From the NCBI RefSeq assembly GCF_027595985.1, contig NC_073313.1:103713552-103777551 (forward strand): a stretch of DNA of 64,000 bases, given 5' to 3'. Both the position numbers and the translations under genes were made by a program. A model generated the notes under the pieces. It was not told the origin of the DNA. It searched no databases and saw only the letters and a program-made list of their open reading frames with translations. Positions 1 through 64,000 of this stretch are shown piece by piece (the stretch's first letter is position 1; each line of letters opens with the position of its first letter). This DNA is from Sorex araneus (Eukaryota > Chordata > Mammalia > Eulipotyphla > Soricidae).

Positions 1-44
1 GTAACCCCTGTGCATCGCCGGGTGTGACCCAAAAAGAAAAAAAA
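1..44 (+). mobile_element. SOR SINE, 3' end only
   Basis: Starts at the window edge inside the body ('GTAACCCCTGTGCATCGCC') and ends 'GTGTGACCCAAAAAG' plus an A-rich tail. Confidence 0.85.
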
Positions 45-45
45 T

Positions 46-942
46 GAAATATGGTGGTCAACAGGATGGTGGAAGTTGTCAAAATTAAGAACTTGCTTTC
101 AAAGCATTTACAAATCTTACCTCTATATTTCCCCAACAACCTGGAAGTACTTCTGAGTTGTGTCAGTGATTGTTTTGCTAGACTCTTCTGAGGGGACTAG
201 GCCAGACACTGATGGTCATTGCCTGACAAGGGAACACACATCAGGGGAGAGTGCTGTGAACACTGTCCCAAGGTGCTTAGAGCCTGGGAAAGGAGACAAG
301 ACCTGCGCAGGAGAAGGCAGACTCAGATCACTTCAACTGGCCCCCATACTCCTCAACCACATTTGACCATGGCTAGTTTCTCAGCAACAGCTTCCACAAT
401 TCCCTGGGCCATATGCCAGAGTTACTTCATCTCCCAACCATGTTCCTGCCCTGCCCCTGAACAGAATAGCCTCTCCTCCCACTTGCATGAGAAAACAGAG
501 GCCTTCATGCGTGAGTTACTTTGGTGCCATGCGTGAATTACTTCAGTGCCACCCCCTCTCCAAATTGGCCCTCCTGCTTAACTTCCTTTTCCTCCAGCCC
601 TCCTTTTGCAGGGCACAAGGTACTTCACTCTTTAAAGGCTAATCCCTGGGCCCAATTCCACCCATAATTCTTCTATGAGTCTATTCTTCCATGAGTCTAT
701 TCTCGGGGTGTCTACTTCTTTATATCAGACCTTTCCAGTGTAACAAAATTACTCTCTGTTACCCACCAAAGCAAAACTTGTACCTCTGCAAATAGATTTT
801 TTTACTCCCTTAATTCCCCACCACCACTCACTCTCACTCTCTCTCTAGCTCACACACACACACATACACACACTTCCTCTCCTCTGGTTTCTTCTCATTT
901 TTATTTCCTTCATCCTTAAATTTGTTGAAAGTAGAGTCCATA
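46..942. other. Mostly unique sequence with a short (CA)n
   Basis: No repeat or gene recognised, apart from a CA-rich microsatellite at about 850-873 after CTCT-rich sequence. Confidence 0.5.
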
Positions 943-950
943 CTTTAGAG

Positions 951-1159
951 CAGTGTTTCTCAACCATTTCTCTGACTATGACACTCTCCTTCCACCCTGT
1001 CACCATTCTATAGCCCTCCCACCTGTATATTAGCAGTTGATCTCCTAGTCTCAGACTGTACCCCTGCTCCCGACACTGACATGATTTTCATCTGTGGCCC
1101 CCTTGGGATATATTGGGGGCCCACAAGCGGGCCATATGGCCCCTGGGTGAGAAACACTC
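951..1159. mobile_element. hAT-like non-autonomous DNA transposon (MITE)
   Basis: The ends 'CAGTGTTTCTCAACC' and 'GGGTGAGAAACACTC' are near-perfect inverted repeats. Flanking 8-mers CTTTAGAG (943-950) and CTCTAGAC (1160-1167) match at 6 of 8 and fit the hAT target preference nTCTAGAn. 209 bp, no coding capacity. Confidence 0.6.
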
Positions 1160-1344
1160 CTCTAGACTTTCACTTTTTCCACTTCCCATTCAAATGTCAA
1201 GCAATAACAGTTAGGGCCCAGCCTCACACTTGTGAAAGCACACTACCAAAGGTCACCATGGACCTCCTACTGGCTACATTCAAAGATCTCTGTGAACTCT
1301 GAGTGACAAAAGGTGCCGTTCATCAAAGCCTCATTTTCTATTTT

Positions 1345-1490
1345 TTATTTGTTTTTGCTTCTGGCCATACTTGGCAATGCTCAAGGGTCTCTCCTGACAG
1401 TGCTCAAGGGCCAGAAAGCAGTGCTGAAGATCAAATCAGGGCCAGATATATGGCAGGCAAGTGCCTTAACATACTGTCTAGCCATTCACA
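1345..1490 (-). mobile_element. SOR SINE, diverged
   Basis: Antisense body ('GGCCATACTTGGCAATGCTC') through to the tRNA-like head ('GGCAGGCAAGTGCCTTAAC'). Confidence 0.75.
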
Positions 1491-1520
1491 AACTTTGTTT
1501 CTGAAACTCCTTATTTTCTT

Positions 1521-1702
1521 TTTTTTTCATTTTCTTTTTTTTCTGCTTTTTGGGTCACACCTGGTGTATCTCCTGGCTCTGCAATCAGGAATTACTCCTA
1601 ACAGTGCTTGGGGGACCATATGGGATGCCCGGGATCGAACCTGGGTCGGTCATGTGTAAGGCAAATGCGATAGTTTGCCACTGTACTATCGCTCCAGTCC
1701 AA
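1521..1702 (-). mobile_element. SOR SINE with 18-bp target-site duplication
   Basis: Full antisense element: T-rich start, 'GGGTCACACCTGG', head 'ACTGTACTATCGCTCCAGTC'. Exact flanking repeats GAAACTCCTTATTTTCTT at 1503-1520 and 1703-1720. Confidence 0.93.
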
Positions 1703-2371
1703 GAAACTCCTTATTTTCTTACTCCTTCTAGAACCTTACTTTGAAGGGGTCTTTTTTGGTGAATTTTCTTCCTCTGCCCATTTCTAAGCAGTATGGCTCT
1801 CAATTACAGTTGACAAATCAGATTGGTTAAAGTCATGTTTAAAAAGGACCATTGCAAAATAGAAAAAAAACTTCAAAAGCAGAGTTTTTCCATTATCTAG
1901 CTAGGGGAAACTATCTAGAAACTATACAGATCTATGAAACTATCAAGTCTCTGGGTGATAGATGATGAATGAAGCCATAATTGAAGAAACGAGTAGGAAA
2001 ATAGAAAGCATGGAAAAACAAAGCTAATTCGGTGAATTAATGTCTTTTATCCCAATATTATGTTCTTTCCTTTATTTGTGGCAAAATATTCTCTCTTTTT
2101 ATGGTGAGAATAGTAGATGTTAGTTTACTTTTGAAATATTCTTATCTTTTAAAATAAAACTGTTTCTCTAAGTCAGACCCCTAAATGTGTATGTTTGTTG
2201 AATGAATGTAACATTAAGAGCCCAAATTTCTGTATGAATATATCAAACTCACTCCAAAACCCAATGGTTGCCCCCTCCTCCAAAACTTCCTATATACCTT
2301 CCTTCTCTAATAACCAACATTTTATATATACTATATATAATCTATAATATATAAAATATAATGTACATTGC

Positions 2372-2525
2372 AGGGGCATCTCCATTGGTTCCCAGGAGCT
2401 ATTCAAGGCTCGGGTGTTGGTTCCAACAGAACTCAAGGGCCATATACTGCTAGGTATTGAGTCCAGGCTTCCCACATGAAAGTATGCATGCTGGCCCCAG
2501 CCCTTTTAACTATCTCCCCAGCACA
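2372..2525 (-). mobile_element. Old tRNA-headed SINE fragment
   Basis: Resembles a decayed antisense SOR ('CTCAAGGGCCATATACTGCT', 'TTGAGTCCAGG', 'ACTATCTCCCCAGC'). AT-rich palindromic sequence precedes it. Confidence 0.45.
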
Positions 2526-2794
2526 CAGCACTATATTAGCCAGTCACTCAAGCTAAAACCGTTAGCCACTGAGCTCTGCTGATCATAGTCTTCGCCAATC
2601 ATTAATTACTTTTCTCCATGCTCCCCGCTCTCTTACATGTTTCTACAATTATGACATCATTTGTCCTCTAACACTGAGAGGTCTGATAGTTTCATATGTA
2701 TAGTTTCTAGATAATTTCCCCTTTCCTTGACTTGGTTTTCCAATCAAGGCTCTTCACAGCCATTCCAGTGATCTCCCTTCCATGGCCATCGCCT

Positions 2795-3005
2795 ACTTAA
2801 AAACTTCCAGTAATTGATTTCTAGTCACCTCTAGAAAATATCCTGGTTCCTATTTATGGCAGTTGAAGATCTTTGTTGCCTAAACCTATCCAACTCATCC
2901 AATCAGCTGCCTCCAGTGTCCTTCCCTTACACTCCACTACAGCTCTCCTTGACTTGACCTTCCCTCTGTAAACAGGCCATGACCTTTCACCTTTATGTTT
3001 GCTGG
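2795..3005 (+). mobile_element. L2 LINE fragment
   Basis: Order of motifs recalls the L2 3' region ('AAAAACTTCCAGTAATTG', then CT-rich 'CTACAGCTCTCCTTGACTT', 'AACAGGCCATGACCTTTCAC'). Highly diverged. Confidence 0.5.
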
Positions 3006-3639
3006 GGGTAGAGGTTTCAAAGGTCAAACTCCCACCCTATACAGGGCTTATCATAGGGAAAATTATGAGTCACAACTAATGACAGGGCTTACAATAATTT
3101 CAGTACATTGCAATTAGCATTTAATGGAATAAAGGGATAGCAAAAAATGGAGTATGGTAAAATAGTTCTAAAATGAAATATAGTCATATAACTAGATCTA
3201 GACATAGAGAGATATTCATAAATGTACTGGATCATACTACAAAATACATTTCTTTTTTAAGCATGTATTTTCTTTAGCTAACATTGATTTAGAACATTGT
3301 GTAAGATTCAGATATACAACATGATCATTCAACATATCTGTGCAATAGTTATGATTGCTGCCAAAATAACTTGCTGTTCTTACCTTGGGTTCCAATCACA
3401 AATCTTGACTACATTTGGGGCATTCATTGTTATCTGTGATAAATTATGTCAATGTTGCCTATGTCACAGGCTTTAGTGTCAACAAGGTTCTTAGCTCAAC
3501 TGGAGGTTGCAACAGTGACCGGGAGAGTAGCAATGCCAACACTTCATATAGCATATGCTGATTGAGTGGGACTTGGCTTAAGAGGACAGAAAGAAGGGGG
3601 GATTGCCATCTTGGCAGGGAGAACTGGTACAAAGGCAGT

Positions 3640-3870
3640 TAGTAAGAGTAAAGAACATTTGTTAAACACTTATGTGTGGACACTGTTCTTACTAAACATT
3701 TTGCATGGATAAATTTAAGCTTCACAATAATCCTATGAGAAAGATACTACTCTAAACCTCACTGAAGAGATTAAGAATTTGCCTGAGGTCAAAGTGCTAA
3801 ACTTGACAGGCTGAGATTTGAACTCAGTGTCTGGGCTTTGATCCCCTGTGTTATACTGTACTGCATTGCC
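3640..3870 (-). mobile_element. MIR SINE
   Basis: Antisense MIR: 'GTTAAACACTTATGTGTGGA', 'CACAATAATCCTATGAGA', 'AATTTGCCTGAGGTCA', 'GAGATTTGAACTCAGTGTCT'. Confidence 0.8.
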
Positions 3871-3879
3871 ACTGGGGAC

Positions 3880-5080
3880 AATGAAGAAAGGGGACTTTCT
3901 AGAAAGTGGTGAAAGCCTAGGCAGCAGAAGCCTTATGGAGGAAGCTCTTTAATACTAAACTGGCAGCATCAGGAACACCTGAAAAAAGATCTTACTCTAT
4001 CCACCTCCTTCCTACTTCTTATTCCAGAGATCCTAGAGTTGTGGGAGGGAGATTAAAGGGTCAGTTAGCGGGTCCAGGGAAGGCAAGAGGTAAACCGGGG
4101 TCTGCTATGAGACATCCACTAAAGACTGTTTCTAAAGCAAAAATAGCAAATGGTTGCTGGATCCTCTACCCTCAAGTCCAAATGTCCCAAATGTGCCAAG
4201 CCATGGAGCCCCCAGGTTGTTGGGACCAGGAGTCCCCTCTGTTGAACAGTTTGTTGCTGCATCAGCTCTCTTCCTATATGGGTTGCTTCTCTGATCACCA
4301 TTTGAGCAAAGACGATGGCCCATGTGGTGCAGGTTTCTCGGGGCTTAGCCCCTCGCAGTTCCCCATTTGCTCCTCATTTGGACTACAGGGACTAGAAAAA
4401 CAGAGCTCTGGGGAAGGAGGAGGGCGGGGGAGAGGGTGCTGGGGAAGGTCACTCGCAGCCACCCACTTCCCACCTCAGTTTAATGCATCCAGACTCATCC
4501 TTGGCTTCTCTGGCCAGACTCTTTAACCCCTCTTTTCCCAGCCAGCCTCCTTTCTAGTGTGGCCTTAGGCCTCGAGAAGATGTAGCAATGATTCACTTCT
4601 TTTCTGTTTAGTCTCAGTATCCTCCTGGTCTTACCCAAGCAAACAAAAGATAGTGGTAATTAGTGACATTTCTGGAAGGAGGAGTTTGATAAATTAATGA
4701 CTACAACTCTCACTCCCCCCTTCCAAAATAGTTTACATTTTAGTGGCTTCTTACAATGTTTGTACTTTACTGCTTTGAAGAGTCCTCTGTTAGAGGGCCA
4801 AGTGTGTTACTATGGAGCCAGGCAGATGGCAGGAGGAGCCAATGGAAGTGATTGACTGGTGTCCTATATAAGTGCTTATCATGGCCATCACCAGAGCTCT
4901 GTGGCTAGATCTGACCTATCAATAGTACCGATTCCTGACTACAAAATAGAGACAACTGAAATTTTGTTCAGTGCTTCTTTCTTAACAACTCTTAACTCAG
5001 ATCTTACTATCCATTTGAACTATGCATTTACATAGAGAAGTAGCCATTGTACCAGACCCTTATGTACTTGTATTAGTGTG
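3880..5080. other. Unique stretch upstream of CLDN2
   Basis: No repeats recognised. It contains a G-rich patch (4410-4450) and the candidate promoter described separately. A 161-codon frame at 4041-4526 has no recognisable domain and is not called as a gene. Confidence 0.5.
4680..4900 (+). promoter_or_regulatory. Candidate promoter with CCAAT and TATA-like boxes
   Basis: In a repeat-free stretch, GCCAAT at 4838-4843 lies 22 bases ahead of TATATAAG at 4865-4872, which would place a start near 4895 (CCAGAGCTC). A homeodomain-like AT motif (GATAAATTAATGA, 4688-4700) lies upstream and resembles HNF1/Cdx-type sites. It is about 15 kb before the CLDN2 coding exon, on the same strand, so it could serve a non-coding first exon. 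Published CLDN2 promoters are described as TATA-less, which argues against a simple match. Confidence 0.3.
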
Positions 5081-5084
5081 AAAA

Positions 5085-5190
5085 GCATTTTGGGATGCTA
5101 GGGTTAAATTTGAGTCCCAGCTCCAGCCCTTCGCTATGTGACCTGGAGAAAATAACATAGTCTTCCGAGTCTCCCCTTCCCCCGATACAA
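5085..5190 (+). mobile_element. MIR SINE fragment
   Basis: 'GAGTCCCAGCTCCAGC...CTATGTGACCTGGAG' matches the MIR core in sense orientation. Confidence 0.65.
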
Positions 5191-5504
5191 TGTCATGCTG
5201 TCTTTGAACCATTTCATTACCTTTTTACAATTTCTACTCCATAGTAAAGAATAATGATTGTCATGATAGAATTCACTTATGTCATTGTGACTGTGACAAA
5301 ACCTAAACTAGCCAATGTTTTGTGGAACACTGTTTTTTAACTTGAAAGAATGAAACCTTTGATTTTTCAGACGTAGATATTTGGGTAGAATTTTTGTTGA
5401 AAATGAATAAATAGATCTGTCAAGGGAAAATAGAAGTTTAGAAAACATGCATCTGTCACTATGAGTTTAATACTTAATACTCTGATGACATTTTATTTAT
5501 GTAT

Positions 5505-6560
5505 TTTTTAATTACAATATTTTTTATTCACCGGTGCTTAACTTTGCTGCATATAATACATTGTATATGTGTTTGGCATACTTATTTTTTGGTTACGAAG
5601 TTGTCAATACTTGGTTTTCAGTCATATAATGTTCCAACACCTGTCCCTTCACCAATGTTGTTGTTGTTGTTTTTCTTCTTCTTCTTCTTCTTCTTCTTCT
5701 TCTTCTTCTTCTTCTTCTTCTTCTTCTTCTTCTTCTTCTTCTTCTTCTTCTTCTTCTTCTTCTTCTTCTTCTTCTTCTTCATCATCTTCTTCCTCCTCTT
5801 CTTCTTCTTCATCTTCTTCTTCCTCCTCTTCTTTGTCTTCTTCTTCTTCGTTGTCGTCGTCGTCTTCTTCTTCTCCTTCTCCTTCTCCTCCTTCCTCCTT
5901 CTCCTTCTCCTTCTTCTTCTTCTTCTTCTTCTTCTTCTTCTTCTTCTTCTTCTTCTTCTCATTCTTCTTCTCGTTTTTCTTCTTCTTTTTCTTCTTCTTC
6001 TCGTTCTTCTTGTTCTTCTTCATCATCATCTTCTTCCTCCTCTTCTTCGTCTTCTTCTTCGTTGTCGTCATCGTTATCTTCTTCTTCTCCTTCTCCTTCT
6101 CCTCCTTCTCCTTCTCCTTCTCCTTCTCCTTCTTCTTCTTCTTCTTCTTCTTTTTCTCATTCTTCTTCTCGTTCTTCTTCTTTTTCTTCTTCTTTTTCTC
6201 GTTCTTCTCCTCCTTGTCCTCCTCCTCCTTTTCTTTCTCCTTCTCCTTCTTGTCCTCCTTTTCCTTCTTCTCCTTCTCCTGCTTCTTCTTCTCCTTCTTT
6301 TCCTTTTCCTCCTCCTCCTCTTCCTCCTTCTTCTCCTTCTTTCTCTCTCTATCTGTCTCTGCCTCTCTCTTTTCTTTTTGGCATTATGGTTTGCAATATA
6401 ACTACTATAAGTCTATCGTGTTTATCCTTTACAAACTTTCAGCACTCAGTTCTTGTTCAGAGAGCTCATATCCAGCTATCACTTCCAACTATTATTGCTA
6501 TAATGGTCCCTTCTCTATTCTAACTGCTCCCCATACACATGTGGCAAGCTTTCAAACATT
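5505..6560 (-). mobile_element. L1 3'UTR, antisense, split by a huge pyrimidine expansion
   Basis: The left part (5505-5660: 'TTCAGTCATATAATG', 'CACCTGTCCCTTCACCA') and right part (about 6375-6560: 'GGCATTATGGTTTGCAATAT', 'GTCCCTTCTCTATTC') are consecutive pieces of the antisense L1 3'UTR seen elsewhere in the window. Confidence 0.8.
5673..6374. repeat. ~700-bp (TTC)n-derived homopyrimidine tract
   Basis: Starts as about 35 perfect TTC units, then becomes mixed TTC/TCC/CTT blocks with rare CAT, GTT and GTC interruptions. The long frames across it (poly-Ser, Phe, Leu; poly-Lys, Glu, Arg on the other strand) are artefacts of the repeat. Confidence 0.97.
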
Positions 6561-6769
6561 GAGATAAAAACAGGGGTCAGGAGGACTGTATAAATGACAT
6601 TTTAATAACATCTGTCAATAATAATAAATGTGAGTTTAAAACGTCTTCAAATTATTAAAAGACTCAACAATTGGAAGCTTTATAAATATGGGTTGGGCCA
6701 ATATTTTCCAGGTCACTAATGCATGATATTAAAAATATCAAGGATAATAAATTGCAAGATATAACATTA

Positions 6770-6880
6770 GCACTACTTCTAGTTCTGTGCTCAGTGGCTG
6801 CTCCTTGGAGAACAAATCCAGGCCTCCTGTATGCTTACAGGAACTCAGCTTATTGAACTATCCCTCTAACCTCCAGAACT
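6770..6880 (-). mobile_element. SOR-like SINE fragment, diverged
   Basis: 'CTAGTTCTGTGCTCAGTGGC' and 'AACTATCCCTCTAACC' recall a decayed antisense SOR. Confidence 0.45.
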
Positions 6881-6982
6881 ATGGATTTTAATGAAACAGA
6901 GTACAATAAGATCATATGATTTGAGAGTAACATCACACACACAAACCCTAAGAAACTACCATTTGCCACATTTTGATGTAGG

Positions 6983-7162
6983 TTCTTGTTTTGTTTTTGT
7001 TTTTGGGCAACACCTGCCAGTGCTCAAAGCTTACTCCTAGTTCTGTGCTCAGGGATCACTTCTGGGGGTGCTTAAGGGACCATACTGGGTGCTGGGGATC
7101 GAACCTAGGTCAACCATGTACAAGACAAGTGCCCTACCCAATGTGCTATCACTCTGGACCCT
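6983..7162 (-). mobile_element. SOR SINE
   Basis: Antisense: T/G-rich tail, 'GGGATCACTTCTGGGGGTGC', 'GGGGATCGAACCTAGGTCAA', head 'GTGCTATCACTCTGGACC'. Confidence 0.88.
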
Positions 7163-7189
7163 AAGTGTAGTATTAAAGAAGAATATTCA

Positions 7190-7620
7190 CAAGACATTAT
7201 TTTTCTATTGCTGCCATAACAAATTATCTCTAACTTAACTAACAACTTATACAACCCCCATTTACTATTTAACAGCTGTAGAGGTCAGAAGTCCACATGG
7301 GCTCAATTGAATTTTCTGCTTAGGATATCAAAAGACTGAAATTAAAGTGTGAGCTAGACTTGACTCTTATCTGGAAATTCTGGGGAAAATTATCTGTTTC
7401 CATGTTTATTCGGGATGTTAGAACAATTCAAGGCAGGTTGTAAGTCTGAGGCTCCTATTGCCTTGTTGACTGGTAGTCAAAGGTCAATCAGTATTCCTAG
7501 AAGCTATATGGCCTTTTCATGTGGTCCATTCCATTTTCAAACCATAAATGGCACATCAAGTACCTTTGACTTTTCAGATCTCTCTAATTTCCTTTTCTGC
7601 CACAAGCCAGAGAAAATTGG
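7190..7620. repeat. Unclassified ancient interspersed repeat
   Basis: Opens 'TTTCTATTGCTGCCATAACA' and includes 'AGAGGTCAGAAGTCCACATG', motifs familiar from ancient mammalian repeats. I cannot place the family. The 80-codon frame inside is not considered a gene. Confidence 0.4.
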
Positions 7621-7693
7621 AATGAATTCTAATCACTTTGAAAGTAATTTGATTTAGACATCACTGGATAAATTCCCTTTACCAAATAGCTGA

Positions 7694-7812
7694 CATAAGT
7701 GGCTGGGAATTAGCTCAGAGATAGAGCACTTGCTTTGTAGGTGTGAGGCCCCAAGTTCAGTGTGGGGCACTTAAAAAAAAGCAAAAAATCAAGCAAAATT
7801 TAAAAATTAATG
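7694..7812 (+). mobile_element. tRNA-Ala/ID-like SINE with 9-bp duplication
   Basis: 'TTAGCTCAGAGATAGAGCAC' (A-box) and 'GAGGCCCCAAGTTCAGTGTG' (B-box region) resemble an ID-type element rather than SOR. An A-rich tail follows. AATAGCTGA occurs at 7685-7693 and 7813-7821. Confidence 0.6.
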
Positions 7813-8309
7813 AATAGCTGAAAGAAAGATTATGCACATGGCATGATCATGAAAATGATAATGTACCATAAATACCCATTCTCAAAAAGTAGAAATTTGT
7901 AAACACATGATAGTCATTTGGAAATCATTCTTAGATTTCTGCCTTAACAAGCTATTAAATACTATTCTTCTCTGACTATACTTCCTTATGAGATTAGAAT
8001 TTCTTCAGATACTTCATGTAAAACAATATTTTATAACAAATTAAGTGCAAGGACAGATGTAAAAATCCAATTGCTTTTCATTCAACCAGATATTAATATT
8101 TGTAAAAAAATTCAGTGTTCTTGCCTTATTGTTTTTTGTCATGCAAAATTATTCTTTCTTATAAAATGTTATTTATTTTAAAATTGAAATGTGCTTAAAA
8201 TTATGATTTTATACTAAAGTTGTTATAATATTTAGCAATGATAAATTAATATAGTAAGCATTTATAAGCATTACTCAAAAAATGGAAGCCCGTAGGAATT
8301 TTCAATCTT

Positions 8310-8425
8310 TTTTTCTTTTGTTTTGGGGCCATATCTGGCTATGCTCAATACAGAGGATTGAACTTGGGGTGGCTGTGCGCAAGGTGATCTCTTTATGTGT
8401 TGTATTTTCTCCTCAGCCCCAGGCA
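8310..8425 (-). mobile_element. SOR SINE, truncated
   Basis: 'GGGGCCATATCTGGCTATGC' to 'CTCCTCAGCCCC', lacking much of the body. Confidence 0.65.
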
Positions 8426-8884
8426 TCTTCAATATATTTAACTGATACCTTTATTTATTTTTAAATACACATACACACCATTTTGTCTATGTAACAAAAT
8501 GAAAAATGATGCATAAATTCACTCATTTAGATGTGCAGTTCCATGAATCTTGACCATTGTGTAGAACTATGAAACATCCATAGTAGTTATAACACACACA
8601 AAAATTCCTATATAACACCCCTGTACTTAGTACCTTTTTCTACCCCAACCCAGGTATAGCCCTGGTTATGCTTCTCTCTTCTCCATACTTAACATTTTGT
8701 CATTTCAAGAATATTATATCAAGCATTGATAAGTCTTTTGAGTCTGACTTCTTTAACCCAGCACAATAATCTGAGCTTTATTCTTTCGATTGTTCTACAG
8801 ATGTACCAGTTTATCAATTCACTAGTTGAAAAACAATTGAAATCATTTACTAAATAATCCTTTATGTGTAGGAGGGTTGAGGTG

Positions 8885-9042
8885 GGCACACATGGTAGTG
8901 CCCATGACTTACTCCTGGCTCTGCATTCAGGGATAACTTCTGGCATGGCTTGGGGAACCATATGAGGTGCTGAGGATTGAACTGGGTCAGCCATGTGCAA
9001 GGCAAGAGCCCTACAAGCTGTACTATCACTTTGACCCCTATT
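8885..9042 (-). mobile_element. SOR SINE
   Basis: Antisense body and head: 'ACTTACTCCTGGCTCTGCAT', 'GGGGAACCATATGAGGTGCT', 'GTGCAAGGCAAGAGCCCTAC'. Confidence 0.85.
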
Positions 9043-9129
9043 AAATCATTCTTAAAAGTGGTTTGAAAACTAAACATTTTGAGAGATGGTAGTAACAGTA
9101 ACAGAGGTATCATTTTCACACGAGAGGCC

Positions 9130-9690
9130 AGTAAATGGATGAAAGAGCTATACTTTGCATGTAATATTGGAAGGATTTCCAGATGAAATGGAGCGTATAG
9201 GATGAGAGAAAGAAAATGAGTAAAATTAAGTCTGACTGATATTTCTAGCTTGAATTATGCATTTCTATGATGGAGAGGACTGAGATAGGATTGATTTTTT
9301 AAAAGGAATTCAGCATACAGTTTTGGACATGTTGGGTTTTAGACAATTTTGAGCTATCCAAACAGAAGTATATAGAGGCGTGGAGTGCAAAGAAATCTGG
9401 ACTTAAAGGGACAATTTGGAAGTTATTAAGGTAATTAAAGTGAATGGCAATAAATGAAACTTCTGAGAGTTGGTATGTCAAATGAAAAGGGAAGAAGAAC
9501 TATGTCAGACTCTGAAAAAGACTATACTTAAGGGAGTGTCAGAGGAGAAATCAATGAAGAAAATAGATATAGACAGAGCATCCTCGGAGAGTTATACTGC
9601 AGTGGTAAAGAGATTAAAACATTTCGAGAAAGGCAAAGTCATGAGGGGTGCTGTTATATAAAGGTCAGAGAAGTAGAGGACTGGAAAATG
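9130..9690 (+). repeat. Ancient ~1-kb mammalian repeat, 3' portion
   Basis: 'TTTTGGACATGTTGGGTTTT' and later purine-rich blocks match a widespread old repeat, other parts of which are at 17450-18120 and 30370-31000. Family name not assigned. Confidence 0.4.
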
Positions 9691-9779
9691 GTCATTATCC
9701 AATTATATTGGTGACTTATGGTTTATTTATTACCTTGGTAAGAACTTGATTTGTTAGACTGGCAAGGATAGAATGTTCC

Positions 9780-9900
9780 TAGCTCCCTTTCTGCCTTAGA
9801 TCTAACCCCTCATAGAGGCTTACCCCTTTGATCTTAGAATCTCTTATATTTCCCCCTTGTATTTCTTTTTTCATAGCATCATCTCATCCATCTCCTTCAG
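9780..9900 (+). mobile_element. Possible L2 fragment
   Basis: 'CCTCATAGAGGCTTACCC...TTTTTTCATAGCATCATCTC' recalls the L2 3' region. Weak. Confidence 0.35.
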
Positions 9901-10699
9901 AATCTTGTTTTATTCAAATTTCTCTTGGCTTTTCTTACTCTAAGATCCTTTTCATACTTTATCTGCTCTCTTCCTCAGCCCATCCCTTCCCACACCCTTA
10001 TCTTCCTTGATTTTCTTATTATTTAGTCTTCTTAATGAGATACTGCTTTTCTCTGTCATTCCTTCCTGTATTCCTTCACTCCCCACTCCATTCCCCAAAA
10101 TAGCTATACATGCTTGATCTTAGCAGGGATCTTAGCAGATGACTAAGGAGCCTCCAGGCTCAATACTGAGGAGTCATAGTCTTTGGCTTGATTCCAACAG
10201 GATCTGACAATGCCCGCCTATAGAAAACAAAGAGTTAGAACCTAGTCCTTGAGTAATTGCCAATCTGGTAACCACATCCTGCCAACGCAATGCCCTCATC
10301 CGCCCTGGCACCTGCCCCTACGATTCTGCTTTTCCCCGTCCTCAATTGCACATAGTCACTGTAAGCTGATAAGTTGCCCCTTCACCACACAGTCTATCTT
10401 TCACTCATCAAGAATAGTATAGTTATCAAAATACTTTCATGTGGATTATCCCAACTTTAGGAAATCAACTGGCGAAGGCTGGAAAAAGAAAATTTGAAGG
10501 CTTTCCCAGGTCATACAACTGGTTAGAGGATAAGCCTGTTAGCCCTCCCACCCTTTCACTTTTGCTTACTTTCATTTTTCCTGACCAAAATTCCCTAGGC
10601 TTGGGACTCAGACATGATTTTTCTCTTATCTTATCCAAGCCTGCCAAGGGGTAACAACCTGGAGACTCTTGTTCAAGAATGCTTAAAAGAGGGGGTTGG

Positions 10700-11216
10700 T
10701 TTTTGAGGAATGTCCATATTGTTTTTCCAAAAGGCTGGACCAGTCGGGACTGCACTCATTTGTGGAATATAAAGTAACATAATATGAGATTAACACCTAA
10801 GGATAGTAAAGATCAGGGTCAGGAAGATTGCTCCATGGTTTGGAAACTGATCTAATGTGCTGGGGTAAAAGGCAGCTGGGATGGAGAATGGACCACTAAA
10901 TAAATGATGGTTGAAAGGAACACTTGGGATGGTAGATGCATCCTGAAAGTACACTATGGACCAAACATGATGGCTGCTTAGTAACTGTATTGCAAACCAT
11001 AACATCCAGAGAGAGAGAGAGTAAGAGGGATTGTGCCTGCAATGGAGGCAGGGGGTAAGAAGAAGTGGGGGCGAGGGAGGGATAGTGGGAACATTGCTGG
11101 TGGAGAGTGGGGACTGGTGGAGGGATGGGTATTCTAACACTGTTTGAATGAAACACAATCATGAAAGTTTGTAAGTCTATAACTGTATCTCATGGTGATT
11201 CATTAAAACAAAAAAA
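10700..11216 (+). mobile_element. L1 3' end with 5' inversion
   Basis: Positions about 10700-10746 are antisense to L1 ORF2 ('GGCTGGACCAGTC'). From 10748 on, the sequence is sense L1 3'UTR ('GGACTGCACTCATTTGTGG') to an A-rich tail. Similar flanks TTAAAAGAGGGGGTTGG (10683) and TTAAAAAGAGGGGGGTTGG (11217) mark one insertion. Confidence 0.88.
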
Positions 11217-11413
11217 TTAAAAAGAGGGGGGTTGGGGTGGGAAAATTCCTATTGGGAATGGGTGCCCTATTCACAAGTGCATTATGGTCTTCTTGGAAAA
11301 GGGGAGGATTTCTGGTTTGCTTCACTGAACTCACATTCAGCAACATATAACCCTCAATTTACTATCACTTGAACAATGGACTAAAGCATAATTATTAAAA
11401 GCCAGACTCAAGA

Positions 11414-11897
11414 CAGAAAGAGAGGGACAGACATAGAGGGACTGCACTCATTTGTGGAGTGTAGGGTAGCATCACATGAGGCTGACACCCAAGGACAGTA
11501 GATACAAGGGACAGGGGGATTGCCCCATAGCTGGACGACTGCTTCATGAGTGGAGGGGAGAAGGCAGATGGAATAGAGAAGGGATCACTGAGAAAATGAT
11601 GGCTGGAGGAATTAGTTGGGATGGGAGATGCATGCCAAAAGTAGATAATGGACCAAACATGATGATGTCTCAGTGTCTGTGTTGGAAGCTATAATGCCCA
11701 AAAATAGAAAGAGAGTATGGGGAATATTGTCTGCCTTAGAGGCAGGGGGAAGGTGGGAAAGGGGGGTATACCCGGGATATTGGTGGTGGGGAATGTGCAA
11801 TGGTGGAGGGATGGGTGTTTGATCAGTGTGAGATAAACCAAACATGAAAGCTTGTAACTATCTCATGGTGATTCAATAAAATTTTTTAAAAAAAAAT
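11414..11897 (+). mobile_element. L1 3'UTR, 5'-truncated, with target-site duplication
   Basis: Runs from 'GGGACTGCACTCATTTGTGG' to 'TGATTCAATAAAATTTTTT'. Flanks TTAAAAGCCAGACTCAAGA (11395-11413) and TTAAAAGCCATATTCAAGA (11898-11916) differ at two positions. Confidence 0.92.
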
Positions 11898-12312
11898 TTA
11901 AAAGCCATATTCAAGAGTTGTGTCAAGCCTGACTTTCCTCTGCAGTAGCTCAATGAGACAATGTGTCTAAAAACCCTCAGAACTGTGGAAAGTGTTGAAT
12001 GAACTGTGTCCTCCCTACTCAGTACTGCTGGCTTTATCATTTCTACATGTGAATCCCTGGGAAAGAGTTGGTGTTTTATGTGGTAAACTTTAACGTTTAC
12101 TGAGCCAGATATCTAGAAGCTGAGATGTCAAGTCTACTACTGTTCAACAGAAATTATGGCTAATTCATTCATTCTACAACATTGTAATAGGCATTTCTAA
12201 TATAGGAAAAGCAATAGCTACTCTACTGTTGCAATTTATTGTAAGGCTTCTAAATTAAACCTAGGAAGTCTATTACTAGGAACTTGTAAGTATTATATGC
12301 AAAGTTATAAGT

Positions 12313-12519
12313 GTTATAAGTGAAAAGGATAATATGAAGTTGCCTAATAAGTTAGTGGTTTGCTAATACATTTCTATATGATAGAAAACAGTGTGATTAT
12401 GAGAGAATAATATTAGGTTATAAGAGTGAAAAGGGAAATACAAAATTGCCTAATTAGTTAATGGCTTGAAAATGTATTTTTATATGTTAGAAAACAGTGC
12501 TATTATGACAGAATAATAT
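12313..12519. repeat. Diverged tandem duplication of ~103 bp
   Basis: Copy 1 (12313-12413) and copy 2 (12416-12519) share in order TTATAAG.GTGAAAAGG, TTGCCTAAT.AGTTA.TGG, TAGAAAACAGTG and AGAATAATAT. Confidence 0.8.
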
Positions 12520-12867
12520 AGTTCTAAATTTTAATTGACATGGAAATAGAGAATGTCAATGCCATATCAACACATTATTTAGAAATGATAGGAAATTAGA
12601 TAATTTTGGAATATAGTGATACTTTATTTTGTAAGAAATATTTCTATTCATGTCATCTATAGCATATCAAAATGCTTATAGTTTTCAGCATATCTTTTAC
12701 TGGTATTATTATGAGGACATCTACTTTTCTCTTTATAGATGTGTATTCTTTGCAAAAGCCTTTAACGAGTTTTTATGAGAAAAAATGACCAAGAAACCTC
12801 GTTTTCCATGAGAAGAAAGCCAGTTGCTGTATGCCACTACATGGCACTTTTAAGAGTCTCAAGTGAT

Positions 12868-13026
12868 TCCGGCCAGAGCCATAGTACAGCGGGTAGGGTG
12901 TTTGCCTTGCCTTCGGCAGATCTGGGCTTGATCCCTGACACCACACACGGTCCCCTGAGCCCACCAGGAGTGATGCCTGATGTCAGAACCAGGACTAAGC
13001 CCATGTGTGTCACACACACCCCAAAC
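12868..13026 (+). mobile_element. SOR SINE with 15-bp duplication
   Basis: 'CGGCCAGAGCCATAGTACAG' through 'CCACCAGGAGTGATGCC'. Flanks AGAGTCTCAAGTGAT (12853) and AGAGTCTAAAGTGAT (13027) differ at one base. Confidence 0.9.
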
Positions 13027-13044
13027 AGAGTCTAAAGTGATGCA

Positions 13045-14265
13045 GCAGAGTATGCATTATAAAAGCTGACTGCGATCGCAAAGGGATGGCCAATGGTCAT
13101 CAAGGTCATCATGGCCAGTTCTTTTGTAAGGATCCACACACTGAGCACAACAGGGCCAGAACCGGCAGGACACATGTTTGTCCAGTGCCCAGTGATTAAT
13201 TTTAGGGGTAGAGTAGGGTTGGGAACTTGTTGGAGAACCAAGTCAGGTGGAAGAGTCTGCAGAGCTGTTGGCAGTGAAGGTTTGCTTGGCTCAAGGGGGC
13301 TGTTTATGAGGCATACTTCCTGCTGGGCGTCAGGGCCGCCAGCCAGAGACACCTAACATTAACAGAGCCCCCCTTCTTTCCCCACCTACAAAACTGGAAT
13401 GTTCTGAATTCTTCTTTGGGCCAAACCCCACTCCCCCACAAGGCTTGTCCTGGGCTCACAGAGGTCACCACACAAAAGCCCAGCTGGAGTTTTTGACAGG
13501 AAAAACAAAAATCTCACCCAAGTTTTTTTCCTTTTAGTACCTCAATCTTCCATAGCCTCCAGGGGTTTAATTCTGATCTGTAATAAGTCTCTGACCCAAG
13601 GGTGAGATTTGCAGATGGATTTTGCGAAGCTGTGGCTAACAATTAGAAAGCCTTTATCACCTTCACCTGGGCCCCAGTGTACCTTTCTCCACTCAGGATC
13701 CGTTTTATTCTTCCCAGGGACAACTTCTCCAAGGTTCTGTGAAGAAAACTGCTTTGTAAGTGTTTCAATTCTGATCTATTTGCTGACTTTTATGTTCACT
13801 TAGGTGGGTTATTGCTTTCTACTTGTTCATAATTTGGCCAGTGATGCAGCCAGGTTAAGCCATCTCTGCTTTCTGAGGAGAGGACATGGGAAGTAAAATT
13901 CAGGTGGCATATAGGTTGGCAGCGTTTGTCTCCTTAAGGGCACCACACAGTTTCCAGCCCTTGAACCTGCAGGGCCAATGCAGCACTTTCCAAATCAGAT
14001 CATTTCAAATAAAGCATTTAAAGACAAAAAAGCCCAGAATTATCTCTGGATGCAAGGAAAGGAACTACAGTTCACCCTAACTGTGGAATTGTGGAGCATA
14101 AGAAGGGGTGCTCCCTCATAGTCAGCTCTGATGCCTCTATCTTAGCATACAGGCTCAGGGAGTCCAAAGAGGATGGATTTCTGAATCATCAGAGTCTTCC
14201 TTGAGACTTTAATGTTTCTCCACTTGTTCGCAAGTCTGTCCTGAGAGAGTCCTTTATTGAATGGA
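13045..14265. other. Unique intergenic sequence
   Basis: No repeat family or gene recognised. Confidence 0.5.
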
Positions 14266-14269
14266 ATCC

Positions 14270-14620
14270 TGCCTTTTTCATGACATGGATAGATTTTGAG
14301 GGCATTAAGCTAAGCAAAAGAAATCACATAAAAACAATATAGGAACTTGGTTTAATATTAAATTGAAAACAACAATCAATTTCGTAAATAAAAAAATCTG
14401 GTTGGTTATTGCCCAGGAGCAAAATATAGGACATCAGGAAAATGGATAAAGGTGGTCAACAGGACAAACTTTCAGTAGTAAGATGAACAATTCCTGAGGA
14501 TGTAATTTATAGTATAGTGACTATAGTACATAACCTGGCACTGTAAAAAAAGAGCTGGTAAGAAGATCTTTAAAATTCTTATCGCAATAAAAAGCAAAAA
14601 AATACTGATTGTGCTGTATT
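14270..14620 (+). mobile_element. Ancient L1 (L1M-type) 3' end
   Basis: 'ATGGATAGATTTTGAGGGCA', 'GGATAAAGGTGGTCAACAGG', 'TATAGTATAGTGACTATAGT' follow the order of old eutherian L1 3' ends. Clearly different from the young shrew L1 3'UTR. Confidence 0.7.
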
Positions 14621-14639
14621 CTCATGTGTCCTTTTGAAA

Positions 14640-16277
14640 ATGGAGTTGGAAATAAAACACTTATAGCTCAAATAAATTGGGGATTATGGGTAATGCCTGT
14701 TTTCTAAATTCTGCCCTTTAGTGTCTTCCAGAATTCTGAAGTGAGAGGCTTTCTTGATCACTATGGCAAAACTCATCTTTTTTAAAAAGAAATTAGAAAA
14801 TCTCCCAGGTTCTCTTTTTGTCATTCAAATTGCCATCAATTGATGCAGAAGTAAGGTGACCTGCACCAAAGACAAACTTTTACTTTGTCCATAAAGCAGT
14901 TTATAAAGTTTAGGACTCTGAGGGAATGGCTTTGCCACTTGCCAAAGCTCTCAGCAAGCATAAGTGGGAAGACATCTCTGATACCTCTGAATAACTTTGA
15001 GACCAAGAGATGGAGAAAGGAGGACTCCATCCTCCAATGGATGCTTATATAAGTCCTTTCTGGACTTGAGAACCCAATTATTCTGATCCACTCATTCTCC
15101 TGTAGGTGCCCCAAATGGAGTAATGTGCATAACTCATAGAACAAGAAATGGAAATCTAGCAGGGCAATTGCCCAGGCAAGAAGGAGTTAATTCAGAAGCT
15201 GTTGTCAATCTTGACTCTCCTAATCCTCTCCTGCCTTTTTAATCCCTCCCCTAAGGAAGATTAGGTAAGGATCCTAAATGAAGCCTTCTTGTTCAGCCTT
15301 TGGACCCTGGGGTATGTTGGCCCCAAGCCCAGAAGTCAGATTCAGCTGGTCAGGTTTAGATTTCTGTTTCTTCCAAGTAGTCAGGCTTGACTTCTAGGAT
15401 GATCTCCTTAAAGAGAAGAGTTTGAAGATGACTGCTTCTAATAACAGCTGCTTAGTCTCCTACATTGGCCAAAGTGGCTTCCTTTCCTTGTTACCTTATG
15501 TGAGACTCAAAGTTGGAGATAAGTAAATTCATTCTCAGGGCCTGGAGAAGTGAGGGAGGGAACTTTCTCAACTGGTTCCAGGTTAACAGCGATGGGAAGG
15601 TAGCCTTCAGATCTCTAAACTCTCTACTGCCCACATGCAAACAAAGCAAAATCTAACCTAAACCAGCTACCTAATCACTTGCTTTTCTGTTCACCCTTGC
15701 CTTTCCGACTTTGGCTAAATGCTATTCCCATTGGGCCATTTCTTCCAATTGGATAAACTCCAAAAATTTGTTCTTCTTCTTGCCCAGCTATGCCAAGTCA
15801 GACTAAAGAGGCCAAGCCTCAGTGATGGCATTATGTGACTCTACCCTTCCTGCCCCAAACCAATTTTCAACCCTTTTCCTAATTCTTTTCCTACTGAGTC
15901 AGGTCTGCCTCTGGAGACAGACTCTTCTTGTATGATCACACTCACATTTGGGTTTGGGGACAAGGATTGTTAATAACCCTGTTGATAATGTTTTCAGTGT
16001 AAAACTAATGAAATAAGTCTGAACATAGAGGTGAAGTGCAAAGAGGTAGAAACATCAGCATGAAAGGGTTTGTCTAAGACTCTTGTTTGCGAAGACAACA
16101 GTCAATATAGGATACAAACTACAGAGCGTGGAAAGGTAGGGTAAGGAGTACATATAAAGTATTAGGTATCTGCAGTTGTCACAAGGAGAGGGAGAAGGAC
16201 TGCAAAGCAGCATTGTAAGCTCCTGGGTGATGTATAGCTTTGGTCAGAAAAGGTAGAATTGTGGTTATGTTGACAGT
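14640..16277. other. Unique intergenic sequence
   Basis: Nothing recognised. A 102-codon minus frame at 14836-15144 has no visible domain or family resemblance. Confidence 0.5.
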
Positions 16278-16293
16278 AAGAAAACCAGTCCCT

Positions 16294-16407
16294 GGGCACT
16301 GGTGGAGGGACGGGTAAACAATCACTGTATGAGTGAAATGCAAACACAAAAGTTCATAAGTTTGTAACTGTACATCACAGTAATTCTCTAATAAAAAATT
16401 TTAAAAA
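16294..16407 (+). mobile_element. Very short L1 3' end (114 bp)
   Basis: Only the last ~110 bases of the 3'UTR and tail, flanked by AAGAAAACCAGTCCCT (16278) and AAGAAAACCAGTGCCT (16408), a 16-bp duplication with one mismatch. Confidence 0.9.
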
Positions 16408-16675
16408 AAGAAAACCAGTGCCTAGAAAGGACTTGCTTGGCATCACATGTAGTGAATGACAGAGATTCAAGCTAGATTTCCTTCCCCACCAACGAGCAAA
16501 TGTTTCACTGGCTTCAGTCCATGTTTCTTTGCATCAACACTGACATTGCCATATTCTTCAGTGATGAATAGTCTTGACTATCAGCTATGTGCCACTGCTG
16601 CCACAGAAGCTGAATATACTGTTTCTTCCTTCAAAGTGTTTAGAATTGGATATAAGAGATACATTTTCAGCAAAT

Positions 16676-16722
16676 TTATATACATATAAAATGGTATTTT
16701 TATATACATATAAAATGGTTTT
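16676..16722. repeat. 24-bp tandem duplication, AT-rich
   Basis: TATATACATATAAAATGGT occurs twice in a row. Confidence 0.8.
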
Positions 16723-16954
16723 GTTATTTTCTCTCCTCTATTACTATGTTTCTGTGTTCTTTCTTTTTGTTTCTCTTCCTCTCTATTTCCCTCTCCCTCC
16801 TTGTCCTTCTTTGAATACCCTATGTCAATGTTTTCTAAGGTGGCTCTGGTTTCTTACATCTATGTGTCACTCACTGATTTAGAAAAGCCATCTCTTATTG
16901 TCTCTGAAGCCTCAGTATTTATTATTTTTCTTTTTTAATCTTATTTACTTATTT

Positions 16955-17105
16955 TTATTTTTTATAATTTTATTTCATTAAAGAACCTGATTTACAAAGT
17001 TATTGATAGTTGAGTTTTAGGCATATAATATCTCAACATTAATCCCCCACCAGTGTTCCCATATTCTATCTCCACCCCTACTCCACACCCCCACCTGTCA
17101 CCATG
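16955..17105 (-). mobile_element. Older L1 3' end, antisense
   Basis: A T-rich start, then 'GAGTTTTAGGCATATAATA' and 'CCCCCACCAGTGTTCCC', the antisense L1 3'UTR signature, diverged. Confidence 0.65.
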
Positions 17106-17449
17106 CAAACGGAAATATGAGGTCCTTATTATTTTTATTCAGTCACTGAAAAAAGGAATTTTTGGACCTTTTTTTCTGGGTTGTGCCTGTGAAAGAAACT
17201 TAATATAGAAATGTATAGTAAATAGCCCTTGATCTCAAATAACTCAGACTGGTGAAGAAGAATAAGGATTAAACAAGAAAGTGCAGTATAATTCAGTATC
17301 ACCTGTATCTGAGTTTCTCATTTATACATATCATAAATGGTTACTGTGTTGAGTTAACACATTTCAAGGGCATATAATGGTCACATGGGAAACACTTTAC
17401 AGTACATATTACCTTGGTTACTTTTGCTATAAGTAAGCACAAGTTGCAA

Positions 17450-18120
17450 TAAGAACATAGAGGAAGAAGATTTTACCCAGACAAGGAGAAAAGACATCTG
17501 AGCTGAACCCTAAAGTACAAGACAAATGTTAAATAGAGGGAGACAAATGTTAGAAATTCCACATAAAAAGACAGCTGAACTCTGGTTTAGAAACAAAAAA
17601 CAATTTGAGCAAGTAAGAGTAATTCGACTCAGCAAGAGTTAGGGTATGTGGAGGGCAATGGCAAGATATGGAAATTTAAGAGATCATAGATCACAAAGAG
17701 TTTGGACTTTATTCTTTAGTCTATAGGGAACTACGGGAATATTTTATATGGAGAATTGACTTGACCAGATTAATACCTTGAAAGATCACCTTAGCAACAT
17801 TGTGGATAATGAATTGGAGGAGGTGAGAGTGGAAGATCAGTTAAGAAGTCGTTTCTCTAGTTCATGAACAAAGGACAATGCCACCTGAAATGAGGAAGCA
17901 GCAGTGGGGATGGATAAAGGAGCTCTGTGGATCTGAGGTATAACCATGATATAGAATTGGTGCACAGTGATTAGAGAGAGTGAGGGATAAGTATGAGGGA
18001 GATGTCAAGGATTACTCCTATGATTTTGATCCACTGAGATGGCTAAGTAATGGAATTTGGTGACCACAAAAGAAGCCGAGATGAAGCTATTTAGAGAGGG
18101 TGCAATGGAATAGAGGATGA
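17450..18120 (+). repeat. Ancient ~1-kb mammalian repeat, middle portion
   Basis: 'AAGAGTTTGGACTTTATTCT', 'AAAGATCACCTTAGCAACAT' and 'AGTGGGGATGGATAAAGG' follow the order of a widespread old repeat. Family not named. Confidence 0.5.
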
Positions 18121-18171
18121 GTTCTCTTTATAATGTTACACTTGAAATACTGTGAAATTTCCATGTGGACA

Positions 18172-18346
18172 TTGTTTTTGTTTTGTTTTGGTTTTTGTAC
18201 CACACTTCCTGTGCTCAGGGCTTACTCCTGACTCTGCTCAGGGATCACTCCGATGGTCTCAGGAGACCAGATGTGGTTCAGGGAATCAACCTGGGTCAGC
18301 CGCATGAAAGGCCAGTGCCATACCCACTATACTATCACTCCAGCCC
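18172..18346 (-). mobile_element. SOR SINE
   Basis: Antisense with GTTTT-rich tail, 'TCAGGGCTTACTCCTGACTC', 'TATACTATCACTCCAGCCC'. Confidence 0.88.
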
Positions 18347-18910
18347 TCCAAGTGAACATTCTAAGTAGGTTATTTCTCTGGAAGTCTGGAAATTCTATTC
18401 TGGAAATAAAGACTAAGGAATACCAATTGATAGCTAAGAGACAAGTCAGGAGGTAAATCTGTACGCTCTAGGATACAGTGTCGACTGAGATTTAAAAAAA
18501 ATTGAGTTTCTGAAAATATTCACATTTAGCATATGAAAGGAGAAAGGGAAAACTTGAGGAAGGCTAAAATTAAATTGTTGAAACATTTGGCTAAAAACCT
18601 ATTGCTAGAGGCTCTGGTACACTGGGGAAAGTAAGTGTAATGACCTTGACACTTAGTGTCTTGAAGTTGGCAAAAATGGGCACTCCTGGAACATCAAAAA
18701 AATTGTGAGCAATTCTGAGATTCGAAAGCATTAGTTCAGAATTGTGCCTTTCACAAAGTCCTCTATTGCAGAATGCCTTCTCTATCCTCTTTTCACCCTA
18801 GCACCCATAAAATACTATTGAGAATTTCAGGGTCCACTGGGCCCTGGAACAACGTGCTTTTTTCCTGATTTCTCCAACAACACCTAGCATGTGCAGGGTT
18901 GATGGATATT

Positions 18911-19364
<454 letters not shown>

Positions 19365-19379
19365 TTGATGGATATTTCT

Positions 19380-20067
19380 GAGGAAAGCAGAGAGGAACTG
19401 TCTGAACTGTGATACCTTGAGGAGGCCATAGGTTAGCCAGTGGAAGGGGAATTGGGTGGTTTCTGTGAGGACATGAACTTTCAGAGTATACACTGAAAGT
19501 TTTTTGCTTGCCCCAACTGCCTTGGAATCTGTTTTCACCTTGGACATGATGAGCAAGGGCCAGACCACTGCTCTACAGTCCTTTAAAGATTCCGGAGGCC
19601 TTTGATTACCTGGAGTCCAAGGCTATATACTAGGACCTGCTCCTCCTGATTCAGTATCCTGGAGTTTGGCCTCAGTCTGCAATCGAGGGGCCCCATGGCA
19701 CTGTTGCTGGGCAATGTGTTAAACAGCAAGCCTTAGAGACAGAATCATGCCAGCCAACAGCCTGACTCAGAGTTAACATAGTCACAACTGCCACTACCTT
19801 CTCGGAAAGCAGCCACCTGTCTGGCCCCTGGCTTTGTCTATTTGCCAATCTAAAGCATGTGCCTACGCAGGAGGCGCTGACATTTTGGCTCCACTTTCAA
19901 AGTTTTTTTTCTTCCTTTCTCATGTGTTATTTCTAAAGATAACAAAGGTCAAAAGGCATTCAGCATTTTCTAGTTTCTCATAAGCTTCTGGTCAATATTT
20001 AATCTGGTTTATGGATTTTTTTAGGTCTTCTAGATGCCTTCTTGAGCCTGCTTGTGGCCACCCACAG
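19380..20067. other. Proximal flank/intron before the CLDN2 coding exon
   Basis: No repeat recognised. Probably the 3' end of the CLDN2 intron. Confidence 0.5.
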
Positions 20068-20206
20068 AATCTTCTAAGGAGGAAAGAAGTCAGCCTAGCA
20101 GTAATGCTCTGAAATGAGGGATTAGAGGCCGGAATCCAAAACTCAAGAGCTGCAGCCAGAAGAGGAAGGAACGAGGCCTGAAGACATTTCCTTGGAGAAG
20201 TCTGCC
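20068..20206 (+). other. CLDN2: 5'UTR part of the CLDN2 coding exon with splice acceptor
   Basis: A splice acceptor (CCACCCACAG) ends at 20067, after a moderately pyrimidine-rich stretch. The 139 bases between it and the ATG would be 5'UTR. Mammalian CLDN2 is known to have non-coding upstream exon(s) and one coding exon, which fits. The exact acceptor is inferred, not proved. Confidence 0.55.
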
Positions 20207-20899
20207 ATGGCCTCCCTCAGCCTCCAACTTATAGGCTACATCCTGGGCCTTCTGGGGCTGTTGGGCACGGTGGTGGCCATGCTGCTTCCCAGCTGGCGAA
20301 CAAGCTCTTACGTTGGTGCTAGCATTGTGACAGCAGTCGGCTTTTCCAAGGGCCTCTGGATGGAGTGTGCCACTCATAGCACAGGCATCACCCAGTGTGA
20401 TATCTACAGCACCCTTCTAGGCCTGCCTGCCGACATCCAGGCAGCCCAGGCCATGATGGTAACGTCCAGCGCCATTTCCTCACTGGCCTGCATTATCTCT
20501 GTGGTCGGCATGAGATGCACAGTCTTCTGCCAGAACTCCCACGTCAAAGACAAAGTGGCTGTGGTGGGCGGAGTCTTATTCTTCCTTGGGGGCCTTTTGG
20601 GCTTCATCCCGGTTGCCTGGAATCTTCATGGAATCCTGCGGGACTTCTACTCCCCACTGGTTCCTGACAGCATGAAATTTGAAATTGGAGAGGCACTTTA
20701 CTTGGGCATTATTTCCTCCCTGTTCTCCCTGGGAGGTGGAATCATCCTCTGCTTTTCCTGTACGTCCCAGCGAAATCGCCCCAACTACTATGATGCCTAC
20801 CAGGCTCAGCCCCTCACCACGAGGAGCTCTCCAAGGCCTGTTCAACCATCCAAAACCAAGAATGAGTTTAACTCCTACAGCCTAACAGGGTATGTGTGA
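20207..20899 (+). CDS. CLDN2: Claudin-2, complete single-exon reading frame (230 aa)
   Basis: Tight-junction membrane protein; in this family claudin-2 forms paracellular pores for small cations and water in leaky epithelia. The 230-codon frame matches the family length. Four membrane segments are visible (about residues 8-28, 82-102, 117-140, 163-184). The first extracellular loop carries the claudin signature W30, G49-L50-W51, C54 and C64. Asp65, which confers cation selectivity in claudin-2, and Tyr67 are present. The tail has the 'NYYDAYQAQPL' segment and ends in 'SLTGYV', the PDZ ligand for ZO proteins. The ATG at 20207 sits in a strong Kozak context (GCCATGG); the codon at 20192 upstream in frame is TTG and is not needed. 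The frame has no internal stop. MORC4 lies downstream, tail to tail. Identity comes from near-complete recognition of the mammalian claudin-2 sequence. Confidence 0.97.
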   Translation: MASLSLQLIGYILGLLGLLGTVVAMLLPSWRTSSYVGASIVTAVGFSKGLWMECATHSTGITQCDIYSTLLGLPADIQAAQAMMVTSSAISSLACIISVVGMRCTVFCQNSHVKDKVAVVGGVLFFLGGLLGFIPVAWNLHGILRDFYSPLVPDSMKFEIGEALYLGIISSLFSLGGGIILCFSCTSQRNRPNYYDAYQAQPLTTRSSPRPVQPSKTKNEFNSYSLTGYV

Positions 20900-21452
20900 A
20901 GAACCAGGGGCCAGAGCTGGGGGTGGCTGGGTCTGTGACAAACAGTGGCCAACCTGCCAGGGCCACAGGTGAGGGGCATTGCCACTGAAGGATGTCAGAA
21001 GGTGCTGCTGAGGATAGACTGTGGCTGCTGGATCAAGCAAAGGCAGAAGTGGGAGCTGGTATGACAGTGCGTAGGTTGGATTGTCAAGATGCTTGCAAAG
21101 ACACCCTTTCTTTGCCCTTCACCTTGGCTGCCTTATATCCCCAGCCCTGAATTCTAGCCCACAGCTCCAAGCCCCAATTTCCTAGGCTGGGTCAGACCAC
21201 AGAGGCTCCTGTATGCAATTTGGTTCATCTGGGAATTCGTCTGACAAACTATTCTTCACACCCCACTGACTTACTTGCTCTTTAATCAAGGACCCTCTCT
21301 CTAAGAGGAAAGGAGAACTGGTGGATTTTATGGGCATTTCTCTGACTTAATTATCAATCCCCCCTCAAAAAGAACCTTCCAATTGGCCAGTAACAGCACA
21401 TCCAGCCCCGTCTTGTTATGTTATGACTCCACATTGTCTGAACTGCTTTGTG

Positions 21453-21458
21453 AATAAA
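21453..21458 (+). promoter_or_regulatory. Polyadenylation hexamer AATAAA, candidate proximal CLDN2 site
   Basis: Canonical hexamer about 550 bases after the CLDN2 stop, in non-repetitive sequence. No strong GT-rich element directly follows, so use is uncertain. Confidence 0.25.
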
Positions 21459-22419
21459 CTGAAAAGCATCATCCCACAGTCCGAGCGAACCTAGAAAAAC
21501 TGGGTGTGAAATGAGAGGGGAGAAAAAGCAGCTGAACAACAAGAACAGAACCACTGCCAAAGGCATTTGTCCAAATCTCCTCATGCTTGTGGATTGGTAT
21601 TCTAGCCGACAGATAGAGGACTGTTCATAGAAGACATTATGGATATTCAATGCAGCAGCTGACTGACTTCCCTGAGGAACTGCCTCAGAAGCTGCAGCCC
21701 CAGCTTTCCCTGAAGCCCTGCCTCCTTCCCCCGCCTCCTTTAGGGCACTCCTGTTAAACAGCAAGACTAAGAGTTTCCACTCGGGTTTCCTTAGGAATAG
21801 GAAAATTGGTTTTTCTAGAGATAACCCTTGGCTGTGGGATGGCAACATGGGAGAGGTGGGGGAGGATGATACCACTCCCTGATGTCTGAGAAAGGACTTG
21901 GGTATCTAAAATGCTGAGTGGGCACATGGGAACTGGATGGATGATGGGGGCTCTGGTGGGTTTTCCTCAGGTCAGAGAGTCTGCCATGTGCAACATCAGC
22001 TTAAAGCCTGAGTCAGGTCCCTGGGTTCATCCACAAAGCTCTATGGGCTCTGAAAGATTGCAGCACCCAATTAGCTCTGTCATACTTTGTATAGTCCCCA
22101 CCAACCTTTGCCAGACATTCCAGAGTTTCTAGAAGTCATCTCAGGTCTCCAGTATGAAGCAATGGTGTTCAAGGTGCTGGAGCCTTGATCTGAGTGCTAG
22201 CACATCAATGGCCTAGGATATCTGTAGGGTTGGAGAATAGAGAATGTTTCCCAGGTAGAAATACAGTTCTAGCGGTAGAGCATGAAATGCGCCATTTTTC
22301 TTTTGATGGGGGCTTGGACTAGGTGTCTCAGGCAAACCAGTCATTTTCCCTCATCAGCCTAAGTATGATCATCTACTGACAAACTCCAATACACCCCTAC
22401 AAATCTCAGTGCCAGTAGG

Positions 22420-22800
22420 AGTTCCTTAATTTGATTTAACATGCCTTTCATGTTTCTGCCTTCTTACCTATGTATACATTGTTCTTGCACAATACAAGGC
22501 CCTTTCCCTTTAGCCAAGTCTTTCTCATACAGGGAGAGCAAGCTCATTACCATTTCCTTCACTGAGCCACTTCTGATCACTCCATTCCTCCCCTACCCCT
22601 CTGCCCTGCAACCTTCGATGTATAAATTGCTTCTTTGATGCTTATCACTTGTAAATTTTGATTAAGTTAACCTTTGTGTGTGTGTCTGTGATTCTACATA
22701 TGTATTGTAAACTCTTGGAGGTTACGGGCCATATTTTGAGCTATTTGTAAGGCTTCTGGGCACACAGATTAATAAATACTTGTTGCTTGAGTAATTGTTT
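22420..22800 (+). mobile_element. L2 LINE 3' end
   Basis: 'TAAACTCTTGGAGGTTACGG', 'TTCTGGGCACACAGATTAAT', 'AATAAATACTTGTTGCTTGA' follow the L2 3' terminus in order. It overlaps the probable CLDN2 3'UTR end. Confidence 0.6.
22771..22776 (+). promoter_or_regulatory. Polyadenylation signal AATAAA, candidate distal CLDN2 site
   Basis: Canonical hexamer in 'ATTAATAAATACTTGTTGC', followed by a T-rich downstream element. It coincides with the hexamer near the 3' end of an L2 relic. Confidence 0.5.
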
Positions 22801-25360
22801 TTCTTAATTCAAGGTAGCCCAGAAAATACAAGTATGATGGATAGGAAAGGGCTAAGGGAAGGATAGGATGGAAGAAAGTCTTTCTCTACATTGGGTGGAT
22901 AAAATATTCTGGCTTTTACTGCAGACATTAAGAAAGCAAGATCAGCCCGCCTTTCTGGAGAAATTAACCTTTGTATCTTGCTTATGGCTCCTCCTTTCCA
23001 TGTGAAGTATTTAACTTATTAAATGTCTGTGTGTGAATTCCTTTCATTCTTTTAAACATTGTTATAAATTTGGTATAATGAATTTCTTCATTGCAATTAG
23101 TCAGATGAGGAAACTTAGACTTACATAAGAGGTTTCCCCAGTCACACAATTGGTATAAGTTCACCAACATTCTAACTCACAAAATAGGAGTCAGCAGATG
23201 AAATAATATTAATGGTCAATAGTAAGGATCTATTAATTCCTCCTATACACCCTAAGGAAAATAGTTTGTGGCCAGTAGGGTAACATTGGGAACACACAAA
23301 TTCTCCTGGTCTCCCATGAATGGGAGACTGTGAGAAGAAACAATTCACCGTGTGCTACCTAGAACTTTCCTTCCTGCTGTGGAGGACCATGGATTTCCTA
23401 GCTGCTCCATTATGGCAGGGTCAGAAATGTGGACATCACATCCTCATTTGACTAAGACACACACCAAGGATCAAATTCCCTTAATGCTGGAGGTATGAGA
23501 GACTAAGAGGGCCTGCAATTTTATCCTGTTATCACCTTATGGCAGATGAACAAAACCTAATTCATAACAATGTTAACTGTGATAGCACAATAAAGGGACT
23601 CTACAAGGTTCAGCTTAATCACGTCATGTGGGTCTCAGTACAATGAAGCTGTATACCCAGCACTATGCTTACACTCCTAAAAAGAGTGCTATTTGATACA
23701 GAGGCTAGGACCCTGACATTTCCAAACCCAATTAAATTTAGTGGTAATATATAGGAATAAAGATGGAGAGGAAAGGCTCTATGGACCAAAGCTTAATAAG
23801 TCATGTCTCTGATATGACATCAAGAGTCACAGAGTTGCTAAGTGGGGCCTCTGGAGGTCAGCGTGCATGCTTCTTGCTGACTCTGCACTGATGAGTGGGA
23901 CAGCAGTCTGGGCTTTGATGGTGCCCTACCTGATAGCCAAATAACGTTCATGCCTATGATTTCATTGCATCCTCCAAATACCCCAACAACGTAGGTGTGT
24001 TCTAGGTAGCCAAATGGAATCTCAGAATAGTCATTTCCTTACACTCATCATACCAGAGTTCATCAACTTTGAAATTCTTCCCACCATAATACGAGTCTGG
24101 GATGGTCTCTCGAAGGATGCACTGATCCCTGTTGCACTTCAGAGTTCTGCAGTCCCGCTTGCTGCTACTGGAATATAAGCACGTTGGAGAGAAACAGAGC
24201 TAAGAGTATCCCTTCTTCTTAGCATGACGCTGTCTGGGAGGTAAGTACTCCTTCCCTATAATCTGGAAAGATTCTATGGCAGAAGTTAGAAGTTCATTCT
24301 CAGCTAGAGAAACCTGAGTAGACCTGACAAAGAGCAACTGTACTCTTGGGCTGGTTAAGCAAGAAAAGCCATGTCTAAACAGTTTCCTAGAACTTTTCCT
24401 GCATCTGTGTCCAAGTTGAACAGTGTTTAGCTCACCCCATTGCCTCCCATCATAAAGTAATTTAGATTAACCATGGACCAAGGGGTTAAAAAGGCCATTG
24501 TGTTTTGCCCCCACCACATGGCTCTGACCCTTGCACAAGGTGAGATATTTCAGCCCTCCCTCATATCTCTGATAACAGTGTGACTCACGTTTTCTCCCCC
24601 TTGGGACCTTAGTGACCCACTGCTAGTGTGATGGTTAATGGGGGAAAAAAGGTCAAAAATGGTTATTTATTTCATATTGCAGCAAGCCAAGCTCAGACTT
24701 TCTGAAAGAGCTTCCTCCAGCAAAACATCCATTCATCCCTCTCTCTAGTCTGTCACCTGGACAACCTATGCTAACTATACTCTCCATGTCAGGCAATGTG
24801 CTAAAGGGTGGTAGGGCAACAAGGGCAAACACAGTAAAGTCTATACCTTGTAGGAGCTAATAGCTGATCTAGAGGAGATAAGATATGCACATCTCACTGT
24901 GATACAGGGAACAACATGGTCTGTTCGGTTAGAGACATGGACAAAGAGTCAAAGATAAGAGTGTCGGGAGCTCATTTTTTTTTTAAAAAAAATAGCCATG
25001 GAGGTCACCTCAAGTCTCCATTTATATGAAATGAAGGTCTAGCACTATTTGAGTTTCTGGGAAAAGAACTGTCCAGAGAAACTCCTTCTAGCTAAAGGAG
25101 CACAGGAAATGGAGAAATAGTGGGACTTGGAGGGACTAAGGTGAGAATATTATGCTTTTAGCATACCCAGAACTATGCATTTCCCTCAAACAAAGTGGCT
25201 CTGATGGAGACAGTGACCTGGGCCCCAGTCTTTCTCTCCTCATCTCCTTCTCTTGGATATGTCTCCAAAACTATTATGGAGCAGACTCATTGCCCATTGA
25301 GGCAACCTGAGAAAAATCTCAGGACCAGAGGAAAAACAGTGGTTAAAAGACATCTGAAAA
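22800..25360. other. CLDN2-MORC4 intergenic region, mostly unrecognised
   Basis: A possible antisense MIR fragment lies near 23945-24060. Otherwise no repeat or gene recognised. A cysteine-containing open frame on the minus strand (about 24002-24172) is noted among the findings. Confidence 0.45.
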
Positions 25361-25361
25361 G

Positions 25362-25520
25362 AGGGCTGGGTTGAGAGTATAACAGGTAGGGCCTTACATG
25401 TGGCCATCCTGGTTTCAGTCTTCAGAACCATGTATGGTGCCTGAGTTCTGCAAGGAGTTATCCCTGTGCACAGAGCCAAAAGTAAGTCCTGAACACCATT
25501 GGGTTTAGCCCCAAAAAACA
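25362..25520 (+). mobile_element. SOR SINE, diverged
   Basis: 'GGGCTGGGTTGAGAGTATAA' to 'TTGGGTTTAGCCCCAAAAAA'. Confidence 0.75.
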
Positions 25521-25529
25521 ACAAAAAGA

Positions 25530-26400
25530 GAATGAGTACAGTTCTGGTGGCACAGAAATGAAACCCTGCAGGGATAACTGTTCCTTCCCAATCAGCCTGG
25601 ATATGTAGACAAGAGGATTGATTTGTGCTATCAGCTACCCACTCTGGAACGCCAAGGCCCTAAGCTAGGAAGTACATATGCCTCTCCTCAGTTGATTGAC
25701 ACCTGGCCTTCATCCAGCTTGATCTCCTGGCCCAAGCGGCTCCTACCTTTAATGAGAAGTTGTATTATCTCAACGGGAAAAAGCCTCAAACAGGAAGTCC
25801 AGCAGGTTATCGCTCCCTTTTTCTTTAAGTGGTGGCTCACTACAAACTATGATGTGATTGCAGATAAAATATTAACAGGCTGTTATCAGGCAAAGCCATG
25901 CAGAGGCTATAATCTAACCACCTTCCTCACTTCACACAATTTACCACTTTCTTGAATCTAAGTAATTTCTAACTAACACTAACCCACAATAAATTCTGAG
26001 CATTCTCCACAAAACAAGTCTTAGGTCCCAACAAAACAGTATGTAGTATATGTAAAAGCAAATCATCAGGTAGGTTCCAATTTCCTGTTGTCCTTGAAGT
26101 CCCATTCCTCCAGAATGGCACCGTAGTCAACTACTAGGAAGGCTTTCTGAAGATTTCTACTTGCCTAAGACTTTGCAGTGATAGCACTGAGAAAGCTTGC
26201 AAGCTTTCAAACAGACAGAAGCAAGTGCAGTGGGATGTCAAATTAGATGCTAGGTGAGTATGAGCTGTGTGGCAGGCAATCCAGAATTTCTTAGCCTTTT
26301 CCCTCCAATTATTCTAACAGTTACTATTGAATACAGTCTATCTGGGTTGCTCAAGGGTCATACCAATCACACCTAAAGTACCAAGAGAAGATGCTCTTTC
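25530..26400. other. Unrecognised intergenic sequence
   Basis: A 110-codon plus frame (25623-25955) has no domain that I recognise and is not called as a gene. Confidence 0.45.
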
Positions 26401-26405
26401 TAGTC

Positions 26406-26566
26406 TTTTTTTTTTCATTTTTACCACAGCCAGCAGTGCTCCAGGCTTACTCCTGGATCACTACTCAGGGATCACTCTAAGCAGGCTTTGAGCACCATAA
26501 AGGGTGCCAGGGATTGAACCTGGGTTGGATTCATGCCTTACCCTCTGTACTATTGCTCCAGCCCCT
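26406..26566 (-). mobile_element. SOR SINE
   Basis: Antisense: T-rich tail, 'CAGTGCTCCAGGCTTACTCC', 'GGATTGAACCTGGGTTGG', 'GTACTATTGCTCCAGCCCC'. Confidence 0.88.
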
Positions 26567-27479
26567 CTTTGCAGTCTTTTCACTTGAATTTATTTGTTGT
26601 CTTACCCAATGGGTTTCAAGAGGGTAGATATGCATCTTTCACAAAGGATATCAGATGATATTGTAAAGGCCTTACTCCTTTGGTGTAAAGGAACTGAATG
26701 ACTTGATTAAGGAGCAAGTACATTTTTTAGGGAGAGAAACACATTCAGCCTAGATTTACCATGGACACAAGAAATCATGGGTGTTCTCAGCTTAGCCCTA
26801 AAAGGAGTGAGAAGATTAGATGAATGGATTTTTTATATGGTACGCAAATTCAGGGACAATGGATATTTGAGGTTTGAATGGGTGTTGGGCATGGAGCAGA
26901 AAGACTCAGTAATATTAAATATCCTTCAACCAAATGATACAAGTTTTAAAAATGGAGGCAAATGAGAAAGGTGGTAGCATCTTCCTCTTGTCAATTCCAG
27001 AGGCACACTGAGTGGTTAATTTGATTCCTCTCCATGTAATAATAAACCAATATGTTCTTGAGTGTCACTTTTTCACTCCACAAGAGACTTGCCCAACTCA
27101 GCACTGTCTGGGGAGGGATAGGTTGTGTCCTTTTAAAGGAACCAGTGAGAACACTCACAAGCAGAGGTCAATAAGTCCAAGACCTCCTGGAGTGTAATAT
27201 TAGGATCTCTATGGCTGTTTTGATATCAGGAATGCTGCCAAGAAACAGCTCTGCGTGAAAAACGCAGTCAAGAGGACATGAACTTGCACGTTGTTGGGAG
27301 GGATACTCGTTACATAAGTGAATAATTTCCTGATCATGAGGGCCGTTAAACATTGTCTGAGATTGTAGAACTTTCTTCCTTGGGAATTCCTACTGATGTG
27401 AGTTGATTTTAGTATTTTATTACCAAAAGGGAGAAGAGGAGACTAATCATTTTCAAGGTAATGGTGGAGTGGGAAAAAA

Positions 27480-27690
27480 ACCTGGGGTCTGGCATCAGGA
27501 AAAGCTGGGCCTGCTTTTGTCACCGCACTCTATTATCTGTGCGTTTTGGGGAACAGCACTTCAATTCTTTACTCTTCAGTACACTTGCCTGTAAAAATGG
27601 GGATGATATCTGCCTCAGAGCATGGTCAGAGCATAGAGCAGATCCTCAACAAAAAGCTCACGTGTTTATCCATATTGGTGACCTAAAGGG
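27480..27690 (+). mobile_element. MIR SINE
   Basis: 'CTTGCCTGTAAAAATGGGGA' and 'ATGATATCTGCCTCAGAGCA' match the MIR core and 3' part in sense. Confidence 0.65.
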
Positions 27691-27903
27691 CATCGTCAAA
27701 GTCACCACAGAATGTTTATGCCTTTGGGGTGTAAAGGCAGATGACAGAGCATAGCTTCTACTGCAGATCCAAATTGACATTAATAAGGGGTTATTCTTCC
27801 AAAGACCAAACTTCTCAAGTTCAAATTTTGCAAAAGGCTAAATACCATGAAGACCTTGAGCAGGCTTCTTACATACTAGATTCTATTAATGGAAGTTAGG
27901 AGC

Positions 27904-27975
27904 AGGCCAGAGAGATAGTGTGTGGTCCCTGATTACCATCAAGTATGGCACAACCGCCTACAACCAAATAAACAA
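27904..27975 (+). mobile_element. SOR SINE fragment, internally deleted
   Basis: 'AGGCCAGAGAGATAGTG' head joined directly to 'GTATGGCACAACC' and a tail. Confidence 0.5.
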
Positions 27976-27985
27976 AAGCCAAGGA

Positions 27986-28160
27986 GAGGGCTGGAGAGAT
28001 AGAACAGGGGTTAAGCATAGTATCTTGGATGCAGTCAACTTGGTTCAATCCCTGGCACCATGTGATCCCTTGAGCATAGAGCCAGTAGCTTTCCCCTACC
28101 TCCCAACATTACCGGGTCAGCCTCAATCCCGTCTTCCCTAAAAGAAACCAAAGCAAAAAC
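27986..28160 (+). mobile_element. SOR SINE, diverged
   Basis: 'GGGCTGGAGAGATAGAACAG', 'TTCAATCCCTGGCACCATGT', then an A-rich tail. Confidence 0.8.
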
Positions 28161-28389
28161 ATAAGCCAGAAATTGGAAGGAAAGGGGGATGGGGAGAACT
28201 TTTTAATTTCATTCAGGTTCTATGGAAAATTTCAATGGACAAGTCATCATCTATTAAATTCTAGTGCTAAAGTAAATGCTTTATACAAGGGAACAGCAAA
28301 CTAGGGTTAATTTCCCAAACACCAGGACAAAGTAAGGAAAGTTTTAACTAATCCGTGCCATCTGATTGCACCCTTGTTGAGCAAATTTA

Positions 28390-28700
28390 ATAAAACCATT
28401 TCTTGCTGTTGTTCCCAACCCCTTGTTCCCTCATTCCTCATCCTTCAAATCATGTGTCCTTTTCCTCAAGCCCTCTATGGTGTTTCTTATTCACCCCTCT
28501 ATCCAGTAGTCACTTTTCATATACTATCCCCTATGCTAGAAACACCCTCCCCACACACCTCCACCTTTCTGTTCCTTGTAAGTTAGGCCATCTAAAAGAT
28601 CAGGACTTTTGAAATGCTTTCTTGAGCTCCTGCCTTAGGTCTTCTTGATATATCTTAAGGACTCAGTGAGCAGACACATGGTGTTTGGTAAATAAAAGAC
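28390..28700 (+). mobile_element. L2 LINE fragment
   Basis: CT-rich 'AAACACCCTCCCCACACACC', 'AAGGACTCAGTGAGCAGACA', 'GTTTGGTAAATAAAAG' recall the L2 3' end. Confidence 0.45.
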
Positions 28701-28749
28701 AGCTCAAAAATTTCAGCTATTATTATCTAAAAGTGAGCTGTGGATTTTT

Positions 28750-29345
28750 GGTGATTCATATAAAAATGGTTAGCTTGGGATTAGGGATAATTAATAAAAA
28801 AAATTCTCAAGATTTTATTTTCCAATAGAGAATTCAATACTCATTGGGCTTCACTTAAAGATTGAAACCTTTATATAGCTTCAAACTGTCAGCTCTTTCA
28901 AATAATCTCATTTATTGTTATTGTATCTTGTGCCTTACCTTTCAAATCAGGAGATATGGCTCATGAATTTTATCTCTGTCTAATGTAAGTCACGAGTTAG
29001 AGATATTCTTGTTGCCAAGTACAGGTTATTCATTTGGCAAAAATGACATAATAGCTTGAGCTCAGCCCAGCTTTCCCAAGTAAACTCCCAGGCTTCAGAG
29101 TGAACATGGGGCTACAGAAAAAAAGCTTTGATGCTGGAGATTGCCTCTGGGAACTGAGAGCTTGCCAATTAAACCTCTGTCTCCAAATTGTTAAACCAGA
29201 TTATTTGCAATCATAGGATGTGGGCAAGCGAATATTCCTATCCCCTGGGGCCACTTCAGTCCTCTAGTCCACTGCTAGGTGCCTATTTGTTCCTGCAACT
29301 AGCATTCATGTACTGAATGACTTCTTCACACAGATTGAGGATTGA
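28750..29345. other. Unique intergenic sequence
   Basis: Nothing recognised. Confidence 0.5.
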
Positions 29346-29349
29346 TTTC

Positions 29350-29510
29350 CTTGAGACATGTTGTTTTGTTTGCTTGGGGATGACACAACGCAGTGTTTGG
29401 TGGTCTACTCCTAGCTTGGTGGTCAGCGGACCATGTGATCCCAGGAATCAAACCAGAGTCAGTGACATGCAAGGCAAGTGCCTTACCTGCTGTACTATTT
29501 CTCTACCCTG
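29350..29510 (-). mobile_element. SOR SINE, diverged
   Basis: 'TGACATGCAAGGCAAGTGCC' and 'TGCTGTACTATTTCTCTACC' mark the antisense head. Confidence 0.75.
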
Positions 29511-29513
29511 TTG

Positions 29514-29680
29514 ATTTTTTGGGGGGGCACACCCTGCAGTGCTCAGGGGTTACTCCTGATTCTATGCTCAGAAACCACTCCTGGAGGTTCTTGGGGGACC
29601 ATATAAGATGCTGAGAATCGAACCCAAATTGGCATGTAAGGAAAACACCTTACCCTCTATACTATCTCTTTAGCCCTCTG
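29514..29680 (-). mobile_element. SOR SINE
   Basis: 'CAGTGCTCAGGGGTTACTCC', 'GGGGGACCATATAAGATGCT', 'ATACTATCTCTTTAGCCC'. It abuts the preceding copy in the same orientation. Confidence 0.88.
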
Positions 29681-30164
29681 GTTTTTGATTGTGGAGGATT
29701 CCTCTGCCTTTTTATGAAATAAAACTGTAATGTATTTTAGTAAAAGTAATAAGGAACTGGAGATTTCCCAGTTCTTTTTAGTTCTTTTTAGTTCTCATTC
29801 TCAAGATCTGGTCTGTATAGATGTCCTTTGATTTGATTATTTATTTCTCAGTATTTAAAATTGAGTGCTAGGGAGACTCCTTTTGAAAATATTCAGAATG
29901 AGGTAAAGAACATCCTGATTCCTGTTCTCGTTTGGTATTCTAATTAACCAAATCAAAGATCAGCTAGAGACACATTAAGCAAGGCCAGCTCACACTGATT
30001 CCCTGCCAGTAATGTGTCCGTTTTTCCATGATTAGAGCTTAATGTGCTGGACTGTTATTTACCTCCCTCATACGGTATTTATCCAACCCCTTTTCTGAAT
30101 GAGGTGCTGTTTTAGGCCTTTGAAGACTGAGATATGAACAAAACAGTTCCTGTCATAAATTCAT

Positions 30165-30235
30165 TCACTAACAATTATTTCCTGATTACCTACTGTATGC
30201 CAGGCACTGTGATAAGCTCTGGCACATGTTTGCTG
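30165..30235 (-). mobile_element. MIR-like fragment
   Basis: 'TACTGTATGCCAGGCACTGT' and 'GATAAGCTCTGGCAC' are classic antisense MIR motifs. Confidence 0.5.
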
Positions 30236-30369
30236 GTGAAAATAGGAATTTCCCTTCCCACCATAGAACTTACTAGTGAAGGAGGAATGAGACTTTATGT
30301 TAAAAACTGTACATCATGGCACACAGTAGGTACCAAATTAACATTACTGAAGGATGGAACAGTATAGAA

Positions 30370-31000
30370 TTGCTAGTTGTGGCAAGTGCTATATTTTAGA
30401 ACAGGAAGCAGTGCTAGTGAACAAGGTGGCCTGGGAAGGCTTCAGAAGACTGACAGTTACACAAAGAGCAAAAGGATGAGGCCAAGACTGGAGATACGAG
30501 CATCCCAGTGGGGGTAAAGGATCTGAGGCAAGACCTTATTATATTCTAGTAGAAAGACCACATTAAGGGTAAGAGTGATATGTTAGGAGTAGCAAAGGAC
30601 AAATCAGAAATAGGCAGGGGTTTTTCAGGACAATGTAAGGAGTATAGAGTATTCTAACTGCAATGAAAAGTGACTGAAGGGCTTTAAAGAAGGGTCACAG
30701 TCACGTGATCTGAGTTATATATTAATAAAATCATTGGTTGGAGTGGTAAGACAACATAGGTGTAGGTAACAAGAGTGGAAGCAAGGACATCAGTTAGAAG
30801 TTGCAATTATCTATTGGGAGATGAGAGTTTGGATTAAGGTAGCTGTAGTAAAATTTAATGGAGTGTAGATACATTTTGGACAGAATGGACATATTTCTTG
30901 ATAACTGGGTATTGAGGACTTGATAATAGGAAACGTAAGAGTGACTTAGATGTTTCTAGTTTCAACAACTGGATTGGATAGGTTGAAGTGTCATTTTCTA
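30370..31000 (+). repeat. Ancient ~1-kb mammalian repeat
   Basis: 'GAAGGGCTTTAAAGAAGGGT', 'CACAGTCACGTGATCTGAG', 'AAGTTGCAATTATCTATTGG' follow the same old repeat as 17450-18120. Confidence 0.45.
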
Positions 31001-31099
31001 AAATGAGGAATCGGTGTCACTTTTTATTTTTTAATGTTTTATTTGAAATGTCTGTGAAATGTGTCACTGTAAATTTAGGCAGATGAATGTTTTAGTATG

Positions 31100-31680
31100 A
31101 CTCTAATAGGAATGACAAGATTGAAGACATTTTTACTGACTCTTAGAAGTAACACAAAAATGTTCAACGGAAATGTCATATCTGGCTGAGTTAATCAGAG
31201 GAATTTTCAGGAGGGGGGAGGTGGGGAGGAATGACATTTGAGCCAAGGGAAAGATGACAAGAGAGAGCATTCTAGGTAAAGGGAATGAAACAGCAAAGTA
31301 GAGGAGGGATATTCTAAAGGCAGTTTCACACACCGAAAAAAAATGCTGTTTACATGGAACTTGGCTTGCGATTGGAATTTTGGAAGATGAGAGTTGAGAG
31401 AAAGCGTTGTTGAAGCCAGATGGGAACAGCTATTGCACTTGGTTGGCAACTGGGAGCACTAGACTTTAAGAAGAGGCACAACCTGATGAAGTAATCAAAA
31501 CCAGTTTAGTGGCAGCATGGTAATTGGAAGAGTAAGATTAGACAGAAAGGAAAGACAGTAAAGAATCTATTTCAATTAGCAAGGCATGGGGAAATAAGTA
31601 CCTAAATGCTGGTTGTAGAAATGGGAAGTTAGGGGGAGAAATGTGAGACATCTGAAAAGAAAATAGTTTACTTAACAGAA
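31100..31680 (+). repeat. Second ancient purine-rich repeat copy
   Basis: 'GGAATGACATTTGAGCCAAG', 'TAAAGGGAATGAAACAGCAA' are typical of old interspersed repeats with the same order. Weak. Confidence 0.35.
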
Positions 31681-32081
31681 TAGCCAGAAAACCCTCATTT
31701 TCTGAATGTCAGTTACCTCCAAACAGTATCCTAAGTTCTGCTAAGGATACCACACTTGCCAATCTCTCCACTACGGCATTTAACATACTATAGGGACCAC
31801 ATGCTGGTATGGTTTCATTATAAATCTCTATCAAAGAGGTAGTCCTGGTGTCATCATGAATGTACTCACACAAGTAACTGAGTTTAGAAGCAGCAGAATG
31901 GGGCTGGGAAGTGGGAAATGCCTTCGCTTGTATTACATGTCTCATGGATTAGGACAGATTTCAAACACTTCACAAACACACACATCACACACACACCCCG
32001 AATTTCCTGCCTTTTGTATTCCACGACCCTCACATTCCTCACATTCATATTGTTCATATGCATACCACATGCAGATTCTAT

Positions 32082-32256
32082 CTTTCTTGTTTTGTGGCCA
32101 CATCCAGCAGCCCTGGGGTGTGTGGTATTCTTGGCTCTTTGCTCAGGGAACCCTCCTGGTGGTGCTTGGGGGACCATATGAGTTTCTGGGGATAGAACCT
32201 GGGTCAGCTGTGTGTAAGGCAAGCAACCTACCGTCTATACTATTCCTGTAGCCCAG
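32082..32256 (-). mobile_element. SOR SINE
   Basis: 'GGCCACATCCAGCAGCCCTG', 'GATAGAACCTGGGTCAGCTG', flanked by GCAGATTCTAT and GCAGATTCCAT. Confidence 0.9.
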
Positions 32257-32289
32257 CAGATTCCATTTGAAAAAACAGAATTGGTGAGT

Positions 32290-32630
32290 GTAAGAGGAAC
32301 AAGTATTGATAGGGCAGGTAGAGGAAAACCTCTATGCTAGAGGGAAGCATTCAACGAGAAGGAAGTGGTGGGGCCGAAGGACGGAAAAGAGTTATGAATG
32401 AAACCCTATCAGCAACAGTACTGTAAACCACAGTGCACACACTTATTTTTTTAAAAAAAGAACCTCTCATAGAAGCAGATTGATGGGTGGGAGGCAAATG
32501 GGGGTAAAGGTATTGATAGAAGGAAGTGGGCAGTGGTGACAGGGGTGTGGCATTGAAATATTTTATACGTAAAAACCAATCATAAATCACTTCGAAAGTT
32601 CACAGTGACCCAAGTTTTAAAATAGTTTTC
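32290..32630 (+). mobile_element. Possible older L1 3'UTR
   Basis: 'GGGGTGTGGCATTGAAATAT', 'AACCAATCATAAATCACTT', 'TTCACAGTGACCCAAG' recall an older L1 3' terminus in sense. Moderate divergence. Confidence 0.4.
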
Positions 32631-32639
32631 ACAAATAAT

Positions 32640-33370
32640 AATACTGATTCTAATGAGGAATCCTTGGTTTAGTCTCTCCCTCCCTCCATAGTTCTTGCAA
32701 CCTCATGGGAATGTCTGTCCTGGGTTTGGGAGTCTTCTGACTGAGCTCCCCAGAGGAGAAAAATAAATATCCACAAAATTCCTCTGGACTGTTTAATTCT
32801 TTTGCACCTGCTTGACACCACCTTTCTTTTATTACATCTCTTTTACGTCCGACTTTTCACTTTTGGCATATTTTTATGTGTTCACTGTTCAATGTCGTTT
32901 GAAGAGTACCTTGAACTCCTGGGAGTACTTGTTATATAAATAAAATAAAGCAATGAATAAATAAAATATATCCTTTTACAAGAACATAGACTTGCCTTCC
33001 TTACCAACTTGGCGACTGGGAGGTGTGTTCTGAGGAATAGCAAATAGATCCTGTTGCTATAAAATATCCCACTCAAGAGCCGAAATGGCAGTTTGGTTAT
33101 AAATGAGTTTGGACTATATATTAAGATTTTTTTCAAAAATTCTATATGAAGTTTCAATTGCCAAAGGGGTGGCAGGGCTGTGGGCTGATGGGTCATGATT
33201 TAACCTTACCTCCTTTTAGCATCATGTCTGCTAAACACATTTTTCACATTTTAGTTTTTTCCTGTGACCTTGTTCTTGTTATTCATTCTGAGGTGATGCT
33301 AACATAAGCCATACATCTATTTTACTTATATATTTTTCGACAAATATTTCATTTGATATTTAAACACAGG
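32640..33370. other. Unrecognised sequence beyond the MORC4 3' end
   Basis: AT-rich; several TTTATT/AATAAA words on both strands; no gene or repeat recognised. Confidence 0.45.
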
Positions 33371-33374
33371 CCTG

Positions 33375-34270
33375 CTTGTTCTTTTAAAGAAGTTTATTTT
33401 TTCAATGAAGGAAAAATCAGCTTTATTATATAGAAAACTTGGAAAGGCAGAAGACAGGAAGCAGAAAAATATCAACCACAGTCCTATCACCTAAAGAAAA
33501 ACCAATGTTAACAGTATGGTCATGCTTAGTTTTTAAACAAAGAATAGTTTAGGTTCCATTTCTGAGGTGAGTCCTTGAATTTCCACCCCCGAAATTCGTA
33601 TGTCTCTATCACTTGCATGTACAAGTTAGTTAACTTGGTGCCTGTCTTTTGTTTCCATCTAAATTGTTAGATCCTTGAAAGTTGAAACCATGAGTTAAAC
33701 TTCTCAATTTGTCCCAAAACACCTGGTTCATTGGACCCAATATTTTCTGACTTATTTAACCTAAATGAATATAAACTATTTTAGAAAGCATATGAAATAG
33801 GCCAAGTATCACGAACATTAAAGCTTTCGGGTAACCTAGTTTTGGCAACTGTTGTTTTTCTATTCTGAATTCGTGAAATGCTACTTAAACTAGCTTCTTC
33901 CTCCACACCAAAAGCTGAATAGAAGCAGACTGATTAAGAGCCAGTATTTAGCCAAATTTATCTATATAAGGCAAGAGGTGAGAGAGAGAAGGAGAGGAGT
34001 AGAGAGGGATTGATGAATGGAGAGGAGAGGAAGGGAAGAAAGGAGGAAACGAGGAAAACACAAGGAGAGGAAAAGATGAAAGAAGAGAGTTGAGTATGGG
34101 ACAGGGGAGGAAAAGAGAGGAGGAGAGAGGAGTGGAGGCGGAGGGAAAGTGAGGAAAGTAGAGGAGAGGGGAGGGTGGGAAGAGGAGAGGAAGGTAAAGA
34201 GAAAAGAAGGGAAGAGGGAAAACAGAACAGCGAAGGTTAGAAAGGGTCTAGAGAGTATATAGTCTGGTGC
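33375..34270 (-). other. MORC4: Probable MORC4 3'UTR
   Basis: On the minus strand the ~900 bases after the stop contain a CT-rich tract, then two AATAAA hexamers (forward TTTATT at 33422-33427 and 33393-33398). Cleavage near 33375 is inferred from those hexamers only. Confidence 0.4.
33975..34230. repeat. Purine-rich low-complexity tract (GGAGA)n-like
   Basis: About 255 bases almost wholly A and G on the plus strand, built from AGGAGAG-like units. In the MORC4 mRNA it would be a CU-rich tract starting about 40 bases after the stop. Confidence 0.85.
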
Positions 34271-34424
34271 TCAATCCAGTATGTGATTTGCCTCCAGCAC
34301 TGTATACAGGATCCCATCCACTCGTTCTGAGTCAAACCCGATCTCACGAAGCTCCAAATGAGGGAGGACAGAAGTAAGGAGATAGCTGACGTGGATACGC
34401 AGCCGCGTAAGCTTTGCCAAAGCC
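34271..34424 (-). CDS. MORC4: MORC4 last coding exon (C-terminus)
   Basis: Encodes the C-terminal 50 or so residues, ending 'EANHILD' and TGA at 34271. The acceptor (CATCATACAG) is just above 34424. The first base completes a split Arg codon with the preceding exon, joining '...GDDLER' to 'ALAKLTRLR'. This conserved C-terminal segment is characteristic of MORC4. Confidence 0.93.
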
Positions 34425-34763
34425 CTGTATGATGGGCAGGAGAAGAGATGACATGAAGTCATTAGCCAACAGAACAAAATGAAGCTCCTTAAAAATGGAC
34501 CTAAGTTTTTCAACAATTATGTTTCCATTAACTAGAAAGAAGGAAGAAAGCGCAGGGAGCTTAAGCCACCAAGCACAGGGAAAGTGAGTACAACTCTCTA
34601 AGCAGTAATTCCTCAATCCTTGGGGGCCCATGAATTAAAAGTTAAGATTTTCTCCCTTATCGTGGGTACATGGGGCACATGGGGTACATGGGCGGTGAGG
34701 GGTGTCCTAAGGGCTTCTTCCCATTAGCACTCACAAGCTGATAACTAAACCCTGTTAATTAAC

Positions 34764-35047
34764 CTTTCTAGGTCATCTCCCTCTGGGGTCCGGCAGGACA
34801 CCTGAGCCTTCTGCAACATTTCCAGGTGCATCTCTGTCTCCTTCAGTTTTTCTTTCAGTTCTTGCTTTTCCTCTTTGGTTCTTTCCAGCTCCGCTTTCAG
34901 AATCTGGAATTCAGCCTGACGATAGCCCATGTGTTTCTTGCTCCAATACAGGCCTTCGGTCTCCTGGGCACTGTAGGTCACCAATTCATGCTGGACCTTC
35001 TTGAATTCAGAATGCCAGTGATTTCTTTCCTGCTCCAGCTCCTCCAC
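34764..35047 (-). CDS. MORC4: MORC4 exon, coiled-coil region
   Basis: A 284-bp exon starting in phase 0 ('VEELEQERNHW') after an acceptor CTGCAG and ending in phase 2 before a GTTAAT donor. The roughly 95 residues are rich in Glu, Lys, Leu and Gln in heptad-like order ('ELERTKEEKQELKEKLKE'), a coiled coil expected to mediate dimerisation in MORC proteins. No stop or frameshift. Confidence 0.94.
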
Positions 35048-35124
35048 CTGCAGCCCACAAAACAACAAGTCAATGAACCCACATAATATAGATATCTAAA
35101 GCAAATGCCAGGAATTCTCCTGAA

Positions 35125-35375
35125 TATATTCAACCTGAGGGAGAGCCTTGCAAGGTCCCCATGGCATATTCATATGCCAAACAGGATGGTGTATTCATAT
35201 GTCAAACCCATAACCATGATGGGTCTCATTCTCCTGACCCTGAAAAAGCCTCTAATGCGATGGAAGAACGAGTAAAAAGAGGCTGCTAAAATGTCAAGGC
35301 TGGATGAATGCAGACGTTACTGGGCCCACTTGAGCAAATCAAGGATCAATGGGATGATAGTGATACTCAACTAGA
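35125..35375 (+). mobile_element. Long-form relative of the A-tail-less SINE, 5' part missing
   Basis: 'GGCATATTCATATGCC' and 'CAGACGTTACTGGGCCC' match the family at 48767, 49602 and 61447. Between them are about 110 extra bases (second 'GTATTCATATGTCAAA', 'CCTGACCCTGAAAAAGCCTC') absent from those three. It lies in the intron between MORC4 exons 34764 and 35591. Confidence 0.7.
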
Positions 35376-35590
35376 GAGTCCTCTACATATGTATGCATCC
35401 ACATATGAATCTTTCTCATTCCCGGACATGACAAGGAAGACCATTAGGATTTAATCTATTGGGGATATGCCACAGAATCATTCAATAGCTTATTTTGCTT
35501 AAAGGGTTTCAGAACGTGAAGCCATCAGAGCTCCAACTCACTGGCCCCTTACAAACAACTGTATTCCTGCTGGTAAAATACTGTCCTAAC

Positions 35591-36281
35591 CTTTTGCTTG
35601 AACAAATTCCTTTCAGCCAAAGCACGTTCCAGTTTTTCTGTGGTTCTCTTCAGTTCTTCCAGCTCTCTTTGGTTCTTCACCTTTGGCATATTACGACCTG
35701 CACCCTCCTCATAGCCTCTTCCTTTCTCACCAGTGGCTGCGGAAGGGCTGGCAGTAGAGGACCCAGAAGCAAAAGGCACTGGGTTCCAGGATTCAGCTGC
35801 TGCTTTTCTTCTCTCAACAAGCTCCTCTCTATTGAACGGGATCAGCTGAATGGGAGCCCCTGAATCTTGAACACCTTTTGCAACACCGACAACAGCTACA
35901 AAAGGTCCTTTGTTGACTTCTTCCTTGTGTACAGTTGTGCTGCTTCTGTTAGATTCTGCTACCAATCTTGGCATCTGATTTTCTACCTCTTCAGCAAACG
36001 GGGACCCCTGGTGCTGATCTTGAGCACCAGAGCACAGAACTGAGACCTCCCTACTTCGACTGGTATTCTTGTTTGCTTCAGGGTATTCTGGAGAGAGATA
36101 CGGCGGTGTGCTTCTCTCAGAACTAGATTTATCACGGCTATTCTCCCCTTCTGGGTAGGCTGCAGCTGCCTCTGCCCTTCTGTAAGATCCAGGCATAGAA
36201 TAATCTAGAGGAGGTGTCATCTCATTCTGGAGCCTTCTTCGTTTCTCAACAGGCTCCTCACCTAGGATCCATTTGTACTTG
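35591..36281 (-). CDS. MORC4: MORC4 large exon, low-complexity middle and start of coiled coil
   Basis: A 691-bp exon: one base completing a Ser codon, then 230 codons. It begins 'KYKWILGEEPVEKRRR' (a basic, possible nuclear-localisation stretch), runs through a Ser/Pro/Glu-rich segment, includes the conserved 'FVAVVGVAKGV' and 'IQLIPFNREEL' blocks, and ends with the first heptads ('LKRTTEKLERALAERN'). Acceptor TTCTTTCAG lies above 36281; the donor after AAG at 35591 is GTTAGG. The middle is the least conserved part of the family. Confidence 0.94.
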
Positions 36282-36423
36282 CTGAAAGAAGAAAAAGAAG
36301 AAATCGCATTTGAAATGGGCACAATACAGGTTCTTATTTTATGGGGCCCTTTTTTCTCTGTAGGCCTAGGTTAAAACTGAACTCAACTTACATTTGAGGA
36401 TCATTTCACATCAAGAATGTAAC

Positions 36424-36588
36424 TTTAGGGCCTGGAGAGACTGTACAACAAGTAGGGTTCTTGCCTTGCATGCTGTTTGATTCCTGGCACCCCATAAGGT
36501 TCACTGGAAACTGTTAGGAATGATCCCTCAGTGTACAGCCAGGAGTGAGCCCTGAGTACAGCCGAATATGGCCCCCAAACAAAAAAAA
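36424..36588 (+). mobile_element. SOR SINE with ~11-bp duplication
   Basis: 'GGCCTGGAGAGACTGTACAA' to 'GAATATGGCCCCCAAAC' and A9. AAGAATGTAAC flanks it on both sides. Confidence 0.85.
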
Positions 36589-36793
36589 AGAATGTAACAT
36601 TATTCCTAACCCTTCACACATACAATTTGCTGATAACAAGTGTCATTAAAGGAGAAATGACAATGGAAGGAATAAAGATAGCATCTAGTCAAAACAGAAT
36701 CAGTCTGACCTTGGTAAGAATTTGTAAACAATGACTAAAGCAGTCTGACTTAGATGTTTGTCTAAAATGCAAGTAAATGAAGAATGGCACCAA
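36540..36793 (+). repeat. Inverted duplication, left arm
   Basis: Reverse complement of 40292-40545. By eye the ~205 non-SINE bases differ at only about 7-10 positions, with one 4-base gap. The outer ~40 bases lie in SOR SINE sequence and are more diverged. Confidence 0.85.
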
Positions 36794-37633
36794 CAGAACA
36801 AACCACAAAAAAAACGCACATACAAATTCCCCTTTGATGAGATTAAAGAAAAAATGTCCTGACAAAGATTAGTGGAGTACATGGAGAAGAACCTAGTCAG
36901 CTCATAAATTGTAACGTGTAACAGAAACTTTCCAGTCTCAAACATTTAGACAGACTTTTATATTCTAACAAAATATCATATATTGCCTTTACTAGCCAAC
37001 TTTGTTGTGGTCATTGACCTTATTCATTTGTAAAAATAAAACACAGGGCCTAGGTTCGGAAATAAAGAAATGTAATCAACCAATACAAAGCATTTACCCC
37101 GGGGGGGGGTGGCGATACTTCTATCATGGGCAAATAGTCACTCCTTCTCTTCAGGGAAGCCCAAGATAGTGAACTCAAGCTACCGTCCATTTCATCTATG
37201 ATATGCACCAACAGTTGAAGGAATTAACAAAACAGTTGGCTTCCAGCAAAATTCATAGGCAATGTAGTATCTTGCAACAGAATGGACCCCCATTTTAATC
37301 TTTATGACTATTCTTTCCAGAAAACTAAAATATTTCTAGGTAAAAATAAACTTCCAATTTTCAGTGAGTTCAATTATGATATTGATCACATCAGGCATCT
37401 CTGGACTGTCCACATTTCTCTGCAATTTCTGTGAACATCAGTAATAAACCTCTAACCCAATATGTTCTTAAAAACTTGTGTTGACTCCACTGATCTTAGT
37501 CTATTTTTGATTTTTTCCACTTCCATTTCAAGCTTCAATATTTCCTTCTTTCCTTGATTTGAGTTCAACTTGCTCTAGTTTTGTAATTTAAATTTGAATA
37601 CAGATCATTCATGGTATAGTTTCAACATAAATA

Positions 37634-37790
37634 TGAGTGGAGCTGGAGAGATAGTACAAGGGGTTAAGGTACTTGACTTGGATGAGGCCAACGCTGTTGA
37701 TGCTCCTGAATACTGCCAGGAGTGAATTCTGAGCTGAGTCAGGAATAGCACGAAGGTTAGGTGTGGTGGCCTGCCAACATACCCAAATAG
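37634..37790 (+). mobile_element. SOR SINE, diverged
   Basis: 'GAGCTGGAGAGATAGTACAA' and 'CTGCCAGGAGTGAATTCTGA'. Confidence 0.75.
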
Positions 37791-39649
37791 CAAGAGGCAA
37801 TTTCAATGTGAGCATTTACAACTTGTTTTATTTTGTTTGAATTTTCTTCAAGATATTTTCTAACATCCCGTGTGGTTTCTTCTCTTACTCATTTGCTACT
37901 TTCATTTGCTCATTTCCATATGTTCAACGGCATACTGGAGTTTCCTATTTAATTCTCACATACTTTAATTTCTTTCTGTTTTTACTTCTGATTTAATTTT
38001 GTTGTGGCTGGAAAACATAATTTGTATGATGTCAATCCTTTTACGATTTAACACATGGTCTACTCTTAAGAAACAGTCCATGTGCACTTAAAATGAATAT
38101 GGAGTGGACTGCTCTGTGTGTACATATATCTGTGAAGTCCAGTTGATTTACCCCATCATCAACATTTCTATTTCCTTATTGTTCTTCTGTTTCCTTGTTG
38201 ATCTTCTACCCTTTATTGAAACTGGGATATTGAAACCTATAACTACTACTGTTAAATTATCTATTTTTCCCTTCAACTCTGTTTTTGCTTTATTATCTTT
38301 GAAGGGTGTTAGGTTCACATATGGATATAATTATTGTATCTTCCTGATGGAATTTACTAGAATTAAAATTCCCTCTCCGTATCTACTAATATTTTTGTTT
38401 AAAGTATATTTTGTCTGACATTAGTAGAACTACTCCAGCTCTCTTATGGTTGCAGTTTCCATTTTTTTAAATTTCAACCCACTTACATCTTTGAATCTAA
38501 AGTGTTTCTCTTGTAAGCAGAATAACTAAATTTTATAAAATCAATCGGATCATGTCTTTTGATTGGATTGTTTAGTCACATTTGCTGTTGTTATCAACAT
38601 TATGAACTTTATTTCTCCTACTTAGATTTTTGTTTCCTGTACGTGTCATGTCTTTTAGGTCATTTTGTTCTATCTTTCCTCTTTTTATATCGGTATTTTT
38701 CTAGCTTAACGTTTGTAACTATAACAAAAATCATTATAAATCATTAACTTATATGTCTTATATATCTTTAAGAAAGCTCAGAGGAGAAAACAGAGCAATG
38801 ATATAATTATTTATAACATTTATGTCCAACCAACCTTTTTCATTTTCTCCATTTCTTCTTTATCTATTGGCACTTTTCTACTAAAATACAGATTTCCTTC
38901 CACCCCCCTCTTTTAGTGGCGGTTTTGTCAAATTTTATATGTACATATGAACTCAATGATAAAATTATATACATCTATAAAATCACATATCGATAGTAAC
39001 AGTTTTATATAATTATTCTTTAAACCGGTTAAAATAAAAAGAAACATGCTATTATATTTTCCTTTATAATTTTAGTTACCATTGCCAGTATTGTTTTCTC
39101 ATATAAATTCAAATTATTATTTGGTGCTATTTGCTTTCAGCCTTTAGGTCTGCATTATTTCTCATAAGTCAGCCATTAATTTATCTTGTATACGATGAAT
39201 GAAGTGGCTGGGAACAAAGTTGTATTAGGGCAAGAAAGTCTCAAGATGCCTTTGAGACTTTATCTTTGCCATTTGCTTTCAATATTTGTGTTATGTTTTG
39301 TTGTCAATCTCTATGAATTGATTCCATTTTAAGCTCTCTAATTTGGAAACTTTAAACCATTATTTCCTTAAATAATTTTATACCCATTTTCTTCTCTTCT
39401 TGTTCTCACAGTTGAACTATGTTCCTGTACTCAATAATGTACCGTATTTCTTTAATCTATCTTCTTCTTTCTGTTTTCCAGATAGCATAATCTGTGACTG
39501 ATTTACCTTCTATTTTGATGAATTTTTCTTCTGCCAAATTTTATATGCTATTGAAGTCCTTCTTTGAAATTTTCAGGAGTATTTTAAGTTTCTACTCAAA
39601 AATTTCTATTTTTACTTTCTGTTTTTAAAGGGTAGTTTCTGGGGCCACA

Positions 39650-39808
39650 GAGATAGTGCAGAGGTTAAGGCACTTTCTTTGCATATAGCTGACTCTGGTT
39701 CGATCCTTAGCATTACCTATGATCCCCTAAGTACAGCCAAGAGTGACCGCTGAACAGAGCCAGTTGTTAGTACTAAGAAGTTGGATGTGATCAAAAGCCT
39801 TCCAAAAA
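39650..39808 (+). mobile_element. SOR SINE
   Basis: 'GGGGCCACAGAGATAGTGCA', 'CTCTGGTTCGATCCTTAGCA', flanked by GTAGTTTCTG and GTAATTTCTG. Confidence 0.88.
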
Positions 39809-39954
39809 AAGTAATTTCTGTTCCTTTATTGAGATTTTCTATTTGATGAGACATGGCCTTATTTAGTTCTTTTTGAACATATTAAACAATTGCTGCTTTA
39901 AAATCTTGCTAAATTTAGTACCTAAGTCTTTCTAAGGCAATGTCTATGACTCGC

Positions 39955-40102
39955 CAGAGGCAATTCTCTGCCCTGAGCTTACAAATAAATCCTGGTGGTG
40001 ATCAGGCAGCCATACATGGTGCAGGGATTTGAACAAGGGTTGCAGCCATTTCTGCTGCATGCAAGGCAAGTGCCTTACTTTCTGTAGTAGTCCTCTACTC
40101 CT
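39955..40102 (-). mobile_element. SOR SINE, diverged
   Basis: 'CCATACATGGTGCAGGGATT', 'GCATGCAAGGCAAGTGCCTT'. Confidence 0.75.
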
Positions 40103-40291
40103 CCACACACACCCCCCGCTTAGTTTTTCCTAATTTCTAGTCATACTTTCCTGTTTTGTTGCATGTCTCTTATTTTTTGACAATAAACTATTCATGCATT
40201 GGGGAGAGCCTCCCAACTGGTATTGAAGAATCCCAGAAGAGCTCTCCTGCAGAATCTTGGCGAAATTGGGGATCTTTTGGTTTTTCTTGGT

Positions 40292-40545
40292 GCCATTCTT
40301 CATTTACTTGCATTTTAGACAAACATCTAAGTCAGACTGCTTTAGTCATAGTTTACAAATTCCTACCAAGGTCAGACTGATTCTGTTGTGACTAGATGCT
40401 ATCTTATTTTATTCCTTCCATTGTCATTTCTCCTTTAATGACACTTGTTATCAGCAAATTGTATGTGTGAAGGGTTAGGGACAAAGTTACATTCTTTTTT
40501 TGTTTGGGGGCTACATTTGGTTGTACTCAGGGCTTACTCCTGACT
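40292..40545 (-). repeat. Inverted duplication, right arm
   Basis: Partner of 36540-36793 ('GGTGCCATTCTTCATTTACT' versus its reverse complement at the left arm). Arms are about 3.5 kb apart in one MORC4 intron. Confidence 0.85.
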
Positions 40546-40745
40546 GCTAAATGAGAGGGCCTGAGGATATGGTGCTGTTTGGGTCCTAAAGTGCCAAAGA
40601 CTACTCAGGCCACCCTACTGGTCCTTGGGAACACCTCCAGGGCTACATCTGGCAATGCTAGGGGGGATGATGTGGTACTGAGGACCTAATCAAGGTTAGC
40701 TGCATGCAAAGCATGTGTTCTAATCCCATACTATCTCTCTTACCA
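40495..40745 (-). mobile_element. SOR-related SINE, composite or rearranged
   Basis: A tail and partial body (to about 40545), then unrelated or expanded sequence ('GCCTGAGGATATGGTGCTGT'), then a second body and head ('GGGCTACATCTGGCAATGC', 'CATACTATCTCTCTTACC'). The first part belongs to the inverted-duplication arm. Confidence 0.65.
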
Positions 40746-40774
40746 AAACAATTGCTACTTTGATTTGAGATATT

Positions 40775-40922
40775 TTTGCCTGGTGATGACCAGGGCCTAC
40801 TCCAGGATCTGTGCTCAAGGATCACTCCTGGCAGTACTTGGGTGACTATATGTGGTGCCAGTGTTCTACCTGTGGTCAGCTGCAAGCAAGGCATGTGCCT
40901 TAACCCCCATACTATTTATCTG
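40775..40922 (-). mobile_element. SOR SINE
   Basis: 'GGATCACTCCTGGCAGTACT', 'GCAAGCAAGGCATGTGCCTT'. Confidence 0.8.
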
Positions 40923-41151
40923 AACTGAAAGTGAGGTATTTCAAATGATATAGGGTAACAACTCTTATCCCCTCCTCTTGAGGAATCAATGCTGTTTCTG
41001 TTTGCTTGGTTGTTTTGTAGTGACTTACAGGAGTTATCCTCCATGAAATTTATTTCGTCCAGAGTGTTTAGTTTCTGATTGTCCCTGCTCAGGTTATTTT
41101 CTTGATTTTGATCTGGGCATCATAGGTTACTTGTCAAAAATTGTGTTTGAG

Positions 41152-41320
41152 GGGGGCCGGAGCAATAGCACAGCGGGTAGGGCGTTTGCCTTGCACGCGG
41201 CCGACCCGGGTTCAATCCCCGGCATCCCATATGGTCCCCCACGCACCACCAGGAGTAATTCCTGGTGCAAAGGCAGGAGTAACCCCTGAGCATCGCTGGG
41301 TGTGACACAAAAAGCAAAAA
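41152..41320 (+). mobile_element. Young SOR SINE with ~17-bp duplication
   Basis: Near-consensus 'CCGGAGCAATAGCACAGCGG' to 'GACACAAAAAGC' and A9. AAAAATTGTGTTTGAGG flanks it at 41136 and 41321. Confidence 0.95.
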
Positions 41321-41332
41321 AAAAATTGTGTT

Positions 41333-41495
41333 TGAGGGCTACAGCCATAGTATAGCAGTTTTGTCTTTTATACAGAAGACCACGTAAGATCTCTGGTATC
41401 ACATATGGTCCCCTGAACCCTGTCAGCAGTGATCCCTAAGTGCAGAGCCAGGAGTAAGCCCTGTACACAGCTTAGTGTGGCCAAAAAACAACGAA
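41333..41495 (+). mobile_element. Older SOR SINE directly behind the young one
   Basis: 'AGGGCTACAGCCATAGTATA' to 'TTAGTGTGGCCAAAAAACAA'. Confidence 0.8.
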
Positions 41496-41536
41496 ACAAA
41501 ACTGTACTTAAGCCCCCTTAAACAAGTTTGATTATT

Positions 41537-41684
41537 CTGTTTTTAATTTTTTATTGAGTCACATGTGGAAAGTTACAAAGTTTTCAGGTTTAAATCTCAG
41601 TTATACAATGCTCGAATACCCATCCCTTCACCAATGCTCATATTCCACCACCAAGAATCCCAGTATAGCTCCACCCCGCCCCCT
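41537..41684 (-). mobile_element. L1 3' end, antisense, with 13-bp duplication
   Basis: 'TTTTTTATTGAGTCACATG', 'CCCATCCCTTCACCAATGC'. AAGTTTGATTATT at 41524-41536 and 41685-41697. Confidence 0.88.
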
Positions 41685-41699
41685 AAGTTTGATTATTTG

Positions 41700-42480
41700 C
41701 CTTTTACCATAGGATATGCAGTTTGGAGGCTGCTCTAACAGTTCAAAAAATATATGTTTGTGCTCCATATAAAGCAGCTTAGATTTCCCATTACAATCAC
41801 CTCTGACAGACACAGCCTTGAGCAGTACACAGTCTTCCATGATCCCAGGGCTATAGGTGATTTACTTTTATATACTGATTTTTCAGGTGTTGGCAATGAA
41901 TCAGAGAAGGTTACTGGTTAACCAGTGTCTGTCAGAGACTGTGTGACTGAGACTCCTGTCTTTTACTGTTTTATCTTTGAATAAAGCTAGGGGACCACTT
42001 TCAAGTTCACCTTACAAACTGTTTTTTAAAATGTATTTTTCCTTGGCTTTCTGATTTTTCAGCCATTTTGCTTGGGGTAACCTGTATCATGGAGCTATGA
42101 GTATTTTTAATCTTTTTCTTTATTAAGATTCCCATTACCTTTCATAATTCTCTTTGGACCCAGAACTCTCCACAATCTGATCCACAGTCATTTCCTCAGG
42201 CAGAGTTAGTTTTTCATCATCAAGGCCTGTCTCTCTCTCCCTAACAGAATCTCTATGCCACTCCTCAAAGTCTGGGGTGAGGGGTGGTCGTTGTCCAAGA
42301 GTGAAATCTTTTATTTAGAGACTTGTCCCTCCCATATGAAAGCACAGCGAGACACTGGATTACAGCCCCTCAAGTTGCTTTCTTTAAAACACAGCTTTGG
42401 AATGGGAATGGGGTTGGCAAAATGCCAGAAATTCTTGCTGTTATTCTTGATATTTAATAGGTTACCTTGAATGAATATTT
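41700..42480. other. Unrecognised intron sequence
   Basis: MORC4 intron; nothing recognised. Confidence 0.4.
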
Positions 42481-42483
42481 GAC

Positions 42484-42668
42484 TGTTTTCTTTTTTCTTT
42501 GCTGGCTTTTTAGGTCATACCCGGCAATGTTCAAGGGTTACTTCTGGATCTGCACTCAGGAATTCCTCCTGGTGGTGCTTGGGGGACCATATGTGATGCC
42601 AGGAATCTAACCCAGGTTGGCCACGTGCAAGGCAAATACCCTACCGCTGTTCTATCACTCTAGCCCTA
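42484..42668 (-). mobile_element. SOR SINE
   Basis: 'GGTCATACCCGGCAATGTTC', 'GGTGGTGCTTGGGGGACCAT', 'TCTATCACTCTAGCCC'. Confidence 0.92.
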
Positions 42669-42669
42669 A

Positions 42670-44969
42670 ATATTTTATTTTTTGACTGCCACTAGAACAA
42701 TTTTCAGGAACTCAAAATGAGTTTTCTTTTTTTAAAAAATGGTTTCTGATTTCTTGCAGTTAAATGGTTATTTGTTGGTGAAAGAATCTAACATGCTCCT
42801 CATTTCTGTATTCTAGAAATTTTTCTATTGGACTATATTTTTCAATGCTTGCATCCCTGCATCCGAAACAGTATTATTCATTTTAGAATTGTTATATCTC
42901 TACCTTATGTTTGTTGTTTCAAGTAATCCTTTAAACATATTCAAATATATTGCCTCCACCAGTAAAGTGTAATTTGGAAGGGTTTTTTTTTTAATCCTTT
43001 AAAAACAGTAATCAATCAGCCTCTGAAATACAATCACAATCTCTCTAAATAGCTAAATAAATTACAGTCACTAATTCTCCCTTTGGTGCATAAGCCTATG
43101 GCTCCTTTAGATCTTAGTTCTATATATTTTAATAATCTCATGAGCACCTTCATTTTTCCTTATTTAGTGGCAGATTCAGTCCAAAGAACATGAATTTCCC
43201 TACACATGTAACTTGAAATGACAGATACAATCATCACTTATTGACTTACATGACACATGTTATTATTGACTTCACTTACATGCATATCTTTCTCCTTAAA
43301 GATCACATAAAGTACTCTGGCTGTCATCTATAGCCAAAATATAACTCTGAATATAGTAGTTCTACATATAAAATTCCCAATAAATATTGATGTAGCATGC
43401 CACCCAATGGATATGCTGCCACACTGCACTGATCAAATACACACGTGGTTATCTTTTACATCTTCAGGCTATCACTTACTTTACAGTAATGAAGAAAATC
43501 AAAGTGGTTAACAGTAGGGAAAGGATAGCCTTCAGAAACAATGATACGTTAATATTCCATAACCATCTTAGAAAAGTAATAAGACGCTCCGAAAGATATA
43601 GTACTTACTCTATACTTCTCTTAACCTACAATGGATAATCTAAAGCTCTGCATGAGAAGAGAGAAAAATTGGGCTTAAGCCTTCCAAGACTAAGACTGAA
43701 CTGTATCATTTGGTTACCTATAGTTCAATCTTAGGAAATACACTTTCAATACTAGAGTGCTCTAGATGCCTCATATATATTCTCATTTAATTTCCTTAGT
43801 GTTCTATTAGTTTTATTAGTTTAGCTTCTATTTTAAAAATTTTATTCATGCTGGGTGTTATAGGGTTATTCTATCTGCAACACTTAATTATAGAAGAATC
43901 ACTGTATAAGGAACTTGCATACCAGTAGAGATGTGTGCCTACATGAGATACGTATGAAACAAGAAACAAGCAAAAGAATCATTAACAGTGGGTATAATGT
44001 GTGTGGGATAACAGGATTCATTTTCAACCGATTATGTTGAAATTATAATTGAAATTATGTTGAAATTATTTTGCTTCTATCTTATAAAATATGTCTAAGT
44101 TGGAAAAGCCAATGAAACATTCATACCCCCCTATATGAGCCACCTTGTCAATGAATGTAGAACTTTTTCCTATTAGCAACTATATGCCTGCCCCATGGAG
44201 TGGCCTTGCAGGAAGAGAGAAGCATAGTAGAGAGGAGAATGCAACTCAAGTTAGGAGTCCAAAGTTCCAGTTTCCCAATACTCTATCTAGGATAGGGGCA
44301 GTCTATCTTTGAATGCTTCAAATATTCCTGATATTGAATACAAAGAAATACTCTGACACTTTATGTTACAAAGACTAGTATAGTTGTATGGATGAGATGC
44401 TAGAAGTTAAACAAAGAAATGTCCCAAAACTTCAAAGTCTAAATTTATACTAATAATTTATTCCAGGAAACAATGAACTAAATGGATAGTACCTATTGGC
44501 ACAAATTTCTAGTAGCAACCTTTATAATGACATGGGTATTATTTTATAGGCATAAGAGACATAGAAAAATGGATATACATAATTCTAATCAAAGTGCATT
44601 ATCTATGTAATACTGCCTTACATTTGCATACACATTATGCTCTTCAAAAATGTTTTCATGCCTACTATTTCACTTACACAATTTCCAAAGTAATGTGAAC
44701 ATATAAGAGTTCATCTATAATGACATTAGAATTGTTTCTCTTAAAAAATTACATATATTTCACAGAGCAGCAATTGTAATATAACGAAAATGTTTAAAAA
44801 AATTTGGGGGTGCACACATAAGATGTAATTCTGTTCACCCAAAAATGATGTTTCTCTTTCTGAGTCCTAAGCACAGACCTTAGGAAAATAAACAGGATAA
44901 CTAAATCATCTTAGTTTAGAGAAAAACTGACTCAGTCTTGCTAAAGAGTAGTCCATGATTTCTACTCAC
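42670..44969. other. Intron sequence without recognised repeats
   Basis: AT-rich MORC4 intron. I see no SOR, L1 or MIR signature over about 2.3 kb, unusually clean for this window. Confidence 0.45.
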
Positions 44970-45145
44970 CTGGAAAACTGAAAAGCACTGGTATCCAGGG
45001 GCTTAAGTTGAAGAGAAGGTGTTCTGTTTTCTTCTCCAGGAGATGAAAGCGGGCTAGGGCTATTAATTCCCTCATATCTAACTGTCTTGTTATTTGAATC
45101 ATCCATGTCTTGAATAGTGGGAATCTTAAATGGAACAGAGGGTGC
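44970..45145 (-). CDS. MORC4: MORC4 exon encoding 'APSVPFKIPTIQDMDD...'
   Basis: A 176-bp exon with acceptor TCTTTTCTAG and consensus donor GTGAGT. It starts in phase 0 and ends in phase 2. It encodes a Ser/Pro-rich linker ('SPSPLSSPGEENRTPS') ending 'LDTSAFQFS', which joins in frame to 'KYKWILGEE' of the next exon across an 8.7-kb intron. Confidence 0.9.
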
Positions 45146-46506
45146 CTAGAAAAGAAAGAAAGACATATAAAAACTCCAATATCAAACTAAATACCAAAGG
45201 ATGAGTCAATCCTTCGGATGCTAGGAAAAAATACTTGACCAAATAAAAAGACAGTGTTTCCTACACAAAACAAACAGCGCGCAGTAACGTACACTAGGAC
45301 ACACTGAACCCAGGCACGTTCAGTTATAACCTTACCTAAACACCATCAGACCTCCCCAGCTCACTTATTGGCTCCTAGAGTTATCCCACCCACAGCTAAC
45401 CCAGGCCCCCTAACAACTATCTACTTCTCTCCTGTGACCCAGTTTGGAGCTGGGCTTTCACTCTTCTGAGAGCTGTAATGAGGGGAAGGTTTAGGGAATA
45501 AGCACTGCTGCAAGTGTCTGTGCTGAAGAAATGCATGCGAGAGACTAACATATATTCATAGTGCACACACAGAGACATGCGTCTGGGATCTCCTGGGAGA
45601 GCCAGCTTATGAAGATAGAATAAGTGATGAAGGTACAGGAATATTAAAGGGAGGTAAACTGAATGAGGACAAGGCAGACCCAGGAAATCTCCCAATCTCT
45701 AGATCAGGCTCTTAGGCCAAGACTGTAGGGTATGAAACCCTGTTTATATACCTGGGTAGGATGTCAGAAGAGGACATGGTATTAAATTGCCTCTATCCTC
45801 ACCAGTCTGACCTCACCCTGCTCGAGTGGGTGGAATGTGAGTCTAACATGCGACTAGCAGCTATCTCTAGGAAAGACGATCAAGAGGAAAGTCATGCAGA
45901 AAGTCAAGGTTGGGTGGGGTAGATTCATGGGTGCTATGGTGGCTGTCAGGAAAGGAGTGTCCCTGAAAGGACGGCCAACCTTATTGCACCCTTCAGCGTC
46001 CGGAGCTGGGCAACCATGTCCGAGAGACAGTGCTCCTGAAAATTCAAAACAGCAGAGTCTTTATAAAAGCCAGCCAGCCTGAAAGCAGGGATGGGGGGGG
46101 GAACACAAAGAACCACCCCTTCTTCCCAAGAGGAAGGAGGAATGCATCACCTCTGAATCCTGGAAGAAAAAAAGACTGAGGAAAACCACACACTCAACAG
46201 GAGCAGCCTGTATGAGGATGGAACACAGCCCCGAATATTAAGACACAGAATGTGACATTTACACTGTCCACAATGAGTACTAAGACTATATCTAAGAAAA
46301 CAATTTAGCTCTTCTATTTTGGGTGCAGTGAACATCAGCAATAGCAGAACAAAGCGAAATCAAAAGATCCAAGGGGAAAAAAGACCACCAGAGGAAATGG
46401 CTCATTATTTCTATGCCAGCTTTCAAGATCGCTGCTTCCTTCAACCTGTGTCCTCTGTTGGGGAAAACGTTTAGTGAGAAAAGAAGGAGGGCAGATTATC
46501 TCTTAC
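45146..46506. other. Intron sequence without recognised repeats
   Basis: MORC4 intron; minus and plus frames here lack domains or splice context and are not called. Confidence 0.45.
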
Positions 46507-46558
46507 CTGTTGGGTCTCATTTTCCTTTGGCACCTTCTTCTTCTCAACAGTTTGATCT
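46507..46558 (-). CDS. MORC4: MORC4 52-bp micro-exon
   Basis: One base completes a Gln codon and 17 codons follow ('DQTVEKKKVPKENETQQ'), bounded by acceptor ATCTTCTAG and donor GTAAGA. It starts in phase 2 and ends in phase 0, agreeing with both neighbours. It is a short Lys-rich linker. Confidence 0.87.
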
Positions 46559-46945
46559 CTAGAAGATGAAAGTGTTTTTAGTTCACTTTTGAAATTTCTC
46601 AGTCTGAAACAGATCACCATTGTAGATTTAGATTACGATATTCTTTGCTAATTACAAATAGTGTGAGATTCACTGAGTAACATCGGGCGCCTTCCTGAAC
46701 ACTGCTACTCCATAGAGATTTCAAATGCTTCATCAAAATAGACAAGGACTGTGGAGGGAGGGGAACAGACTAAAGGTACCCAGTAGTTGAGATATTCATA
46801 AGATGATCAGAAGAAATAAAGAATTAGAGATATGAGGAAGGAAATTATTTTAAAAAACGTATCATTTATCTTCCCAATACCCACCCCATCCTATGATGAT
46901 GGGCATCTACTATAGGACATAAAACACCGTATCAGTATACTCAAC

Positions 46946-47014
46946 TGTTTCTTAGCTTTGCTCAGGCACAGGTCTTCATCAGTGAGTTCTTGCTCCTCTG
47001 GAACAGAGCATCTC
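46946..47014 (-). CDS. MORC4: MORC4 69-bp exon supplying the last CW-finger cysteine
   Basis: Encodes 'RCSVPEEQELTDEDLC' and the following residues, with acceptor ACTGCAG and donor GTTGAG (weak, but the only one giving the right phase). Its first Cys is the expected fourth zinc ligand of the CW domain begun in the previous exon. Length divisible by three, phase 2 to phase 2. Confidence 0.85.
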
Positions 47015-47444
47015 CTGCAGTATAGAGAGGAGTATAAATTTAGGCTTTAAAGTTTTGGAACTTTTCCTTGTTTGATTTCTAGCTTCTCTCCAATACTATT
47101 ATACTAGTCTTTGTAGCATAAAGTGTCAAAATATTTCTTTGTATTCAATACCAGGAATATTTGAAGCATTGAAAGATATGACCACCCCTATCCTATACTG
47201 TCGGGAAACTGGAACTTATGACTCCTAACTTGTGTTGCTTTCTCTTCTAATACTATGCTTGTCTTCCTTCAAGGCCACTCTGTGAGGAAGGTAAAAAGTT
47301 GCTTTCTAATAATGTAGTCTAGAAGCACGAGACTAGATGATAATGCCTGATGGATAAAATCAGAAGCTATGATTGAGAACAGCAAACGGGATGAGGAACT
47401 TACATTATAAAATGAATATTAAGGATCTTAAGAAGAGGAAAATA

Positions 47445-48287
47445 GGAACCTGGAGCCTCGGCACGAGAAACAGACCCTCCGCGCCTATTGACTGTGATCC
47501 TGAGGTCTCCTAACCCATTTTGGCACCAGAGCGGATGCTTGAGCCATGCATTTTGACTGTGAACTGAGCTACAACCTCGTGCAGCCCGGGGAGGGATTTT
47601 TTTCCCTCTCCACCCCATTTTTCTGAGCGAAAATGGCGGCAGCGGCAGCAGCCACGTGGTAAGAGCCACCCTCTAAGACCCCTCCACCAGGAGGTAGGAC
47701 TTTCTTTAGTGACGTAGCCTGTAGGTGGTCCTGGGAGGGGAGGTGTTCCCGGCGCGCCTTCCGCCCAGAGATGAACCGAGAGCCGCGGCACGAGAAGCAG
47801 AGCCTCCGCGCCTATTGACTGTGATCCTGAGGTCTCCTAACCCATTTTGGCACCAAAGCGGATGCTTGCAGCCATCCATTTTGACTGTGAACTGAGCTAA
47901 AATATTAGAAACCCAAAACCGCGCGGCCGCTATCGCTAAGTTTTAAAGTCTTCACTTAAAGTCTTCACTCTTAGCAATGAAGATAAATTATTAGATGATG
48001 CCTATTCAGCAGGCCTGATTGTTGGGGAAAATTTCCAATCAATAATAGTGAGTTCTGTATGGAAATATGGAATGTACTCAATATATATAGAGAATAATGG
48101 GAATATCATTAGCTACTTAGATGGGGGGTGGGGTGGGAGGGGGGTGTATTGGGGTTCTTGGTGGTGGAACGGGTGCACAGGTGTAGGGATGGTGGATTAA
48201 TCAGTATTTGACTGTGACTTAAACCTGAAAGCTTTGTATTTTTTTTCTTTTTTTCACGGTGGTTCAATAAAATATTTCTTAAAAAAA
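47445..48287 (+). mobile_element. Composite non-LTR element: monomeric GC-rich 5' end plus L1-type 3' end
   Basis: The 15-bp repeat AAGAAGAGGAAAATA flanks it exactly (47430-47444 and 48288-48302). The 5' part is GC-rich and repeated: a 327-bp unit (47445-47771) followed by the first 127 bases of a second unit (47772-47898). The unit contains AAAATGGCGGC (YY1-like) and CCACGTGG (E-box). The 3' part (about 48125-48287) resembles the shrew L1 3'UTR ('TTCTTGGTGGTGGAACGGG', 'GGTGGTTCAATAAAAT') and ends in A. No ORF1 or ORF2 lies between. It sits in a MORC4 intron, antisense to the gene. Confidence 0.9.
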
Positions 48288-48766
48288 AAGAAGAGGAAAA
48301 TAAAGAAATTATATAAATGGAAAGACATTGTTATATATAAAACATGAGAATCAGAATTTTAGCAGTAAAATCTAAAAGGAGTACTAAAAACTACAATTCA
48401 TTTATCAAAAGTATCCTCAAAATAAAAATCAGTAATAATTGGAAACCTATAGGCTACTCTACTTCGTAAGTGGCAAAATATTCCACAAGTGCGAACTAAT
48501 AGGAGGTACAGATTAAAAAATGAGTATTCTAAGCAGTTAGTCCCATATTCTAATTACACACTCCTACTTACCAATACTTAATCTCCATGGAGAGGTGCTT
48601 AGGCACATCTGGAGACGACAGGAGACCGCTTATAGATTATAGATTTGGAATTCGCTTAATCTAATTTTCTCCATTTTAAATCTTTTTTTCTAGAGCATAT
48701 ACTCTAGTACCTTTTAAAACCATACTTGTCTTGTAGGAAAAAAATTAAGAAAGTCATGGCTGAATT

Positions 48767-49011
48767 GGGCTGGAACGATAGTACAGTGGGTAGGGCATTT
48801 GCCTTGCACGTGGCCGACCGGGGTTTGATTCCTCCATCCGTCTCAGAGAGCCCGGCACGCTACTGAGAGTATCTTGCCCACGCAGCAGAGACTGGCAAGC
48901 TACCCATGGCATATTGAATATGCCAAAAACAGTAACAAGTCTCACAATGGATCTTGTTACTGGTGCCCGCTCAAGCAAATTGATGAACAATAGGATGACA
49001 GTGATACAGTG
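48767..49011 (+). mobile_element. A-tail-less SINE with SOR-like head
   Basis: The head ('GGGTAGGGCATTTGCCTTGC') is shared with SOR, but after the B-box the body is different ('TCTCAGAGAGCCCGGC', 'GGCATATTGAATATGCC'). It ends 'GATGACAGTGATACAGTG' with no A-rich tail. ATGGCTGAATT flanks it at 48756 and 49012. Confidence 0.9.
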
Positions 49012-49518
49012 ATGGCTGAATTAAATTAAACTGATTACGATGAACCCATGAATTACTAAGTGAAATGAAAACTGTTAAAAGGAAATAAGTATTTATGGAT
49101 ATACCAGGCTCTACGTCCAAGGAACATACAGCATATTTGGAAGGCAAATATGTAAGCAAAAAGCACTGAATATACAATAGCTTCTACAACAGATTTAAGT
49201 ACACGAAGCATTTGAAGAGAACCATCAACTCAATCTGAAATGCAAAGCCCTTAGTTTCATGGAGCTTAAATCTTTGGAAGAGCCTAACTATATACATAAG
49301 AAACATTTACCAAAACCATAAAATGAAAAATGAATAAATACAGTGTATGACTTAAGAGTAAAAATGCTATAAATGACTACCAACTTGAAAAATATCACAC
49401 AGAATATTTTAGCTTAGGTAAGATTTGTATAGGCAGATAGAATGTGTAGTCATTTTGAGTTCAGAGGAATAACACTACCTAATCATGGAGTAGGGGATAA
49501 GCAGGACTATGTGGGTAA

Positions 49519-49567
49519 TAGTAGAGCCACAGGCCTGGTAGAGCCACAGGACTGGTAGAGCCACAGC
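49519..49567. repeat. 17-bp minisatellite, three units
   Basis: GTAGAGCCACAGGCCTG, GTAGAGCCACAGGACTG and GTAGAGCCACAGCCAAA in a row. Confidence 0.9.
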
Positions 49568-49601
49568 CAAAGCCTAAATTTTGTATTGTTATGAAAAATA
49601 A

Positions 49602-49844
49602 TGGGCTGGAGCGATAGCACAGTGGGTAGGGCATTTGCCTTGCACGCGGCCGACCTGGGTTTGATTCTTCCACCCCTCTCGGAGAGCCTGGCAAGCTATC
49701 GAGAGTATCCCACCTGCACGGTACAGCCTGGCAAGCTCCCTGTGGCATATTTGATATGCCAAAAACAGTAACAACCACTCTCGCAATGGAGACGTTACTG
49801 GTGCTCACTCAAGCAAATCAATGAGCAATGGGATGACAGCGACA
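49602..49844 (+). mobile_element. A-tail-less SINE with SOR-like head
   Basis: Same structure as 48767-49011, ending 'GGGATGACAGCGACA'. ATGAAAAATAA flanks it at 49591 and 49845. It lies about 150 bases from the MORC4 CW exon. Confidence 0.9.
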
Positions 49845-49996
49845 ATGAAAAATAACGAGGACAGGTAGGGTGAGGCCTGTTAGAACAGAGATTGGATTGC
49901 TAGGCCAACAAGAACAGACATGAGATACACAGTGTTTTAGAATATTGAGACAAATCAGGAGCTATGTGAGGCACAGCATTTGAGTCGTAGCCTTAC

Positions 49997-50125
49997 CTGT
50001 ACTTTGGATGGGAATTATAATAACAAAACCATCTTGCAGGTAGTGTAGATGGATCAACCTTGCCAGGAAGCTTCCTCCATTTAAGGCACTCATCACACTG
50101 TACCCAGGTCTGGTCAGGAATTTTC
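49997..50125 (-). CDS. MORC4: MORC4 CW-type zinc-finger exon
   Basis: A 129-bp exon between acceptor AATTTAG and donor GTAAGG. It encodes '[19 protein letters not shown]' and '[13 protein letters not shown]': a CW finger with Trp residues for the methyl-lysine cage and Cys residues of the CxxC pair plus 'FC'. In MORC proteins CW fingers bind histone H3 tails methylated on Lys4. The fourth Cys is in the next exon. Phase 2 to phase 2. Confidence 0.95.
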
Positions 50126-50201
50126 CTAAATTAAAGTAAATAAAAGTGTGACTGTGTCTATTCTAGCTCTACGCTCTCTTACATTAGAAAGGTCTCACAT
50201 T

Positions 50202-50390
50202 GAGGAGCTGAAGGAAGAGCTCAATAGGGAGGGTGCTTGCTTGGCATGTGGCTGACCCAGATTTAATCCCAGGGACTCCATATGAACCCTCCAGTCCCAC
50301 CAGGAGTAATTATCTGAGGTCAGAGCCAGAAATAAGCCCTGAACACTGCCAGGTGTGGCAAAAACCAAAGCAAAACAAAAATAATACAAG
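50202..50390 (+). mobile_element. SOR SINE, diverged
   Basis: 'GCTTGCTTGGCATGTGGCTG', 'CACCAGGAGTAATTATCTG', A-rich tail. Confidence 0.85.
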
Positions 50391-50391
50391 A

Positions 50392-50590
50392 AAGGAGCTG
50401 GAAAGATAATACAGAGAGTAGCGTGCCTGCCTTGTATGAGGCCAACCCTGGTTTAATCCCCAGCACCATGTATAGTGGGTGCCCTGAGCCCCACCAGGAA
50501 TGATATTTGAGCATAGAGGCAGGAATAAGCCCTGAGCATAGTCGGGTCTGACCTCCAAACAGAAACTAAAACAAAAACAAAAGAAAAGCT
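50392..50590 (+). mobile_element. SOR SINE, diverged
   Basis: 'GGAGCTGGAAAGATAATACA', 'TTTAATCCCCAGCACCATGT', long CAAAA-type tail. In tandem with the preceding copy. Confidence 0.85.
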
Positions 50591-50949
50591 CACCTTGAAG
50601 GTAAAAGAACATATTTTCATACATTATGTGTTGGAACTGTTGTGATCTAGATGTCTAAAATGTACCTAAATTCATAAAATAAAATAAGTATAGAACTATA
50701 CCAGTTATGCATATAAAAAACAGTAATCTGTAATCTGTATTAATGTGGAGGGTCACCTTTATTTATGCTAAATATTACACAGATCCTGAAATCCTGTATT
50801 CATTTTAACTCTAAGATTCACTATGAAAATGTTACATATTACAATACTACTGAGACATAGAACCTACAGAATCATTTTATTTGCCTCAATTCAAATTCAG
50901 GTTTGAATACATTTGAAAGTATTACTGAAGAATCATCATCAAAACATTT

Positions 50950-51120
50950 GTCCCCAGGAGCTAGAGAAACAGTACAGTGGGGCAAGCTTCTTGCCTTATA
51001 TGCAGCTGCCCTGGTTTCAATCCCCAGAACCCCACATGGTCTCCCGAGCCCACAAGGAGTGATCCTGAGCTCAGAGCCAAGAGTACAGTTGGGAGTGGCT
51101 CCAAATCCCTCCAAAATATT
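50950..51120 (+). mobile_element. SOR SINE, diverged
   Basis: 'CAGGAGCTAGAGAAACAGTA', 'TTTCAATCCCCAGAACCCCA'. Confidence 0.8.
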
Positions 51121-51329
51121 TGCCTTCAGACTCCCTAGTCCATTTTTCCCCTAGTTTATTCTTTAAAAAATGTCTGTTTACATTTCAGACATACTTTTAT
51201 TAGTATAATATAGCCAGATTATCTTTAAAAGTAATATAAATTTGGTTAAATTATATAATTAGAAATGGCAGATCTAGATAAACAGTTGGGGTAAATTATT
51301 AACATAAAACCTTTCTAGAGTTCTATCTT

Positions 51330-51560
51330 TTAATTTTTAAAACTTTCATATTTTCACTGACTCATCATCTGACCACAATATTATAGACTCTCGGAGGTTT
51401 AGCTTAATGCTTCTCTATATATAAATGTCACCGCACTCTCCACCAAAATTCCAGTGCCATACCACCAACAAAAGATCCTACTGTTCATTATTCCTACTCT
51501 CCCTTCCCTCTGGTAACCACCATAGTTTACTGAGTCTAGAACTAATTTAGCACATCCTTA
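51330..51560 (-). mobile_element. Old L1 3'UTR fragment, antisense
   Basis: 'CCACCAAAATTCCAGTGCC' and CT-rich 'CTACTCTCCCTTCCCTCTGG' fit an old antisense L1 3'UTR. Confidence 0.45.
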
Positions 51561-51845
51561 ATTTGACAGAGGGTCACTATTCAAATATATAAAGGACTCC
51601 CATAACAACAACAAAAACCAAACAAGCTTGGGAAGCCCCAATTTAAAAATGGGCCAACTAAATACTTATCCAAAGTAGACATACAGGTGGCCCACAGACA
51701 CAGGAATGTCCAACATCACTTTCTAATCAGGGAAAAGGAAATAGAAATGATGAGATACTATTTCACACCTAAGGGAATGGCCTATATAAGAAAGACTGAA
51801 AGCATCAAGTGTTGGCTCTATGAAAAACTATATGGATATTTCTTT
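51555..51845 (+). mobile_element. Old L1 ORF2 3' fragment
   Basis: 'CAAATATATAAAGGACTCCC', 'TTTAAAAATGGGCCAACTAA', 'ATCAGGGAAAAGGAAATAG' match the C-terminal ORF2 region; frame broken. Confidence 0.7.
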
Positions 51846-51857
51846 TAAAAACAGGGG

Positions 51858-52020
51858 GTACGGGGCCAGAGTGATAGTACAGTTGGTAAGGTGCTTGCTT
51901 TATATGCAGCCAACCCAGGTTTGATCCCTGGCATCCCATACGGCACCGCTAGAATTAATCCTTAAGTGCAGAGCCGGAGTAACCCGAGTACCACTAGTTG
52001 AGGCCACCCCACCCCAAAAA
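51858..52020 (+). mobile_element. SOR SINE
   Basis: 'GGGGCCAGAGTGATAGTACA', 'GGTTTGATCCCTGGCATCCC'. Confidence 0.88.
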
Positions 52021-52185
52021 TGGGGAGCAAAGTGAGAAAGGGGTTTGTATACCTTGCATGCAAATCAACTTGTGTTAGATCCTTGGCATCACATGGTCCC
52101 CTATGTACTGCCAGGAGAGAACTCAGAGCAAAGAACAAGGAGTAACTCACAAGCATTGTCAGGTACAAATCAGAAAATTTTTGAA
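52021..52185 (+). mobile_element. SOR SINE, diverged
   Basis: 'TACCTTGCATGCAAATCAAC', 'CACATGGTCCCCTATGTACT'. In tandem with the preceding copy. Confidence 0.75.
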
Positions 52186-52505
52186 AGATCGATAAAAACA
52201 AAATTACTGTATAATTCAGAAATACTATTCATTTTGTACTCCTACATTGAGAGTTCTATTCTTAAAATGAATATCCACTCCCATGTCTCTCAGGATGCAA
52301 AAATCTAGTTATCTAATTCACACCTTAGAGTGAATTCACTTCTCTGTGAAAGGACACTGACCACATCTATTGGAAGTAATTAGCACTTAAGGTGTGAAAG
52401 GCAGGTCTCAGTAAGAGAAAGGCTAGAGAAAAGCAAAGGACATGCCTTACACATTACTTTATATGTTACTCTTCTTACAAAGAACCTTTAAAATACAGTG
52501 GTGTG

Positions 52506-52691
52506 GGGGCCAGAGCGATAGCACAGCAGGTAGGGCGTTTGCCTTGCACACGGCCGACCCGGGTTCGATCCCCGGCATCCCCTATGGTCCCCCAAGCACC
52601 GCCAGGAGTAATTCCTGAGTGCAAAGCCAGGAGTAACCCCTGAGCATCACTGTGTGTGACCCAAAAAGCAAAAAATAAAATAAAATAAAAT
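52506..52691 (+). mobile_element. Young SOR SINE with 16-bp duplication
   Basis: Near-consensus head and body with a (TAAAA)n tail. AAAATACAGTGGTGTG at 52490-52505 and 52692-52707. Confidence 0.96.
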
Positions 52692-52739
52692 AAAATACAG
52701 TGGTGTGTTTACGTGACTTTACGTAACTTTCTTATTTTT

Positions 52740-52913
52740 TTTTTGGCTTTTTGGGTCATACCTGGCAATGCACAGGGGTTACTCCTGGCTCATGCACTCA
52801 GGAATTACTCCTGGCATTGCTCAGGGGACCATATGGCATGCTGGGAATAGAACCTGGGTTGGCTGCATGCAAGGCAAACGCCCTACCCGCTGTGCTATTG
52901 CTCCAGCCCCGTG
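52740..52913 (-). mobile_element. Young SOR SINE with 14-bp duplication
   Basis: Near-consensus antisense copy. ACTTTCTTATTTTT at 52726-52739 and 52914-52927. Only ~48 bases from a sense copy. Confidence 0.95.
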
Positions 52914-53529
52914 ACTTTCTTATTTTTAAGGGTGCATTTTTCTTGTTATAAAACAGGCTCAACTATGCAAAAACTGGAAAACACAGAAATATATAAAGCA
53001 AACATACAAACACCTGAAATTCTATGAATCAAAGAAAACATTCTTATTTTAAAACTCTGCTTTATCCAATAGATTCTTACACATTTTGGGATATATAGCT
53101 TTCTATATCCTAGTTCAGGGAGCTCCATGCAACAAGCACACACTAAATTCTAAGCTCAGGTCTGACCTCTTGTGTCAATATAAGTCCATACAGTCTATTT
53201 TATTTTGAACCAAAGTCTGCAAAAGGCAGTTTGAGCAGTAGTGGAAAGGGAGAGATTTGGTTTTACATGCACAGGAGAGTCTTTTGCAGATGTATGCCAA
53301 AATTACACTCCTGGGCACAAACACATTTAAGAGACAGCAAGTCCCTGCCTTGGGTTACATGCAAACCATGGTGGATTCATTCATGAGCACATGCTTATAC
53401 TTGTGATATATAGGCGTTGAGAGGGTTGTGCTATAATTCTCATTGCATCCATCAAGAAGAGTATCATGGTAAAGAATTTGTGTTTGTGGGCTTGATTACC
53501 TATAATTGAATCTTGTATCTATCACTGTC

Positions 53530-53690
53530 TTCTAGGGTTTTTTTTTAGGGGGGGCAAACTAGGCAATGTTCAAGGGATAGTCTTGTTTCTGTGCTTGAGG
53601 TTATATATGGTGCCAGGACTTGAACTAGAGATGGACTCTTGCAATGTAAAGGCCTTAACCCCATACTACCTACTTACTGAATGCCCCCCC
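53530..53690 (-). mobile_element. SOR SINE, diverged
   Basis: 'GGTTATATATGGTGCCAGGA', 'AGGCCTTAACCCCATACTAC'. Confidence 0.7.
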
Positions 53691-53699
53691 CATTCTCTA

Positions 53700-54650
53700 T
53701 CTTTTTATCTTGAGAAAAATTACTTAAGCTCTCATTGTAACAGTCTCTATATTTGTAAAGAAATAATAAAACCATATTTTAAAATTGTTGTGATAAATAA
53801 ATGCAAGCACATATAAAGAACATAGTTAAGTATTCAAATAATAATCATCATTATCATTCTCCTTTCAAAAAGATAGGCATACACACACTTCAGCAGTATA
53901 CAAGCATATTTCACAGAAATAATCATTGGCAATGTGAAAGGTAAATAATGAAATCTCATTTGAATGTGTAATTCTTTCAATCTATGGAGGTTGAAGATCA
54001 GCAAAAGTTTTTAATATTTACTCAGCAGTTTGCATTTAAAACAAAATTTTTCTGAGTATTTCCATTAAAAAACAAAGGAGTTTACCCCAAATACATTTTT
54101 AATACTCTAATTTGTCTTGATGGTGATTTAACTGAGTATATGTGCAGTGCAAATGTTCTACCCTCTTTACTATGCTCTATTCCTGGCCTACGTAGGCATT
54201 TCATCTTGATCCATTACCCTTTATTTCCCTGACTTAGACTCAATGAATTCTATTTTTCTTAGAAATGCAGGGTTCTATATGTCAACCCTTAAATTTCTTT
54301 ATTCAGGTCTAACGTTTACCAGTAAAAGGGGAAAGTGAAATTTGCTAACATTTCTGAATAATTACCATGCTAGGCACTGCATTAGAATGTTCTGTTATCT
54401 AATTTACTATTCTCAGAGAGATAAAGTTACTTACAGGATGAAGCTCACCAAATTATTAAGAAGCAGCTCCATATTCCCCCTAGGTTTGTATGACTAAAAT
54501 GACTATTATCTTCCATTATAAACTACTGTATGTAGGATAAACTTACAGAGCTAAAACCTTTCAATTTATTATCTAAATCACACATGTGTTAAACTGGAAT
54601 CAGTACTATGATTTCCTATTTTTAGTCAATTGAAATTTATGAGAAAAGCT
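53700..54650. other. Intron, mostly unrecognised
   Basis: A possible SOR head fragment near 54120-54190; otherwise nothing recognised. Confidence 0.45.
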
Positions 54651-54654
54651 CTCC

Positions 54655-54800
54655 CATGCTGGAGTAATAGTTCAATGGGCTGAGTGAATACATGCATGCA
54701 GAAGGACTGGTTTCAATCCCCAACAGTACATGATCTCCTGAGCACAGAGCAGGGAGTAACCCCTAAGCACCACTAGATGTGTTTTGCCACCCCCCCAAAA
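54655..54800 (+). mobile_element. SOR SINE, diverged
   Basis: 'GCTGGAGTAATAGTTCAATG', 'TTTCAATCCCCAACAGTACA', ending 115 bases below the MORC4 exon at 54915. Confidence 0.8.
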
Positions 54801-54914
54801 AAAGTACTTTCTCCCTTGTTCCTTGCATTTTCTCTGGATACTACCATAAATTATTCATGATGTCAATTAACTTTAATGACATTACCCACTTCAGATTCAG
54901 TATTTACTACTCAC

Positions 54915-54998
54915 GGTATTGGCCTGGAAACAGGAGAGTTATCAAATTTTTCTTTCCAATAAGCATCGAGCTTCTGAGAAAGTGCCTTTATTGTCAAT
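54915..54998 (-). CDS. MORC4: MORC4 exon preceding the CW finger
   Basis: An 84-bp exon with acceptor TTATTTCTTTCAG and donor GTGAGT. It encodes 'LTIKALSQKLDAYWKEK' and ends 'SRPIP', joining in frame to 'KIPDQTW'. This is the linker between the ATPase/S5 region and the CW domain. It is the most 5' MORC4 exon I can find; the ATPase exons must lie to the right of the window. Phase 2 to phase 2. Confidence 0.88.
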
Positions 54999-55589
54999 CT
55001 GAAAGAAATAAAGAAAAATTAATGTTCAGAATATGTTCAAGATTTTCAATTTCGATATACTGCCATTTAACAAAAGCCAACAATTTAGAATACTCAGGCT
55101 AGTTCTGAACATCTACGCTTTAAGAAATGAAAATAAGAACACACTGATTTTGTAAATTGCCTTCGTAAATTGTTATGTCAAAATAACTAAATAAAAATGT
55201 CAAACAGTTACTTTGCTTGAAGGTAACATGGTTATGAGTCTGAAAATGAACGATGACATCAAATTTTGGGGAACTTTTAGACTTGAGATAAAGGTGCTTG
55301 ACATTATCGACTATGTCAAATGGCTAAATTGCAAAGCTAGAACAGAGCCAAATAATATGTTGAGAGGAAGTTGTAATTATCAGATGATTGCCAGGAAGCA
55401 ACTCAGGAACATGTTGAACTCAGAAAACGAAATACTGAAGAGACACAGAGCAATAGGATGAATAAGAAAATTGAAGCCAACTTTTTGCTGCCTACAAAAA
55501 TAAACACACCTGAACAGTTGGGGCAAATATGGGCTCTGTCAAGGGCTAGAAAATAATTTTACAGGCAAACAATCCCCTTAAAATGGCAA

Positions 55590-55770
55590 GATGGGGACCT
55601 GGAGCAAATTAAAATGAGTATGGTATTTGACTTGCAAGTGGCCAACCAGGGTTCAATCTCCAGAATCACATATGGTCCTCTGAGCCTGCTAGAAGTGATT
55701 CCTGAGTGTAAAGCTAGGAGTAAGATCTGAGCACCACCAAGTGTGGTCCAAAATCAAACAAAAAATGCCA
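55590..55770 (+). mobile_element. SOR SINE inside old L1
   Basis: 'GGTTCAATCTCCAGAATCAC', 'TAGAAGTGATTCCTGAGTG'. AAATGGCAAGATGG before and AAATGCCAAGATGG after. Confidence 0.85.
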
Positions 55771-55826
55771 AGATGGCCTTATTTTTATCAGGAAGCAGAT
55801 TTGAAATTTAAAAAGGCTGTAAGACA

Positions 55827-57720
55827 CAAGGAAATGGGAAGATATCCCCAGCTATTGGATTGGAAGAATTAACATTGTCAAAATGGCAATACTCACCAAA
55901 GCATTGTAAAATTCAATGTGATCCCTATAAGGATACCCATGACATCCTTCAAAGAAATGGAGCAAACACTCCTGAAATTCATATGGAACAATAAGCACCA
56001 CGAATAGCTAAAGCAATTCTTGGGAAAAATAAGATGGGAGGCATCACCTTCCCCAACCTCAAACTCTACTACAAAGCGGTAATAATTAAAACAGCATGGT
56101 ACTGGAACAAAGGTAGAGCCACAGATCAATGGAACAGGGTTGAATATCCTGACACACACCCTCAAATATATGCCTCAAATACATGATCATCTAATCTTTA
56201 ATAAGGGAGCAAGAAATGTGAAGTGGAGCAAGGAAAGCCTCTTTAAAAAAATGATGCTGGCAAAACTGAATAGCTACATGCAAAAAAAACAATGGGCTCA
56301 ACATCTACCTAACACCATGCAGAAAAGTCAGATCAAAATGTATTACTCACCTCAATATCAGACCAGAATCCATCAGGTACATTAAAGACAAGGCTGGCAA
56401 AACCCTCCAAGAAATTGAAGCTAAAGATATCTTTAAAGGTGACACGCTATTGGCCAAGCAAATGGAAACAGAGATAAACAAATAGGACTACCTTAAACTG
56501 AGAAGCTTCTGCACCTCAAAAGATACAGTGACCAATAAAAAAGTCTACAGGATGGGAAAGGATATTCACCCAATACCCAGCTGATAAGGGGTTGATACCA
56601 AGGATTTACAAGGCACTGGTTGAACTCCACAAGAAGAAAACATCCAACCCCATCAGAAAATGGGGTGATGAAATGAATAGAAACTTTCTCAAAGAAAAAA
56701 TCCAAATGGCCAAAAGACACATGAAAAATGCTCCTCATCACTAATCATCAGGGAGATGATGATCAAAACAACAATGAAATGTCATCTCATACCACAGAGA
56801 CTGGCCCACATTCAAAAGAACAAAAGCAACCAGTGTTGGCATGGATGTGGGGAGAAAAGAACTCACCTTCACTGCTCGTGGGAATCCTAACTGGTTCAGC
56901 CCTTTTGGAAAACAGTATGGACCTTTCTCAAAAAAAATAGAAATTGAGCTCTCATTTTATCCAGCAATACCACTTCTGGAAATACATCCCAGAGATGCAA
57001 AAAAGTATGGTAGAAATGACATCTGCACTTATATGTTCATAGCAGCACTGTCTACATTAGCCAGAATCTGGAAAAAACCCAAGTTCCTGAGAACAGATGA
57101 CTTGTTAAAGAAGCTTTGGTTCATCTACAAAATGGAATACCATGCAGCTGTTAGAAAAGATGAAGTTATGAAATTTGCGTATAGGTGGATCAACATGGAA
57201 AGTATGTTAAGTGAAATGAGTCAGAAAGAGAGGGACATAGAAATATTGCACTCATTTTTGGAATATAAAGTAACAGAATGGGAGACTGACACCCAAGAAT
57301 ATTAGGGATAAGTACCAGGAAGATTACTCCACAGCTTAGAAGCCAGCCTCTCATGCTGGGGGAAATGGCAGCTCAGATAGAGAAGGGATCACCAAGTAAG
57401 GGGTGCTAGGAGGGCCCACTCAGGCTGGGAGATGCGGGCTGAAAGTTGACTATAGTCCGAACGTGATGGCCACTTAATACCTCTATTGCAAACCATACAC
57501 CTAATAGGAGAGAAAAAGCAAAAGGGAATTCCCTACCACAATGGCAGGGTGGCATGGAGGGGATGGGGTGTGGGTGATGGGAGGGATGCTGGGACCATTG
57601 GTGGTGGAAAATGGGCACTGGTGGAGGGTTGGGTACTTGATCATTGTATGACTGAAACACAAGTACGAAAGTTTGTAAGTCTGTAACTACCTCATGGCAA
57701 TTCACTAATAAATTTTTTTA
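55827..57720 (+). mobile_element. L1, 5'-truncated: ORF2 3' part and 3'UTR
   Basis: Starts in the reverse-transcriptase 3' region ('GAATTAACATTGTCAAAATG') and runs to 'TCACTAATAAATTTTTTTA'. A 154-codon open piece at 56841-57305 is the ORF2 C-terminus; elsewhere stops and shifts break it. Similar sequence on both sides (AAAAGGCTGTAAGACA; AAAATGGCTCTAAGTGACA) suggests a target-site duplication in an older L1. Confidence 0.88.
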
Positions 57721-58819
57721 AAAAATGGCTCTAAGTGACAGATATAGCCACTTTACAATTATCAAGAAATTTATATATGAAGAACTCATACCTCTAAACA
57801 TATATGCACATAATGAATTTCCATCAAAATAAAGTAATTGTTAGAGAAATGAAGAAAGAAGACACATTAACACCACCACTGTAGTAGTAGGAGACTATCA
57901 TTCCCAAGATCAACTAGGAAAAAACTCAGTAAAGAAACACTAGACTTGAAGGAAGAAGTGAATGTAGCAGAAAGATACAGGGCCATTTACCTACCTCCCC
58001 CAAAGATGAGTACACATTCTCTTACAGTACACATGGGGTATTTTCTAAAATTGATAAATTTGGGTAACAAATCAACTACATAAAATCAAGAAGATAGGTA
58101 TCATACCAACTAACATCTCAGACCACAAAGCTTTGGAAATGCATATTAATCACAATAACAAGTGGGGGAAAAGCCAAAATGCTTGGAAATTAAAAAACTC
58201 ACTAATAAACATCCAGAGAGTCAAAGAGATTCCTGGTTGCAACAGAGAATGAAGGTACAAGCTATCAGAACATGAGACAAAGCAAAACAGTGTCAAAAGG
58301 GAAGTTCACAGCAACACAAGCATTCATTAGGAAGAAAGAAAGGACCCAAATAAATACCTTAACACTACAACTTAAGTAACTAGAAAAGACTTATGCATGC
58401 AGATGCTATCACATCCATGCAAAGAAGTTACTTCATCTACATCCTATATTTGATGTATTAGTTACCCTGGCCTCGCATTTCTTTACATAGCCATAACCCA
58501 TGGTTAACACACAAAGACAGCCCTACTTCAGGGGCCAAAACATACAACAACACGCAAGATAAAACTACAAAATGCAAAGGTCACAGTGGAAAAAAATAAC
58601 ACAGAAACTCGCCAGGCTTCTTAGTGAGTCAAGTTGCTAGCCCAGATGGGTCAGACAATAATACTGAGCTACATAACCTCTCAGATAAGGTATTTAGAAT
58701 GGAGCTTTTAAGGATGGATAATGCACTCTTGATAAAATACAAGAGAATATGAGAGAGAAATGAGGAAAGTGCAAAAGAAAATACAAGCAGAAATGACATA
58801 CCTAAGAAACTTGGTAGGT

Positions 58820-61367
58820 CAAGTCCATGGCTTTCTTATATACAAATAATAAAAGAGAAAGAGACATTAAAAATAATCCCGTTCACAATAGTACGTCAGA
58901 AAATCAAGTACCTTGGAATCAGCTTAACCAAAGAGGTGAAGGACCTGTACAAGGAAAATTACAAAACACTACTTCAAGAAATAAAAGAGGACACTAGGAA
59001 ATGGAGACACATCCCCTGTTCATGGATAGGGAGAATTAACATTATCAAAATGGCAATACTGCCCAAATCACTATAGAAATTTAATGCGGTCCCTATCAGA
59101 ATACCCATGACATTTTCCAAAGAAATAGACAAGACACTCCTGAAATTCATATGAAACAATAAACCCCCACGAATAGCTAAAGCAGTCCCTGGAAAAAAGA
59201 ATATGGGTGGCGTCACCTTCCCCAACTTCAAACACTACTACATAGCAGTAGTAATTAAAACAGCATGGTACTGGGATAAAAACAGACCTGCAGATCAATG
59301 GAACAGAGTTGAATATCCTGTTATAGACCCCCAAATATATGGCCACTTAATCTTTGACAAAGGAGCAAGAAACGTGAAGTGGAACAAGGAAAGCCTCTTC
59401 AACAAGTGGTGTTGGGTAAACTGGATAGCTACCTGAAAAAAAATGAACTCTGACCTCTGTCTAATGCCAGGCACAAAAGTCAGATCAAAGTGGATAAAAG
59501 ACCTCAATATCAGACATGAATCTATAAGGTACATAGAATAAAATGTAGGCAGAACTCTCCATGACATTGAAGCTAAAGGCATCTTTAAGGATGAAACAGC
59601 ACTGACCATGCAAGTGGAAGAAAACATAAACAAATGGGACTATATCGAACTAAGAAGCTTCTGCACTTCAAAAGAAACAGTCACCAAAATACAGAAAGAG
59701 CCCACAGAATGGGAAAGGGTATTTACCCAATATTTACCAAATATCCATCTGATAAGAGATTAATATCCAGGATATACTGGCTCCCTACAATATACAAGAC
59801 ACTAGTAGAATTGTACAAGAAAAAAAACCTCAAACCCCATCAAAAAATGGGGAGAAGAAATGAACAGAAATTTCCTCTAATAAGAAATACATGAAAAAAG
59901 GAACATGAAAAAATGCTCCACATCGCTAGTCATCAGGGAGATGCAAATCAAAACAACAATGAGGGGCTGGAGCGATATCACAGCAGGTAGGGCATTTGCC
60001 TTGTATGCGGCCGACCCAAGTTCGATTCCCAGCATCCCATATGGTCCCCTGAGCAAGTCAAGGGATAATTCCTGAGTGCAGAGCCAGGAGTGACCCCTGA
60101 CCATCGCTGGGTGTGACCCAATAAGCAAAAAAAAATGAGATATCATCTCACACCACAGAGACTGGCCCACATTCAAAAGAACAAAAGCAACCAGTGCTGA
60201 CATGGATGTGGGGGAAAAGGGACGCTCTTTCACTGTTGGTGGGAATGTCGACTGGTCCAGCCTTTCTAGAAAACATTATGGACAGTCCTTCAAAAACTAG
60301 AAATTGAGCTTCCATATGACCCACAATACGACATCTGGGAATATATCCCGAGGATGCAAAAAAGCACAGTAGAAATGACATCTCCACCTATATATTCATT
60401 GCAGCATTCGTCACAATAGCCAAAATCTGGAAACAACCCGAGTGCCCTAAAAAAGGTGACTGGTTAAAGAAACTTTGGTACATCTACACAATGGAATACT
60501 ATGCAGCTGTTAGGAGAGAGATGAAGTCATGAAATTTGCTTATAAATGGACATACATGGAGAGTATCATGCTAAGTGAAATGAGTCAGAAAGAGAGGGCC
60601 AGACATAGAAGGACTGCACTCATTTGTGGAGTATAGAATAACATCACATGAGGCTGACACCCAAGGACAGTAGATACAAGGGCCAGGATGACTGCCCCAT
60701 AGCTGGAAGACTATTTCATGAGTCGGGGGTAGAAGGCAGATGGAATAGAGAAGGGATCATTAAGAAAATGATGGATGGAAGAACCAGTTGGGATGGGATA
60801 TGCATGCCGAAAGTAGCTAATAGAACAAACATGATGACTTCTAGGTGTCTTGTTGCAAGCTATAATGCCCAAAATTAAGAGAGAGAGTATGGGGAATATT
60901 GTCTGCCATGGAGGCAGGGAGAAGGTGGGAATGGGGGGCATACCGGGGATATTGGTGGTGGGGAATGTGCATAGTGGAGGGATGGGTGTTTGATCATTGT
61001 GAGAATGTAACCCAAACATGAAAGCTTGTAACTATCTCACAGTAATCAATAAAATAAAAAAAAATTTAAAAATAATGGCTGGAGGAATCAGTCGGGATGG
61101 AAGATGTTTGCCGAAAGTAGATAATGGAACAAACATGATCACCTCTCAGTGTCTGTGTTGCAAGCCATGGTGCCCAAAAGTAGAGAGAGAGTGTGGGGAA
61201 TATTGTCTGCCATGGAGGCAGGAGCAGGGTGGGAAAGGGGGGTATCCCCTGGATATCGGTGGTAGGGAATATGCACTGGTGGAGGGATGGCTGTTTGATC
61301 ATTTTGAGATTGTAACTCAAACATGAAAGCTTGTAACTATCTTACAGTGATTCAATAAAATTTTTAA
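58820..61367 (+). mobile_element. L1, 5'-truncated, with two 3' ends in series
   Basis: ORF2 from 'CAAGTCCATGGCTTTCTTAT' with stops; a first 3'UTR ending in A-rich sequence near 61070; then a second partial 3'UTR (about 61071-61367) starting at 'AATGGCTGGAGGAATCAG'. AAACTTGGTAGGT flanks the whole at 58807-58819 and 61368-61380, so the two ends arrived together. Confidence 0.88.
59963..60138 (+). mobile_element. Young SOR SINE inside L1
   Basis: 'GGGGCTGGAGCGATATCACA' to 'GTGTGACCCAATAAGC' and A9, splitting ORF2 after 'AAAACAACAATGAG'. Confidence 0.94.
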
Positions 61368-61446
61368 AAACTTGGTAGGTGAAATGAACAACTGTATAGA
61401 CCAGAGAGCAGTTCTGTGTGGTTACTTTTCAGCATCTGACATCACC

Positions 61447-61689
61447 TATGGAGTGATAGTACAGTGGGTAGGGCGTTTGCCTTGCACACAGATGACCCGG
61501 GTTTGATTACTCCGTCCCTCTCAGAGAGCCCGGCAAGATACCGAGAGTATCTCATCCACATGGCGGAGCCTGGCAAGCTACCCGTGGCATATTCAAAATG
61601 CCAAATACGTAACAAGTCTCAAAATGGAGACGTTACTGGTGCCTGCTAGAGCAAATCGATGAACAACGGGATGATAGTGCAGTGCTACC
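61447..61689 (+). mobile_element. A-tail-less SINE with SOR-like head
   Basis: 'GTACAGTGGGTAGGGCGTTT', 'CTCTCAGAGAGCCCGGCAAG', 'AATGGAGACGTTACTGG', ending 'GATAGTGCAGTGCTAC'. GGTGAAATGAA occurs just after it and 58 bases before it, so the real insertion may be slightly longer. Confidence 0.88.
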
Positions 61690-62116
61690 GGTGAAATGAA
61701 AAAGTCAGTGGAAGGCCAAAGCAGCAGAATAAAAATAGCTGCTGAGGACGGAATCAGTGAGCTCCAAGATGGGCTGCAGAGAATCTCCAGACAACAGCAG
61801 AAAATCTAAATGAGCCTCAAGATAAACCAAGAGATATCAAGAGAAAATCGGACGAAGCCAAAAGGAATAACCTAAGAATCACTGGAGTCCCAGAAGGACA
61901 AGAAAACCCTGATGAAGAAGCAATTGTCAAAGACATCATTGCTAAGACGTTTCCAGAGCTGAGGAGTGCACGCAAGCAGATTCAGGAGGCCAGAAGGGTG
62001 CCAGCTAAAACAAATATAAAGAGAAATACTCCAAAACACATCTTTATCAGAATGACAAAGAAACCTAGAAGGAGATAAAATTCTGAAAACTGCAAGATCA
62101 AAGAAGGAAATTTCTT

Positions 62117-62399
62117 TTTTTGTGTGTGAAGTTACAGATTTTATTTAAAGGTTTCTGAGGGAAGGAGGAAGGGATAAGTGGGAGAGAGAATAGTAAGAAT
62201 AATGCATTCAAGAGAGAATGCGGGCTTCTCCAAGGGTGGAGGAAGCCCCTACACATTACCGAGCTTTAGACACAAAAGTATGAAAGCATGAAAGTACACA
62301 TCTCAAGAGGGGAGATGCGGGTGACACATGTGCTAGGGCAACACATGTGCTCGGCCACATGGGCACAAGCAGCACATGGGCTCAGGAAGCATATGTGTG
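62117..62399 (-). mobile_element. Polyadenylated retrocopy of unidentified transcript, 18-bp duplication
   Basis: CAAAGAAGGAAATTTCTT at 62099-62116 and 62400-62417 exactly brackets 283 bases that are foreign to the surrounding L1. On the minus strand it ends AATAAA (forward 62140-62145), about 20 bases, then A-run: a processed 3' end. The source is not recognised; an LTR-terminated transcript is possible. Confidence 0.88.
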
Positions 62400-62981
62400 C
62401 AAAGAAGGAAATTTCTTATAAAGGAGCATCCTTAAGATTTACAACAGACTTATGTGACAAATCTCTCTGGGCCTGAAGACAGTGGGGGTATATAGTGAAA
62501 ACACTCGTTGAAATGAACGCTTCACCGAGAACCCTTTACCCAGCTAGACTCTCATTCACTCTTGAAGGAACAACACACAGCTTCACAGACAAACAATTAA
62601 GGAACTTCACAGACTCAAGACCATGGCTGCAGGAAAAACTAAATGGGCTACTTTAAGAGCAGACAAGCCTCCTCCCCCAACACACAAAACTACTACAGAA
62701 ACATGGGACAAAATACCTTAACAATAATCTCTCTCAATATCAATGGGCTAAATGTACCAATTAAAAGACACAGTGACAGAATGGATCTGAAAACTGAATT
62801 CAACATTCTGCTGCCTGCAAGAAAGACATCTGAATAGTCAGAATAAACACAGACTCAAAGTCAATGGATGGAAAACAATTCTACAAGCAAACAAATCCTT
62901 CAAAAAAGCTAGGGCGGCAGTATTAGTATCAGACCACATAGAATTCATACTGCAGAATGTTTCACCAGACAGTGAAGGTCA

Positions 62982-63288
62982 TTTTTTATTGAATCACTGT
63001 AATACGGTTACAAAGATTTCATGTTTGAGTTTCAGTCATAGAATGATCAAACAACCATCCCTCCACCAGTGCAGTTTCCAGCACCTCCCAACCCAACCCT
63101 CCCCCTGCCTCTATGGCAGACAATTTCCCCTATACTCTCTCTCTACTTTTGGGCATTACAGGTTTGCAATATAGATACTGAGAGGCTATCATGTTTGGTC
63201 CCTTTTCTACTTTCAGCACACATCCCCATCCCGAATGAACCCTCTAACCATCATTGACTTAGTGATTCCTTCTAATTCCAGCTGTGTG
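62982..63288 (-). mobile_element. L1 3'UTR, antisense insertion in old L1
   Basis: 'TTTTTATTGAATCACTGTAA', 'CAACCATCCCTCCACCAGTG', ending near 'TAGTGATTCCTTCTAATTCC'. GTGAAGGTCATTT before and GTGAAGGTAATTT after suggest the target-site duplication. Confidence 0.87.
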
Positions 63289-63296
63289 AAGGTAAT

Positions 63297-63383
63297 TTCT
63301 TTTTTTTAAATTTTTTAAATTTTATTGAATCACCGAGATAGTTACAAGTTTTCATGTTTGGGTTACAATCTCACAATGATTTC
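63297..63383 (-). mobile_element. Very short L1 3' end, antisense
   Basis: T-rich start, 'TTTTATTGAATCACCGAGAT', 'TTCATGTTTGGGTTACAATC', stopping after about 85 bases; old L1 ORF2 resumes at 'GATCAAAGGATCTGTACATC'. Confidence 0.82.
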
Positions 63384-63623
63384 TTAATGATCAAAGGATC
63401 TGTACATCATGAAGAATTCATATTCCTAAATGTATATTTACCTAATAAGGGACAAGCAAAATGCTTAAAACTACTACTCATAGACTTGAAGAAAGACATT
63501 GATAACAACACAATGATAGTTGGAGATTTCAATACTGCTTTATCACCTCTTTATAGATCAACCAGACTCAAGCTCAGCAAGAATATACTTTATCTGAAGG
63601 AAGAGACAGAAGACACAGGTTTA

Positions 63624-63630
<7 letters not shown>

Positions 63631-63669
<39 letters not shown>
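63631..63669. repeat. (TA)n microsatellite
   Basis: GTGTGTGTA followed by about 17 TA units inside the old L1. Confidence 0.97.
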
Positions 63670-63673
<4 letters not shown>

Positions 63674-64000
63674 CTTCATCCCCCCAAAACTGAATACACA
63701 TTTTTCTCAGGTGCACATTGGACATTGGACAATGTACAATAAATTGGCAGTTTATAAATTCAATAGGCCAAAATCCATAGCTTTTTTATATACAGATGAT
63801 GAAAGAGAAGAAATATATTTAGAAAAAAAATCCGGAACAGAAATTTTCTCAAAAAAGAAATACAAATGGCTCAAAGGCACATGAAAAAATGCTGCAAACT
63901 GCTAATCATCAGGGAGTTGCAAATCAAAACTATGAGATATCATCTCAAACCATAGAAAATTGCACACATCAAAAAGAACGAGATCAACCAGTGCTGGTTC

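Follow-up and report, generated by a model that had tools for sequence, protein, structure and literature searches.

A non-coding, putatively L1-dependent retrotransposon family of the shrew Sorex araneus that joins tandem promoter-like units to an L1 3' end

RESULTS AND DISCUSSION

The 843-bp insertion at positions 47445 to 48287 of the window (the whole stretch of 64,000 nucleotides of Sorex araneus DNA that was analysed) belongs to a family that is young, non-autonomous and non-coding. Comparison with its relatives across the genome makes it very likely that the family belongs to a long-lived, non-coding, L1-dependent retrotransposon lineage with the plan of n promoter-like units of ~327 bp followed by an L1 3' untranslated region (3'UTR).

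Structure of the window copy

Reading of the sequence and its comparison with itself showed that the insertion is complete, ends in an A-run after AATAAA (48266-48271), and is flanked by target-site duplications (TSDs) at 47430-47444 and 48288-48302; these and all other features of the copy are given on the plus strand. Both flanks carry the same 15 bp (AAGAAGAGGAAAATA) without a mismatch, and together with the A-run this exact TSD verified the single L1-type insertion of 843 bp that had been proposed. The first base, a G at 47445, is untemplated (the unit has T here) and is read as cap-derived. In the self-alignment of the unit, a first, full promoter-like unit of 327 bp occupies 47446-47772 and a second, partial unit occupies 47773-47896, with homology to the first unit continuing to 47902. 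Positions 47446-47541 and 47773-47868 are 94% identical at a step of 327, and positions 47542-47574 and 47870-47902 are 94% identical at a step of 328, which bears out the tandem of one full and one partial unit described in the original prediction. The two motifs that it named, AAAATGGCGGC (47630-47640) and CACGTG (47653-47658), can be read directly in the first unit and are candidates for a YY1-like site and an E-box, respectively.

The 3' part with its A-run (47900-48287) matches the young L1 of this genome from ~64 nt past the ORF2 stop. Its predicted likeness to the local L1 3'UTR was seen at seven other places in the window, with 68 to 80% identity over 65 to 211 nt. A region at 47919-47969 is hypervariable in copy-to-copy comparison; the window copy keeps the left arm of a hairpin here (CCGCGCGGCCGC, 47919-47930), and the right arm is gone. 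The two parts meet on a CTA (47897-47899) that is common to the unit and the L1 3'UTR, a position given by the start of the L1 homology and by genome-wide recurrence. The internal junction expected from the first reading thus exists, but its true place is 47897-47899 and not 47900-48125, because the L1 homology already starts there. The first unit has a GC content of 0.58 and the partial unit one of 0.54; the values for two stretches of the 3' part are 0.35 and 0.42. No frame of at least 120 aa overlaps the insertion, in agreement with the claim that it holds no open reading frames.

Copy number and age of the family

The assembly searched comprises 2.406 Gb in 65 contigs. The junction sequence was found at 2863 places (pattern count, at most two mismatches), compared to 0 for the reversed control. 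Many copies with the same internal junction had been named beforehand as the mark of a non-autonomous family driven by L1, and these thousands of copies with one junction and L1-type TSDs uphold that option. A whole-genome search with the 843-bp insertion gave 2831 first-look candidates; the best 40, which were scored, consist of the window copy and 39 further copies that match at 94 to 96% across the entire insertion or the greater part of it, and the 41st match was a partial one at 73%. A single chimeric retrocopy of a host gene, the outcome that would have told against an element family, is ruled out by the 40 scored copies and the 2863 junctions, the host origin of the unit itself being a separate question. 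The median divergence from the majority sequence was 1.6% at non-CpG sites (34 copies) and 1.85% over the 3' 511 nt (71 copies), in fetched copies that are biased to young, similar ones because they were picked as the best matches to the window copy or its parts. A Pol III head (tRNA, 7SL, or 5S) was not found, as every Rfam match over 47400-48350 stayed below the gathering score of its family. Identity as a SINE was therefore rejected, and so was identity as a known RNA family, the best Rfam matches lying far under the gathering scores.

Ends of the insertions and proposed life cycle

TSDs of at least 8 nt were detected by a script in 69 of 72 copies, and after 11 of the 69 had been dropped by eye as spurious, 58 were kept. 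The median TSD length is 15 nt, with at least 13 nt in 47 of the 58, and the TSDs have an A-rich start; length and start both resemble those of L1 insertions, with the figure for the start inflated by the adjoining A-tail. The 5' ends fall within -22 to +10 of the unit boundary in 48 of the 58 copies (5.9 expected if uniform), and among the three queries used, the 843-bp one starts at the unit boundary and favours copies that do the same, while the other two start elsewhere. An untemplated 5' end is present in 31 copies and is a single G in 25 of these. The clustering of 5' ends and the extra G form the footprint that would be expected if a capped Pol II RNA had been copied right through to the end.

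We propose the following life cycle. Pol II would start at a unit boundary, and the transcript, capped and polyadenylated, would code for none of the L1 proteins. These proteins, acting in trans, would bind the RNA, probably via its L1-derived 3' end, and the RNA would be inserted by target-primed reverse transcription. During copying, the reverse transcriptase may often slip or fold back at the GC hairpin, and private rearrangements would therefore arise there in many copies.

The L1-derived 3' part

The 3' part is 76% identical to the young L1 3'UTR over 112 nt. In six of six young L1 copies, ATGCAACTTC follows the same ORF2-type stop at a distance of 28 nt and ACTAAAATAC at one of 64 nt. 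The ORF2 identity of the frame rests on a match in L090, where a 102-aa frame ending at that stop matches residues 1174 to 1274 of the 1275 of human L1 ORF2 (E value of 9e-32); two pieces from the ORF2 end had no match in Pfam scans. Since the 3' part starts at ACTAAAATAC, past the ORF2 stop, it is 3'UTR only, and the L1 part of the element, which begins ~64 nt after the stop, holds no ORF1 or ORF2 codons. An element retaining the last ORF2 codons was ruled out, as both the old junction described below and the young junction lie past the stop, by 28 and 64 nt, respectively. At the young junction the letters are GAGCTA in the unit and ACTAAAAT in L1, with CTA in common. The suggestion of an internally deleted L1 is possible, but the L1 side is only a 3'UTR and no L1 is known to carry the unit.

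At ~937-1850 of locus L023, a composite copy adjoins a young L1 3' end in a tail-to-tail arrangement, and it seems that one of them was inserted at the A-tail of the other. The sister sequence at this locus was considered as an independent short family and rejected, as it is the young L1 3'UTR (six fetched copies). Among the best 40 of 221 candidates, all 40 scored places were 100% identical to it, 16 of them (query included) with the top score. This L1 therefore looks recently active in this genome.

An older subfamily

The pattern GACTGTGAACTGAGCTB occurs at 211 places. All seven fetched loci of this GAGCTG class are composites; six have an earlier junction, and one (L138) has the young junction and no hairpin. 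The old units are 67 to 77% identical to the young unit over the matched stretches (two loci aligned). The old junction, GCAGTGA/TGCAACTTCTGGCA, lies ~28 nt after the ORF2 stop, upstream of the young junction point. It retains more of the L1 3'UTR, and the young form therefore probably lost more by a second deletion. By eye, the hairpin is recognisable in three of the six copies with the old junction (in one of them partly) and is lost or cut in the other three. A midpoint-rooted FastTree tree of the 3'UTRs placed the old and young composites together, apart from the L1s, with a support of 0.75. The existence of older relatives with the same plan and an earlier junction indicates a long-lived and unspliced lineage.

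Origin of the 5' unit

The inner 198 bp of the unit matched the window copy and another 39 places at 98 to 99% (best 40 of 1198 candidates). The 30 fetched unit matches represent 20 elements, all of them composites: the 3' part is seen with 25 of the 30 unit stretches, and the other five (L070 to L074) lie in one array with L075 and L076. The unit number varies, with ~11 full units in this array on contig C5. Shortly past the 3' end of this element (C5:105299406-105303497, L070 to L076) there is further unit sequence, as if composites stood in tandem. Rodent L1 elements have monomeric 5'UTRs made of tandem promoter units. The shrew element resembles them in its tandem promoter-like units; the difference is that the examined L1s of its own genome have other units.

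A search for ORF1 yielded 13300 candidates, of which 150 were scored and 18 loci were compared with the unit. None of these 18 loci carries the unit, and the L1s examined therefore do not use it. All six loci with ORF1 frames of 343 to 351 aa have another GC-rich 5'UTR monomer and a leader, and two of the six have the monomer as a tandem with a 143-bp step. Among the 12 more diverged ORF1 loci, the leader is present in five, a 37-nt leader piece in a sixth, and neither in six, and L124 alone matches the L1 monomer at length. The idea that the insertion reveals a monomeric L1 5'UTR has thus so far found no match among the 18 loci, six of which carry a different monomer. Of 20 probes placed ~4.6 to 4.8 kb upstream of young L1 3' ends, one, L109, gave an alignment with the 5' half of L1 (80% identity across 90 nt). 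Local alignment of the young unit with the L1 5'UTR scored 11 (shuffled mean, 12.9), and that of the old unit scored 18.5 (shuffled, 17.2). A relation between the unit and the L1 5'UTR was rejected on these scores, which are at the shuffled level for both units.

Two origins of the unit have to be weighed. We see about an even chance that a host promoter or another repeat was the source of the unit, which then became fused to the 3' end of an L1 in the manner of SVA/LAVA assembly. Neither the young nor the old unit is similar to the L1 5'UTR above the shuffled level, which points to such a capture, and ATGGCGGCAGCGGCAGCAGCCACGTG-GTAAGAG in the window copy reads by eye like a first exon with its splice donor. 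However, the abundant copies mask any single-copy host source.

Somewhat less probable, though still a serious contender, is descent of the unit from an autonomous L1 side branch, now rare or extinct, whose genuine 5'UTR it would be. The element would then be that L1 without all that lies between 5'UTR and 3'UTR, a classic SIDE (short internally deleted element) with its two ends coming from one and the same element. Tandem-unit 5'UTRs do exist in the L1s of this genome (the two loci with the 143-bp step), the 5' ends of the element behave like L1 5'UTR starts, and the ORF1 loci examined were just 18 of 13300 candidates. However, all 18 lack the unit, and the six with frames of 343 to 351 aa use the other 5'UTR. 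Five of the 12 diverged loci share the known leader and a sixth has 37 nt of it, with the monomer confined to L124. The 20 elements behind the 30 unit matches and the seven GAGCTG-class loci are likewise composites without exception.

The young L1 5'UTR at L115 to L120 consists of GC-rich monomers (143-bp step if tandem) and a leader of ~300 nt, and the 351-aa ORF1 frame of the young L1 is present at many places. In L119, a GC-rich near-palindrome in the L1 leader (GCGGCCGCTAACGCGGGCGGCCGC, positions 1597-1620) resembles the hairpin of the element at another position of L1.

A hotspot of rearrangement at the hairpin

Most copies have a hairpin, CCGCGCGGCCGC-loop-GCGGCCGCGCGG, just 3' of the junction, with a predicted folding energy of -33.8 kcal/mol for a 75-nt stretch. 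The right arm is kept in 47 of 70 distinct copies and absent in 23. These 23 comprise seven in which the 3' neighbour is copied in inverted form, four with direct repeats, and 12 with other changes (nine of them shortenings); a loose text rule had labelled 13 copies as loop-inverted. In the shuffle control, inverted copies of at least 8 nt appeared in 10 of 1995 shuffles. Indels of at least 4 nt were found in the hairpin bin in 20 of 71 copies, and the other 14 bins together gave seven counts. The window copy is itself rearranged at the hairpin, and one copy set was fetched with its rearranged middle, which enriches for rearranged hairpins; they made up 6 of 28 copies in the set from the 843-bp query and, by hand, 7 of 20 in the set from the unit query.

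The right arm was probably lost by template switching of the L1 reverse transcriptase. Hairpin extension, template jumping, and the addition of untemplated bases have been described for human L1 ORF2p (PMC10830420). If so, the hairpin would preserve, copy by copy, a natural record of the ways in which a strong structure may cause a reverse transcriptase to change template.

It is rather doubtful that the hairpin variants arose after insertion, by slippage of DNA replication at the palindrome and not during reverse transcription. Palindromes are unstable in DNA too, and CpG decay is visible in the arms, both of which are in line with slippage. The armless copies are, however, not older than the armed ones (median divergence, 1.62% and 1.85%; P = 0.39), although this absent age effect is weak evidence on the timing. 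Within the preferred reading of template switching, an even more speculative and improbable extension is that the element needs the GC hairpin, for instance as a signal at which the L1 reverse transcriptase pauses or loads. The hairpin would then be a palindrome that rewrites itself within a mammalian L1 parasite that has also acquired its own tandem promoter, and only copies that keep the hairpin would become sources. The hairpin is lost in about a third of the sampled copies yet occurs in the old subfamily as well as in the young one, where other letters are paired, and this would be explained if template switching rewrites one arm from the other.

Relation to known elements

By analogy, the plan of the element and its probable working are most probably those of a SIDE of a non-LTR retrotransposon. 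The element is non-coding, has a fixed junction and has amplified in its own right, and its 3' end is homologous to the 3'UTR of a putatively autonomous L1 of the same genome. Described SIDEs include the R2 SIDE and the R2/R1 hybrid SIDE of Drosophila (PMC3414825) and Persaeus, derived from CR1-Zenon in Lepidoptera; besides Lepidoptera, the passages cited list SIDEs only from fruit flies, Anopheles, and T. brucei (PMC6740152). The likeness lies in the lack of coding sequence, a 5' part that gives the RNA its start, a LINE 3' end, and use of the partner's machinery (PMC3414825 and PMC6740152), the RNA start and the use of L1 machinery being putative in the shrew element. In the R2 SIDE, this 5' part is a ribozyme (PMC3414825). 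A further likeness is with Persaeus, which has short direct repeats at its deletion (PMC6740152). The R2/R1 hybrid SIDE combines the 5' part of one element with the 3' end of another and would be the nearest in logic if the unit is foreign (PMC3414825). Unlike these SIDEs, the shrew element has a mammalian L1 as its partner, a tandem of long units as its 5' part (~11 in one element), and a recurrently rearranged hairpin.

The element also resembles SVA and LAVA of apes in being composite and non-coding, with a tandem-repeat part and mobilisation by L1 in trans, the last being putative here (PMC7353768 and PMC4432496). SVA and LAVA have Alu-like and VNTR parts (PMC7353768 and PMC4432496), whereas no such modules were recognised in the window copy by reading alone, and the shrew element has its tandem units at the 5' end and an L1 3'UTR at the 3' end. 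Chimeras of the human lineage join an L1 3' part to foreign sequence, as here, but in the cited passages they are described as chimeric insertions and not as a self-amplifying family (PMC13174262).

The original prediction had also suggested a spliced L1. SpIREs are likewise shortened L1-derived copies from RNA without an internal stretch, but they arise by splicing at donor and acceptor sites and, in the passages cited, are generally called evolutionary dead ends (PMC5860796). The predicted check for splice sites gave none at the CTA junction, with no GT after it and no AG directly before it, and the junction of the older subfamily differs and lies on GA. It is scarcely credible that each copy is a re-inserted spliced L1 RNA, for although a 5'UTR-like part is fused to an L1 3' end, neither junction has GT/AG, the examined L1s lack the unit, and two successive junctions mark subfamilies of different age. 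SpIRE identity was rejected on the missing donor and acceptor, and this lineage without splice sites at its junctions has amplified to thousands.

No description of this family, or of a mammalian L1 SIDE, including one with its own tandem promoter, was found in the open-access literature; it may be present in Repbase or Dfam. Short internally deleted parasites of LINEs are reported as rare (PMC6740152). A mammalian L1 parasite with tandem promoter-like units, an older subfamily, and thousands of copies would probe which parts of L1 RNA suffice for mobilisation in trans.

Other features of the window

At 56778-57720, the window contains an old L1 3' end, in which a frame resembles the ORF2 C terminus by eye (no Pfam match) and the 3'UTR is 64% identical to the tail of the element. 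An uninterrupted 257-aa frame at 20126-20899 looks like a claudin gene, presumably claudin-2.
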